Source: Geosiphon pyriformis (lineage: Eukaryota; Glomeromycota; Glomeromycetes; Archaeosporales; Geosiphonaceae). From it: a DNA stretch of 64,000 bases. The translations under genes were made by a program, and so were the position numbers. The stretch lies in contig JAAOMT010000211.1 in assembly GCA_016748015.1 (NCBI GenBank), positions 116,248 to 180,247 on the forward strand. The letters are read 5' to 3'. This document shows positions 1 through 64,000 of the stretch, piece after piece; within the stretch, counting starts at the first letter, position 1, and each line of letters starts with the position of its first letter. The notes under the pieces are model-generated. The model searched no databases. It saw only the letters and a program-made list of their open reading frames with translations, and was not told the origin of the DNA.

Positions 1-2486
1 ATACCAATGGGATTCATCTTTTTTGGCAACAGAGATAGGTGAACTACTAATGAAAAGAGTGGAATTTCTAACCCTATAATTGATGGAAATAGCTACAGTC
101 TTGTCATTGTTTATTAAAATGTCATTAATCTGGAAAAACTCACTAGCAACATTCAAAATGTGTTGAGTAGTGCTCTGACTATTGCCAACCCAAATCATAT
201 TATCAACAAAAGCACCAGCAGCAAAACAAAAAAAAAGCCCAACCTGTGACTTAACACAACTACTCTTGGAAACGAAATGAGAAATTAGCCTGTACTCACA
301 CATACTCTTCTAATGCTTAACTTTGCACAAAAAAAGATCATAAAAAATGTGCCACAGAAGGGAAAAAAAGACCTCTCCTTGATCTAAACTATCATGGACC
401 CAATAACCATCTGTCAAACCAAAATCTGTTATGACTTGATTAGTGCGATCTTTGTAAATGCCGCCAAAAAACCGAATAAACCTGTTGCACATTTTAATTC
501 TGACTAGACACTTCTCTAAATGCTTCCAGCCAACCAAATCATATGTTTTCCTCATATCCTACAAGACCAGCCAAAGTTCTCGGTTCTTTTCCAGGGCATT
601 CTCAACAACCGAACCAACTGCAAAAATGGGGAACTGTGTCATTGTACCTTTCAAAACCAAAAAATTGTCACCACAAAGGACATTATGAGTGCTGCTGCTG
701 AAGAAATCCTGTTTGAGAGTATTTTGGAGAGAATTTTGCGAGCTGTCTCAATTAGTGCAATAAGATGAGTATTTGTAAGAACACCCTCCCATTCATATGG
801 TTTGGGAATTATTGAAACCCAAGCTTCTCTCCAGGGACCAGGGACAGATTCCTCAGATAAGCAAAAGTTCAAAAACACCAAGAGCATATTAAAGACCAAA
901 ATATCGCAATGTTTCCAAAGCTCATTTGAGATACCTGAAAGGCCAGCAGCTTTGCCATCCGGCAGGTTGGAGACAATCCTAAACAGTTTGTCAAAGTTGA
1001 TCAAACCCATCACACCAGAAAAAGCTTTATCGAAAACATAACCTAGAGGACGATACTGGCAAAACCACTCATCATTAATATTAAGCACTACCTTTTGCTT
1101 TCTAGTCCAATCTTCCATAATCTCATCCACCTTGGACTTCACTGGAGCAGAATCCAACACCAGCTTATCTTCCACCACCAAATGGTCCAAAACCATCTTG
1201 CGGAAGGGTTGCTTCAAAACACTACGTACAGTATGACCTTTGTTCAACTCAAAACTCTCTATTCTTTTGTTAATTGCCAACTTGATCTGAGATTTTTTGG
1301 CACAGTTTGATTCTGACAACTTAGATGAATGGTAGAATTTCCTGATCTTGGCCAAAGCTGAACGAATAGTATCAAAATGGGAACCCGAAAGAAAGAGAGA
1401 ATCCACAACAGAAGTGTTAGCAGGATCAATCCCTTTCCATGTATCAAGTAGAGAAACAAACTCCTTATGAGAGACCAGACAAGAGGCTTTGACAATCTTT
1501 GACACCAAAAGTTCTAATTTGTGAAATCTGGATGATATTTTATTATAGACACTATCGAAACCTTTAAACCACTTTTTTTTGAAAACATTCTCAGCCAACA
1601 AACACACTACTTGGCAAAGGTGATCCCACATTGTGTCCAGGTCCAGACTTATCTTGGCAGCATAAAATTCATCATGGAACATGGCAGCATTTGCTGACAT
1701 ATCCTCTTTAAACTTGATCCATTCAGCATCACCAGCATTCACAAAATTGTACTTCCAATGATCTTTATTCACTTGTTTGCGCAATGTGTTCAACTGCACA
1801 TCTAGTAAACCACCAAGACCCATGGAAACAGAAACAGCTTTATGATCAGTATCAAAATACTCTTCAACACCAGACACATTATGATCCAGAATTGTATTAA
1901 TTAAACTCGACGACACAAACACATAATCAATAATTTTAGCTACTCCACGAGAATTGGCCCATGTAGCTTCCTTTCCAAACAAGCTTCCACTCAAGAAGTT
2001 GACCAAACCCAAATCAAAACATTTTCTGAAGCTGGCACTTTTGTGAGAACCATCTTTATTGAAATCTCCACCCAAAATAATGAAGGAAGACTCATTTACT
2101 GCCCTCACAACCAAAGAATTGATATCATCCGCCTGAGAAAAACATACTGCCAAAGAGGATTCAGCATACAGCCCCAAAACTGACACAGACAGTTTATTTT
2201 TGAAGAGAAGCTTGATAGAAAAAAACTGGCCAGGAATGTCCGAAACCTTACACACATGTTGAGCCAAGAAATCGTTCATAATGATTGTGACCCCAGAATC
2301 CATGTGACCAGAATTCAAACCAGAAGTAAAAACCCAAATGCCAACAAACTTGTTCATAATCCAAGAACAAATCCCATCTTTCAACTTAGTCTCAGTAACA
2401 ATTGAAATCATATTGTTCATTTCTTTATGCCAACAAATAATATCCTTCTGTTTTGCAAGATTGTTCATTCTCCTAACATTGCACAT
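1..2486 (-). pseudogene. LINE copy A ORF2: APE endonuclease plus reverse transcriptase, broken
   Basis: The long open segment 2486-651 (611 codons) carries the exonuclease/endonuclease/phosphatase domain. Its catalytic motifs are TETKL at residue 31, GGDFN at 139 and DTDH at 212, all intact. An RT thumb-side linker and the RT start (IPKPYEWEGVLTN) follow. At about 690 a frameshift in a GCA run moves the frame, and an in-frame TAG near 560 replaces a Gln codon. RT then continues through KTYDLVGWKHL and HDSLDQGEVF. The active-site motif near 199-210 reads FVDN instead of FVDD. Enough remains to name the protein, but the copy cannot make an active RT. The 3' RNase H part is outside the window. 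Confidence 0.85.
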
Positions 2487-2512
2487 AGCAATTTTCCAAA
2501 TATAACTGGTTA

Positions 2513-4372
2513 TTAAGATGAAGAGAGGACCAGAGGACCCAAACCAGCATACATCTGCTCTAACTTCACCAAAATCGAGCCAATAGAGGCATTGAGGGCA
2601 ACCAACTTTGACTCTAAAATGCCAATTTTAGAAGTTAGCACCTTGGAACTGCTCAAACCCAATTGAGAATTGTTATTGCCAGAAAAGAGAGAAATAGGCT
2701 GAATCAAAGGAATATTTAATACCATGTTGAAACCCAAGTCAGAGTCATCAACCATAAGAGAATCAGAGACAGATGGGTGAGAAGTACCCACAGAAGGAAT
2801 CATACTAGAAGGAGGAGCTGAAGGCACCAAACTGAGATTGTTAAGACGAAGAAGAATGTTCGTAATTTGATCAGATAAAAGCTCTACAGAGCGTTCCAGA
2901 TGTGTCAAACGTGTACCCAAAGGGGAATTGACCATAGAAAGAGGGGGAGGGGTACTATCAGAACTTGAAGCACCAAAGAACAGAGAACCAAAACCAGAGC
3001 CATCATGAGAACCATGAGAGACTGAAGCAACTGAGACCACTTGGGCCTAGGATTTGCCTCTAAAAGCAACAGGACGAGAGATCAGAACCTTCTTTTTAGC
3101 ATATAATTTGGCCAGCTGGAGACGAGTATCCAAGTTAGCAGGCCTTTTAAATGACTTGGGTGACTGAGAAGCTGACACAACCTTAGCATCACATTTCAAG
3201 GCAGAATGACCAAATTTCCTATACTGTTTACAGCAAACTAAATCTAACCTAGTTCATGAGAGTTTCACACTACCAAAGATTGGCTCCGTGCAAAAAGCTG
3301 ACTCCATAGCTTCATCAGATTCAAAACAGACTACAGCACAGCAAGTTTTATTGCCAGTCTCCAATGAATAATTGATGACACAAGTTTTCCCACCGGCCCC
3401 TTCCAAAAAAGTCCCAAGATCATGAGCTGTCATTCCTACTGGCAATGTGAACAGAAGTGCTCTGAATTGATCCCTAAAAGCCCATGTCTCACGATCTCCC
3501 ACAGCTTTTGCCACACGCACAGAATCTTTCCCAATTAAAAAGAACCATTTTGAAGCCAATTGCTCTGCCTGTTCCAGTTTGGCGAATTCTACCACAGCTT
3601 TCTGCCACATGCTAATCAGCTGAATTTTGATTGATTTAATTTTCCCAAATTCAGACACTGCAGCGACGATCATATTCTTTGGCGTGTTCATAGGAATTTT
3701 TTTGATCACCACAGCCCGATCTGACCTAATTTTTTGTTTTTTAAGATTGCTGTTTACTATAATGTCATTTTCCCTGGCCAATGAGGTGGCCTTTTCCATG
3801 CTTGCTTCAGAGGTAAAGGTAGATCTGATAATCCCTTCAAATTTTGAGGGGGTAGTGGCCCCCCCAAAACCATTGATTCTTGAAAATAATTTTCTTATGG
3901 CATGAGTTTTGGCTATTGCCAATTTCTCTTCTACAGCCGAAAGATTGATGTCCAGAGCAAAAGATTTTTTTACAGCCATTTTCACCTGAGTTTTAATGAT
4001 TTTGGGATCAATCCATGCCTTATCCAAAGAAAAAGACTTACAGGGGGGAAGAGAAACCTCTTCTTTCTCCTCTATGTCGAAATTAATAGAGCTGAGAAGG
4101 GAGCCAACAATCGCACTATTATTGAAATGCTTGGCTTGGGGTGTATTCATCTTGGAATTGGATACTCCTTTACCTTCGGAAGCCTTTCCATCAGTATCTA
4201 TGCTATTAAACTGCCCAACCACTTAATCAGATCCACTACCTTTGAGAGCCACACCATTACTTAATAGCTTAGTACCATCAGGAGATTTTTTGACCTTATG
4301 ACTTGAACTACTACTAACTGAATCAGAAGTTGGAACTCTGGTTGACCTTTTTTTAGCACCAGTACGACTCAT
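2513..4372 (-). pseudogene. LINE copy A ORF1 (RNA-binding, zinc-knuckle protein), interrupted by stops
   Basis: Translation starts at an ATG at 4372 (MSRTGAKKRST) and runs to a TAA near 2513. Stops break it near 4225, at 3254 (TGG to TGA) and near 3047. The middle part (residues from RAVVIKKIP to about KLSWA) has two segments that look like RRM folds: one around AVVIKKIPMNTPK...KAVVEF, one around ALLFTLPVGMTAHD...AVVCFES. After them comes a CCHC zinc knuckle near 3190-3230, then a Ser-rich tail. The knuckle reads C-K-Q-Y-R-K-F-G-H-S-A-L-K-C, so its second Cys is Tyr. Its likely role was to coat the LINE RNA. The RRM assignment is inferred from pattern, not from a search. Confidence 0.8.
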
Positions 4373-4589
4373 GGGAGCAGTCAGGTCAACAACAAAAGGA
4401 TTTGTTTCTTGTAAAGTAATGGAAAACAGTATGAAATAGCAGAAAAAACTTCTTTTGAAATACGCTTTTTAAGGATTTTAGAAGATAAGAAAGAAAGAAG
4501 TTTTTTTTTTTATATTTATTGATTGTATTTTAAATATTATATTTGGAAAAAACATATATATTTTAATGTTTTTCAATTTATATTTGGTT

Positions 4590-5890
4590 ATTTTCCAATC
4601 AAATTTTTTAAGTTATTTACCAAAGAAAATTTCTGTTATTTATGCTGTTACTAGTATAATTTTAACTATTAATTAATATAAAATTATTCTTATTATTCTT
4701 ATTATCAATTAATATATATTATTATTATTTTAATTATTAATTATTATTTAATCAAATTATCAATATTAATAATTTGATTTGTACAATACACAATTATAAT
4801 GATTAAATTATATAATATACTAAACTCTATAATATTTAAAAATTTGCTGAATTTTGTAGAATTTTGTAAAACAATTTAATAAATTATTAAAATAACTTAT
4901 AGTTTGTAAAAATAACTTATAATTCATCTAAAATATATTTTTAATTTATTAAAATAATAGCAAAGAGAAAAAATGCAAGTTTAAAAACTAGTATTACAAC
5001 AAGTTATATAAAAGAAAAACTTTTTTCTTTAAGAAAATATATTTTATTTTACTTAAAATCATCTTATCTTAAAAATACTTTTACTCTTATTAATAAAATA
5101 ATACTTTAAAAACAAATTCATTAATTATTTGCATTTAAAATTTTTCGAAATACAATTAATATTTTGAAATTAATTAGCTATTAATTTTAGTAATCTGTTA
5201 GTAATTTTAGACCTAAACAAAAAACAATTTTCTTAAATAAAATTCTTTTTTTTTTATATTTTTTATATTATCTTTTATTTTTTTTATTATATTGTTACCA
5301 GTAAAATTTTAGTTATTAACTAGCATGAAATTATTCTTATAATTTCTATTATTAATTAATATATATTAAATTATTACTTATTATTTAATCAAATTATTGA
5401 ATATTACTATTTAATTAATAACCTGATTTATACAATTGAAATTAGAATGATTAAATTACACAATATCTCAAACTATGTAACATTCAAGAATTTGCCAAAA
5501 TTTGTAGAAATTTACCAAAATAATAGATAATTTACCAAAATAGTTAATAGTTTATTAAAATATATCTTTAATTTATCAAAATTATAGCAAAAAAAAAGTT
5601 CAAGTTCATAAACTAATATTATAACAAGTTGTATAAAAGAAGAGCTTTTCTTTTTGAGAAAATATATCTTACTCAGAATTATCTTTGTTAGAATCAATTT
5701 ATTATTTACACATTTTTACAAAAAAAACAAATAAAAATTGAATACTTTAAAAACCCAAATCCCTTAAAATTATTTATATTTGAAATTGATTAGCTACCAA
5801 TTTCAGTAAACCATTAATAACTCTAAGTCTAGACCAAAATCAATTCTTTTAATAAAATTTTATTTTTTTTACATTTTTTTTCTTTTTTTT
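4590..5890 (+). repeat. Two tandem copies of an AT-rich unit of about 650 bp
   Basis: Copy 1 runs from about 4590 to 5240 and copy 2 from about 5240 to 5890. They match throughout, for example CTGTTACTAG at 4643 against TTGTTACCAG at 5292, and the stretch ending in ACAAGTT(A/G)TATAAAAGA before a run of T. There is no coding potential. The same unit recurs on the minus strand at about 15.75-16.43 kb, at 37.75-38.1 kb and at the right end of the window (63.85-64.0 kb). It is therefore a dispersed repeat family and not a part unique to LINE copy A. Function unknown. Confidence 0.75.
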
Positions 5891-5929
5891 TTCTTTTTTT
5901 ACTATAATTATTAAGATAGTCTACAAACA

Positions 5930-6600
5930 AGATTTCTGTAAAAAAGTTGACTTTTACAGTAAAAATAACTACACATTTTAGTAAACTTTCAGACAAGCAA
6001 TTTTTGGAAAAGAGTTAAAGTTTACTATAACATAACTACATAAAGTAACTGGCATAAAATTGGTTATTTCACTTATAAGTCCAGCAGTTTAAATTATAGA
6101 AAATAATTTAAAAATAAATTCAGTTATCAGAGGTTTAACAGCTTCCAAAAAACGTGAATACACAACAAACAAAATTAACAACATTCAAAAAAAAAACCAA
6201 AAATCTTCAGTAACAATATATATTAAAATAATTTATAAATAAGATATTTGTAAAAAAATTGACTTTTATAGCAAAGTAACTATATATTTTTAATAAACTT
6301 CCAAATAAGTAATTCTTAAGAAAAAATTGATTTTTACAGCAAAATAACTACACATTTTTAGTGAATTTTCAGATAAGCAATTTTTAAGAAAAAGTTGACT
6401 TTTACTACAAAATAACTATATAAATAACTAATATAGAATTGACTATTCTATTTATAAGCTTAGCAGTTTAAATTATAAAAAATAATTTGAAAATAAATTC
6501 AGTTATTAAAAATTTAATAGCTTCTAATAATTTAAAATTAAAAGTAAAATAACAACAATAATATTTAAAAAAAGAGATTAAAAATCTTTAGTAATAATAA
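5930..6600 (+). repeat. 68-bp minisatellite block and linked AT repeat
   Basis: The motif TTGACTTTTACAG starts at 5947 and recurs (diverged) at 6015, then at 6259, 6327 and 6395, always 68 bp apart. Each unit contains AACTACACATTTTTAGT and AAGCAATTTTT. Each block is followed by the same segment, CAGTTTAAATTATA...AAATTCAGTTAT, near 6083 and 6463. In the reverse orientation the same order (650-bp unit, 68-bp units, CAGTTT segment) is seen at 16.43-15.49 kb. It thus forms a composite element of roughly 0.95 kb. No ORF is present. Confidence 0.75.
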
Positions 6601-7850
6601 TTTTTTATTATAACAATAATAAAATTTATGTTGTTTTAATATATATTTATTAAAAATATAAATTATTAAAACTAATCAATAATAGATAATTTAAATTAAT
6701 AAAATTTATTAGTATTTATAGCAAATATTATAATAATACAAGACTTATAATTTTTTATTTAATAAATAACAATTGTTTAATTTAAATTTATTTAAAATAA
6801 CTTAGTTTCATCTATATTAGAAATATTATATGGCTTAATTCAAATATTTTTGATTATAATTTTGAAAATAATGTTATTATGTTTATAATATCTGTATTTA
6901 TACTTTTATTATATAATTTAAACTGATAAAATTCATAATATATTAAAATAAACTTGAATATTTATTAAAAAAAGCTGAGAATTTTCAATATTTGTATAAG
7001 CTTTGTTGTTTTGGTTTTAATTAAGTTACCAAAGAGATAAATATAATTTGCTTAATATTATAATATCTATATTGTGATTGTTTGGTTTAATTTGAAAAAA
7101 ATTGGCAGACAAGTATATTTATTATTTAGTTTCTTGTTTTTTATTATTAATAGCTCTTTTTTGTATTTAAAAATATTTAATACTGTATTCTATAATAATA
7201 TTTTAGCAAAACCAAATATTTTTTTAGTTTATAAAATAAGCTTTAATTATATAATTATAGGATTGGTAATTAAATATTTACAAATTTTTTTATATTATTT
7301 ATTTGTTAAATTAAATTTATTAATAATTATCTTAAAAAATAATAATAAAACAAAAATATAGGTTTAATGTTTTTAATATATATATAAATTAATACTAAAA
7401 ACTATTATAATTTTATCTTGTAATTATTATTTGTAATATTAATTATATTATTTTAATAAATATTAATTATACAGTTATATTCTAAAATAATATTTAATTT
7501 TCTATTATAAATATAATTTAAAATTAGATATTACTTTAAAATATAATTATATATATAATTAATAATATTATAATAATACTATATATTATTATAACATAAG
7601 TAAAAATAATATTTTGGTCAAAAAAATAATTTAACTTATTAGATAAAAAAAAAGATATTAAATAAAAACAGAAATTAATAAAATATTATATTTAATGTGT
7701 CAAAATATTGCACATATAATATTAATAATTAATATATAAATCTTAATTAATTATATTTTATCTTTTAAATCTAATAACTAATAATTTTTTAAAAAATCAA
7801 TTTTATTGATTATTATAAATTCTATTATATTGTTTTTAATAATATTTAAA
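6600..7850. other. AT-rich stretch without recognisable gene
   Basis: Almost pure A/T with TAATA and poly(T) runs. The open frame at about 7074-7361 is a low-complexity Phe/Ile/Leu/Asn run typical of AT-rich DNA and has no domain signature. I see nothing functional. Confidence 0.5.
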
Positions 7851-8450
7851 AATAATTATCAATTATTAAAAATTTGTTTTTTATTTTAATATTTAATGTT
7901 TTTTTTAAGATTAAATTAACTTATATTAAAACTGTTTTTTAGTTTATATATAGTTATTTTAAAACAAAATTTGTATTAAAAATAATATAAAAAAATTGTT
8001 AAATTTTTAATAATTTTCAAATTTGTTGATTTTTTTGCTGTTATTATTTTATATAATATATTTAAAAATATTATTATTATTAATATTAAAATACTTTTAA
8101 TGTTTTTGGTGATTATATTAAAGTTTGCTAATATTTAATAAAAATTTTTTGATTTTTAGTTTGTAAATTATAAGATATTTTTATTTTTTTTCTTAAGTTT
8201 TTATTTAAATTTGTAAGTAATTTAAAAAAATTTGAATTTTATTTTGTTAATATTAAGTTTTATATTAGAGTTTTTATTTATTATTTTTATTATTGTGTTT
8301 TTGGTTGTTTTTGTTATTATTATTCTTATAAATTTTTTATTTGGTTTTTAGTTAATTTTTCAAAATCTGAATTGATTGTTTTGGTTTTTTAATTAAATTT
8401 GTTATTATTGGTATTTTAGTTATTTTAATTAAAAAAAATTTAATTATATA
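7850..8450 (+). pseudogene. Strongly decayed coding relic, same family as 45.84-47.54 kb
   Basis: The plus strand from about 7905 (AAATTAACTTATATTAAAAC) lines up base for base over several hundred bp with 46.43-46.75 kb. The latter still translates as a protein-like sequence (KLAYFKTVF, then LVEFKSFVYLITFKIAKFLVVF). Here nearly every former G or C is A or T, and stops are frequent in all frames. It is therefore an older copy of the same ORF1-like element. The identification depends on that comparison alone. Confidence 0.45.
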
Positions 8451-8606
8451 ATTGTTTTTTAAGAACTTTAATATTTTATAATTAAATAAATTAAATAAAT
8501 GAATAATATAATTAAAAATAGTTATATTTAATTATATATATATATAAAATATCTTTACAAAGTAATTTTTTTTTCATATGAATTAAATAGTAATTGGGCT
8601 TAATAT

Positions 8607-8610
<4 letters not shown>

Positions 8611-8647
<37 letters not shown>
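8611..8647 (+). repeat. (AAT)n microsatellite
   Basis: About twelve uninterrupted ATA/AAT triplets. Confidence 0.95.
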
Positions 8648-8649
<2 letters not shown>

Positions 8650-10360
8650 CTTTTTATGATTTAATATTATTTTATTATGTTTTATTTTTTTATTTATTAA
8701 TTATCTTATTTTTATATAACTCTATTATTATATAATAAATATAAATTATTTTAAAAACAATATATAACCAGTTAAGCAATGTTTATTTGTATTAATCTAT
8801 TGAATTATACTTAATTTTTGATTAATTAAAAATTAAAAAATCTTAAATATATACAAAAAACATTTTAAAAATATGACAAAATTTTAATGTTTAACATATA
8901 ATATTCTTTTTTTTGTAGTTACAGCATTATTTTTATTTAAAACCAATAATTGATAAATAAATATAAATTCAAAACTTGATTTCATAAATTTGTCTTTAAG
9001 TATTTAGTAGTAATAAAATATTTCAAATTTTTATAATCACAAAATTACAGTTATATTAAATTGTATTCCATTGAAATAATAATAATAACATCGCCAAATA
9101 GCCGAAAGTTGTATACTATCAATAATATATTTGATCTTTGCTAAAGTAAATGAAATATTACAAAATATAATAGTTTATTAATATGTAATTGAAAAAGAAC
9201 AGCATTCAAAACATATATCTTAATAATATATGATTTATAAAATTAGTATAAATCAAAATGAAAGATAAAGTAAATATATTTTTGAATAATTTGAAATGTT
9301 TTGAATATTGCTAAAATAATTAATTAATTAATTAAATAATGGTAAAAATAAATAATTAAAAAAGTAATTTTTTGAATATTTAAACAAAATTTCAAAATAC
9401 TCTTGAAATAATACTTATATTTTCTTAAGAAACTTAAATAGAAAATTCACAATTACTGAAAAAAATTATTGTGGAATTTATTACCAGTTTTCTATAATGA
9501 ATATTTTTTTTAATTCCATTTGGTATCATTAAATTAGTTGAAAAGTGGTCAGATACCAAATTCATTAAATTGTTTTATTGTTTGAGAAAGTTATATATAA
9601 TTAAATATTTGTGTGATAATTAATCTATTATTAATGAAATACAGTTAAAAAATAGATAAAAATGCGTGAAAAATTAAAACAGCCGCTGCATAATTGATCG
9701 ATTGATTGATATTTTCAAAATTAATTTAAAGTTTTTCTCAATTAATATATTAAAAGGTCATTTTGTTTTGTGTTTTATAAAAAAATTAATAATGCTAAAT
9801 TATATTTAAATAAAGTAGTAATATTTAGTAAATTTTATATTTCTAGCGATCGGTTTTAGTTAAGACATAAACATCTTTTGAACAAAAATGATTTATTAAG
9901 TTAAAGCAAATGATGAAGTCGGATATTACTAAATTTTAATAAGGATTATGGAACTCAATTTAAAATAGTCGAATTTTTAATCTGATGGTTTTTAATTATA
10001 ACATAATGAGAAATCTTTTTGATTGTTTCTATTGAATTCTTAAAAGAAACTTTGGCTAATTTTTGCATTGGGATATTTAAGTCAAACCATCGATAGAGCT
10101 ATTATAGAGATTGCAGCCAATTGATTTAATAAATGGCTAAAAAAGAAGAAGTGTATTTGTCAGAAAACCCAATACATGACTGAATTTATTAATTTCTAAG
10201 ACACTTGTTAAACCTTCTTACCCATAATTTGGGGTTTTTAAAAAAATTAATACATTGACTAATGTGAATATATATACATTGAAAATTTAATTAGAGAGGT
10301 ATTTTTTAAAGTTAATAAAGTTTGCTAGTAGACCTCGAATTATGATTAATTTATACGTTG
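8650..10360. other. Intergenic AT-rich DNA
   Basis: No open frame with protein-like composition and no RNA gene seen. Base composition becomes slightly less extreme from about 9.5 kb towards the Sel1 fragment. Confidence 0.5.
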
Positions 10361-10370
10361 CTTGAAAATC

Positions 10371-10825
10371 ATGTCTTCAAAATCATTAATTGAAAACCCA
10401 ACTTCACCCCTTGAAGGAACATTCATAGTCATCAAAGAAAGTTTGCCAATCTTTCCAGCTAGTGAATATTCAAAAGTTGCTGACTTAGTTAAAAATCATC
10501 TTGTGCGCAATCAGAAAACTCCTGAAGACCTATTCAATTGCTTGAATAATAAAGGTCCAAAGCGTTTGATAGACAATATTTTGCTCGGCTTTTGTTTAGA
10601 ACATGGAATTGAAACTATTCCTAATTTAACAAAAGCATTTTTAGAATTTCAGAAAGCAGTGAACGCAGAAGATCCTTTTGGACTATTTTTTTAGGTTATT
10701 GTTATAATAATGAAATTGGTACTTCACAAGATCGAGGAAAAGCATTTGAACTCTATTCAAAAGCAGCAGAGGCAGGTTATAAAAACGCACAACGCAATCT
10801 TGCAATTTGTTATATTAATGTGTAA
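10371..10825 (+). pseudogene. Sel1-repeat protein fragment with a frameshift
   Basis: The ATG at 10371 opens MSSKSLIENPTSP and continues for 107 codons. The frame then stops at TAG 10692-10694 inside a run of seven T (10686-10692). One extra T would keep the frame open into LGYCYNNEIGTSQDRGKAFEL and KAAEAGYKNAQRNLAICY, ending at TAA 10823-10825. The KAFELYxKAAEAGxxNAQxNLAxCY pattern is a Sel1-like repeat, and the preceding KAFLEFQKAV...DPFGLFFLGYC is a second one. Sel1 proteins are alpha-solenoid scaffolds, greatly expanded in glomeromycotan fungi and often linked to kinase domains. The piece is short and ends soon after two repeats, so it is probably a truncated, dead family member. A base-calling error in the T run is the alternative. 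Confidence 0.75.
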
Positions 10826-10904
10826 AGCAATAGCCAAGATCAGCCAAAAAAACCAGAATAAATGAGATTTGTTCATATCATCAGTATTATTTGCTTATTA
10901 GACA

Positions 10905-11450
10905 ATAAAGTAAGACACTATATAAGCAACACCATTTGAATTAGTATACAGTAAAACAACAACATTATTAATTAAGATAGAAGTTAAAACATATTCAACA
11001 GAACCAATAACAGAAGAAAATTTCCAAAAAACATTGTTAAGAAGAACATATAATTTAATAAAAACACTAGAAAACAAATAGTAAAAAGCAGTTGATAACA
11101 TCCAAAAGTCACAAGAAAAACAAAAAAAAAGACATAATAACCAATTACCAGATAAATCAGTTGAATTCAAGATTGGAAACAAAGTATTCTTATATTATAC
11201 CAAAGCAGAAAAACAATAAAATAGAAAATTTGACCCCAAATAGGACAGACCATTTCACATAGAAGAAATTCTTGAAAATAAAGCATATAAATTAAGATTG
11301 AACAACAAAATTTTAACCAAAGCAGCACATAGTGATTAACTGAAACCATATAATTATATAGTGTTACCATCCACCAGTAATATTTCACAATTAGAAATAC
11401 AAAAAATACTGGTTCAACCAGATGAGATTTCATAAGATCTGGAACCAATT
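10905..11450 (+). pseudogene. Ty3/Gypsy integrase C-terminal relic
   Basis: In one frame the sequence reads ATPFELVYSKTTTL, then TEENFQKTLLRRTYNL, then VEFKIGNKVFLYYTKAEKQ, then KFDPK*DRPFHIEEIL and AYKLRLNNKIL. This is the integrase tail and chromodomain-proximal region of Gypsy elements (FxxGDKVLLY ... KFDPKWxGPFxI ... AYKL). Stops fall where Trp or Gln/Arg codons are expected (TAG for TGG, TAA for CAA/CGA), consistent with G-to-A and C-to-T decay. No intact RT or RNase H lies upstream; the Sel1 fragment abuts it instead, so the element is truncated on its 5' side. Confidence 0.75.
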
Positions 11451-13040
11451 ATAATCATTGAACCAAACACGTCAAATTGAACAACCAAAAAAGTATAAAA
11501 AAACAGATATATGTGATAAAAAGAAAAAAAAAAAAAAAGAGAAAAGAAAATGGAAATTACCAACAACATATATACACTAGCACAACAACTATTCCAACTG
11601 ATTCAACAACAGACTATGAAAATTACTATCAATCAACAAACCATTTAATACTGAGATACCAGAAAAATATGCCAATACAAAGTACAAAAAAAACCAGAAA
11701 GCACCATTGACAAAATAATTCTAAAAGTAAAATTGGCAATAAAAGAGCCAACAAGTGTTACTTCATATCAAGAAGTAATTAAAAAAACTTGGAAGTAGTG
11801 GATACAACAATTTTCAAAAAACTTTTGTTATTTCCACTTAAAACAACATCTAAATATTCAAAACTTATATATGAATAAGACAAAGTAATTATTCAATCCA
11901 AAAATATTACAACAACTTGAACAATTTGTGAGGAAGAACAATCTAGTCACATAAGCATGAGCTATTTATCGATTACAAATTGGATTTCAAGACTAATCTA
12001 AAATCTTATTCAACCCAGTAGTAAATGCTATTACTATTAACCAAATGGGAAAAATAATCAATGCCTAATTTGAAGAATTATAGAACAAGATAATACAGGT
12101 AATTCTTGAAAAAGAAGTTTAAGAAATACTCAAAGACAGAGAATTAGAATTAGAAGATCTCAATGGAACTCAATATTAAAAAAGAGAAAATAATATTACT
12201 CATAAAATATAAAAAATATATTAACAGATAAATTAGCCAATCAGAAGTAGCCATAGTAAAATTGGAATTCCAGGATTTCTCTTAAGAAGAATTGCAGAAT
12301 TCCAGAAATTTTAAGATTTTTATATAAAGAATTGCAGGATTCCAGAATTCCAGAATTCCTTTCAAAAGGAATTGCAAAATTTCAGGAATTCCTAAATTCC
12401 TGGTATAAAGAATCAAGGAATTAAGAAATCTCAATTATGTATATATAGTGGTAGTATTAGAAAAAGAAAAGACAGATCTCTCAATTTAGATTTTATCTAA
12501 GCAATTTTTCACATTACAAATATTAAATAAATAATTATTTACCATCTTAAATCTACTCTCTATTATCAACTCTTTATGTTAATAGTAATTGATACTTAAT
12601 CACACTGAAACAATAGCTTTTGATTACAGCTATTGATAAGATACTAACATTCATTGTCTTGACTTATTTCTTTATTTTTTTTTATTTACTTTTATTTTCT
12701 TTTATTTTGTTATTTCTTTTGTTTTACTAATTGATTGAAGATTAAGCACTGAATTATTAACATCAAGGATAGCCTAGTAAAAGACCCCAAAGGAAAGATA
12801 TAAAGAGTAATAATTCAAGGATAACTTATTAGAAAGGCATTTCTGCCAGATTACCAGCCACCATGCTAAGAAAAAAATTTGATGAAATTGCAATTCTGGG
12901 AGACTATTGAAACACTATTGAATCTCTGTCTATTATACAAAAAACTCAACCAAAACTGTCAGACACAAACAACAATCAAAAAACCAATATTAATATAACA
13001 ATTGAGCACCAAGTTATGAGTTTGTTATTTGCTTTAAGAT
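11450..13040 (+). other. 3' flank of the Gypsy relic, probably including an LTR remnant
   Basis: No intact gene. Between about 12255 and 12420 there is a cluster of GGAATTCC/GAATTCCAG palindromic motifs. TATATATAG at 12440 and a TTAAATAAATAATT stretch near 12525 follow. That order (U3-like repeats, TATA, A-rich polyadenylation-like signal) fits the remains of a long terminal repeat downstream of the plus-strand integrase. I could not define its ends or a second copy, so the LTR reading is tentative. Confidence 0.4.
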
Positions 13041-15090
13041 CCCAAATAATCACTTGTAATATTGGTATAAAATTTTGAATTTATAAGTTTTCTAATCTAA
13101 GTTTGTATTGGCTTTGAAAAACCAATTATTTCCAATAAGAGCTTGATATTAGAGTACATCTATAATTAGAACTTTAATTAAAATAGTGATTTTATCAATT
13201 GTAAATAGAAAATTGTCAATTTTTTTTACTAGTGTTTTTTTAATACCATCTACTGTAATAATAACTGTTTAAGCAAATCTATTAATATTTTATTGTAACT
13301 GTTGCATTAACTAGTAAATAATAATATTTTTAGCAGATCTATTGTTTAAGATTAATTAAATTGGTTTTTCTTTAACTTCAGCTTCTGTATATATAGCTGT
13401 AATTGCTTTTTGTTCTGTAATAGCTGTATTGCTAAGCAAAAATAATAATTTATTTGTTTTAAATTCAAATAAAAATATATTAAAAAAGTTGGTATTTTGG
13501 ACAATTCTGGCTAATAAAATTATATTATTGAAAAGATTTTGTCTTAAGACTGTAGCTTTACTTTTAAAAAGTGCAGTTTGCTAAAAATTTGATTTTTCTA
13601 AAATTGTAAAATAACTAGATTGTATATAATAATGGTTGGGTCTTTGTTGAGTTGGATTTCGAGAAACTAATTAGTTATTAAGATTAAATCTATTGTTATT
13701 TGTTGTAAATTGGTTTTAAAGTACAAATTGGTTTTGTTGAACCAATTTTTGAGCAGATATTTGATATTGTTGAACTAATAATTATTAATACTATTGTTGA
13801 ATGAGTTGTAGAATAGATTAATAGTAATTATTCTGGTATTAAGATCCTAATAAATAATAAGTTGGTAATAAAGATTAGTGATAAGATTGTTAAGATAAAG
13901 AATAATATTAATTATTTCTTTACTATTGGTTTTATGACATTTTTTGGCAGTCTTATTTCCAATGTTCTAGAATTTTACAATAGTAATAGCTTTGGTTTTG
14001 GCTGTTTGATAATGGAAAATTGTTTGGGTTTTATTATTGTGATAATTAATATCTTTGTTGTTGCTGTTGTTATTGGTTAATAATATAATTTTTAACTTTC
14101 TTAATTAATTGGTTGATTTTTTTTTCAGCTACTGAATTGGTTTTTTTAATGGCTAGGTTGACAAATTTTGTATAATTGGCTTCTTTTATTGCTATTTTAT
14201 AAGTTTTAATATATTGAATAACAATGGCTAAGTTTTTTGAAACATATGGTTAAACTTTTTTAATAAGTTTGTTTTTTAATTCTATAATAAATTAATCCAA
14301 AATCTGAATATTGAAATAATAGTTATTGGTTTCTAATTGTTAAATTTATTAAAAAAATTTGTTGAACTTTCTAAGATAAGTTATAACAGATTTAGATGAC
14401 TCTTGTTTAATATTACAAAACCGATTTTGGAGAATAATAGATGTGTTGTTAGTAAATTCTTTCAAAAAAGCATTTTTGAATGTTTACCAGTTTTTAAATA
14501 GTTTAGCCAAATTTTAAAACCATTCTTTAGCTGTTTTTTGTAAAAAGTAAGGAATTGTTTTTAATATTCTAACTTTATTTTATCTATTTGCCTTTTCTGC
14601 TTTTGAAACTTTGTTAAATTATTCTTGTAAACTGGTGTTAGTATCTTTTTCTGTAATTTTTGTAATTTTTGCAATATAGATAATTGTCATTTTATTTGTA
14701 TCTTTATTTTCAGTAGTTTTTTTTTTAGTAAATTTAGAAATGTTTTCTTTATCACCTAATTTTTCAGAATAATTACTTTGGTTTTTTGTTAAATAATCAA
14801 AAAGATTGGTACTAGTAGATATTGGTTTTGGTTGTTAAGTAGAGCTTTTTTGTAAAATAAAATTTTTTGGTCTTAAGAACCAAATAAAAAGTAAATTAAG
14901 TATTTGCAATTGAGCAAGTAAAATTAGAAATTGTGTAATAGAAAGTGATAATCTGATACTGGTTTCTTGTTCTAGTGTTTTTAGATATTTGACAGTTATT
15001 TTTGATGTATTATAAGTTGTTCTTGAATTTTTTTTTTGTCTTTGTTTTTTTTGTTGTTATTTTTAGGTTTTAATTCTATGTTTAAAAAGA
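13040..15090 (-). pseudogene. Ty3/Gypsy gag-protease relic
   Basis: Read on the minus strand this is a decayed retrotransposon 5' half. At about 14560-14375 the frame gives AKEWF*NLAKLFKNW*TF followed by KNAFLKEFTNN and IKQESSKSVITYLRKFNK, the capsid-like gag core. At about 13992-13937 lies a gag zinc knuckle reading YYYCKILEHWK*DC, where a CxxCxxxGHxxxxC pattern is expected. At about 13270-13050 comes a retroviral-type protease tail (VDGIKKTLVKKIDNFLFTI, then VLIIDVL*YQALIGNNWFF). Stops replace Gln, Arg and Trp codons. The orientation is opposite to the integrase relic at 10.9 kb, so these are two different insertions. No RT follows below 13.0 kb. Confidence 0.7.
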
Positions 15091-15489
15091 ATTTAAATTG
15101 TATTGGGTATTTTTCTTTGCAATATTAAATAATATTAAAGTTGAGTTTTTGAAAGTAAATGTCAAGTGTTTTATTATTAAAGTCTTTTGTTTTTAAATAT
15201 AAATAGTGTAGTAAGTTTTCATAGAAGTTGTTTCTAATTTCTGAAATATTGTTGTTTTTAAAAAAATAATTGTTAATATGGTTTTTAATGTATTAATATA
15301 ATGATTTTTTGAAAATTTTAATTCTATCTTAGATGTTAAATTTATGTTTGTAGTAAGTATAAATTAACTAATAATATTTTAGAATTGTTGTATTAAGTAT
15401 AATTGCCACTTTAAAGTTGTTATTGCTGTGTTATTTTTATAGAAAAGTACCAAATATTATTAGAGGTTTTTGGTTTTTTTTTTTGAATG

Positions 15490-16430
15490 CTATTAATATT
15501 TGTTTGCTGTAACTTTATATTTTTTAGAAGTTGTTAAACCTTCAATAATTAAATTTATTTTCAAATTATCTTCTATAATTTGAACTATTGAATTTATAAG
15601 TAGAATGGTCAATTTTATGTCAGTTATTTTGTATAGTTATATTGTAGTAAATGGCAATTCTTTTTCAAAAATTATTTATTTGGAAGCTTACTAAAAATAT
15701 GTAATTACTTTGCTATAAAAGTCAACTTTTTTATAAAAATCTTGTCTGTAAATTACCCTAATAATTATAATAAAAAATATAAAAGAAATAAGATTTTGTT
15801 AAAAAAATTGTTTCTGGTTTAAGCTTGAAATTATTAATAATTTACTGAAATTGGTAGCTAATTAATTTCAAAACATTAATTGAATTTTGGAGAATTTTAA
15901 GTGTAATTACTGAAAAAATTGGTTTTTTGAATTATATTTTATTTAAATTATAATATTGAAAATAAATCTAAAAGTGAAATTATTATTTTCTGGTAAGATA
16001 CATTTTTTTAAAGAGAAAAACTTTTTTTTTATACAATTTATTATAGTACTGGTCTATAAATTTACACTTTTTTTTGCTATGATTTTAATAAATTAAAGAT
16101 ATATTTTAACAAACTATAAGTTGTTTTTATGAACTATAAATAATTTTAGTAGACTATTAAAATATTTTATAGATTTTTACAAATTTTGGCAAATTCTTGA
16201 ATATTATAGAGTTTGAAGTATTGCATAATCTGATTATTATAATTGTGTATCATATAAATTGGGTTATTAATTAGATAATAATATTTAATAATTTAATTAA
16301 CTAATAAGTAATAATTAAAATAATAATAATATATGTTAATTAATAATAAAAATTATAAAAATAATTTCATGTTAATTATTGACTAAAATTCTACTGAAAA
16401 TATTAGCTTTAGTTAAGTTTACTTCTATTG
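15490..16430 (-). repeat. Composite AT repeat, reverse-oriented copy
   Basis: The reverse complement reproduces the order of the 4.6-6.6 kb array: one 650-bp-type unit (about 16.43-15.78 kb), one 68-bp-type unit around 15720-15640 (GTTGACTTTTATAGCAAAGTA), and the segment ending near 15540. It abuts a plus-strand LINE tail at its high-coordinate end. Confidence 0.65.
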
Positions 16431-16434
16431 TAAC

Positions 16435-16572
16435 AATATAATATAACCTAAACTAAGTAGCTAGTTACATATAAACAGCATATAAACTACATTTAGTTTA
16501 AAATACTTAATTTGTTTTAAAGTACTAGATAGTAGTTGAGTTATATTTGTTAAACTTAATAAAAAAAATATA
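16435..16572 (+). mobile_element. Decayed LINE 3' tail
   Basis: CTAAACTAAGTAGCTAGTTACAT, AACAGCATATAAACTACATTTAGTTT and TACTAGATAGTAGTTGAG, followed by an A run, match the 3' UTR of copy C at 59297-59417. The matching stretches there are GGCCTAAATGGCTAGCC, GCTGTATTTAGTTT and TACTAGATAGCAGTTGAG. Only the tail is present, as expected for a severely 5'-truncated insertion. Confidence 0.65.
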
Positions 16573-17460
16573 TAGTATTATATAAAAATTTTATTTTTAA
16601 AAATTGGATTGTAAACTTTTATTAATACAAAAAAACAATATTAATTTGGTAGATTTTATATAAAGATTTATAATTAAATACAGATTAAATATTTAATTTC
16701 TTAATTTTAAGTTTAAAATTAAGTTAAAATAAGTATTAAAAAAAATTAAGCTGTTTATTTTAATTTGTAATTTTTATATAAGTTTTTTAATAATCTAAAA
16801 AAGTTGGTTTTTGTTAATATAATTACTTAAATAATTAATTATATATATATAAAATATAAATTATGTTTAATTTAAAATACTTTAATATTATATTATATTA
16901 AATAATAATTATATTATATTTATAAAATATAAATAAAAAAAAGTATTTTTTTTATTATTAATTAAATTATTAATATTAAAAAGTGGTTTATTTTTTTTAA
17001 ATATATAAATTTTTTATTTATAAAATTTTTAAACTGTTTTTTTATTATTTTTGTAATTATAATAATATTTTTGAATATTTTTATTTTGGTTTGTTTTGTT
17101 TTATTATTATTATTATTATTGTTGTTGTTTTTATTATTGTTATAATCTTTAATTTTAATTTTTTGTATTGGTAAATTTTTTTAATAATATTTGGTTATAA
17201 TTTTTTTTGTTATTTTTTATTATTGTTATTGTTAATAAAATGTTTCTATGCAAATAAATTAAAAACTTTAAATATAAATAATATAAAAAATAAAAAATAA
17301 AACTTTTTACTTAAAATAAAAAAACTTTAAGTATAATAAATAATTTAATAATTTTTTAAAAATTAATAAAAAAAAAGAAAAAAAAGGAAAATAATAATAA
17401 TAATAAAATTATTATTATATTTTTATATTATTTAAAAGTTTATATTTCTAATATCTGACA
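16573..17460. other. AT-rich DNA with TTA/TTG triplet runs
   Basis: Homopolymer and triplet runs, including TTATTATTATTATTGTTGTTG near 17100. No gene or RNA recognised. Confidence 0.5.
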
Positions 17461-17464
17461 ATAT

Positions 17465-17585
17465 ATTATTTAGGGGGCTGATTACATGTAAAAAAATGAA
17501 TTACACTTATTTTTAAGCTTTTTTTGCTGTATTTATTTTATTTTTTGCATTAATGAATGTAATTCAACCACTACTTATTACAAAT
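17465..17585 (+). mobile_element. Possible decayed retroelement tail
   Basis: GGCTGATTACATGTAAAAAAATG and ACACTTATTTTTAAG resemble, in reverse complement, the tail at 24.68-24.79 kb (GGCTGGTCACGTGTAGAAAACG, ACACTTATTTTAGAA), with C-to-T and G-to-A changes. A second motif, AATTCAACCACTAC at 17562, corresponds to the other end of that tail but in the opposite orientation. The fragment may therefore be rearranged. Confidence 0.35.
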
Positions 17586-17589
17586 AATA

Positions 17590-18418
17590 AATTGAGTTTT
17601 ATTATTTAAAATTTATATAATATATAAATATATATTTTATTATATTTATAATTTTTTGTCTTTTTATATAAATATGTTTATTTAAAACAAAACTTTAAAA
17701 AAAATTGAATTTTAAATGTATAAATGTTAAGTTTTTTAATAAAATAAAAAAATTCCTAATTTGAAAACCAGATTTTTTACTTCTTGAAATTCAAAATATT
17801 TCTCTGGAATTTTTATTACACTTCAATATGAAAGAAAATAAATATGGTGCTAGTGACAAAGTTAACTTCGCCTCGGATAATAACTTTACTGTTAGTAATC
17901 AGGCGGAGACACAATTCCATAAAAGGAGCCACACAACGTTATTGGAAGCTTTGTTTGGCCAAGTGATTACTCTCCTGATAACCCCGCATCATTTATTCAT
18001 GCGAGAAAAACATCCACAATTTGTTATCACATTTTCATTTTTACCCGAATATTTCAATCTATCATGCCATTTACATTCATGCGAATCGACATTTCCCACT
18101 GTCCTGACTCACCTTTGATAATTCATGTGATTAATTCAGTAAGCGAAAATCAAAGAACAATAAATAACTCAACTCTTTTTTCTTACTCTGGTTGGTTCAG
18201 CCGAGTGGTAACACCGCGCAGTTTTCCCGATAATAGCAAGAGACATAAATACGAGGCAAGGTGCTTCATCAAAGTGTAACTTATTTCCCATCTCAACTAC
18301 TAACTTAAAACTGGTCAACTCACGCGAAATTGAAACAAGTAAAAGCAAGTGGACTTCTCGTGAAAAATAGTATACCTTCGTCACCCCTATCTTCAGGGAA
18401 CTTGTTCCCCTTTGGACA
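17590..18418 (+). other. Upstream region of the NYN-domain gene
   Basis: Composition shifts sharply from near-pure AT to a mixed sequence at about 17.83 kb, marking the edge of the gene island. Open frames here (for example 17828-18118) have no recognisable domain and no continuation. This is most likely promoter and 5' untranslated sequence of the gene starting at 18419. Confidence 0.45.
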
Positions 18419-19856
18419 ATGCCTGAAAAATCTTTAAATAGTGAAGAACAAATGTTGGGAGATTTCGAAAGCCTGTGGCGATACCTTGAAATGGAGAAAG
18501 AAAAATGGCGAGATTCTAACTCATCGTCACTCTTGCAACTTTCGAATGTGTTGAACTCTGCCTCTCACTCAAAGAAAGGTAATAATATTAAGAAACCACC
18601 TTTGTTACCCCATTCCTCGTCGTCCGAGTATTCTTCTTCTGAAGAGTTATCACTTGGTGGCCATAAAACGATCAAAGTAGCGAAACCATCAAAGAAAAAA
18701 AGGGTACATCTCTTGGTTCTTCCACCCGTTGGACCAGGGGATAAAAAGAACCAAAAAAAGAAAAATAGTAAGATAATCATTACCAAAAAGGAAGTTGAGG
18801 CAAAGATATCCTCGCATGTTTCTAAGACAACGGTACGTTTCCTTCAATAATTTTTGTCAATCTCATTGCTCTACTCTAAAAATTTGATAGAAAACTCAAA
18901 ATTCTTAATTTATGCGTTGAACTGAATAGAAATCTGATGGAAAGAAAGTCCATTTCGAAGAAAATCCTACCAACGATACTGTTTTGAACAAAGCTGATAA
19001 AAAACCATCCGCAGATTCCGTTTTGGTTAAACTTAATCAAAACCCATCTCAAGATATTATTTTGAACAAAATTGATCATCATGTAAATGAAGTCAAACCA
19101 ACAACATCAAAAGCCAAAAAACAGGGCTTCTGGAAGCCATCGAAGCTTCGTATACCTATCCCGATTGCTATTTCTCCGGATCCTATTCACGTTTTTGTTG
19201 ATAATTCCAACATATTAGCTGGATTCTTGGCATATTGTCGGGAGAAACAACCTACTCCTATCCGCGCAGACAATTCGAGTTCAGCAGTCACTGCAGATCT
19301 TAAACCTAAATTGGACTATGAAGCGTTGTTCACCATCCTCGAGCGAGGAAGGAATATCGACCGTAAAGTTCTAGTCGCTTCCTCTCCATTGTATCAGCGG
19401 CTTGAGGAAGCCGAAAATGGCGGGTATGAGGTCTCCGTACTTCGTCGTGTTAAAAGACCGATCGAGGAAGAAACTATTTTCAATACAAATTTAGCTTCTC
19501 GTATGCGAGAAGGTCAATCATCACAAACCGGGATGGAAAAAGAACAGTGCGTTGATGAACTTCTCCATCTCAAGATCTTGGAGTCCTTGCTTGACTACTC
19601 TGCTCCTGCTACTTTGGTATTGGCAAGTGGTGACGGTAAAGACGCAGAGTATTTCCAAGGGGGATTTCATAAATGTGTAGTAATGGCTTTAAATAGAGGT
19701 TGGAAGGTCGAAGTAATTAGCTGGCAACGCCAGTTGAGCTCTAATTTCTTGAACAAAAAATTCTTGAAAATGTGGAAAGATCGCTATCACGTTATCTTTT
19801 TGGATTGGTTCGCCAAGGAGCTTGGTTGCGAATCTAACAGCACCTCTAAAATGTGA
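18419..19856 (+). CDS. NYN (PIN-like RNase) domain protein, two exons
   Basis: CDS joins 18419-18832 and 18930-19856 (446 aa). The intron starts GTACGT and ends ATAG, phase 0. The first ~190 residues are low-complexity: an acidic/helical start (MPEKSLNSEEQML), a Ser-rich stretch SSSSEYSSSEE, and Lys-rich patches. The C-terminal half carries a NYN/PIN-like fold. It begins DPIHVFVDNSNI with the first metal-binding Asp, continues through a central LDYEALFTILERGR, then ATLVLASGDGKDAEY with the second acidic cluster, and ends VEVISWQRQLSSNF before LDWFAKEL. These are the features of NYN ribonucleases, which act on RNA without a known single substrate class. The ATG chosen is the first in a long frame preceded by a composition change. 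The exact cellular target is unknown. The gene ends about 1.3 kb before the tRNA. Confidence 0.8.
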
Positions 19857-21153
19857 AATTTGGCGAATATACAAAGTTGGTCTAATTGCGGGAATGATTT
19901 ATTCATTCACATCCCAATTGCCAAAGTCAGCTGACATTAATCTTTTAATTGAAACTGTAATCTATATATGAACTATATTTCAAGTGTCCTTTTCTTTTTT
20001 CGGAGAATGAACATAACTGTTTTTTTTCTTGCTCTTTTTCATCTATTGCATTCACCCCGGATCCTTCTTATTCCTTTATTTTCTTTTGTACAATTCTTTT
20101 TATTTCTCATAGACAGCCATCGAAACGGTACTTGTCAACCCTCTACTTCATACTTCTTTCCTGAAATTTACTTTTTCTTCCTCTTCAATAACTAATAGTC
20201 AAAAAATCACTTTTTCCATAATTGATCAACTCTTCATCCTTAACTTTTTATTCCACATACTTTGTAAATAAACAAATGAATATCCCTTTTATCTTTAGTT
20301 TAATAATCTTTTTCTTACCACCCTTAAATTTCCGTCATCAATCCTTAATCTTTAACTTTTTCTTTTGTACATAATTATTTTGCCTTTATTGTCATTTGAT
20401 AGTAAAAGATTTGGGAATACTGTTTTAAGGGAATAATGATAATTATGGAAGGCTGATAAAAAATAGAGGTGGAACTATCAATGTAGCATAGCAAACAAGA
20501 GTTGGGGGTTTTTTCTAGCTTTTTAGCTTTAATTGCAGTTGGGAAGGATACCTTTGATATGCTATATATCGTAAAGTTATCCTTTCACCAATCTGTATGT
20601 TTTTTCTGGATTATCTATAATCTGGTTGTTTCCCACAACTAGAAAGCGATTACGATGAAAAATTTTCATTTCCTTCAAATTATGGGTATGATTCATGCCA
20701 CGGTTAAATCAAAAAATCCCAAGATTTTACACCATTCGTTGATCAATTAGTGATCATTATTTCCTCCCCCCTCAAATGTATCTCACTCCTGAATGTATCT
20801 CAATCTAAACAAGTATATACACAATTTTACATCCCTTTCCGAAATTAAAAAACAGTGTTGCGTCATTATCCTGTTTTTCTTTCTAATAAATAAAAAATTT
20901 GTGGAACGATTTTCCTCTACTTTTCGTCATATATCTAAATGCGTTGAATGGAGGTATAAATTTGAAAAATTTCAGCGGACTCACTTTAATTTCAGAAGAA
21001 AAAAACCTTTTGGAACGAATTGCAAATCGGAATACTCTTGCGAAAGTTCAGTGAACGTAGAAGTTGTTTCAAATTCCATTAACAAAATAAACATTGATAG
21101 ATTCTAGATGAATCGGGAAATTAACAAAAGGAGTTTCTAACCCTACACTAAAT
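19857..21153. other. Intergenic region between NYN gene and tRNA-Ser
   Basis: T-rich 3' flank followed by mixed sequence. Short frames at 19968-20195 and 20793-21107 have no domain features. Nothing else recognised. Confidence 0.5.
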
Positions 21154-21236
21154 CGACGGTAGCAGGGTTCGAACCTGCGCTCCCATAGGGAACCAGATTT
21201 CAAGTCTGGCGCCTTAGACCACTCGGCCATACCGTC
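21154..21236 (-). tRNA. tRNA-Ser (anticodon UGA)
   Basis: The reverse complement folds as a class II tRNA of 83 nt. The acceptor stem GACGGTA pairs with TACCGTC, with G as discriminator base. The D arm begins GGCCGAGTGGT (A box), and the T arm contains GGTTCGAACC (B box). The anticodon stem CCAGA/TCTGG encloses the loop CTTGAAA, giving anticodon TGA, which reads UCA and related Ser codons. The long variable arm is GTTCCCTATGGGAGC. No intron. The discriminator G and long variable arm both fit serine identity. Confidence 0.95.
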
Positions 21237-21472
21237 TTAATCTGTGTAACACTTTAGAACAGTTTATACTATTTGTAGTTTAGTGCTCTCGACAATTAGT
21301 TTTGTATTACAATTGAAATTGATGACGAAAGAGACGGAAAAAATTTGCACTCGGTATAAATTCATGCAATTATTTCTTAATTGCTAACTCTCGTCTCTAC
21401 TCATTGACCTCTGTATAGCGGCGGTTCTCTATCCAATATAAGTGATTTATATAAAAATTATAGTGAACAAAC

Positions 21473-21752
21473 ATGGTATATCAAGCTTTCCAATTTTTAG
21501 TGGTTCTTTTTTACAAAAGTTTAAAATATCTGACTCTTTCAAATTTCACAGGATACCAAACAACCTGTGAAACTTGCACGTGTGATAAAAGTTCTTGGAC
21601 GCACTGGTTCTCGTGGTGGTGTCACTCAAGTCCGTGTCGAGTTCATTGAGGACACGCAACGTTCAATTATTCGAAATGTGAAAGGTCCTGTGCGAGAAAA
21701 TGACATTCTATGTCTACTCGAGTCTGAACGTGAGGCTAGAAGATTGCGTTAA
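21473..21752 (+). CDS. rps28: Ribosomal protein eS28 (RPS28), small subunit
   Basis: CDS joins 21473-21475 and 21552-21752, giving 67 aa. The first coding exon is only the ATG, followed at once by an intron (GTATATCA...TTTCACAG). Exon 2 gives [19 protein letters not shown], then [19 protein letters not shown], then VKGPVREND and the invariant C-terminus [12 protein letters not shown]. Length and sequence match eukaryotic eS28, an OB-fold protein of the 40S subunit near the mRNA exit channel. The intron joins the ATG to GAT in frame, as required by the conserved MD start. The gene lies 236 bp from the divergently oriented tRNA-Ser. Confidence 0.97.
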
Positions 21753-22497
21753 GGAGTCAAGGATGATGTTAGGGAGAGGAAATCTAGAAAAGGATAAATT
21801 ATTCCTACCTATTTTGATCACGAGGGTTGAGGTGAAAATGGATTGATGGATTTTTTCTTTGAGGAAGGATATTAAAAGTTAATTTACCAAATGTTTTGGC
21901 CTTTCATCATCATCATGATTGATTATTGCGAGCGAAAAATATTTCATGGCTAAGTTGAAATTTTAATAGAATTCGTTGATTAATAGTTTATTTTGAATGA
22001 AATATGGATTTAGATGGCTAAAAAGTCAATTTATTAAAAATCTCAAGAAATCGAAAAACTTGATTTGGTCTCTTGATGAATGGAAGTAATCCTATTTTAG
22101 GATGAATTAAAACTGTGGATAGTTTAAGACCTTTTGAGTCATTCAAAAATTCTATCGAGAAGTTAGGTGTATGTGGGGGTATTAGGTTGTGCAAAGTAAT
22201 CGAAATTTAAATCATTTAAATCGGGACAATTGGATCAATATTCGCTAAATCAGGAAACCGCTTATAACTTAAATTCTTGAATTCTTAAAGTTCATCTGAA
22301 GTTAAGCAATTTTCCAAGCTTCAAATTTTCTTGAGAAATGTATTCGTAGTGAGGAACAAAGCTATGTCTTGCATAAAATGGTTTTCAAAGGGATTAATTT
22401 TTTTCGCATCATAGATTTATTGTTTGATTATAAAAATTAAATTAACAATTTTATATGTTTATAGAAATTTATATTATGTTATAAATTATAATTGGAA

Positions 22498-22547
22498 TGT
22501 AATAATAATAATAATAATAATAAAAATAATAATAATAATAATATTAT
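22498..22547 (+). repeat. (AAT)n microsatellite, interrupted
   Basis: AAT triplets with one AAAAT interruption. Confidence 0.9.
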
Positions 22548-22694
22548 TATATTTTATTTATATTATTAATTATGATTTTTAATTTTTATATATTTTAATT
22601 TGAATTACAAATCAATTTTATTTATTAAACACATATAATTATATATAATAATTATTATATTTAATTTATATATTAGAATAATAATTTGTTTTTA

Positions 22695-22697
<3 letters not shown>

Positions 22698-22779
<82 letters not shown>
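22698..22779 (+). repeat. (TTA)n microsatellite, about 27 units
   Basis: A long perfect TTA tract located 70 bp beyond the 3' end of the aspartic protease gene. Confidence 0.95.
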
Positions 22780-22781
<2 letters not shown>

Positions 22782-22850
22782 TTTTACATTATGAAAATAA
22801 TTCTTTTTTGATTAAAAAAAGTTATTTAATTATTTATTATTTATTAATAA

Positions 22851-24410
22851 TTAAATACTTTTTTTTCTTATAATTCCAAATTTAAATTTATCATCCTCCA
22901 TTTTTTTCAACTCAAAAACAGAAATAAACTTTCTTAAAAAAACATTTCCAATAACCCAAGTATTTTCAACAGCTTTTGAACCTTTCACTCCAGAAATACA
23001 ATAAATTGTATCCGGAATTTTTTCAAATATTAGGTCTTCATTCGTCAAATCATAGGCAATTGAGTTGAACATAAATGAAAATTTGAATCGTGTTGTACAC
23101 TTTTGAAAAATAAAAATAAAATTTTAATAAATATTTATAGAAAAAATAAAAATAAAAATAAATTACCGGGAATGCGTAAACTCCTTCATAACCTTTGTTG
23201 CTGATATTTTTAAAACCTGGAATTCTTGAATTAAATCGGTACGCATCTTCAAATGGTAGGTTAATGAACGGGGAACCTGAGGAAAAAAAAAAAAAAAAAA
23301 GNNNNNNNNNNNNNNNNNNNNNNNNNNNNNNNNNNNNNNNNNNNNNNNNNNNNNNNNNNNNNNNNNNNNNNNNNNNNNNNNNNNNNNNNNNNNNNNNNNN
23401 NNNNNNNNNNNNNNNNNNNNNNNNNNNNNNNNNNNNNNNNNNNNNNNNNNNNNNNNNNNNNNNNNNNNNNNNNNNNNNNNNNNNNNNNNNNNNNNNNNNN
23501 NNNNNNNNNNNNNNNNNNNNNNNNNNNNNNNNNNNNNNNNNNNNNNNNNNNNNNNNNNNNNNNNNNNNNNNNNNNNNNNNNNNNNNNNNNNNNNNNNNNN
23601 NNNNNNNNNNNNNNNNNNNNNNNNNNNNNNNNNNNNNNNNNNNNNNNNNNNNNNNNNNNNNNNNNNNNNNNNNNNNNNNNNNNNNNNNNNNNNNNNNNNN
23701 NNNNNNNNNNNNNNNNNNNNNNNNNNNNNNNNNNNNNNNNNNNNNNNNNNNNNNNNNNNNNNNNNNNNNNNNNNNNNNNNNNNNNNNNNNNNNNNNNNNN
23801 NNNNNNNNNNNNNNNNNNNNNNNNNNNNNNNNNNNNNNNNNNNNNNNNNNNNNNNNNNNNNNNNNNNNNNNNNNNNNNNNNNNNNNNNNNNNNNNNNNNN
23901 NNNNNNNNNNNNNNNNNNNNNNNNNNNNNNNNNNNNNNNNNNNNNNNNNNNNNNNNNNNNNNNNNNNNNNNNNNNNNNNNNNNNNNNNNNNNNNNNNNNN
24001 NNNNNNNNNNNNNNNNNNNNNNNNNNNNNNNNNNNNNNNNNNNNNNNNNNNNNNNNNNNNNNNNNNNNNNNNNNNNNNNNNNNNNNNNNNNNNNNNNNNN
24101 NNNNNNNNNNNNNNNNNNNNNNNNNNNNNNNNNNNNNNNNNNNNNNNNNNNNNNNNNNNNNNNNNNNNNNNNNNNNNNNNNNNNNNNNNNNNNNNNNNNN
24201 NNNNNNNNNNNNTGGAAGATTTGTTGAAACTGAATTATCAAAGGTTTCTGAGGGAAATAGAAAATCTGTTGAAACTGAATTATCAATGGATAAAAATTCC
24301 GGAGTTTGAATTGATGAATCATAAGAACATTTCGAAAGATATGCAGAATAAACTTTTGAAATTTTAATGAAAAGAATGAAGAAATGGTTTAAAAACTTTG
24401 AGGTTTTCAT
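22851..24410 (-). CDS. Secreted pepsin-like aspartic protease (A1 family), interrupted by an assembly gap
   Basis: Minus strand. The start at 24410 gives MKTSKFLNHFFILFIKISKV, a signal-peptide-like hydrophobic N-terminus ending near YSA. A region with a 15-residue repeat (DNSVSTDFLFPSETF, then DNSVSTN) runs into the N gap. Beyond the gap, exon 23276-23167 begins after a T-rich acceptor (CCTCAG). It reads SGSPFINLPFEDAYRF and ends GYEGVYAFP; with the missing preceding bases this is the C-lobe D-S/T-G active site. After a phase-0 intron, exon 23099-22851 gives CTTRFKFSFMF, YCISGVKGS and WVIGNVFLRKFISVFEL, the classic pepsin C-terminus with its disulfide Cys pair. The N-lobe DTG must lie in the gap. 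Joining the signal-peptide part to the protease part is inference from position and strand. It is probably secreted or vacuolar. Confidence 0.75.
23302..24212. other. Assembly gap (911 N)
   Basis: A run of N inside the protease gene, flanked by a poly(A) run at 23283-23300 and by a 45-bp tandem repeat at its right edge. Open frames that span it are meaningless. Confidence 0.99.
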
Positions 24411-25231
24411 TTCAATTTTGTAAATTTCAATTTTTAAAAATTTTCTAAAAAAAATAAAAGTTAAAAAACTGGTTTTTAAAAGGTATTTACGAAATAAAAA
24501 AGATAACCCATCTTATCATACTGAAACATATATGGAATAACCATTTTATCTCGGAAAAAATAAAGTTTTTTAACAATTAAAGAATCTTTGGAATAACCTT
24601 TTTTTCGATATATTATTATTAAGATCTTCCAAATATATACGTATAAAATCTTTTAAACGTTACAAAGGATTAATACAAATTTTTTTTTATTTTTTTTTAT
24701 TTAACGAGTGCAGCCCAACCACTACAATCACATAAGATTCTAAAATAAGTGTGGCTCATGCGTTTTCTACACGTGACCAGCCACTCGAATACAAATTCAA
24801 ATAAAATTATTATCAATTTTAACTGGTTATTATTATAAATTGAAATTTGATATCAAAATATTATTTTAATTATTAATTTTATAAATTTGAAATTTTTACA
24901 AATAAAATATTAATGTTTTAAAGTACATATTAAAACTAGAAAATAATTAAGTTCAAGTAAAATTCTAATTTTATTTCTAATTTTCAAATTACAATTGTTT
25001 AAAATTTTTATAAAATAATAATAATATTATTATAATTTAATTATTATTAAAACAGTAAAATAAAAAATTAAATTCATTGCTATTTTTAGAAAGTGGTCAA
25101 CATTCTCATATTTTTTTTTGACCTTAACTTCATGTATTACATTGGTACCACCAGCAAAAAGTAAACAAAAAGGAGTGTTGGCCTATTTAGAAAGAGAGAA
25201 GCTTTAAAGCATAAACAAACCAGTTGAAATC
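24411..25231. other. Intergenic region between divergent protease and HIRA genes
   Basis: AT-rich, with one retroelement-like tail (24680-24790). The last 200 bp before the HIRA start are less AT-rich and should hold its promoter. No specific motif can be named. Confidence 0.5.
24680..24792 (-). mobile_element. LINE/SINE-like 3' tail
   Basis: On the minus strand: GAGTGGCTGGTCACGTGTAG, AAAACGCATGAGCC, GTAGTGGTTGGGCTGCACTCG, then TTAAATAAAAAAAAATAAAAAAAA. The layout (GTGGCTxGxCACxTGTAGxAAA ... GTAGTTGGxCT ... TTAA, A-rich end) matches the 3' tail of LINE copy B at 38350-38217. It is less decayed and differs in the middle, so it may be a separate LINE subfamily or a SINE that shares the LINE tail. 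Confidence 0.5.
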
Positions 25232-26153
25232 ATGCGCGTCTCTTACGTGAGTATGGCTCTCTTTTTTTTTCGAGTTTGGGAGGTGAACCTTGCTTTATTA
25301 GATTTGAGTGAAGAATAACCCATTTATTTTTGTTTCAAGCCCAAATGGGAACACTTAGGTCTTTGCCTCTTCACGCGTTTTTTCAATCCTGCCGTTCAAA
25401 ATTTCCCTAATCTTTTATTACCTAATTACTTTTTTCAGATGAGAAAAAGAATAAAACTTGTATTTTTTCAATACATGTTCATCCCGACGGTTCCAGGGTA
25501 GCAACAGGGGGGTTGGGTAAGTTAATTAGCAAAGATCTTTCCCCATTATAAAATCACTTGTCGTTTCAAAGCTTTCGCTAGCACTTTTGCCCGCAATATG
25601 TTGACCATGATTCTGCTGATTAATTGGATTCTAGATGCCAAAATCAGGGTGTGGAGTACGGCGGCAGTTTATGATGAATCGAAAGAGAATAAAGGAAATC
25701 TTACAGAATTGCTATGTACTATGGGACTGCATACTGGTGCGTTGGTAATCACCCAATCGGGGATGATTTTTACCGATTAGATTTATATCGAATTGAATTA
25801 TAGTGTGACTCCTATTGATGTTCCTTCCTTTTTAGGCCCAGTTCTCTGCGTACGATGGTCGCAGATTGATGGAAGATATTTGGCATCAGGTTCAGATGAT
25901 AAAATCATTCTAGTTTGGGAATTGGATAGGTTCTTAAATATTTTTGTATCTTTGTTTGGATTTCATATGAGCTTCTCATTGATAATCTAATTTAATCCTT
26001 CCATGATCAGTGGATATGGAGGAAAAGTGTTTGGAAGCAATGAACAAAATGTGGAGAATTGGAAGATATCAAAGCGATTGACTGGTCATGAATCTGGTAC
26101 CTACAATATAACTGACTCAAACCTTTTCAAATGGGAAATATTCGAAACTCGAA

Positions 26154-26194
<41 letters not shown>

Positions 26195-29100
26195 CCTAAA
26201 CGTACAGATGTTGCAGACATCGCGTGGTCACATGACAACGCTTGGTTGGCATCTTGTGGGCTAGATAGCTTAGTTTTCATATGGGATGGTCGAACTTTTG
26301 GTATGTACAGGGGTAACGTTAATTTCACGAATTTTAAATTTAGACCTTCCCAAGCATCTGAAAATCGTTTATTCATTCATAGAAAAAATACAAAAAATTG
26401 AGCACCATCACGGCTTTGTCAAAGGAGTTGCATGGGATCCTGTCGGAAAGTACCTTGCCACACAGGTGAGAAATTTCTTTTTGTCGCCCTCATACATGTT
26501 TATTCATTCATTCAGTAAAACATTTACAGAAAATTGATCAATAGTCAGACGACAAAACGCTTAAATTATGGAAAACAGCTGACTGGAAAATTGAAGCGCA
26601 AATCAGAGAACCTTTTCTCTCTTCGCCGACAACTACATTTTTCCGTCGATTAAGGTTCGTCTTTTTTATAACTTACCTAAAGGATCTATCTAAAAAAAAA
26701 GAATTTTTCTTTAATAGTTGGTCTCCTGACGGAACTCATCTTGCCGCTGCAAATGGTTACCAAGGGGCAGTTGCAATTGCTCCTATTTTGGTTAGGGAAG
26801 AGTGGATTCCCGATATATCTTTAGTAGGTCATTCAGCTGCAATCGGAGTAGTAGTAAGTATTTTCTTTGAGGCAATATAATTTCTAATTTCTCAAATAAA
26901 TGTGAAATATTCTAATATGGCTGCAGCAATTCAATCCAGCGCTTTTTATGATACCTGAAAATGATGATGCAGAACAGAATTCAAGTAGTATTGGCAGCAT
27001 TTGTGCCGTTGGAAGTCAAGATAATAGTATATCTGTTTGGGCGACTAAAAAAGCTAGACCATTATTCGTCTCCCAAAGACCTTTCAAACAAAGTGTCATG
27101 GATCTTGCATGGTATTTAATGAAATTTTCAATTAAATGATTCTTTCGTTCAACACTGTAAAACATTTCGTGATTGATCCTCCAGCTTTACATATAAAGGG
27201 CCCCTAATGGAAGAGATCTTTACGCATGTTCTTATGATGGCAGTGTTCTTATTCTGCGATTCTCGGATAAAGAATTTGGAGTTCGAGTCAAAACAGAAGA
27301 AAAGGTAAAAGATCTTTAACATCTTTTAATTAACACATAATCTATCAATGTATTTATAAAATCAATTTTACAGGAGAAGATATTAGCTAAATATGGTTAT
27401 AAACGAAAAGAACCTATCTGTCTGGAGAATGCATCGCAAGTTGGTCTCGAGCAGGAACGCGCAATTATGACCAAAAACCTTAAATCGAAGCGTTTAGCTG
27501 AATTAATGCAAGGGGAAGCTGCGCCCACATGGAACCAAAATGGTGCTTCCAGCTCTATGGAAATAATTGAAATAGAAGAAAATTCCCCTCCTGCCCATCA
27601 AAGTTCAGTGCTCACACATCCACCTTCTCTAGAGTCCAAATCTAGTGCTTCAGCTCATTCAACTGTTGGATCACTCTCAACTGTTGTACCAAAAACCAAT
27701 GAAAAATCACAACCTTCCATCTATACTACCAGTGATTTAAATCCTACCACAACTGGCTTAACAGTACAAAAATTTACAATCACCAAAGAGGGGAAAAGAC
27801 GAATTCAACCACAGTTCCTAAGAGGGTATTTTTTATATTCGTTACTTTGTGTTTATTTTTAAGCCGCTCTTCTAATTCTAATAAACTTTTTATTCTTGCT
27901 AGCTTGTCTTCTCCGCTTGCACCATCTCCAATTCGACCTGCATTCACATCCTCATCTCACCAACCGACGGTAGCCGAATAATTTGAGCTTTTCAATACTT
28001 TAATAACATCTTAATTTATTTCCTTATTCATGTAACAGGAATTTGCCCATTCACTTTCATCAGCAAATGGCTCCTCATTTAATAAGCAATCAACCCCTCA
28101 AGAATCCCAATCACAACCCGATTACTTATCTAACGATCATGCCATCGCTTTTCATCTTCCTTCAACCGACTTGCCACCGGGTGGAATACCAGCTCTCGTA
28201 ATCGGTAATAAGAGAAAAGAACCATCCACTTCAACTTCCGACGTCGATAAACCAAGTAAAAAGCAATCCAATCGTGGGAAACCTGGGGACGATGTAGACA
28301 TTGATGTTGAATCTAGTGGTGTGGGCTCCGCTATGGTATCGCCCATGGTAACCATGTCCCAAGTCAGATTGGCACTTCCAAAGGTGTCGAGTAATTTAAA
28401 AAAGGAATTGAAGAATTTTAAGCTTGATTGCCAGAACTTCTTGAATGCGAAAAGTAAAATCACTTTGTTATTAATAATATCTTTTCAATACCTTTTATGT
28501 TATTAATCATACTCAATTCTCTTTAAAAATACTCAGAACCTTCAAAGCTCACCTGCAGCAATAGCGATGGTCTTCTCTGGATTGATTACATACAAAGCAC
28601 AGTGATGTTGCTGACAGGTCATGAAAAATATTGTGCAGCATCATGTGAAGACGGTAGCTTACAAGTATATTCCGCCGCTGGTAAACGGTATGCTTTTTCA
28701 TTTTTTAAATGCTGATAAACTCAAAGCTTAATATCTTAAATATTACTCTACTGTTATCAATAAAAGACTATTGCCACCAATAATGTTGGAATCGCCAGTA
28801 TCATATTTGAATAATGTTGGTGATTATCTTTTATCTCTGACTCAAACCGGTTTAATAAATGTTTGGTTAGTTTCCTTTATTTTTCATTCAACTTGTGCTT
28901 GAACTTCATTCCCAGATTATTAAATTATTTGAAAAACTCATAGGGACTTGTTGCGACGAAAAGCGATAATATCATCCATCTCAATAGCCCCAATTTTACA
29001 AGCTGCAACAGTATCAACCGAAAACTTTACCAAACAAACCATCACAGCTGCATGTCTTCGGCCAAATGGGATACCGATGCTGAGAACCACCAGTGGTGAT

Positions 29101-29904
29101 GTATGGATATATCATCTTGAGATGAAAACTTGGATACGAGCCCATGATCCTCGCTATATAAATTTGCGCACAGTAACAGGTGTGCCAGATATTTCTGAAA
29201 ATCTCCCTACTGCCTTGGGGATAATGAGGGAGAGCGGAGTCGAATCAAACGTTGAAAATTTAGGAATAATGGCATACCTGAATCCTACACAGAGTAATAA
29301 TAAGGAAACTCAGTTAGAAACCTCTCAATCATTGGGATATATAGAGAATGAAATGGCTGTAGCGGAAATATTGAACTCTCGAACTGATCTTCGGCGCAAT
29401 TTAGCGTTGTATGCTCAACAACTGGCTGACCTGGGGGCTGTTGCGAAAGCCCAAGAATTATGTCAAGAACTATGGGCGTCAAATACCAGGTGAGTAGATA
29501 CATGTCCATCAAATGCAAAGCCAAATGTAATCAAAAAATATCAATCCGATAAAACCAATTTTCACCTAGCGCTGATTTCACAAATAACGGAGCATCAAAT
29601 TGCGGTTCCCCAATCGCGGTAAGTCTTGAAAACTTGTCCCCGAAATCATTTATTCTTGTGTTGAATGGCAATTAATAATTTTACATTTTATTGTTTTCAA
29701 CAGAGTATATCGAAACGCTTCCTTTTACGGGAAATTCTTCCTATTTTGGGTAAAAAATCTAATTTATCCATGGGTTCTAATACATCCTATAATTATTCCT
29801 TCATTAAACTCTGATTTGATTCCTTTAATTTAGCCTCAAATCGATCCTATCAACGAATAATCGCGGAATACGAAGCTCGATTAAGAGATCAACAACCAAA
29901 TTGA
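25232..29904 (+). CDS. HIR1: HIRA/HIR1 histone-chaperone subunit, 21 exons
   Basis: Exons: 25232-25246, 25340-25358, 25439-25516, 25635-25736, 25836-25929, 26011-26096, 26208-26300, 26383-26465, 26545-26654, 26718-26853, 26927-27111, 27199-27304, 27374-27825, 27903-27969, 28039-28453, 28537-28687, 28767-28865, 28944-29489, 29570-29618, 29704-29749, 29834-29904. All join in phase to 1000 aa, the usual HIRA length. Residues 1-390 form a seven-bladed WD40 propeller ([69 protein letters not shown]). A B-domain motif KEGKRRIQP near residues 508-516 would bind the ASF1 chaperone. The C-terminal Hira domain ([30 protein letters not shown]) follows. The complex deposits H3-H4 independently of replication and silences genes in the nucleus. 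Exons 1 and 2 are very short, and the exon-2 donor (GTCTTT) is weak, so the extreme N-terminus is slightly less certain. Confidence 0.95.
26155..26191 (+). repeat. (AAT)n microsatellite inside a HIRA intron
   Basis: About twelve AAT triplets in the intron between 26097 and 26207. Confidence 0.95.
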
Positions 29905-30633
29905 GTCAAATCTATCTAACGAGTAAATAATATACCGAATTGAGCTAGGCTAAATTTGCCAAACTTGAATACTGCTTTTTTCTCTTTTGGATTAAAATAC
30001 GATTTCGAACCTTCCACCCTAGAATGGGGGAGAGGAGGGGGAAGATGAGCAGTTGAATCAGTCAATCATTCGAAAAAATTTCCAAGTCAGGGATAGTTTG
30101 ACCTGAGATGAATAATATAATGTGTAAATAAACAATTTTCAACTAGACGATATTGATAAGATGAATCATGATCGGCTTCTTTTTTTTAATTCGTTTCCCC
30201 TACACCTTTTTTGGAGAAATATTGCATTTTTCGATAGAATAATAAATAATATTTTGCAGCCATATATATTATTTTATGGGAAAGGAAATTTTCTCATTAA
30301 TATTTTGCCTGCACCTTGGACCAGCCAAGGGTTTAAAAAAAGATTTTTTTTTAAGGAACGAACATGTATCTTTGATCATTGAAAAGTGTGTAACCTTGCA
30401 CCAAATGTGTTTTCGTACAGTGGCGCTGTTGCTAAGATAAGATGTAGTGTAATGAAAATGATATGATGACTCGGAGAATGAGGAGACGAAAACAATCCTG
30501 TAATCAACGGAAAGTGGCACAGACCCTTCCAACGTGCCCAGTAGTAAAAAGTCAGGTGACTTTTTACCCAATCATCTCATTCTTTCTAAAATGTTTATAA
30601 TGTTTGCAAAGCGACAATCCCTGTTATCGTTAA
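29905..30633. other. Convergent intergenic region
   Basis: The 3' flanks of the plus-strand HIRA gene and the minus-strand His/Gln-rich gene. No gene recognised. Confidence 0.6.
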
Positions 30634-32332
30634 TCAAGATTTAGCGACCTGCTCTTGCCCCATTTGTGGTGAATGCACGTTCATTGGAGGCAGTTGTTGT
30701 GGATTAGGGGAATTGGCATGTGGTGTATGATTCGAGGGTGACGATATCTGTTGTGGCTGATGAGATTGTTGATGATGATGTTGCTGGGGTGATGAATGTG
30801 AATGCTGACGATTTTGATGATGATTTGATTGAGGTGATTGATTTGGGGGTGGGACTGGCATACTAGTACTTCGAGGTTTTAAAACTTTGATAAACTTTTT
30901 GGCAGGATTTTCAGCATTTTGAGCATTCTGGCGCACTTTATTTCGTAAGGCCTCCATAACATATTCATGATCCACCTCAGATTCAGCAAGTTTTGGACGT
31001 TTGTTGTTGCTATTATTGGCAGAAGTAACAGTAGTGGGACTTTGTGAGTATTGATGATGATGATGGTGAGAGGTTTGAGAATGTGAGGATTGCGGTTGAT
31101 CCGGCAGAGTAGTAGGAGTTTGGGAGAAAGAATGAGGATTATGAGTGGCTGTTGGGGAAAGGATCGGAAAGGGAGGTATGGAAAGGGTTAATGCCGGACG
31201 TTGATTTATATTATTATGATAACTATGATTCTGAGGAGCAGTTATTCCACTATGACTACCAAATGAGACACTGTCATGAGCGTTACTAGCAGATGAAGGG
31301 GGAGATAGACGTGTGGCACTTGTTGGAGTAGTTGCGGAATAATGTGGATCTGATCAAGCAAAATTGTAAAGAATTTGTTAAGTCAAAAAAAGGGAATCAG
31401 AAACGCAAGAAAAAATAAACCAACATACCCATAGGTTGTGGAATAGGTAAATATGGGCTATGAATATCTGAAGGTGATTTTCTAATGTTATGATGACGAC
31501 AGCGAAACACAAAAAAAGATAAGAGAATAGAAAAATCAAAGCGAGATTCTTTTTAATAATGGAGAAAAAAGGAGGTCATGCTAGAACCATCAAAAATATT
31601 TACACGTTATAACCTGGATTCAATGCTGATAATGAAAATTGATATTGATTGAATTAGGAAAAGAGGAAAATTGATTAATTAATAAATAAATAAATGAGTG
31701 AATGGGAAAAAACGCGACACAAGAAACTTACGTGGAACCCCAGTAAATATCGTAGGCGGTTTCTTTTGCTCTCTGAGCATTTCCAACTCTACTTGTTTAC
31801 ATTGTAGACGCAATTGTTCAGTTTTATATTTTTCTTCTTCAGCTCGTCGCTATCGATTATGAGAAATTCAAGGAGGGGTTGATTATTTGTGCAAAATTTT
31901 CAAAATGAAAAGATTATGATGACTTTTAACTCCATAAACAGAACGAATTGGTGTCAGCTCAGTCATTATTACAAAAATATCTGTTATTGAAGTAAAACTC
32001 TGTCGATATTCGGTCACAAAGCCCGCGATCTAACCTGTTAGCTGTATCCATATTGTGAGTCCAATATGCAACCACCATTTAGGGTATAGTATACTCCTAA
32101 ACAGTGAAACAGCAGAACAGAGGCCCGAACCATGGAAATATCTCGAGTCCGCACAGCTTAGCATATACCTAAATACCTTATCTTCCTCAGCCTTTGCAGC
32201 TAAAATTTGTTTCAATAAGTCGTTGTTCTCACGATACGTGTCTAAAATCTCACGAAGTGATAAATCGGTTCGTGGAAGGTGAGAAGCGGGAGAAGGGTAC
32301 GCGAAAGCAGACTGATTTCGAAGGTCAGACAT
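30634..32332 (-). CDS. Conserved fungal protein: N-terminal helical module, His/Gln/Pro-rich C-terminus (five exons)
   Basis: Minus-strand exons 32332-32177, 31849-31732, 31625-31604 (22-nt microexon), 31481-31429 and 31349-30634 join in phase to 354 aa. The N-terminus is MSDLRNQSAFAYPSPASH, followed by a helical TDLSLREILDTYRENNDLLK. A charged coiled-coil (KAEEDKRRAEEEKYKTEQLR, then KQVELEMLREQKK) comes next. The middle is Ser/Thr/Pro-rich. KRPKLAES may act as a basic nuclear signal, followed by a predicted helix DHEYVMEALRNKVRQN. The C-terminus is rich in His, Gln, Asn and Pro. I do not recognise a named family. The composition resembles nuclear transcription-related adaptors, which is inference. 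The microexon was chosen because it is the only GT/AG combination I found that keeps the frame between exons 2 and 4. Confidence 0.75.
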
Positions 32333-33249
32333 AATGTAATAGTATATGTTTATTTAAAATGAGATGAATATAGGTTTTTTGTTGGTAATAGTTGTAATCT
32401 AGAAAACTATGCACGATAAATTCCCATCTTATTTTTTTTTTGGAAAAAAAATGAGAAAAAGTACAAGTTTTTCACTGGGGAGGGAAGGAAACTATCAATA
32501 TATTTGTTTTGCACTTGTTATTTTTTAGGCAAGTAGAAAAAGTGGTAGCAAGGTATTTTGAACAACAACAACAACAACTTTTCAACTAACTAGGGAACGG
32601 TTAAAGGAAGAGTCAGCAAATTACAAGGAGCTAGCTCAACACAACTGTTCGGTTTTCTAAGTGGCCAAGTATTATTTTCACCTTATGTTCGCGGTGATGA
32701 TGATGATGCATTTTAGCCAAATATAGCATACAAGAATCATCATATGATATGATGATACACAATGAAATAAACTTCCAATAACCGTTGCCCACTGGTAGGT
32801 AAACTACCGGGGGGATAAAAAGCTCATTTAGGAAGAAAATATCATGTATCATACTAGTTTAACCTCCATAGTAGATTGTCATTGGACGATATGTTTATGC
32901 AACATATTTTGATCATGCAACAAAAACTAATTTTGGAAATAAAATTAGACTCTTTTTTTTTGGTTGAACATCCGGGTTAGGTTCATAAAATTGTTGATCC
33001 GGGGAAAACTATGTATAGATTCTAAAAATTCTTTCGTTGAGAGTCTTTGGGTGAAGGTTTACTTTTTTTATAAAGAAGGATGGGTCCCGTCCTTTACAGC
33101 AGAGATTTTATCATCGGAAATTAGAGTTAAAGAAATAAATAAAAAATGAAAGTAATATATCCCCTTTTAACTTTTAGTGCTTAAAATTCATGTTATTATA
33201 TGCTGAATTGAGTTGATCTTTATTTTTTCATTTTTAACTTTTTTATTTT

Positions 33250-33470
33250 ATTTTAAAGTTCGGACCGGAATTTCCAAAAATAAATAAATGAAGATGATGA
33301 TCTGAGGACACAAAATTATCCGAAAAATTAATTTCATCTACCATATGCGCTAAATCAATATTTAAAATGGCATGATCATCGTCATCATCATTGATATCGT
33401 CATTTTTAACAAGTTCAACAATGATTGATTCTATTATAAGGAAACTTTTTTGTGAATTATTTCTATTTTA
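33250..33470 (-). other. Possible orphan exon or gene fragment
   Basis: The reverse complement is open for about 70 codons and has protein-like composition: SIIVELVKNDDINDDDDDHA, then NIDLAHMVDEINFSDNF, ending at a TAA. There is no start ATG in a good position and no recognisable domain. It may be an exon of an unannotated gene or a dead fragment. Confidence 0.25.
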
Positions 33471-33661
33471 AAAATAAATTTACTGTTCACTATCTTTTCG
33501 CGCCTTTTCTTATAATAATACGATTAGAAGTATAATAATGATGATGATGCTGATGATGATATTGATACTGATTATAATACGAGTGAGCTAAACTCATCTC
33601 TCTTTGAGGATCTTGTCATGTGATTGAGAATAGTGTTTAACCGAGGTCATGATAATAGAAC

Positions 33662-33714
33662 AAATAATAATAATAATAATAATCATAATAATAGTAACAA
33701 TAAAAATAAAAATC

Positions 33715-33746
<32 letters not shown>
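33662..33746 (+). repeat. (AAT)n microsatellite, compound
   Basis: AAT runs separated by CAT/AGT variants. Confidence 0.9.
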
Positions 33747-33752
<6 letters not shown>

Positions 33753-34797
33753 ATAACAGTTAGATCAATCTTAAAATTTGATTTTTCTGATCCCGTGGCA
33801 GCACACATATACAGAAATTCTTTATTTAGCGAAAATCATACATAATACACGAGATTTTAATTAAAAATAACGGCATGATGTTGATTTAAAAAAAGAAAGT
33901 TTTTAATTATGGTTATAGAATAATAATGTTAATAATAGGAATAACATGCACAAAATTTTTGGCAGTAATCATTTAGAAAGATTGTGGTTGGACTTGTAGT
34001 TTGTACTATTTAATTTTAATTTTAAAAATTATTAGTGACCACCTTTTTTAAACATAAATTTATAGATATTCCCTTTATTACAAAATCGATCCAGACAAAG
34101 TGACCATTAAATTACAGTGGTCAAAAAAATTTTATTATTTTAAAATAAAACAAAAATTATAAAAATTGATTAATTAGTTATATTACTTTCGTTTCTAAGT
34201 ATCATAAGAGTATTGGATTTCGACTTACGGAAAAGACAAAAGAGTTAAGAGTCATCAAGAATGCTACTAGGGGGTAAAGGTAATTGGAATTACTCATTCG
34301 GAGCTACCAATAATTAATGATAGTCTTTAATTTATTTTTATCATTGAAATAGTTTAAAGCAATGTCAGAAATCATTAAGGATTCATAACCTATAACATGT
34401 CTTTTAGCATGAGAATTTTTGTTTTCAAAGACTCTGGTTCGTAATTACCCTGTGGAACTTGAAGCTTTTTGTTTTTTCTGACAAATCTCTGATTTTAAAA
34501 TTACGTGTAACTATCAGTAATCAGTGTTTTTTCTTATCATTTACTTTTTATTGATTCTTTATAGATTCATGAGGTTACGCTATGTGCTATATTCATTTAA
34601 TTCATATAATTGCTCTTTGGTCTTTGATAAAAAATTTGTATATGTGAAAATCGAATATATTAAAGTGATTAAATTCGTTGAATGCGATAATATAAAAAGT
34701 TACATGATTCGAAAATATATATTGCTAAGCAAGAGAATTATTAGTCTTTAGATATCATTTAAAAAATGAGGTGAAATTTGTTTGAGAATATCGTTCT

Positions 34798-34866
34798 GAA
34801 AACAAAAACAAAAACAAAAACAAAAACAAAAACAAAAAACAAAAAACAAAAACAAAAAACAAAAAC
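34798..34866 (+). repeat. (AAAAAC)n hexanucleotide array
   Basis: About eleven AAAAAC/AAAAAAC units. Confidence 0.95.
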
Positions 34867-35837
34867 TACAAACCTTTTTATTTTTGAAATTAATGTTTAC
34901 CCCAATGATTATTCTGCTGTGGATTAGATTTTTCGAAAAAAATTTCTTGCGAGTTTTGTTTAACATGAAATTTTTATGACTTGCAAACAGAAGAAATTAC
35001 AACAAAAATTATTGAAGAAAAATTTAAAATTCATCTTGTACAATTACAAAATATGCCCAAAGTATTTATCTTTTAATAATTTTAAAAAAGTATTTCGAAA
35101 ATATATATTATAATTTCTTAATTATGACAAGAAATAGGTAAAGTTCTTGCGCGCAGAATCTTGTTAAATTACTGCGGGATGTAATGGGATTAAGTAATAC
35201 AATTTTATGTATGGAGTAAAGTTTTTGTCGTGAGAACCTGTCACTATTGTATCCTATAATCTTTTTGCAGATACGGTATTCATGATGTGAGTTGAAATAA
35301 TTAGCCGATGCTAATTTATTCCCAGTTCATACAAACCAAAATTATATTTAGTTAAGAATCCTTTCTAGAATAATTAAATCTTGGAAAAAATATGACGATC
35401 CTCTAACCAATGGTGTAATCGTTTCAACTAACTGAACAAGATTTTGCCGATTGCTATTTATATCCTAAAGTATTTGTTAGTTTTTCAAGAAGAGTTTTTG
35501 TAATATCTAACTTGTATTGATAATGTTAAATACAGGTAATCTTTTTGTAATTCATGCTTCCCTATCACAGAAGTTAAGATTCCATTTCGTGTTGAATCCG
35601 TAAAGGAACTAGAAGAATTATTCATGCTTTATTAATTTTGCAGGTAATGTTCTGATCTTTAAACTTAATATTAGTTTTTGACTTTATTATTTTTTTTATA
35701 TTTAGAAAGATATTTCAAAAAAGTGAGTGCAAATGATTCTCCTTTGCATGAGATTACAGTTGGTCCTTCTGTAGAGCCATAGGTTCTTTTCTAGTACTAA
35801 AAGTATGAAAAGAATAAGTAAAAAGGGTAAACATGTG

Positions 35838-35864
35838 AATAATAATAATAATAATAATAATAAT
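35838..35864 (+). repeat. (AAT)n microsatellite
   Basis: Nine AAT/ATA triplets upstream of the uL14 relic. Confidence 0.9.
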
Positions 35865-35911
35865 TTATATTCATCGAATTCTCTTGATTAATTTTTTTTC
35901 TATCAAATTAG

Positions 35912-36474
35912 TTCGGATAAATATCGGATGATTTTTGGTCTAGTCGGTTCATTGATGAATTGTGCGGATAATTCTGGCGCCAAGAATTTATACATAATCT
36001 CTGTTAAAGGAATACATAATCGCTTGAATCGATTACCTGCAGCTGGCATGGATGATATGGTAATGGCCACTGTCAAGAAAGGGAAACCTAAATCAGAACC
36101 AAGCAATCTCTTTTTTAGTTGTTTTATTTCATTTTGCGAAAGAAGGGTACATCTGAAAAATATTTAATGCATCGATTCCGCTTGTTTTCATTTTGAAAGT
36201 TTTTCTTTGGGGAACAGTTATGCCTACAGTTGTAATTTGTTAAAAAAAATTTTGGCGTAGAAGAGATGGTGTTTTCCTTTATTTTGAAGGGTTTACCGAT
36301 TCCTTGATTTTCCTTCGATTTTTTTGGCATTGAGTTTTTTATTGATTCTTATAGAAATCACACTATTTTAAATATTATAGTTAATTCGAAAGGAGAAATG
36401 AAAGGTTCTGGTATAACTGGCCTTGCTGGAAAAGAATGTCCTGATCTTTGGCCTCTTTCTTCTTGTGCGTAATA
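35912..36474 (+). pseudogene. rpl23: Decayed uL14 (RPL23) ribosomal protein gene copy
   Basis: From 35913 the plus strand reads [10 protein letters not shown], then [20 protein letters not shown] and [24 protein letters not shown], clearly large-subunit protein uL14. After that the frame is lost by an insertion. Further pieces recur in order: LRKKV split by an intron-like segment (36146-36218), MPTVVI then a TAA near 36240 where RQ is expected, FWRRRDGVFLYFE, and after another intron-like gap [14 protein letters not shown] and GKECPDLWP. Conserved glycines (GGRLNRLP) are replaced by HN. Intron-like spacing remains, so this is a duplicated rather than a retroposed copy. A functional uL14 gene must exist elsewhere. 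Confidence 0.85.
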
Positions 36475-37100
36475 CATTTAAAATTTGGATTAGTTCAACA
36501 TTAATATCTCTGATTCCGTGATTGTCTATTTCTCTTTGTTAATGGTTTTAATTTTGTTACTTCTATTCTTAACTTTGTTCCAGATTTTCACTGGATCAGT
36601 TATGTCTAGATTTTGGTCCCACGCGTAGTTGACAAAGCTTTTGTAAGTCCAGCTGTGAACAGTGTATTTATCGAAGTAAGAAGCGAAGGCTTAACCGAAA
36701 GTCCAAAAGTTAGTAGGGTCTTTTAGCCGACAAAACGCGTCCAGTCTCTGCTTACCGTCCATTATAGTGAGAGTCGGCAAAAGAGAGTCGCTTTGGGTGC
36801 AAAAAATTGTAATTGCTCTTAAAAAATATCTATTTATCGCAGATTTCACCTGATACAATCATGGGTTTTACAGGTTTTTACCCTATCGCAGGTTTTACAT
36901 GACCCTCGCAGGTTTTACATTACGTGACTGATTAGATGTGATTTATAATAAAAAAAATCGAAAAAAGGAATAATAGACAAACTCGTGATTAATATCCACC
37001 CCTCTTGCACAATAGATCCAGGTCTACAATAAAGGCGGTCTTTTATGCGGTAGCATTGGAAAACTGTTATTTAAAAAGCTAATTTAAACTACTTGAGATA
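36475..37100. other. Non-coding region with a short direct repeat
   Basis: Mixed composition, no ORF of note. TCGCAGGTTTTACAT occurs at 36886 and 36906 (20-bp period), with a related ACAGGTTTTTACCCT just before. Confidence 0.5.
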
Positions 37101-38216
37101 AATTTTTAAAATAAATTTAATGAAAACTTTTTCTTTAAAATTAGTAGTTAATCAACTTTACTAATTTTTGAATTGGTAATATAATTTTTTTATTAAAATT
37201 AAATTTTGTTTCATTTCAAGTATTGTTAAATATAATTATTAATATTATTTTGTTAAAATTCTAGCTTAATAAGCTTTTTAATATATTAAATTTTTAATTA
37301 TTGTAAATATTTTTATAAATATTGAATAATTTATAAAGTTTTAAAGTTATGTAAATTTGTAAAAATATTATTATTGTTTTTTAATAATTTTTAAATAAAA
37401 TTTATTATTTTAAGCTTAATATTTTTTTATATTTTTATAATTAAAAAGAAAAACAACATTTTTTTTTTCTTGATTTTAATATTTAAAAAAAAATTTAAAA
37501 ATAAAACAATAAAACAACATTTTTTGTAAATAATAAAAATATAAAACAGCTTTTAATTATTAAAAATTTACTATTTTTAACTTTAAGTAAAAGCTTTTTC
37601 TTATACAAAGTTTTTTTAAGTAATTAATTAAAACTAATTTTAATATTAACAAAATATTAATAATTAAACCATTCTTTTTTAAATCAGTTTTTTTAATAAT
37701 ATTAATATAATTAAAAAGACAAAATACAAAATTGTTTTTTTTTACAATCAAGTTTTTTTGTTATTGCTATTATTAATTAAAATTTTAAGCTTAAATTAAC
37801 ATAAAATTATCTTTATAATTTCAATTATTTATTAATATATACTATTACTTTTATATTTATTATTTAGCCAAATTATTAAATATTATTAATAATAATCTAA
37901 TTTATATAATATATAAAAATAAATAATAATAATAATTAAATTGTAAACTATATAACATTAAAAATTTGTAAAAAATTATTAAAAAATTTATTAATTTACA
38001 AAAATAATTTATATAATTAGCTTTTAAAAAATTTTTAAAATATTAATAAAAAAAAAATATTAAAACTTAAAATAATATTATAAAAAATAAAAAAAACAAT
38101 TTAATTAGTATTTTAAAATATTTTACAATAAAATAACACCAATTATAATACAAATTAACAAAATAAATTTTTATTTAAAAATTAATATTTTAAATTAAAC
38201 TATTAATTTAATTTAA
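37100..38216 (+). repeat. Left part of an AT repeat interrupted by LINE copy B
   Basis: From about 37750 to 38110 the sequence aligns with the 650-bp unit at 4.6-5.2 kb (for example ATTATTTAGCCAAATTATTAAATATT, and ACTATATAACATTAAAAATTTG against CTCTATAATATTTAAAAATTTG). The 37.1-37.75 kb part is similarly AT-rich, probably repeat-derived. It ends at ATTTAATTTAA (38206-38216), which recurs at the far side of the LINE. Confidence 0.55.
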
Positions 38217-38354
38217 TTTTTTTTATTTATTACACATTTAATAAGTGAAGTCCAACTACTGTCTAGTATACAGAGCCAAACTAAGAGACCCAAACTAAAT
38301 ACAGTTTATGCATTTACTACATGTGGCTAGCCACTCAGACCAAACAAGGCAACA

Positions 38355-41300
38355 CTACACACTTATAATGACACAAGGATTGAAATTCAAACCAGAAAAG
38401 AAAAGACTAGGTCTATGATGATCAAAGCTAACAGAAAACGAACCCGAAACACCAAGTAACCAAACCATGCCATCAGACAACACAGCTGTCTTACAACAGA
38501 ACAAACCTGATATTACCCCATCATCTCCAACTGAACCAACCTTCTCCATGCTCATTTTATAACTAGATCTTATCAGCCAAACCCTACAACAATATATCTC
38601 AGCAATACTTCTTACAAAATTGACAACAATACTAACAGCCAACTTCTTGTTCTTAAGGACTTTTACAGCCTCTGAGCACTAATTACTCATGACAAATCTC
38701 TTACACATAGCTGAATACAAGCTGATATCTAAAGAACAACAACCAAAAAACCACAAAACAGCAGAAGAGGGTGAGACACAAGAACTCATTAAGAAAACCC
38801 AAGATGCAGCAGCTTTAGCAAGAATCTTATTATGGACATTAGTATCTATGGTACAAAAAAACACATGATTAGGCAACTCCACTTCCCTACACAATAAGCA
38901 CAGCACACCAGGGTAATTTTTGTTATACAATCTCTTTTGAACAGCCACAGAAAGATGATGGTGCACTGCTTTCATCAAATAAGACCACAGCACAGAAGAC
39001 TTCCAGCTAGTAGACCCAGTAAGCATGTGTGAATCAGAGTACCATACTCTTAAGGTAGCACTCCAGTCTATATATTCGATCAAACTACTCTGAATCACAT
39101 TATAGTCAGACTCAGTCTCTCAATGCATGCGGCACCTAAACATATCCCTAACAAAATGGTGGGCATTGCCAAACATGACTGAACCTTTAGCAATCAAAAG
39201 CCATTTCCACACCCCAATAGGCAAGGAAAACCGAGAACATGTAGCAGCACCAGTAATAGCATTAGTTTCAACGTTGCCACAAACACCAGAATAACCTTTA
39301 ACTTTTATCCAACTTATGCTCAAATTCTTCTCCCTAACCAAATTAAAAATGTGATGTCTTTTCACCCAGCATAGAACTCAGAAGTCAGGCACCAGAAGAG
39401 ACAACTCGGATACACATGCATCAATAGCAGCTTGGCTGTCAAAATGTATTAATACTGTACTAAAAGAAGGAACACATTCTAATACCAAAGCAACAGCCTG
39501 CAACTCAGTCAAGGTGGAAGACAATAAACCATGGACTCTAACACCAATACTATAGTCAATAGTAGGAAAGTATGCAGCAACACCACCAGTAACACCAGAA
39601 GAGCCATAATCCTTCAACAAACCATCCATATAAATTACAAAAGAACCAGACCATAACTCATGTAAACTACTATGCAAATCAGAAAATTTCTTAGAAGCCA
39701 GAATGTCCAAATCAGAAAGCCAATCAGCCTTGGCCAGACCAGATAACAAAGCACCACCATCATGCAAAAATCTAGATATAATTTCAAACCAATGAGGGAC
39801 AGGCCCTCTTGGGTCGAGCCTCTTTTACCAGCAAAAAGTTTTTTAATCCATCACACAACTCTTCTTATCAAGCAATCTGTCTCCAAAGGCAATACCAAAT
39901 CACTTTAAAGAACAAACAAAACCAAAGTAAAAAGCACTCACCAGTACCAATGACATAGGAAAATTACCAAGACCACAGAAAGCACAAGGCAAATTATTCA
40001 TCAGGGACAGCTTATTACCCAAAAGAATCTTAACCACACCAGCCAAAAAATTGTTCATAAGGCTAACTCACAACTTGACAAAAAACTGCAGGGGATCTAA
40101 AAGAGCCCAATCTAGAACCTGCAAATCCAGGAATCTATGATTAAACAAATGCCCCAAAATGCCCGAAGCATTAGAAAATACAACCACAGTAGCCAATTTG
40201 CTTTTAACCTGTATCTGCTCAAAAGATTTCAGACCATACAATAAGAGATGATACAAAGCAGCATTAAGAAAATCATGAAGGAGACCAGCTTTAAGTTTAA
40301 GGCCCTTTCTGACCAAGGCATCCCACTTGCAGCACACATTTGAAGAAACAAAGCTGAATTGAGTATGGTAGTTGACAATGGGCTGCAAAATGGCTGACAC
40401 CAAATATGAAAATTGCTTGTTTGTGATAGTCTTTCTGAGCACTATATTGACAAAAAAACAAACATCTGAATGAGTTTTGGCCAAACTAGGCTTAGACAAA
40501 CCCTCTGTCGACAAAAAGATTCCCAAATATCTGTGTGTTTTATCTCTTTCGGCAATAGAAATTGGCTGCCCATTAATATTAAGAGAAGTGATCTTAACAC
40601 CTTGATTAATAAGAATGGCCACAGTTTTCTCATTATTGATGGAAATATCATTAATTGTAAAGAATTTACTAGCAATGTTCAAGGCATATTGTATTGATGC
40701 TTGGCAATCCTCAACCCAAATAGTGTTATCAACAAATGTCCCAGCTGCAAAAAAAGAAAACATCCTATCACCACTTTCAACTCTGCCCAATTTAGCCACA
40801 AACTTAGTATCAATCTGGTACTCACATAAATGTTCATGTCTTTTGACTTCACACAATAACAGATCATAAAAAATTCTCTATAGAAGAGGTGAAAAAACCT
40901 CACCCTAATCCAAACCATCATGTACTCTATAACCATTTGAGAGGCCAAAATCAGTCATTACCTTGTTAATCCTATTTTCATGAATACTGCCAAAAAACTT
41001 GATAAACCTGTTACACATCTTGATACGTTGTAAACTGACCTCAAGACGGTGCCAACCAACAGAGTCATATGCCTTACACATATCTTACAAAACCAACCAA
41101 AGTTTCTTATTCTTCTCAAGAACATCTTCAACCCTAATCCAACAGCAAACACTAGAACCTGAGTAGAGATACCCTTTAACACTGAAAAATTGTCACCATG
41201 GAGAACACCAAACTTGCTGCAAGTAAAAAAAATCTTATCTGAAAGTACTTTGAAGAGAATCTTTCTAGCCATCTCAATTAAAGCAATAGGGTGGGTATTC

Positions 41301-43039
41301 ATGAGAATTTCATCCCAATCATAAGGTTTAGGAATCATTGAGATCCATGCTCTTCTTCACAAAACAGGCACTGCACCAACAAAGAGACATTTATTCAATA
41401 GCACCAAAAGGCATTCTGTCACTTTTTTATCACCATGCTTCCAAAGTTTGTTCAAGATGCCAGACAAGCCAGTGGCTTTGCCATTAGGCAGACCACTAAC
41501 AACTGAGAGCAACTCACCCATGCTTATTGCATTTATCATACCAGAAAAAACATTATTTTGAACATAGTCTAAAGGTACATACTGGTGAGCCCAGAGATCA
41601 GGCAGTGCAGAAGGCACCACATGTTTCCTCATCCAACTTTCCATGATCCTGTCAACATTCAATTTCACACCTTTTGGATCCAACATCAGCTCATCATTAA
41701 CCACCAAGTAATCTAATACCACTTTCTGAAAGGGTCTGTCTAAAACATTTCTGATTATACTGTTCTTGTCCAAACAAAACTTCTCCATGCATTTCCCAAT
41801 AGCTGCTCTGATAGAAGCCTCCTGCACTAATTTCAATTCATACATCTTAGACTTCCTGTATTCTTTCCTGACAATTGACAAATACTTAAGAATGTCCATC
41901 AATTTTTGACTAGCATGAATCATGTCTCTTAACACGAGAGCTTTATTAACATCCAAAGTTGACTATTTTTTTACAAGGTGATTGAACCCAAAGGCATCAT
42001 CAGATTCCAATCTTTTAACAATCTTGGTAATTAACAGCTTCAGCCCCAAAAACTTAGAAGACCATTTATTTTTTGAACATTGAAAATCACTGAACCACTG
42101 CCTAGAAAAAATCTCATTCACAAAACCTATCAATGCCCCTTCCAGTAATGACCACATAGCATTCAAATTATGATCTACAGCTGTGACGAGAAACCTATCC
42201 TTCATTACCAGAATTCTTGAGAAAGAGCAATCTCTAAAGTAAGACCATCCAATACTGTCCACATCTTTGATTTTGAATTTTTATTGATCCTTGTTAGCCT
42301 GTTTGTGCAAACTGTTTAACTAAATATCCAGGAGCCCACTCAAACCAACCAACACTGCCACAGTATTATGATCCATATCAAAAAAATCAGAAACAGAACT
42401 GACCCAACGTTCCACAACAGTGGAAGATAGACTCCCACTAACAAAAATGTAATCAATAGTCCTTTCAACACCTCTTGAATTGCACCACGTAGGAGTTTTA
42501 ACTAAATAATAGCCATTGAATGAATTGACCAAATCCAAACTTGAACAGAACTTGAAACTCACACTTCTTCCAGAATTGCACTCATTAAAATCCCCACCCA
42601 ATACCACAAAAGTGCTGGTGTTAACAGCCTTAGCAATGATAAAATTAACTTCAGACACTTGTCTAAGACAGATGCCAGCAGAAACACTAGTATACAAACT
42701 GAGAACAGTTACTGAAATCTTGCTCTTGAACAGAAGCCACACCAAAATAACTTGACTGAGAACTGCCTCAACTTTAGAAATGTAACAAGCCAAAGAATTG
42801 TTCATGACAACAGCAACACCAGCACCAAGATATCCAACATCCAAACCAAAAGTAAAAATCCAAACTCCATCATATTTATTCTTGATCCAAAGCCCAGAGG
42901 AAGACTTCAACTTAGTCTCAGTAATGAAAGAAACCATATTTCCAGAACTTATATGCCAACAAACAACATCCATTTGCTTTGCAGGAACATTGATACTCTG
43001 AACATTGCACATAGCAAATTTCCAAACCAAACCACTCAT
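38355..43039 (-). pseudogene. LINE copy B ORF2: APE endonuclease, RT, RNase H, C-terminal zinc finger
   Basis: Starts at ATG 43039 (MSGLVWKFAMCNV). The endonuclease spans to about 42320 with FITETKL, GGDFNE and FDMDH intact. The RT region (41340-40070) includes MIPKPYDWDEILMNTHPIAL. Its active site at about 40720-40735 reads FVDN instead of FVDD, and motif A lies in a frame-shifted part. RNase H (39767-39120) has YMDG, TELQA and FDSQAA, but the last acidic residue is replaced (ETNA for ADA). A Cys/His module (LCLLCREVELPNHVFFC) follows near 38900. Multiple stops and frameshifts make it inactive. Confidence 0.85.
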
Positions 43040-45003
43040 TGAGATGAAAAAAGTAATAGGGAACCAGAACCAGAACACAAATGATCCAATCTGATTAACA
43101 CCAAACTAATTGAAGCTTCCAAAGATGTCAACTTTGATTTCAATCTACTCACCTTGGTGGTTAAAATCTTGGAGCTACTTGAACTGAAACCAGAAGTACT
43201 ATTGACAACAGCAGAGAAAGAAGAAGCAGAAGGCTCTGATGCACTATCCAAAATCATATCTGAATAAGATTCCAGAGCCAAAAATATAGAAACAGTCAAA
43301 GAAAGCTTATGAGAAACAGACAGCAAAAACATTAAATCTACAAAGCTTAACTTTCTCATTATATCAGAAACCTGATTGGACAAAAGCTTCAAAGACCATT
43401 CCACAGATGCCAAGCAATTAAACAAACCAGAAACACTATAAGGATTGACACTGTTAAAAGAGGACTCAGCACCAAGAGAAAATTTAGCACCAAGAGATGA
43501 ACCAGCACTTAAAGAAGATAAAGAACCCAAAAGAAAAAAGAAATCATCTGCAACTTGAGTCTAAGTTTTGCCACCAAAAGAAGTTGGACAAATAATAGGC
43601 ACCTGCTTTTTTTTATAAATGTTGGCCAGGCAAACCCAATCATAATCAGTCACCACCTGTTTCCCACAAACTCCAGAATTCTCACCAATTGAACACACAT
43701 TAGAAACATGACCAAATTGTTTACATTTGGCACAACAAGCCAGAGAAAGACCAGCTCATCACAAATTCACATCCTTAAAAACTAAAACAGAACCAATAGC
43801 AGCCAATTTAGATGCCTCATTATTAAAACACACTATTGCACATCTATCACGTACATATGAACTGGGATTACGGCCAATGAAGCAAGTTTTTCCACCATAT
43901 AATTCCAACAAATTAGAAAGATTATAAGCTGTTATACCAACAGAAAGAGTATAAAGCAATGCCTAATGTAGATCCCTAGAAACCCATGATTGCTTATCAT
44001 CAATGGCTTTTACCACACAGACAGAATCTTTTTCTATAAAGATAGACCACTTAGCTGCAACCAAATCAGCTATTTTAGATGACTCAAATTCTACCAAAGT
44101 TTTTTGCCACAGACCAATCAGTTGCATTTTAATTGATACAACCTTTCTAAACTTAGAAAAAACAGATTCTACAGCCAATTTGGGAAGATCAACTGGAATC
44201 TCCTTAACAACAATTTCCTTATCCAAATGACTACTAATCTTTTTGAGAGTATTATTTACTGCAATTTTCTCACAAATTGCCAATTCTTTTGCCTTATTTA
44301 TGCTAGATTCAGAAGTAAATGAAGATTTGATGATCCCTGAGAATTTTAAGGAAGTAGAAGCTCCCCCAAACCCATCTACATGATAGAAAATTTTTTTTAT
44401 ACAAATCAACTTATCACCAACTGTCTTATCAGAAACAGCCAAAAGTTCAATATCAAGTACAAAAGATTTCGATGAATTGAAGCTCTATTTCTTTGGGGCA
44501 TGTGATTCGAGTAGCAGCAGCTTATTGGATCCCAAAACTATGTGAGGAGGAAGAACCATTTCATCATTGTTGTCATCACTCAAACAGTTGAATGAAGATT
44601 GCTTTGGTGGGTTTCTCAACACATATATTTGAGTGTGAGTTTTTCTTGGTGTAGTTTCATCCATATTATCATCCTCACTTGACTCTACATAGCTGGTCTT
44701 TTCGGCTATCATGTTTGCCATATTTTCAACATCTGAGATTTCACCCACACTGCTAGTGATACTGCCAACTTCGCTGCCCCAAGATACCACAGACTTGATG
44801 CCAGCACTACCAATATCTTTTAAGCTCAGAGGTCCTGCAGATGAGTCAACTACATTGCCAGTCACACTCTTCTTCAGTTTTTTGTATGATGCACTATGGG
44901 AGTAGATGGTATCTAATTGATTCTTTTTAGCATTTAGATGGGTCCCCAAACCAGCTGAAACCAAGCCAGAACCACCAGCAGACAAGCCTACTGGTTCCAT
45001 CAT
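43036..45003 (-). pseudogene. LINE copy B ORF1, single frame with stop codons
   Basis: ATG at 45003 (MMEPVGLSAGGSG). The four open segments (45003-44485, 44442-43963, 43959-43759, 43530-43036) all share one reading frame, so decay has been by nonsense changes rather than indels. An acidic N-terminal region is followed by the FGGAS/FTSESSINKAKELA helical segment, two RRM-like segments (EIVVKEIPVDLPKL, then MLYTLSVGITAYNL), and an intact CCHC knuckle near 43695-43735 (CAKCKQFGHVSNVC). The tail is Ser-rich. The final TGA overlaps the ORF2 start as ATGA (43039-43036). Confidence 0.85.
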
Positions 45004-45132
45004 AACGAAAAAAATTGTGTTAGAAGAAATAACTTAAATAAACTGAGAGAAAAAAAATAAAGCAAAGCAATTTCTTCCAAAAATTCTTTCGCTTTCATAA
45101 TGGCCAGAGGATCCATTTAATTTGTTTTTTAG

Positions 45133-45830
45133 ATTTAATTTAAATAATATATTTTTTTTTAAATTGTGTTTTTTAAATTATTATTTATTATTATTTTATT
45201 ATCTTATAAAAAATTCAATTTTTATTACAAATAATTACATGATTAAAAAGTTTACAATTAAAATTTTTTGTAAAAAAATTAATTTTTATTAAAAAATAGC
45301 TATTAAAATTTACTAATATAAAGTTATTTATTTTATTATAAAAAACAATAAAATATTTTTAAATAAAAAAACCATTATTAAAAATTTAACAGTTTTTATT
45401 AACAATAAAAATCAATATTAAAATAATATTAATAATATTGTTTAAACAATAATAAAATAATAAAATTAAAAAAATATTATTTTTAATATAAAATTTGTTA
45501 GTATTAATTTATTATAACAGTATTAATTACAATATTAAACTTTTTTGTTTTAAATAATAACAATAATAATATGTTAATTAAAATTAATTTAAATTGGTAT
45601 TTAGTTATATTGTTTAATATAATAAATTTTAATTAATTATATTAGTCTTAAATTATGCTTTAATATATAATAACACTATTAAATTATTTAATTACAAGGA
45701 TTAAATTAATAAAATAAAATTAAACCACTTTTTTTATAATATTTAAAAATTTATTATTAATTAATAAAAATTTTTAAATAAATAATTTTTAAATAAAAAA
45801 ATTCTTTGTTTTCTTAATTTTATGATTATA
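45133..45830 (+). repeat. Right part of the AT repeat split by LINE copy B
   Basis: From about 45240 the sequence follows the 68-bp-unit part of the composite repeat (TTTTTTGTAAAAAAATTAATTTT against TTTCTGTAAAAAAGTTGACTTTT at 5930), then a stretch like the ATTCAGTTAT segment. It thus continues the repeat whose left part ends at 38216. Confidence 0.55.
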
Positions 45831-45839
45831 ATTAGAGTA

Positions 45840-47540
45840 AAAAAGCTATACTTGATTTTTTTTATTTTTGGCTGGTTTTTTATCAATTAAAATTCTCTTT
45901 AAAAAACATATTTGGACCAATTTTAGTATTGTCTTTATTCTTATCAAAAGCTCAAAAATTTTTAATAATAGGTTAGGTAATAAGCTGGTTTTCCTAATTA
46001 TTGCTGTTATACTTGGTATTACTAGTATTATTTCTTTAAAAATAGTCAAAAAGACCAAAAATTTCAAAAAGTAAAAATATTTACTTATTTTTGCTATTGT
46101 TATATTAAACTTTTTTGTAATTTTAAATGAAATTTTATTAAAATTTCTATTGTATTATTTAGCATATTATACAAGATAGACTAAGATTAACTATTAGTTA
46201 TATTGTTAAATATGATATTTTTTAACAGATTTTTATTGATTTAGAAGTTAGATAAAAGTTTTTTACTGAATTATTTATTTTTAAAAACTAAACTAATCAA
46301 ATAAAAATTAAATTATTTTTTTTGGTTTTTAATGCTGTTATTAGTAACACTTAAGAAACTATTGCTAATTATTAAAAGTTTGCTAAGTAAATAGTCTCTA
46401 TTTTGGTGTTTAATACAACTTTTAAGATTAAATTGGCTTATTTTAAGACTGTTTTTTAGTCTATACATGGTTTTTTAAATAAAAAATCAATTATAAAAAA
46501 CAATATAAAGCTTTTCTGTATAGAATTTGCTTTTTAACAATCTTTAAAAACTATAATTTTGGTTGAATTTAAGAGTTTTGTTTATTTGATTACTTTTAAG
46601 ATTGCCAAATTTTTAGTGGTTTTTAAGTTTGGTTTTTTTTCTGTTGTTATTATATTGTATAATATGCTTTTGGATGTATTTGTTATTAATATTAAAATAA
46701 TATTTGGTGTATTTAAGAAAATTATTTATATTATACTAAAATTTGTTGGTAATTAAATTTGTTTTATTCTTACTTATTTAATTTTGGTTATCATTCTTAA
46801 TTTGCTCTGATTATATTTGATTTACAGAATAATTTAGATATTATTATTATTAATTTGTACTTTAAAAAAATATTGTATTTAGTAAAAAACTTCTAGATAT
46901 CAATGCTGTTTTAGATACTAAAACTTAGATTATTTGGCTGTTAATTATAAAATGTTTTTATTTTTTTTTTAGAATTTCTAAGATATTTATATTTTATTTT
47001 GTCAGTATTAATTTTTATGTTAAAATTGTTATATTTGTATTATTTCTAATTTCTATATTTTTGGTTAGCTTTGTTTTTTTACTGCAGTTATAGTTAATAA
47101 TTCTATAATATTTTTTTGGTTAATCTCTCTAAAAGCTAATTTGGCCAAACTTTTTGTATTGGTTAAGTTTATTATTAAGTTTATTGGTTCTTTAATTACT
47201 GTGTTTAAACAATTTATTAATGATAATTTGGTTTTAAATAAAGTATTTGATATTAAAATTAATAAAGTTATAGTATATATAAGTGTTTTTAGTAAAGCTA
47301 TTAATAAGCTAAAGCATAAGATAATTATTTTAAAAACTGAATAAAACTATAAAAATATTAATATAATTGGTCTTCAAATGGGTTTGTTTACAATAAATAA
47401 TAATATATTTTCTAATTTAATGTTGCTTTAAAAATACAAATTAGTTGTTATAAAATTTAATATATTAAAAACAGCTAAATAACTGGTTGAAATAATTAAT
47501 AATAGTGCTATATTGTTTAAAATGTTTAAAAAATGTCTTT
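45840..47540 (+). pseudogene. Decayed ORF1-like protein gene of another LINE family
   Basis: A plus-strand frame can be followed through stops: AGFLSIKILFKKHIWTNFS, then FKIKLAYFKTVF*SIHGFL and NNIKLFCIEFAF*QSL. LVEFKSFVYLITFKIAKFLV and VVIILYNMLLDVFVINIKII come next, then KLFVLVKFIIKFIGSLITVF and FDIKINKVIVYISVFSKAIN near 47140-47340. The pattern resembles predicted glomeromycotan proteins that carry RRM-like segments and precede LINE endonuclease ORFs. That is recollection, to be confirmed by search. It differs from ORF1 of copies A-C. Val/Ala positions have drifted to Ile/Leu/Phe, as AT-biased mutation predicts. A LINE-type tail follows at 47570. Confidence 0.5.
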
Positions 47541-47564
47541 TTTGAATAAGTTTTTTTTAATAGC

Positions 47565-47700
47565 ATTAATATAATATAGTCTAAGTTAGCTTAGATAACT
47601 AGTTATATATAAAAAACATATAAACTGTATTTAGCTTAGTTTGTATCTAATATTTAGATAATAATTGGGTTATATTCATTAAACACATAATAAAAAAAAT
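47565..47700 (+). mobile_element. Decayed LINE 3' tail
   Basis: AACTAGTTATATATAAAAAACAT, AAACTGTATTTAGCTTAG, TTTAGATAATAATTGGGTT and ATTCATTAAACAC, followed by an A run, match the 3' UTR of copy C (59297-59417) with mostly C-to-T and G-to-A differences. Confidence 0.6.
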
Positions 47701-48680
47701 TATTTTAGTACTTTATATTATCATAAATTTATATTAAAACTATATTTTAATTTTTATATATTTATTAATTTAAAATTAGTTTTTGAAAACAATATTAAGC
47801 TTTTTTATATAAAATTTACATTTTATGTTTTTTTTAAATATTATTATCAAAATTAAATTTTATAAATTTTTGGATTTTAAAACTATTTTTATTATTTTTA
47901 ATAAGACTTTAAAAAAATCAAGTTAATTTTTTTTATTTAATATCTAATTTATAAAAGTTAAGTTTAAATTATAAATATTTTAACTCAAAATTTTATAACT
48001 TAACTTAAATTATTAAGAAAAAACTCTTTTTTTTGTTAATTATCTGATTATAATAAAAGCATAAAATAGTCGAAAAAATACAATTCTTTTTCCTTCTTTT
48101 TTTTTCTGTTTTTGCAGTTATTTTTTTTATTACATTCTTATTTATTGCTATAAAACTAGTAGGTTTGTCTGTTAATAGTTCTAGTTTTAATTTAGCTAGA
48201 TTGGAGATTTGGTTTAGCACTAAAAAAAAATAAAAGTTAAAAGTATTTATTCTTGTGGTTTTTTATACAAGAAACTTAAAAAACCTAAAGTTACTAATAG
48301 TATAATAAAATTGTTGGCTGGCTTTTTATCTGTTAATATATTATATACTGAAGAAAATAGACACAAAAAATCTTAAATAGTAAAGTGGATAGCAAAGAAA
48401 CCAATATTAGTAAAGTGTCAGATATTAAAAACAGGAACAAAATCCTAAAAATCTAGTCTTTTTCAATGTTTAAAAATTTTTCAATTAAAAATAACATATT
48501 TTTTATTATATAATCATTTGACAAAAACAGTATCAAACTGTTTAAATAAGTAAAACACTTCAAAAAATACAAATCTATTTAAAACAGTTAATATTAAAAT
48601 TTCTTTTCAAAATCAAAATACTAAATACAAAAAATTAATTAAAAATAAATTATAATCATAAAAAATATAAATCACATCAG
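47700..48680. other. AT-rich relic DNA
   Basis: Probably decayed retroelement sequence. Around 48350 the plus strand still reads as a Lys/Ile-rich, protein-like stretch, but I cannot assign it. Confidence 0.4.
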
Positions 48681-51600
48681 CCAAAAAATTGTTTAATAGA
48701 CAAATTTTCAGATAGACTGGATAATACAAAAAATAATAAAGGAATTAACTCAAAATCTATAAGTTAAGAAACCTATAAGTAAACAGATAGTTCAGACTAT
48801 TATATATATTAAAAAAATTTAACATAGAAGCTAATTTGCTTTTAGCTTACACTTGTTTAAAAATTTTTAAGTTATAAAATAAAAAATAATAAATTATATT
48901 ATTTGAAAAGTTTAAAAATAAACAAAACTTAAATTTTAAGTCTTTATAAATCATAATGTTCTATTTAATGCATATTCTATTAAAAACAAAACTAAATTGA
49001 ATTTTGTAACTAATAATCAAATAGAATACTGCTAAAATTAAATACAAAACTGTTTGTTAAAAATAGTTTTTCTTAAAACTTTATTAACAAAAAATCTAAT
49101 ATTTAAATAAAACTAGACTTAAACAAACTCTTTATTAAAAAAAATACATAAATATTTATAAATTTTTTTTTGTTTAGCCATTAAAATTGGCAAACCATTA
49201 ATTAATAAAAAAAAATTACTATTTTGCAATTAATTAAAATAGTTACAGTTTTATTATTATTAATTAAAATATTATTGATTTAAAAAACCCATTTACAATA
49301 TTCAAAATATATTGAATTGTTGCCTAATTGTTGTCTATTCAAATAGTATTAACAAACACACCAATAACAAAAAAAGATATAAAACCAGCTTAATTTTTTA
49401 CACATTTTATCTTAGCTTTAAACTTAGAATTAATTTTATATTTATATATATTCTCTTGTTTTTTAATTTTACACAAAAAAAATCATAAAAAATATGCCAA
49501 AAAAAAAAACACTTTACTTTAATCTAATTTATTATATACTCAATATTTATTTGTTAAATTAAAACTAGTTATAACTCAATTAACATAATTATTATAAATA
49601 TTGCCAAAAAATTTAATGAATTTGTTATATATCTTAATATAAATTAAATTATTTCTTAAATTTATTTAATTTATTAAATCATATGCTTTTTGCATATTTT
49701 ATAGTATCAATCAAAGTTTATGATTTTTTTTAAAGCATTTTTTATTATTAAGTCAATAGCAAAGATTGAAAATTATGTAGTCATTCTCTTTAAAACTAAA
49801 AAATTGTTATTTTAAAGCATATTATACTTATTACAAACCAAAAAAATTCTATTTGACAACACTTTGAAAATTTTTTTTTGAGCAGTCTTAATTAATACAA
49901 TAGATTTTGTATTAGTTAAAATCTTTTTTTACTTATATGACTTAGAAATTATTAATACTCAAGCTTTTTTTCAAAACTAAAAAACTGATTTATGTATCAA
50001 AAAATTATTAAAAAGATTTAACAAAAGATTCAAAATTGAAAAATCACAATGTTTTCAAAGTTTGTTAAATATTTTAAACAAATTAAAGATTTTTCTATTT
50101 GACAAATTCAATATAATTTTTAGCATCTTATTAAAACCAATTTTGTTCATAATATTAGAAAAAATATTATTTATTATATAGATTAAAAGCAAATATTATT
50201 AATACTAAATAGTTGAAACAACTTCTGTTATTGCTTACTTTTTTGTTTAATTTTTTATGATTAAATTCATTTGGAATTTGATCTTATCAAGTTCTAAAAT
50301 CAAGTTTTCTTTATTTACTAAATGATCTAAAACCACTTTGCAAAAAAATATTTTAAAATATTTTTAATAATATGGTCTTTGTTAATTTCAAAACTCTCTA
50401 TTTTCTTATTAATAATAGCATAAATTTTTACAATTTTAGTATATTAAGACTCAATAAGCTTGAATGCATAATACAACTTCTTAACATTAATTAATTTAGA
50501 TCTAATTGTATTTAAATTAGTATTAAATGCCAAAAAATCTTATGTACTATATTCACATTAAACATTAAATAACAATCAATAAACAATTAAGTCATTTAAC
50601 TTATAACTAAAACCCAAATATAAAGTCTAAACAATTTTAAACATTAGAATTTTCAACTTATAAAACCAAAATGAAACTTTAGTAAAAATACTATTGAAAT
50701 TTTTATTTCAAGATTTAAAAAAAACTTGGCTGAAAAACTGACAATTTTTTTAATAGTATTCTATATAGAATTTAAATCAGAAAGTTCTTTTAAAAAACCA
50801 AAATTTTTACCAAATACAATAATATTTGCTAATATAGTATTCTTAAATTGGGTTTATTTAGTTATTTTAACCTTTCTAAAATTGTATTTTTATTAATTTT
50901 TGTTAATCTGTTTGCAAAAACCACTTAAATACTTTCCAAAATATTACTTAAATTAATTAAAACAAAGACAAAAAAGTAATCTATATTAAAAAAATCAACT
51001 ATACTTAAAACTTTCTTGTTAATATAAGCATTAGTCAAATTAAGTAACATAAAAATATAATCAATTGTTTTTTTAATCTCTTGTAAATTTTTTTAAATAA
51101 AAATTTTTACAAATAGATTTTTAAACAAAAAGTTAATTAATTTAAAATTCATATACTTTTTGAAATTAGTGCTATATTTAATACTATTCTTATTAAAATT
51201 ACCATTTAAAACAACAAAAGTATTCTTATTATATGCTTTAATAATGACAAAGTTAACAATAAATATTAGGTTTAAATGTTTTTTAAAAAATATACTTATA
51301 TAAAACTTTAATACTAAAACTAATTATTTGTTTTTAAATAACAAATAAATCAACAAGAGTCTATTAAAAATCTCTGAAACTTTTGAAACATGTCAAACCA
51401 AATAATTATTTATAATAATTATAATATTACCACCTATATAATTAGAATTCAAACCAAAAATAAAAACTTTAACTCTACTAAACTTATTTGCAATCTAAAA
51501 TTTAATATTAGAATATAATTTTGCTTTAATAATATTAAAATATTATTTTTAAATTTTTTATATTATTTAAAAATATTCTTTTGTTTAGCAAATTGTTTAT

Positions 51601-51690
51601 TTTTTTAAAATTATATGTAGCAATTTTTTAGACAAAACTAATTATTAAGACATTAAAGAAAAAAAAATGTTATAAACCAAAGTTAAATTA
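48680..51690 (-). pseudogene. Highly decayed LINE ORF2 (endonuclease-RT), same family as copy A
   Basis: The minus strand aligns with ORF2 of copy A throughout. The motif at 51590-51645 matches 2460-2510, the start of the endonuclease. 50330-50410 matches 1180-1265, and 49460-49870 matches 330-690. Copy-A segments such as CAAAACTCTCTATTCTTTTG are nearly intact, while most other C and G positions are T and A. No long reading frame survives. The homology is strong enough to fix family and orientation. The copy is cut off at its 5' side by LINE copy C. Confidence 0.75.
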
Positions 51691-51878
51691 TTAAACTTAA
51701 TTAATAAATTTATAATTAAGCTAAAAAAAAACTCTTTAATTGTATTTTTAATTAAAAAAAAAACTTCTTTCTCTCTTACCTCCACAAATCCCCAAAAAGC
51801 GCATTTTTTGGAAAAAGAAGTTTTTTGTTTTTTTTAGTCTATATCAATATTTTTTTACCTAATAGCAACCCATTTTTC

Positions 51879-53724
51879 GTGGAGACTACTGCTAGTAGTA
51901 CCACACCTAAGAAAAAGGCTCCTAAGGGTGCTTTTCAAAATCCTGTTGGTGGCTTCTTTTCTCAGAAGAAAAAGGTTGTTCTTGGTAATGTGAAACATTC
52001 TGGTGATGAAAAGAATATATCTTTGAGCAAAGCTAGATCTAGTGGCAATGTGTATTCTGATGTGGAGAGTCTCTCTGGTGAGGATGAGGATGTTAGCATG
52101 TCTGAGACAGATGGTGGGTTTTTTTTGGGTTCAGCAGCTACTACATCCAAGGCAAAGCAAGTTAACACTGGTGCTGGTTTTGGTTCTTCGCTTGGCTTTT
52201 CTAATTTTCATATGAATGATAATGAAGTTGTGCTTCCTTCTCGCTTGTCTATCTTTTTAGAAAAAAAATGGATCGACCCTAAAATTATCAAGACTTCTGT
52301 GGAAGTGTCAATTAAAAAGTCATTTGCTTTGGATATTAGTCTCTCAGCTGTGGAGGATAAATTAACAACAGTTAAGACTCAGTTAATTAGAAAAATTTTC
52401 TCAACAATCAATGGTTTTGGAGGGGCCACTACCCTCTCAAAATTTGAAAGGATCATCAGATCAACGTTTACATCAGAAAAGAGCATGGAAATGGCTGCAT
52501 CATTGGCCAGGGAAAATAAAATTGTCGTAAACACCAATCTCAAAAAACAAGAAGTGCATTCAGATCGGGCTGTAGTGATCAAAGAAATTCTCATGAATAT
52601 GCCTAAAGATATGATTGTTGCTGCAGTCGCCGCAGTTGCCGAGTTTGGTGAAATTAAGTTGATCAGAATTCAATTAATTGGAATGTGGCAAAAGGCTGTG
52701 GTAGAGTTCACCGAATCAAGTCAAGCCAATCTGCTGGCATCAAAATAGTCATTTCTGATTGGAAAAAATTCAGTACGTGTTGCCAAAGCTGTAGGGGATT
52801 GTGATATTTGGGCATCAAGAGATTGGTTTAAGGCACTGTTGTTTACTTTGCCAGTAGGAACAACTGCACATAATCTTGGTACCCTTTTGGAAAAGGCTGA
52901 AAGAAAAACTTGCATCATCAATTGTTCATTAGAAACTGGTTGGTTTTGAATCTAATGAAGAGTTGGAATCTGCTTTTCTTACTGAGCCTATTTTCAATGG
53001 CGTTCGTCTTTCTTGGGCTAGGTTAGATTTGGTTCAGTGTGGGAAGTATGGGTGTTTTGGTCATTTGGTCTTGGAGTGTAATGTCTCTGATATTCTATCT
53101 CTTATATCTTCCGAATTGTTGAAAAGACTTTCTCTTGGTACAAATTGTCTTCAGCTAGCAAGATTGTATGCCAAGAAAAATGTTCCCATCTCTTGCCCTA
53201 CTGCCTTTGGTAGCAAATCATAAGCTCAAGTGGTGTCTAGTGCTTCCTCTTCTGGTGGCTCTCCTTCCAGTTCTGGTTTGTTTTCTGGTGGCATGCCTCC
53301 CATTGTGGGCCCCTCTAGTCATTAGATTGTTGGTCTAAATGATTATTTGGCGGTATTAGAATGCTCTTTGGAGATTTTTTCAGATCAAGTTTCTGTTATT
53401 CTTAAAAAATTGAGTTTCGTTGAACTGGTGCTATTGGCAGCTCCTTTTTGTGCTCCTTCTTTGGCTGTTTCTGTGCCTTTGGCTCCAGTTGTGGATTCGG
53501 ATATGGCTTTGGATAATGTGTTGGTTTTGGCTGATCCTCTCTTTTCTGATAGTAGTGAATCTGCTACTATTCTCAGTTCAAGTGGTTTAAAAGTCCTTAC
53601 CTCCAAGGTGAGTGGTTTGGAATTTAAGATGTCTACTCTAGAGGCTTTATTTGGTTCAATTCTGGTGAAGTTAGATCTCTTGTGTTCTGGTTCGGGTTTG
53701 TCTTTGGTCTCTTTATTCCAATGA
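51879..53724 (+). pseudogene. LINE copy C ORF1, broken
   Basis: No ATG is found at the expected start; the frame begins near GTG 51879 (VETTASSTTPKKK). A Lys-rich and acidic N-terminus is followed by WIDPKIIKTSVEVS, FGGATTLSKFERIIRSTFTS and the first RRM-like segment (AVVIKEILMNMPKDM...KAVVEFTES). A TAG at 52746 interrupts it. A deletion near 52940 shifts the frame in the second RRM-like segment. The zinc knuckle at 53035-53080 reads CGKYGCFGHLVLEC, with the second Cys replaced by Tyr. The Ser-rich tail ends LVSLFQ at TGA 53722-53724, which overlaps the ORF2 ATG. Confidence 0.8.
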
Positions 53725-53835
53725 GTGACTTGGTTTGGAAGGTGGCTATGTGTAATGTTCATGGCATCAACACTCCTGCTAAACAAGAGAATGTTGTGTG
53801 CTGGTATTTTGATTCTGGAAATTTGATTTTGATCA

Positions 53836-54685
53836 TCACAAAAACAAAGTTGAGGTCTTCAACTAGGCTGTGAATTGCGAATAAATTTGACAGTGTGCGA
53901 ATTTTCTCTTTGGGTTTGAATAAAAGTTTTCTTGATGCTAGGGTGGCTATTATTATGGCCAACTCTTTGGCCTGTTATGTCACTAGGATTGAGGAGATTT
54001 CTGGTCATGTTGTGGTAGTGCATTTTTTATTCAAGAATAAGCTTTTGGTGTCTGTTGTTGGTTTGTATACAGGTGCATCTTCTGGAACTCGTTTTGGTCA
54101 GGTTTCTAAAATGAACTCTGTCATTGCTAAGGCTGTTAACTCCAGCTGTTTTGTTATTTTGGGTGGGAATTTCAATGAAAATAGATTTGGAAGAAGCACG
54201 AGTTTCAAATTCTGTTTGGGGTTGGATTTGGTCAATTTGTTTGCTGGCCACTCTTTGGTCAGTACTTCTACATGGAGCAACTCTAGGGGGGTTAAAAAGA
54301 CTATTGATTTCATTTTTGTTAGTGAGAGTTTGGCTTCTGCTGTCACTGGTCATAGAGTTGGCTCTGTTTCTGACTTTTTTGATACTGATCATTGTGTAGT
54401 TTCTGTCTCTGTTGGTTTGGGTGGCCTCTTGGATGGCTGGTTGAATAGCTTGCACAAGCAGGCTAACAAAGATTGCTGGAAGTTTCTCATTAAGGCTGTT
54501 GATAGGACCAAATGGTCTCGGTTTAGGGACTGTGCTTCTGCCAAGCTTTTGGCTGTGTCTGGTGAGTTTTTGGACACTCTGGCTCGTGCTAATGTGGATG
54601 GCATATGGGTACTTTTGGAAAAGGTGTTGGTGGATTCAGTAAATGAGATATTTTTGAGGCATTGGTTCAGTGAGTTTTAGTGTTT
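53836..54685 (+). repeat. First copy of an identical 850-bp block
   Basis: Appears identical to 54710-55559 with an offset of 874 bp. All six-frame translations I compared between the two are the same, including a 261-codon frame. See the adapter at 54691. Confidence 0.93.
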
Positions 54686-54690
54686 CAGAA

Positions 54691-54709
54691 CTGTCTCTTA
54701 TACACATCT
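54691..54709 (+). other. Nextera/Tn5 mosaic-end adapter sequence (contaminant)
   Basis: CTGTCTCTTATACACATCT is an exact copy of the Tn5 mosaic end used in transposase-based library kits. On the opposite strand it encodes MCIRDS, the peptide typical of such contamination in databases. It is not genomic. Confidence 0.97.
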
Positions 54710-55559
54710 TCACAAAAACAAAGTTGAGGTCTTCAACTAGGCTGTGAATTGCGAATAAATTTGACAGTGTGCGAATTTTCTCTTTGGGTTTGAATAAAAG
54801 TTTTCTTGATGCTAGGGTGGCTATTATTATGGCCAACTCTTTGGCCTGTTATGTCACTAGGATTGAGGAGATTTCTGGTCATGTTGTGGTAGTGCATTTT
54901 TTATTCAAGAATAAGCTTTTGGTGTCTGTTGTTGGTTTGTATACAGGTGCATCTTCTGGAACTCGTTTTGGTCAGGTTTCTAAAATGAACTCTGTCATTG
55001 CTAAGGCTGTTAACTCCAGCTGTTTTGTTATTTTGGGTGGGAATTTCAATGAAAATAGATTTGGAAGAAGCACGAGTTTCAAATTCTGTTTGGGGTTGGA
55101 TTTGGTCAATTTGTTTGCTGGCCACTCTTTGGTCAGTACTTCTACATGGAGCAACTCTAGGGGGGTTAAAAAGACTATTGATTTCATTTTTGTTAGTGAG
55201 AGTTTGGCTTCTGCTGTCACTGGTCATAGAGTTGGCTCTGTTTCTGACTTTTTTGATACTGATCATTGTGTAGTTTCTGTCTCTGTTGGTTTGGGTGGCC
55301 TCTTGGATGGCTGGTTGAATAGCTTGCACAAGCAGGCTAACAAAGATTGCTGGAAGTTTCTCATTAAGGCTGTTGATAGGACCAAATGGTCTCGGTTTAG
55401 GGACTGTGCTTCTGCCAAGCTTTTGGCTGTGTCTGGTGAGTTTTTGGACACTCTGGCTCGTGCTAATGTGGATGGCATATGGGTACTTTTGGAAAAGGTG
55501 TTGGTGGATTCAGTAAATGAGATATTTTTGAGGCATTGGTTCAGTGAGTTTTAGTGTTT
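54710..55559 (+). repeat. Second copy of the identical 850-bp block
   Basis: Directly follows the adapter and then continues into unique LINE sequence at 55560. It is the copy most likely to be continuous with the real downstream genome. Confidence 0.93.
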
Positions 55560-58500
55560 TAGGAACAAATTCTCTTTTAAGTTTTTCAGGTTAGAACTGT
55601 TAGTTGCTAAAGTTGTTAAAGAGCTGGGGTTGGGCGATTTGCGAAGAGTCAATCAGTTTATCAATGTCTGGGCCAAACTGAATGGTGGTAAGGCTGCTGT
55701 GATTGCTAATATGATCCAGGTTGGTGGCAAGTCTTTGGATGTCTTAAAGCAATTGTCATTATTTCAGAAGGAATACAGGAAATCCAAGATGTATGAATCA
55801 AAGTTGGCTGAAGAAGCTTCTGTTTGGAAGGCCATTGAGTGCCGCATAAAAAAATTTTGTTTTGATAAGAGTGCAATGATTAGAAGTGTGTTGGATCGGC
55901 CTTTCCACAAGGTAGTTCTCAATCGTTTGGTTGTTGATAATAAATTGGTATTGGAGCCGGGTATGATAAAACTTGGTGTTGATAAGATCATAGAAGGCTG
56001 GACTAAGAAGAGAATAGTGTCTTCAGTTGTGCCTAATGTTTGGGCTTATCAGTATGCTTTGTTAGATTATATAAGGGATGATGCTTTTTTGGGTGTGATG
56101 TGCTCGATCAATATGAGTGAGTTGCTTTTGGTGGTTAATAATTTATCTGATGGTAAGGCTGCTGGTCTGTCTGGTATTTCTAATGAGTTGTAGAAGCACT
56201 GTGGTGACATGGTGTTGAAGTGTCTTTTGGGTTTGCTAAATTTATGTTTGACTATGGGGGATGTGCTTGTTTTGTGAAAAAGAGCTTGGGTTTTCATGAT
56301 CCCTAAGCCTTATGACTGGGATGGAATTCTCACAAACACTTGATCCATTGCTCTTATCAAAATGACCAGGAAGATTTTCTCCAAGATTTTGTCAGATCAT
56401 ATTTCTTTGGCATACAGCAAGTTCAGTATTCTTCAAGGTGATAATTTCTCAGTGCTTAAGGATACTTCTACACAATCTCTGGTGTTTGCAATTTGGTCTG
56501 TAATTAAAAATGCTCTTGAAAAGAACAGAGAGATTTGGTTGGTCTTGCAGAATATGTACAAAGCATACAACTCAGTTGGATGGCACCATTTAAGGGCAAG
56601 CTTGCAGCATATCAAAATGTGTAAGAGATTTGTGTCATTTTTTGGTAACATTTATGAAAATAGAGTTAATAGAGTAATGATGGACTTTGGGTTTTCAAAT
56701 GGTTATGTGGTGCATGATGGGTTAGATCAGAGTGAAGTCTTCTCGCCTCTCTTGTGGATAATTTTTTATGACTCACTTCTGTGTGAGGTTAAAAGACATA
56801 AACAGTTTTTTGGATACCAAATAGATTCCAGATTTGTTTTGAGGTCAGGCCATATTGAGAGTGGTGGTGGGTTCTTTTCTTATTTTGTGGCTGGTGCTTT
56901 TGTTGATGATACAATATGGATTGGAAACTGTCAAACTGCTACTCAGAATATTTTGAACATTGCAAGTGAGTTTTTTGTCCTTAATAACATTTTTATCAAC
57001 AATAAAAAGACTGTGGCCATTCCAATTAATCAGGGTGTTAGGATTGCTTCTTTGAGTATTAGTGGTCTTTCCATCTCAATTGCTAAAAAAGGTGAGGCTC
57101 ATCATTATCTGGAGATCTTTCTATCTACTGATGGGCTTTCAAAGCCAAGTCTGGCCAAGGCACATTCTGATGTTTGTTTTTTTACTAATGTGGTTCTTAG
57201 AAAGACTATTACTGACAAGCAGTTTTCATATTTGGTGTCAGCTGTCTTGCAGCCTATTGTCAGCTATCACACTCAGTTCAGCTTTGTTTTATCGTCTATA
57301 TGCTGCAAATAAAATATGATGTTGAAAAAGGGTCCTAAGTCCAAAGCTGATTTGTCTCGTGATTTTCCCATTGAGACTTTGTGTTATCCTTTTTTGTATG
57401 GCCTAAAATTTTTTGAGCAGGTGCAGTCCAAAGGAAAGTTGGCTGCCTTGATTTTATTTTCCAATTCTTTTGGTGTTCTTGGATGTTTGTTTGAGCATAG
57501 GTTTCTTGATTTGCAGGTTCTGGAATGGTTTCCTCTGAACCTTTTACAGTTTCTTGTTAGATTGTGTGTTAGTCCTATAAATAATTTTTTGGCTGGTGTG
57601 GTTAGGATTTTTCTGTGTAATGAGCTGTCTCTGGCCAATAATTTGTCCAATGTGTTCCATAGTCCTGGTTGCTTTTCTGTGTCTTCTATTCTGAGAGGTT
57701 CTTTATTCTTTGATTCTGTTTATTTATTGAAGTGGTTTGGTGTGGCTTTTGGTGATAGACTGTTTGACAAAAAAGGATGTGTTATGAGTTGGGAAACTTT
57801 TCGGCACTGGAAAAGGCTGGATCCAAAAAGTCCTACTTTTCACTAGTTTAAAGTAGTGTCTGAGTTTTTTTGTGGTGGGGGCGCTTCTATGGCTGTCTCT
57901 GTGGAGTCTGCTTGTCCTTCTAGTTTAAGTGTTTTGGATACCAAGGAGTTTTCTGTTGTTCAGAATGGGTTACATGAGATTTGGTTTGGTTCTTTTAAGG
58001 TTTTTATGGATGGTTCTGTTAGGAATTATGGTTGTGCTAATGTAGTTAGTGGAATGGCTGCTTATTTTCCTGCAATTGATTTAAGTGTTGGCATTAGAGT
58101 TCTTGGGCTGTTGTTTTCTACTATGGCTGAACTGCAGGCCATCGCTTTGGCTTTGGAGTACATTCTTTTTTCTTGTTCTGTTGTATTGCATTCTAATAAT
58201 CAGGTGGCCATTGATGTATGCATTTCTGAAATATCATTATCTGTGCCTGATTTCTGCTCTTCATGTTGGTTGGAGAGGCACTGGATTTTTAATTTGGTTT
58301 ATAACAAGGATCTTTCTGTTTATTGGGTCAAGATTAAGGGACATTCTGAAGTTCATGACAATGTTAGGGCGGATGCTGCTGCTGAAGATGCTGCTCTCTC
58401 TTGATTTTCTTTGCCTGTTGGTGTTAGTAAGTGTTTTTTGGTTGCTGAAGACACACCTGTGTTTGGTAATGCTCGTCATTTTGTTTAGAATTTGTTTAGA

Positions 58501-59430
58501 TTCATTTGTCATGCTTGATGGGAGGCAGGCTCTGGTTGAGACATGATTCCTGCCATGTTGACTGAAACTATTAATTGGGAAGCTACCATTAGGGTGTGGC
58601 ATCTTAATTTATATATGTTTGCTGGTTTTACTAGTCAGAGGTCTTCCTGTCTTCGCACCTACTTGATGAAGACTGTGCACCATCGGATGTCTGTGGCGGT
58701 GAAGAAACAACTGTATAATAAATGTTACCCTGGTGTGCTGTGTTTGCTGTGTTGTGAAGTGGAGTTGTCAGATCATGTTTTCATGTGTTCCTATGATGTG
58801 GAAATTTGGAGGGAGATTTTGGCTGCTGCTTCTGCTGACTGGGTGTCATTTGCTGGATCTTATAGCTTGTCATCTTCTGCTGTTTTGCAGTCTCTTGATT
58901 GGTGTTTTTTGGACATTTGTATTCTGTCTTATGTAAGAGATTTGTGCTGAAGAATTGGTGTGCAGAGGCTATGGAGATTCTCGAGAGTAAAAAAGAGACT
59001 GTTAGTGTTGTAGTTGGTTTTGTTGGGCGTTTTGTTAAGTTGTATTGCTTAAAGGCCTGGTTGGTAAGGTCTGCATACAGGGAAAAAATAGAGGTGGCGG
59101 GTTTGGTTGGTAATGACATGTTGATTTCTGGTTTGTCTCATTGCATGAGCTTTTTGTTGTCCAGCAAAGTGGTGAGGATGCTTGGCATTATTAGCTCTTT
59201 TGCTGTTAGTTTTGGCCATCGTAGGTCTTGTCTCCTTTTTTCTGGTTTGGATGATAGTCTGTATGTTCTTTTAGGTGTGTAATGTTGTCTTGTCTGGCCT
59301 AAATGGCTAGCCCCATGTAGAAAGTGTGTAAGCTGTATTTAGTTTAAGCCTCTTAGTTTGGCTTTATGTACTAGATAGCAGTTGAGCTTTATTTGTTAAT
59401 TGCATTCAAAAAAAAAATTTGTATTTTCAA

Positions 59431-61600
59431 CTTAATTGGTAATTTGTTTAAGAATAATAATCAATTTATTAATGCTGTATAACACAAATTAATAATATGC
59501 AAAACCAAAACAGTCTTGTTATATTCAAAAACAATTTAACTATATAACTAGTTATGTACACATAAAAATTATATTATTTAACAACTTAAAATCTTAAGTA
59601 ATTACTTTTATAAAATTCAAAATTTAGCTATTTTTTTAATAAAAACTTTATTTGATGTAAAATAGCATTTGTGATTTTAAATATAAGAATTAAGCTTATA
59701 ATTTAAAAGTAAATTTATTGGTTTTTACTATAAAGTTAACTTTTTTAAGTTCAAAAACATGTAAAAACTCAACTTATTACTTTAATTTACTTTTATATTG
59801 CTTATTTTTGATTTCAACTACTATTGAAAAGCTTTTACTTAAATTAAACTGTAATATTATTTTTGTTGTTTGTGCAAAAAACAATTTATTATATCATAAT
59901 ATTTACTCTTAAATTGTTGAGATTTTTAATGTTTTATCTGGTTTTAGTTCATCATTATTTGCAAATTTTTTCAATCTATTATTCATTTTTTAGCTGTTAT
60001 TTAATCTTTAACATGTATATTTTCAAGCAAAAACATTTATTAAAGCATTTGTTTGATTGTATTTAATATTTGTTTGTCTTTATTTCAATTACTAAATATT
60101 GTATTTTTATGCAATACTTATTTTTCATTTCAAGAGTAATTAATATTAATAACAGATTTTATAACCACAAATGTATTTTGTTTTAAATTTTATATTTGTT
60201 TAATATTTGTATATTAATTGAAAGATTATATATATACATATGTATTTCTATATCTTTAGCAATAAGTTTTAGTATATAATTTATAATATACATATATATA
60301 TGTACAATTTTTAGATTAAAATAATTAGTTTATTTATACAATGATTTTTTAATCGACTTTAATACTTCTTTTTATTATTATTTCTAGGATATAATATTAT
60401 ATTAGTATATCTATATGCTTTTAATATTGCTTTCCATATATGAAATTTTTTTTTGCTTATTTTATAGATAAGTGAATATATTATAGCAAGTATGTAATAA
60501 AATTTTATTATTAAATTGTCTTAATTCATTCAAATAATAAACATATTTTGCTAATTAACCAATGAATTTGTTGTTATTTTACATCTTCCAATTTGTTATT
60601 TGAATATGTATTCTATTTTATAAGAATTAGTCCATTCACTTAAAATAAAAATAAGATTCAAAAGCATTTGATTGTCTAATATTATGTATTGAACCAATAA
60701 ATATTTATAACCAAATAGTATTATATTATTTATATATATTATAATACCAATTTTGTTCTAAATACTATTAGCTAATAAATCTTTATAATACTACAATATA
60801 TTTTTTTCTTTGTAAAAATTAAATGTGTTACTATTTATTTGTTGTAGTGTCAAAGTTTTTTGATCTTTTTTTGTTAACACAAATAAAATAAAGCCATCAG
60901 TTCTAAAAGTTTTAATTTTTAATACAATTACTATATTTTTTCCAATCTTAAAAAAAATAGGTTTTAATATGACTTTAATTAATAGCTTTTCGACTATATT
61001 GTTATTATTGAAACCAAGAACAATTGGTCCAAAATATGCTGTATTTTTTCCAAAAATATTATAATATATATTATTAATTGCTTAAAATAAAATTAAAAAA
61101 ATCTTACTAGTTTTACTTTTATTAGTATAAACAAATTTTGGTTGTAATAGATTTTTTTATTTTAAACAACTGTTATAATAAATTGACATTGATTGAGCAT
61201 ATTGCTAATATGTATATAGAATTGGTATAATATAGATAAAAAAGTAATATTGTTATTTTCTAACTATTAAACCACTCATTAATCATAAACATAAAGATTA
61301 TAATGTAAATTAGGTAATATTATACTCTCTATAAGTAAAAAAATAGTTTTTAAAAATAAGTTTTATATATTTAATAATAGTTATAAGAATTATAATTGGT
61401 ATTTATATTTGAAAATATTTTATTAATTAAATAAATATCACATTTTTCTATTTAATATTAATTATTTAATACTTTTAACTAACAAATTATCAATTAATTA
61501 TATCTGAAAAAATTAAAAAACTCAGTTTTATAACAGTTTTATTATCAATAAATATATTTAAATTTTTTTTTATTACTATATTGTTTATTTGATTTTGTGA
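59431..61600. other. AT-rich DNA without recognisable gene
   Basis: Short frames at 59718-60066 are low-complexity. The minus strand near 61060-60890 is somewhat protein-like (FGPIVLGF, then FRTDGFILFVLTKKDQKTLT) but has no family I can name. TA-rich palindromic runs (ATATATATAC) lie near 60230-60305. Confidence 0.45.
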
Positions 61601-61609
61601 TAAAAAAAC

Positions 61610-62075
61610 TACTAATAGTTAATATTTAAGACTAAACTAAAAAACCATTTGTACAAGTATATCTAATCTTTTAACCAATTTACTAATTTGTTTTGTAAGA
61701 TTAATAAGACTGTTTTTAATTTTTTTAAAACATTTTTTTATTATATTTACAACTATTAAAAGAGATTTAACTTTATATAAAGAACCAAACTAAAAAAAAC
61801 CACTAAAAAATATCTGAAAAAAAAGATTGCCAACTACAAATATATAAGTTTTACTATTAAAAACTATTGAATAAACAACAAAAGTAAACTTTTTATTATA
61901 TATTTTGGCCAACTTAAGCTGGTTCAAAATTAAAAGAAAAGTTTTTTTTTCTATGTATTAATGTATTATCTACTAAATTACAACTAAAAAAAATATAACC
62001 AAGTTTATTACAAACTAAGCAAACAGTTAAAAACAAACAAAATTAATAAAAAATAATGTTTTTTATAATAAGAGC
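61610..62075 (-). pseudogene. Decayed LINE ORF1, C-terminal half
   Basis: ATATATTTTGGCCAACTTAAGC at 61898 matches ATATAATTTGGCCAGCTGGAG at 3100 in copy A (the QLAKLYAKK segment). Neighbouring sequence follows in the same order, heavily AT-shifted. It appears to continue at 63300 beyond an inserted element. Confidence 0.5.
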
Positions 62076-62104
62076 TATAGCTATTGCTTTAATCAGATTT
62101 TTTT

Positions 62105-63258
62105 CAGAGTTGAAACTAGAGTTCTGATTAAACTGAACTAAACCAAACTTTGAGTGTTGTTTAAATTCAGTTCAAATTACAAACTGAACTTAAACTGAAC
62201 CAATTTTTTAAAGTAAATTTGGTTTGAATTTAGCATTGAATTTTTTTAACAAGTTTAAGTTCAGTTTAAGTCTGGTTTGAAGTTTACAAACTTGTTTAAA
62301 TTTAATAGAATTAAAAAAAAATATAACTTGTATTATTTGTTTATCAATTATTATTTTGTTTAATTATTATAATTAGTTAAAGAAATATATAAAACTATGT
62401 ATGTATAACAACTCCACTTTTTAACTTACCAAAATGAATTCATTGTCAGTATCATTCAATGTTATCAAAAATTCAAAATCCGAAATAATAAAATTTGATA
62501 ATCCAAATAGTTCAAATATTAATATATTTGGTAAACATAGTTTTTAGAATAAAATATAGAACTATTTTAATAAGTTTGAGTGGACAAAAAAAAACAGCTA
62601 AATATACAGTCTTAAAATATGTGTATAAATTATTTTTTACAGAACTACAAATACTATTAAACTCTTATAATATTATTTAAAAGCTTTTTACCAGACAGTA
62701 TATGTTATAATAAAAAAATATTATAAGAAAAGACAAAATATTCAGAATAATTACAAGTCAATTAAAAAAATAGTTTAATGAATAAAATTGCTATTTTTTT
62801 TTATGATTTTTGGCTAATCTAACTAAAAAACTGTTCTAGTTTTCTGTAGTAATTTCTATTAACATTAATAATAAAAAACTTTATAACATAATTACTATTT
62901 GGTTTTTTTTGTAAATATAAATATAATTACAGATATAAGATCTTGTTTAGTGTTTAAAACTATAAGAACAGGACAGTGTTTTCAATTATAAATATAAAAA
63001 CTATTGAAAAAAAAATTAAATAATAATATAATATAATATAATGTTTTTAATAATTGAATCTGAAAATGTTTATGAACTTTAAACTAAACTTAAACCAAAC
63101 TTGTTGTATATGTTTGGATTCAGTTCAAGTTTGGTAATTTTAAGTCTGGTTTAAGTTTAAGTTCGAAATTTTGCCAAATTTTTTATTTAAGTTCAATTTG
63201 GTTTGATGATTTGATTAAACTCAAATCAAACCAGATTAAACATTAGAATTCTAATTAA
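62105..63258. mobile_element. DNA-transposon-like insertion with imperfect terminal inverted repeats
   Basis: The left end reads TAGAGTTCTGATTAAACTGA. The right end, in reverse complement, reads TTAGAATTCTAATGTTTAAT followed by CTGGTTTGATTTGAG. Next to both ends are short subterminal repeats built from AAACTGAACTTAAACTG or its complement (about 62130-62290 and 63060-63240). The internal 0.7 kb has no intact ORF; a plus-strand stretch from about 62430 is weakly protein-like. The arrangement suggests a decayed hAT-type element. The superfamily is a guess from the CAGAGTT...GTTCTRAT end. Confidence 0.45.
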
Positions 63259-63299
63259 AACACATAGTAGTACACTTAATACAAATATAGTTAACTAAA

Positions 63300-63845
63300 T
63301 TATAATTAATAATACATGTTTTTTTACTAATTAAACCAATAAACTTCCAAAAATTATGAGCAGTTGTTTTTACAAGAAATATATAAAGCAAAATCCTAAA
63401 CTTATTTTTGGAATTCTATATTTAATTATTAATATTAGCTTTAATTACACAGACTGTATCTTTTTTAATAAAAATAAACTATTCAAATATCAAAAAATCA
63501 GTCTAATTTTAATTATTTAGTTTTATAATTATCTTTTATTATAGTTTTACTAATTGCATTTTGATCAACTTAATAGTATTATAACTAATAAGTACAATTT
63601 GTATAGTCTTTACAAATAGTTTTACAGAAATTTTTTTTATAATAATTATTTAATTCATATGATTATTTACTGATTACTTAAAATTAGTGTTTATTACAAT
63701 ACTATAATTATTAACCAAATTAGCCATAGTCAATATTGCTTTTTTAGAAATGAAAAATGCCTAAATAATTTTACTAAATTTTAAAGAATTAAAAGTCTTT
63801 TTCAAAACTATTTATATTAAAGAATATATTTTTAAAAATTTTTAA
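63300..63845 (-). pseudogene. Decayed LINE ORF1, N-terminal half
   Basis: The minus strand aligns with 43940-44460 of copy B ORF1. For example TTTACACAGACTGTATCTTTTTT at 63444 matches TACCACACAGACAGAATCTTTTTC at 44010. AATTGCATTTTGATCAACTTAAT and the following segment also keep order. Nearly all remaining differences are to A or T. Confidence 0.6.
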
Positions 63846-63849
63846 TTTA

Positions 63850-64000
63850 TTTTAAGCAAATACACAAAAATAATAATTAGATTATGCAATATATTAAACT
63901 TTGTAATATTTAAAAATTCACCAAAATTTGTAAAAATTCACAAAATAATTTAATAATTTACTAAAATAGTTAATAATTCATAGAAACAATTTGTAATTTA
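63850..64000 (+). repeat. Partial copy of the 650-bp AT repeat
   Basis: GATTATGCAATATATTAAACTTTGTAATATTTAAAAATTCACCAAAATTTG corresponds in order to 4805-4860 and 5455-5510. The window ends inside it. Confidence 0.6.

Follow-up and report, generated by a model that had tools for sequence, protein, structure and literature searches.

The duplicated LINE segment and its seam

The window, i.e. the whole stretch of 64,000 nucleotides of the Geosiphon pyriformis assembly that was analysed (C157:116248-180247), carries a segment of a LINE twice in direct orientation, with a 19-nt sequence between the two copies. The first copy (53836..54690, plus strand) and the second (54710..55559, plus strand) are identical at 850 of 850 bases when positions 53836-54685 are compared directly with 54710-55559, at an offset of 874; next to the 19-mer the first copy finishes with CAGAA (54686-54690), where the second reads TAGGAA. 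The duplication spans about 855 bp of the LINE, and comparing the window with itself (word 24, E 1e-20) gave no other pair of segments above 90% identity. Each copy contains the same 261-residue open frame (53895..54680 and 54769..55554, both plus strand), attributed to the endonuclease region of the LINE on a weak, below-cutoff match to Pfam Exo_endo_phos_2. Downstream of the seam, a reverse-transcriptase open frame (RVT_1, 56362..57312, plus strand; PF00078, E 4.5e-09) is regarded as part of the LINE that contains the duplicated segment. Elsewhere in the window, positions 23302-24212 are a run of 911 N, which may be a scaffold gap or a masked stretch.

The seam itself is occupied by CTGTCTCTTATACACATCT, the minus-strand form of the Tn5 mosaic end (ME), at 54691..54709; the match, read directly in the window sequence, is exact, as stated in the preliminary description of this DNA. 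It is the single ME match in the window even when up to 3 mismatches are allowed, and none of 100 shuffled sequences yielded one. The preliminary description had also correctly placed the ME between two blocks belonging to a single LINE copy (its copy C), leaving unstated that these blocks duplicate each other in direct orientation, with 850 bp identical.

How the seam is built can be seen by comparison with other members of the LINE family. When the assembly was searched with positions 54390-55010, the part right of the ME matched at 100% farther upstream within the window, and the left part at 100% farther downstream, while 14 other LINE copies carrying both parts (among the best 40 of 584 candidates, 82-91% identity) have them in the opposite order, each listed once. 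Since these copies show the segment once and its parts in the opposite order, the ME lies here where the two copies of a direct duplication meet. The duplication is most likely not real. A gene model drawn across the seam would be chimeric in effect, as had been proposed, although what it would run through is one LINE segment written twice and not two loci joined.

The mosaic end across the assembly

A search of the whole assembly (124,688,122 bases in 406 contigs) for the 19-mer, which had been put forward earlier as a check, found the exact sequence 99 times (48 forward, 51 reverse) and the reversed-pattern control 0 times, the chance expectation being 0.0012 (124.7 Mb, both strands, base composition of the window). 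The AT-rich composition and the LINE/LTR content would suit an arbuscular mycorrhizal fungus, although an rRNA primer sequence of that group gave 0 matches; the Rhizophagus clarus HR1 assembly, with its 4424 scaffolds and TruSeq libraries (PMC6007072), is a different one. Allowing up to 2 mismatches raises the number to 102, i.e. only 3 beyond the exact ones. Such a ratio indicates a synthetic oligonucleotide, since among the copies of a natural repeat more should have decayed, and an old repeat family was rejected on these counts. PMC4248319 describes the ME as a synthetic sequence substituted for the natural Tn5 ends.

Sixty loci, containing 62 of the 99 sites (the other 37 lying outside the sample), were studied closely. 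At these loci the sequence flanking the ME varies from site to site, and certain sites have retroelement families in common. In the base frequencies of the 62 sites, positions 1, 4, 6, 8 and 11 after the ...ACAG end rise above the 99% null, and positions 2, 5 and 9 stay individually below it. The overall lean is towards G/C at the first and C at the ninth position, T at the second and A at the eighth, T at the fourth and A at the sixth, and A/T at the fifth, which amounts to a 9-base palindrome that we take to be the insertion preference of Tn5. On the side preceding AGATG..., none of 16 positions exceeds the 99% null at the same sites. As the motif is found on one side only, just one of the two flanks of the ME resembles a genuine Tn5 cut. 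The 19-mer is a laboratory adapter and not genomic, and the earlier view that a genomic origin is very unlikely finds support both in the 99 exact matches against 3 with 1-2 mismatches and in the one-sided Tn5-like motif. When the ME was divided, its 14-base part on the Tn5 side was found 104 times in the assembly and that at the opposite end 99 times (controls 0 and 2, respectively); this would fit, weakly, an extension that set out from the Tn5 cut, entered the adapter and sometimes halted early, the surplus of 5 being little above the control level.

Which library the adapter came from is less clearly marked. The earlier attribution to Tn5/Nextera is borne out for the Tn5 ME adapter but not for Nextera specifically, neither Nextera tail having been found in the assembly: TCGTCGGCAGCGTC has 0 exact matches and 1 with one mismatch (control 3), and GTCTCGTGGGCTCGG has 0 with up to one mismatch (control 2). 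Nextera mate-pair junctions are ME-ME palindromes, and no directly adjacent pair that would form the 38-bp palindrome occurs among the 99 exact positions. With neither the tails nor the ME-ME 38-mer found, the signature is incomplete for either type of library, and any ME-based kit would do as the source.

Sequence doubled or missing at other sites

The arrangement of the window recurs. In eight of the 60 loci (L014, L019, which is the window itself, L043, L047, L054, L062, L067 and L068) the ME separates direct repeats of at least 97% identity and at least 100 bp, which adjoin it within tens of bases in six of the eight. The repeat of L062, at 100% identity, measures at least 1722 bp and reaches both ends of the examined stretch. 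Fine structure next to the ME differs among the cases: the last 18 bases preceding it in L043 and the 229 bases preceding it in L047 are absent from the other copy, and in five of the seven tandem cases inspected the 5-20 bases beside the ME on its Tn5 side mismatch the other copy. In L014, L019, L054, L067 and L068 those mismatching bases sit in copies that are otherwise 97-100% identical; they are perhaps unpolished, or derived from another copy. Two further loci, L010 and L021, have a partial self-repeat on one side and were counted as uninformative.

At eleven other sites sequence is absent at the ME, by about 0.4-1.5 kb as measured on same-strand homologues. For ten of them (L020, L023, L030, L032, L036, L038, L039, L044, L058 and L059) the two flanks recur in homologues, situated in other loci or within the window, with order and strand preserved but 381 to 1525 bases between them, the calls at L023 and L036 being based on short matches; in L037, 463-476 bases lie between the flank matches in 12 homologous copies (both flanks at least 80% identity). 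The firmest cases are L037 and, with two homologues each, L039 and L059. Natural indels between retroelement copies could lie behind part of the missing segments.

Sorted in this way, the 62 sites comprise 8 with duplicated sequence, 11 with missing sequence, 41 that are uninformative and 2 that are ambiguous (L051, and L053 at 2874). At the 19 measurable sites the offset is never zero, and offsets of both signs occur, always on the same strand.

Two sites with paired MEs deserve separate mention. At L016:2001-2058, two oppositely oriented MEs lie 20 bases apart with their Tn5 sides outward, apparently the meeting point of two adapter-ended contigs. At C406:84162-85089, a forward and a reverse ME are 890 bases apart with their Tn5 sides inward, as though the assembly had taken in a complete tagmented fragment at this point.

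One locus presents the same anatomy as the seam without the ME. In L020, positions 762-1134 and 1155-1527 are identical over 373 bp and are separated by exactly 20 N, taken as a scaffold gap although masked stretches are likewise written as N; this is the one direct repeat of at least 97% identity and at least 100 bp in the 60 loci that is not split by an ME. Identical ends on both sides of the 20 N imply that the assembly at least once kept overlapping contig ends unmerged. At a second gap of 20 N, 3246-3265 in L054, comparing 2 kb of left-hand sequence with the 754 bp available to the right showed no such overlap.

Origin of the joins

Taken with the duplication around it, the one-sided Tn5-like motif, the positive and negative offsets measured at 19 sites and the one case in which 20 N separate identical ends, the ME of the window is probably, with a probability of roughly 0.85, a remnant of Tn5 library adapter marking a false join between contigs. 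Untrimmed adapter-bearing reads would have extended the end of a contig over a real Tn5 cut into the ME, and the adapter-ended contig would then have been butted onto a neighbouring contig of the same locus during scaffolding or gap closing. With the true overlap left unmerged, order and orientation would be correct and spacing wrong: in the window an overlap of about 855 bp would leave the LINE segment written twice, and at sites where the true gap was positive, sequence would be lost. That exactly 19 bases are left may have its reason in an assembly graph stopping at the centre of a mate-pair ME-ME palindrome. That gap closing was involved, and that its reads came from a mate-pair or an ordinary tagmented library, is what we infer from this pattern. 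Some details speak against the proposal, among them the Tn5-side mismatches of 5-20 bases in five of seven tandem cases, which simple butting alone does not predict, and the bases before the ME in L043 (18) and L047 (229) that the other copy lacks. A search of the literature for the ME at misjoins found no paper, which is not proof of absence.

The join could instead have been formed in the tube, a chimeric molecule (a fragment bearing one ME that had been circularised or end-ligated) being sequenced and yielding a read that the assembly then incorporated. Such an event would suit the non-Tn5 side, which is devoid of the motif and mostly has no bases in common with the ME, much as ligation of a broken to a tagged end would leave it, and a circularised fragment would produce the duplication topology of the window. 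However, circles yield duplications only, yet 11 sites have missing sequence; ligation of random molecules would presumably not preserve one locus and one orientation; and the case with 20 N between identical ends requires no chimeric molecule. This origin is therefore considered unlikely. As to fold-back chimeras, a search of the 60 loci found no inverted repeat reaching 97% identity and 100 bp. Inverted pairings with the window were flagged at L030, L051 and L067; that at L067 reflects LINE copies on both strands, since pairing with the window occurs there at an identical offset on either strand.

Simple insertion of an adapter into otherwise correct sequence would account for the exact 19-mer, and a plain insertion may hold at some of the 41 uninformative sites, but sequence is doubled at the ME in the window and none of the 19 measured sites has zero offset; at measured sites it was rejected on that ground, and for the window it is highly improbable. 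That the duplications and losses are real structural variants coinciding by chance with tagmented ends is likewise very unlikely. It is barely credible that the tandem duplication is genuine and carries an ME-bearing element or a naturally occurring 19-mer: both copies do run on into LINE sequence within the contig, but the ME replaces the natural Tn5 ends as a synthetic sequence (PMC4248319), its flanks vary from site to site, no decayed family accompanies it, and a 9-bp target duplication (up to 1 mismatch allowed) is found at 0 of 62 sites, on which count transposition with such a duplication was rejected.

Relation to known systems

A contig join closed over a leftover adapter, as preferred here, shares features with three known situations. 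Like untrimmed Nextera/Tn5 adapter contamination of draft assemblies, it involves an exact synthetic 19-bp ME adjoining Tn5-like cut sites; unlike it, the ME lies inside the scaffold at the 62 examined sites, spacing is wrong at 19 of 19, and the Nextera tails were not found. With false tandem duplications made by unmerged contig ends it has in common identical ends side by side, as in the L020 twin split by 20 N, whereas the spacer is here an adapter rather than N, so that the gap is unmarked. Natural Tn5/IS50 insertion is similar in the 19-bp end sequence and in a Tn5-like target preference on one side; here, however, there is a single end of mosaic sequence, with neither a 9-bp duplication nor a transposon body in the examined flanks.

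Significance

A search for the 19-mer flags hidden misjoins at which sequence is possibly doubled or missing silently. The scope of the warning is set by the 19 of the 62 examined sites that were measured, all 19 being wrong, and its application to the remaining sites is an extrapolation. The seam is most likely an artefact of assembly and tells nothing new about the organism itself. The endonuclease region of one LINE copy is doubled, and the dating of repeats would be misled, since a tandem duplication of 100% identity appears very young, as would gene models drawn across the seam.
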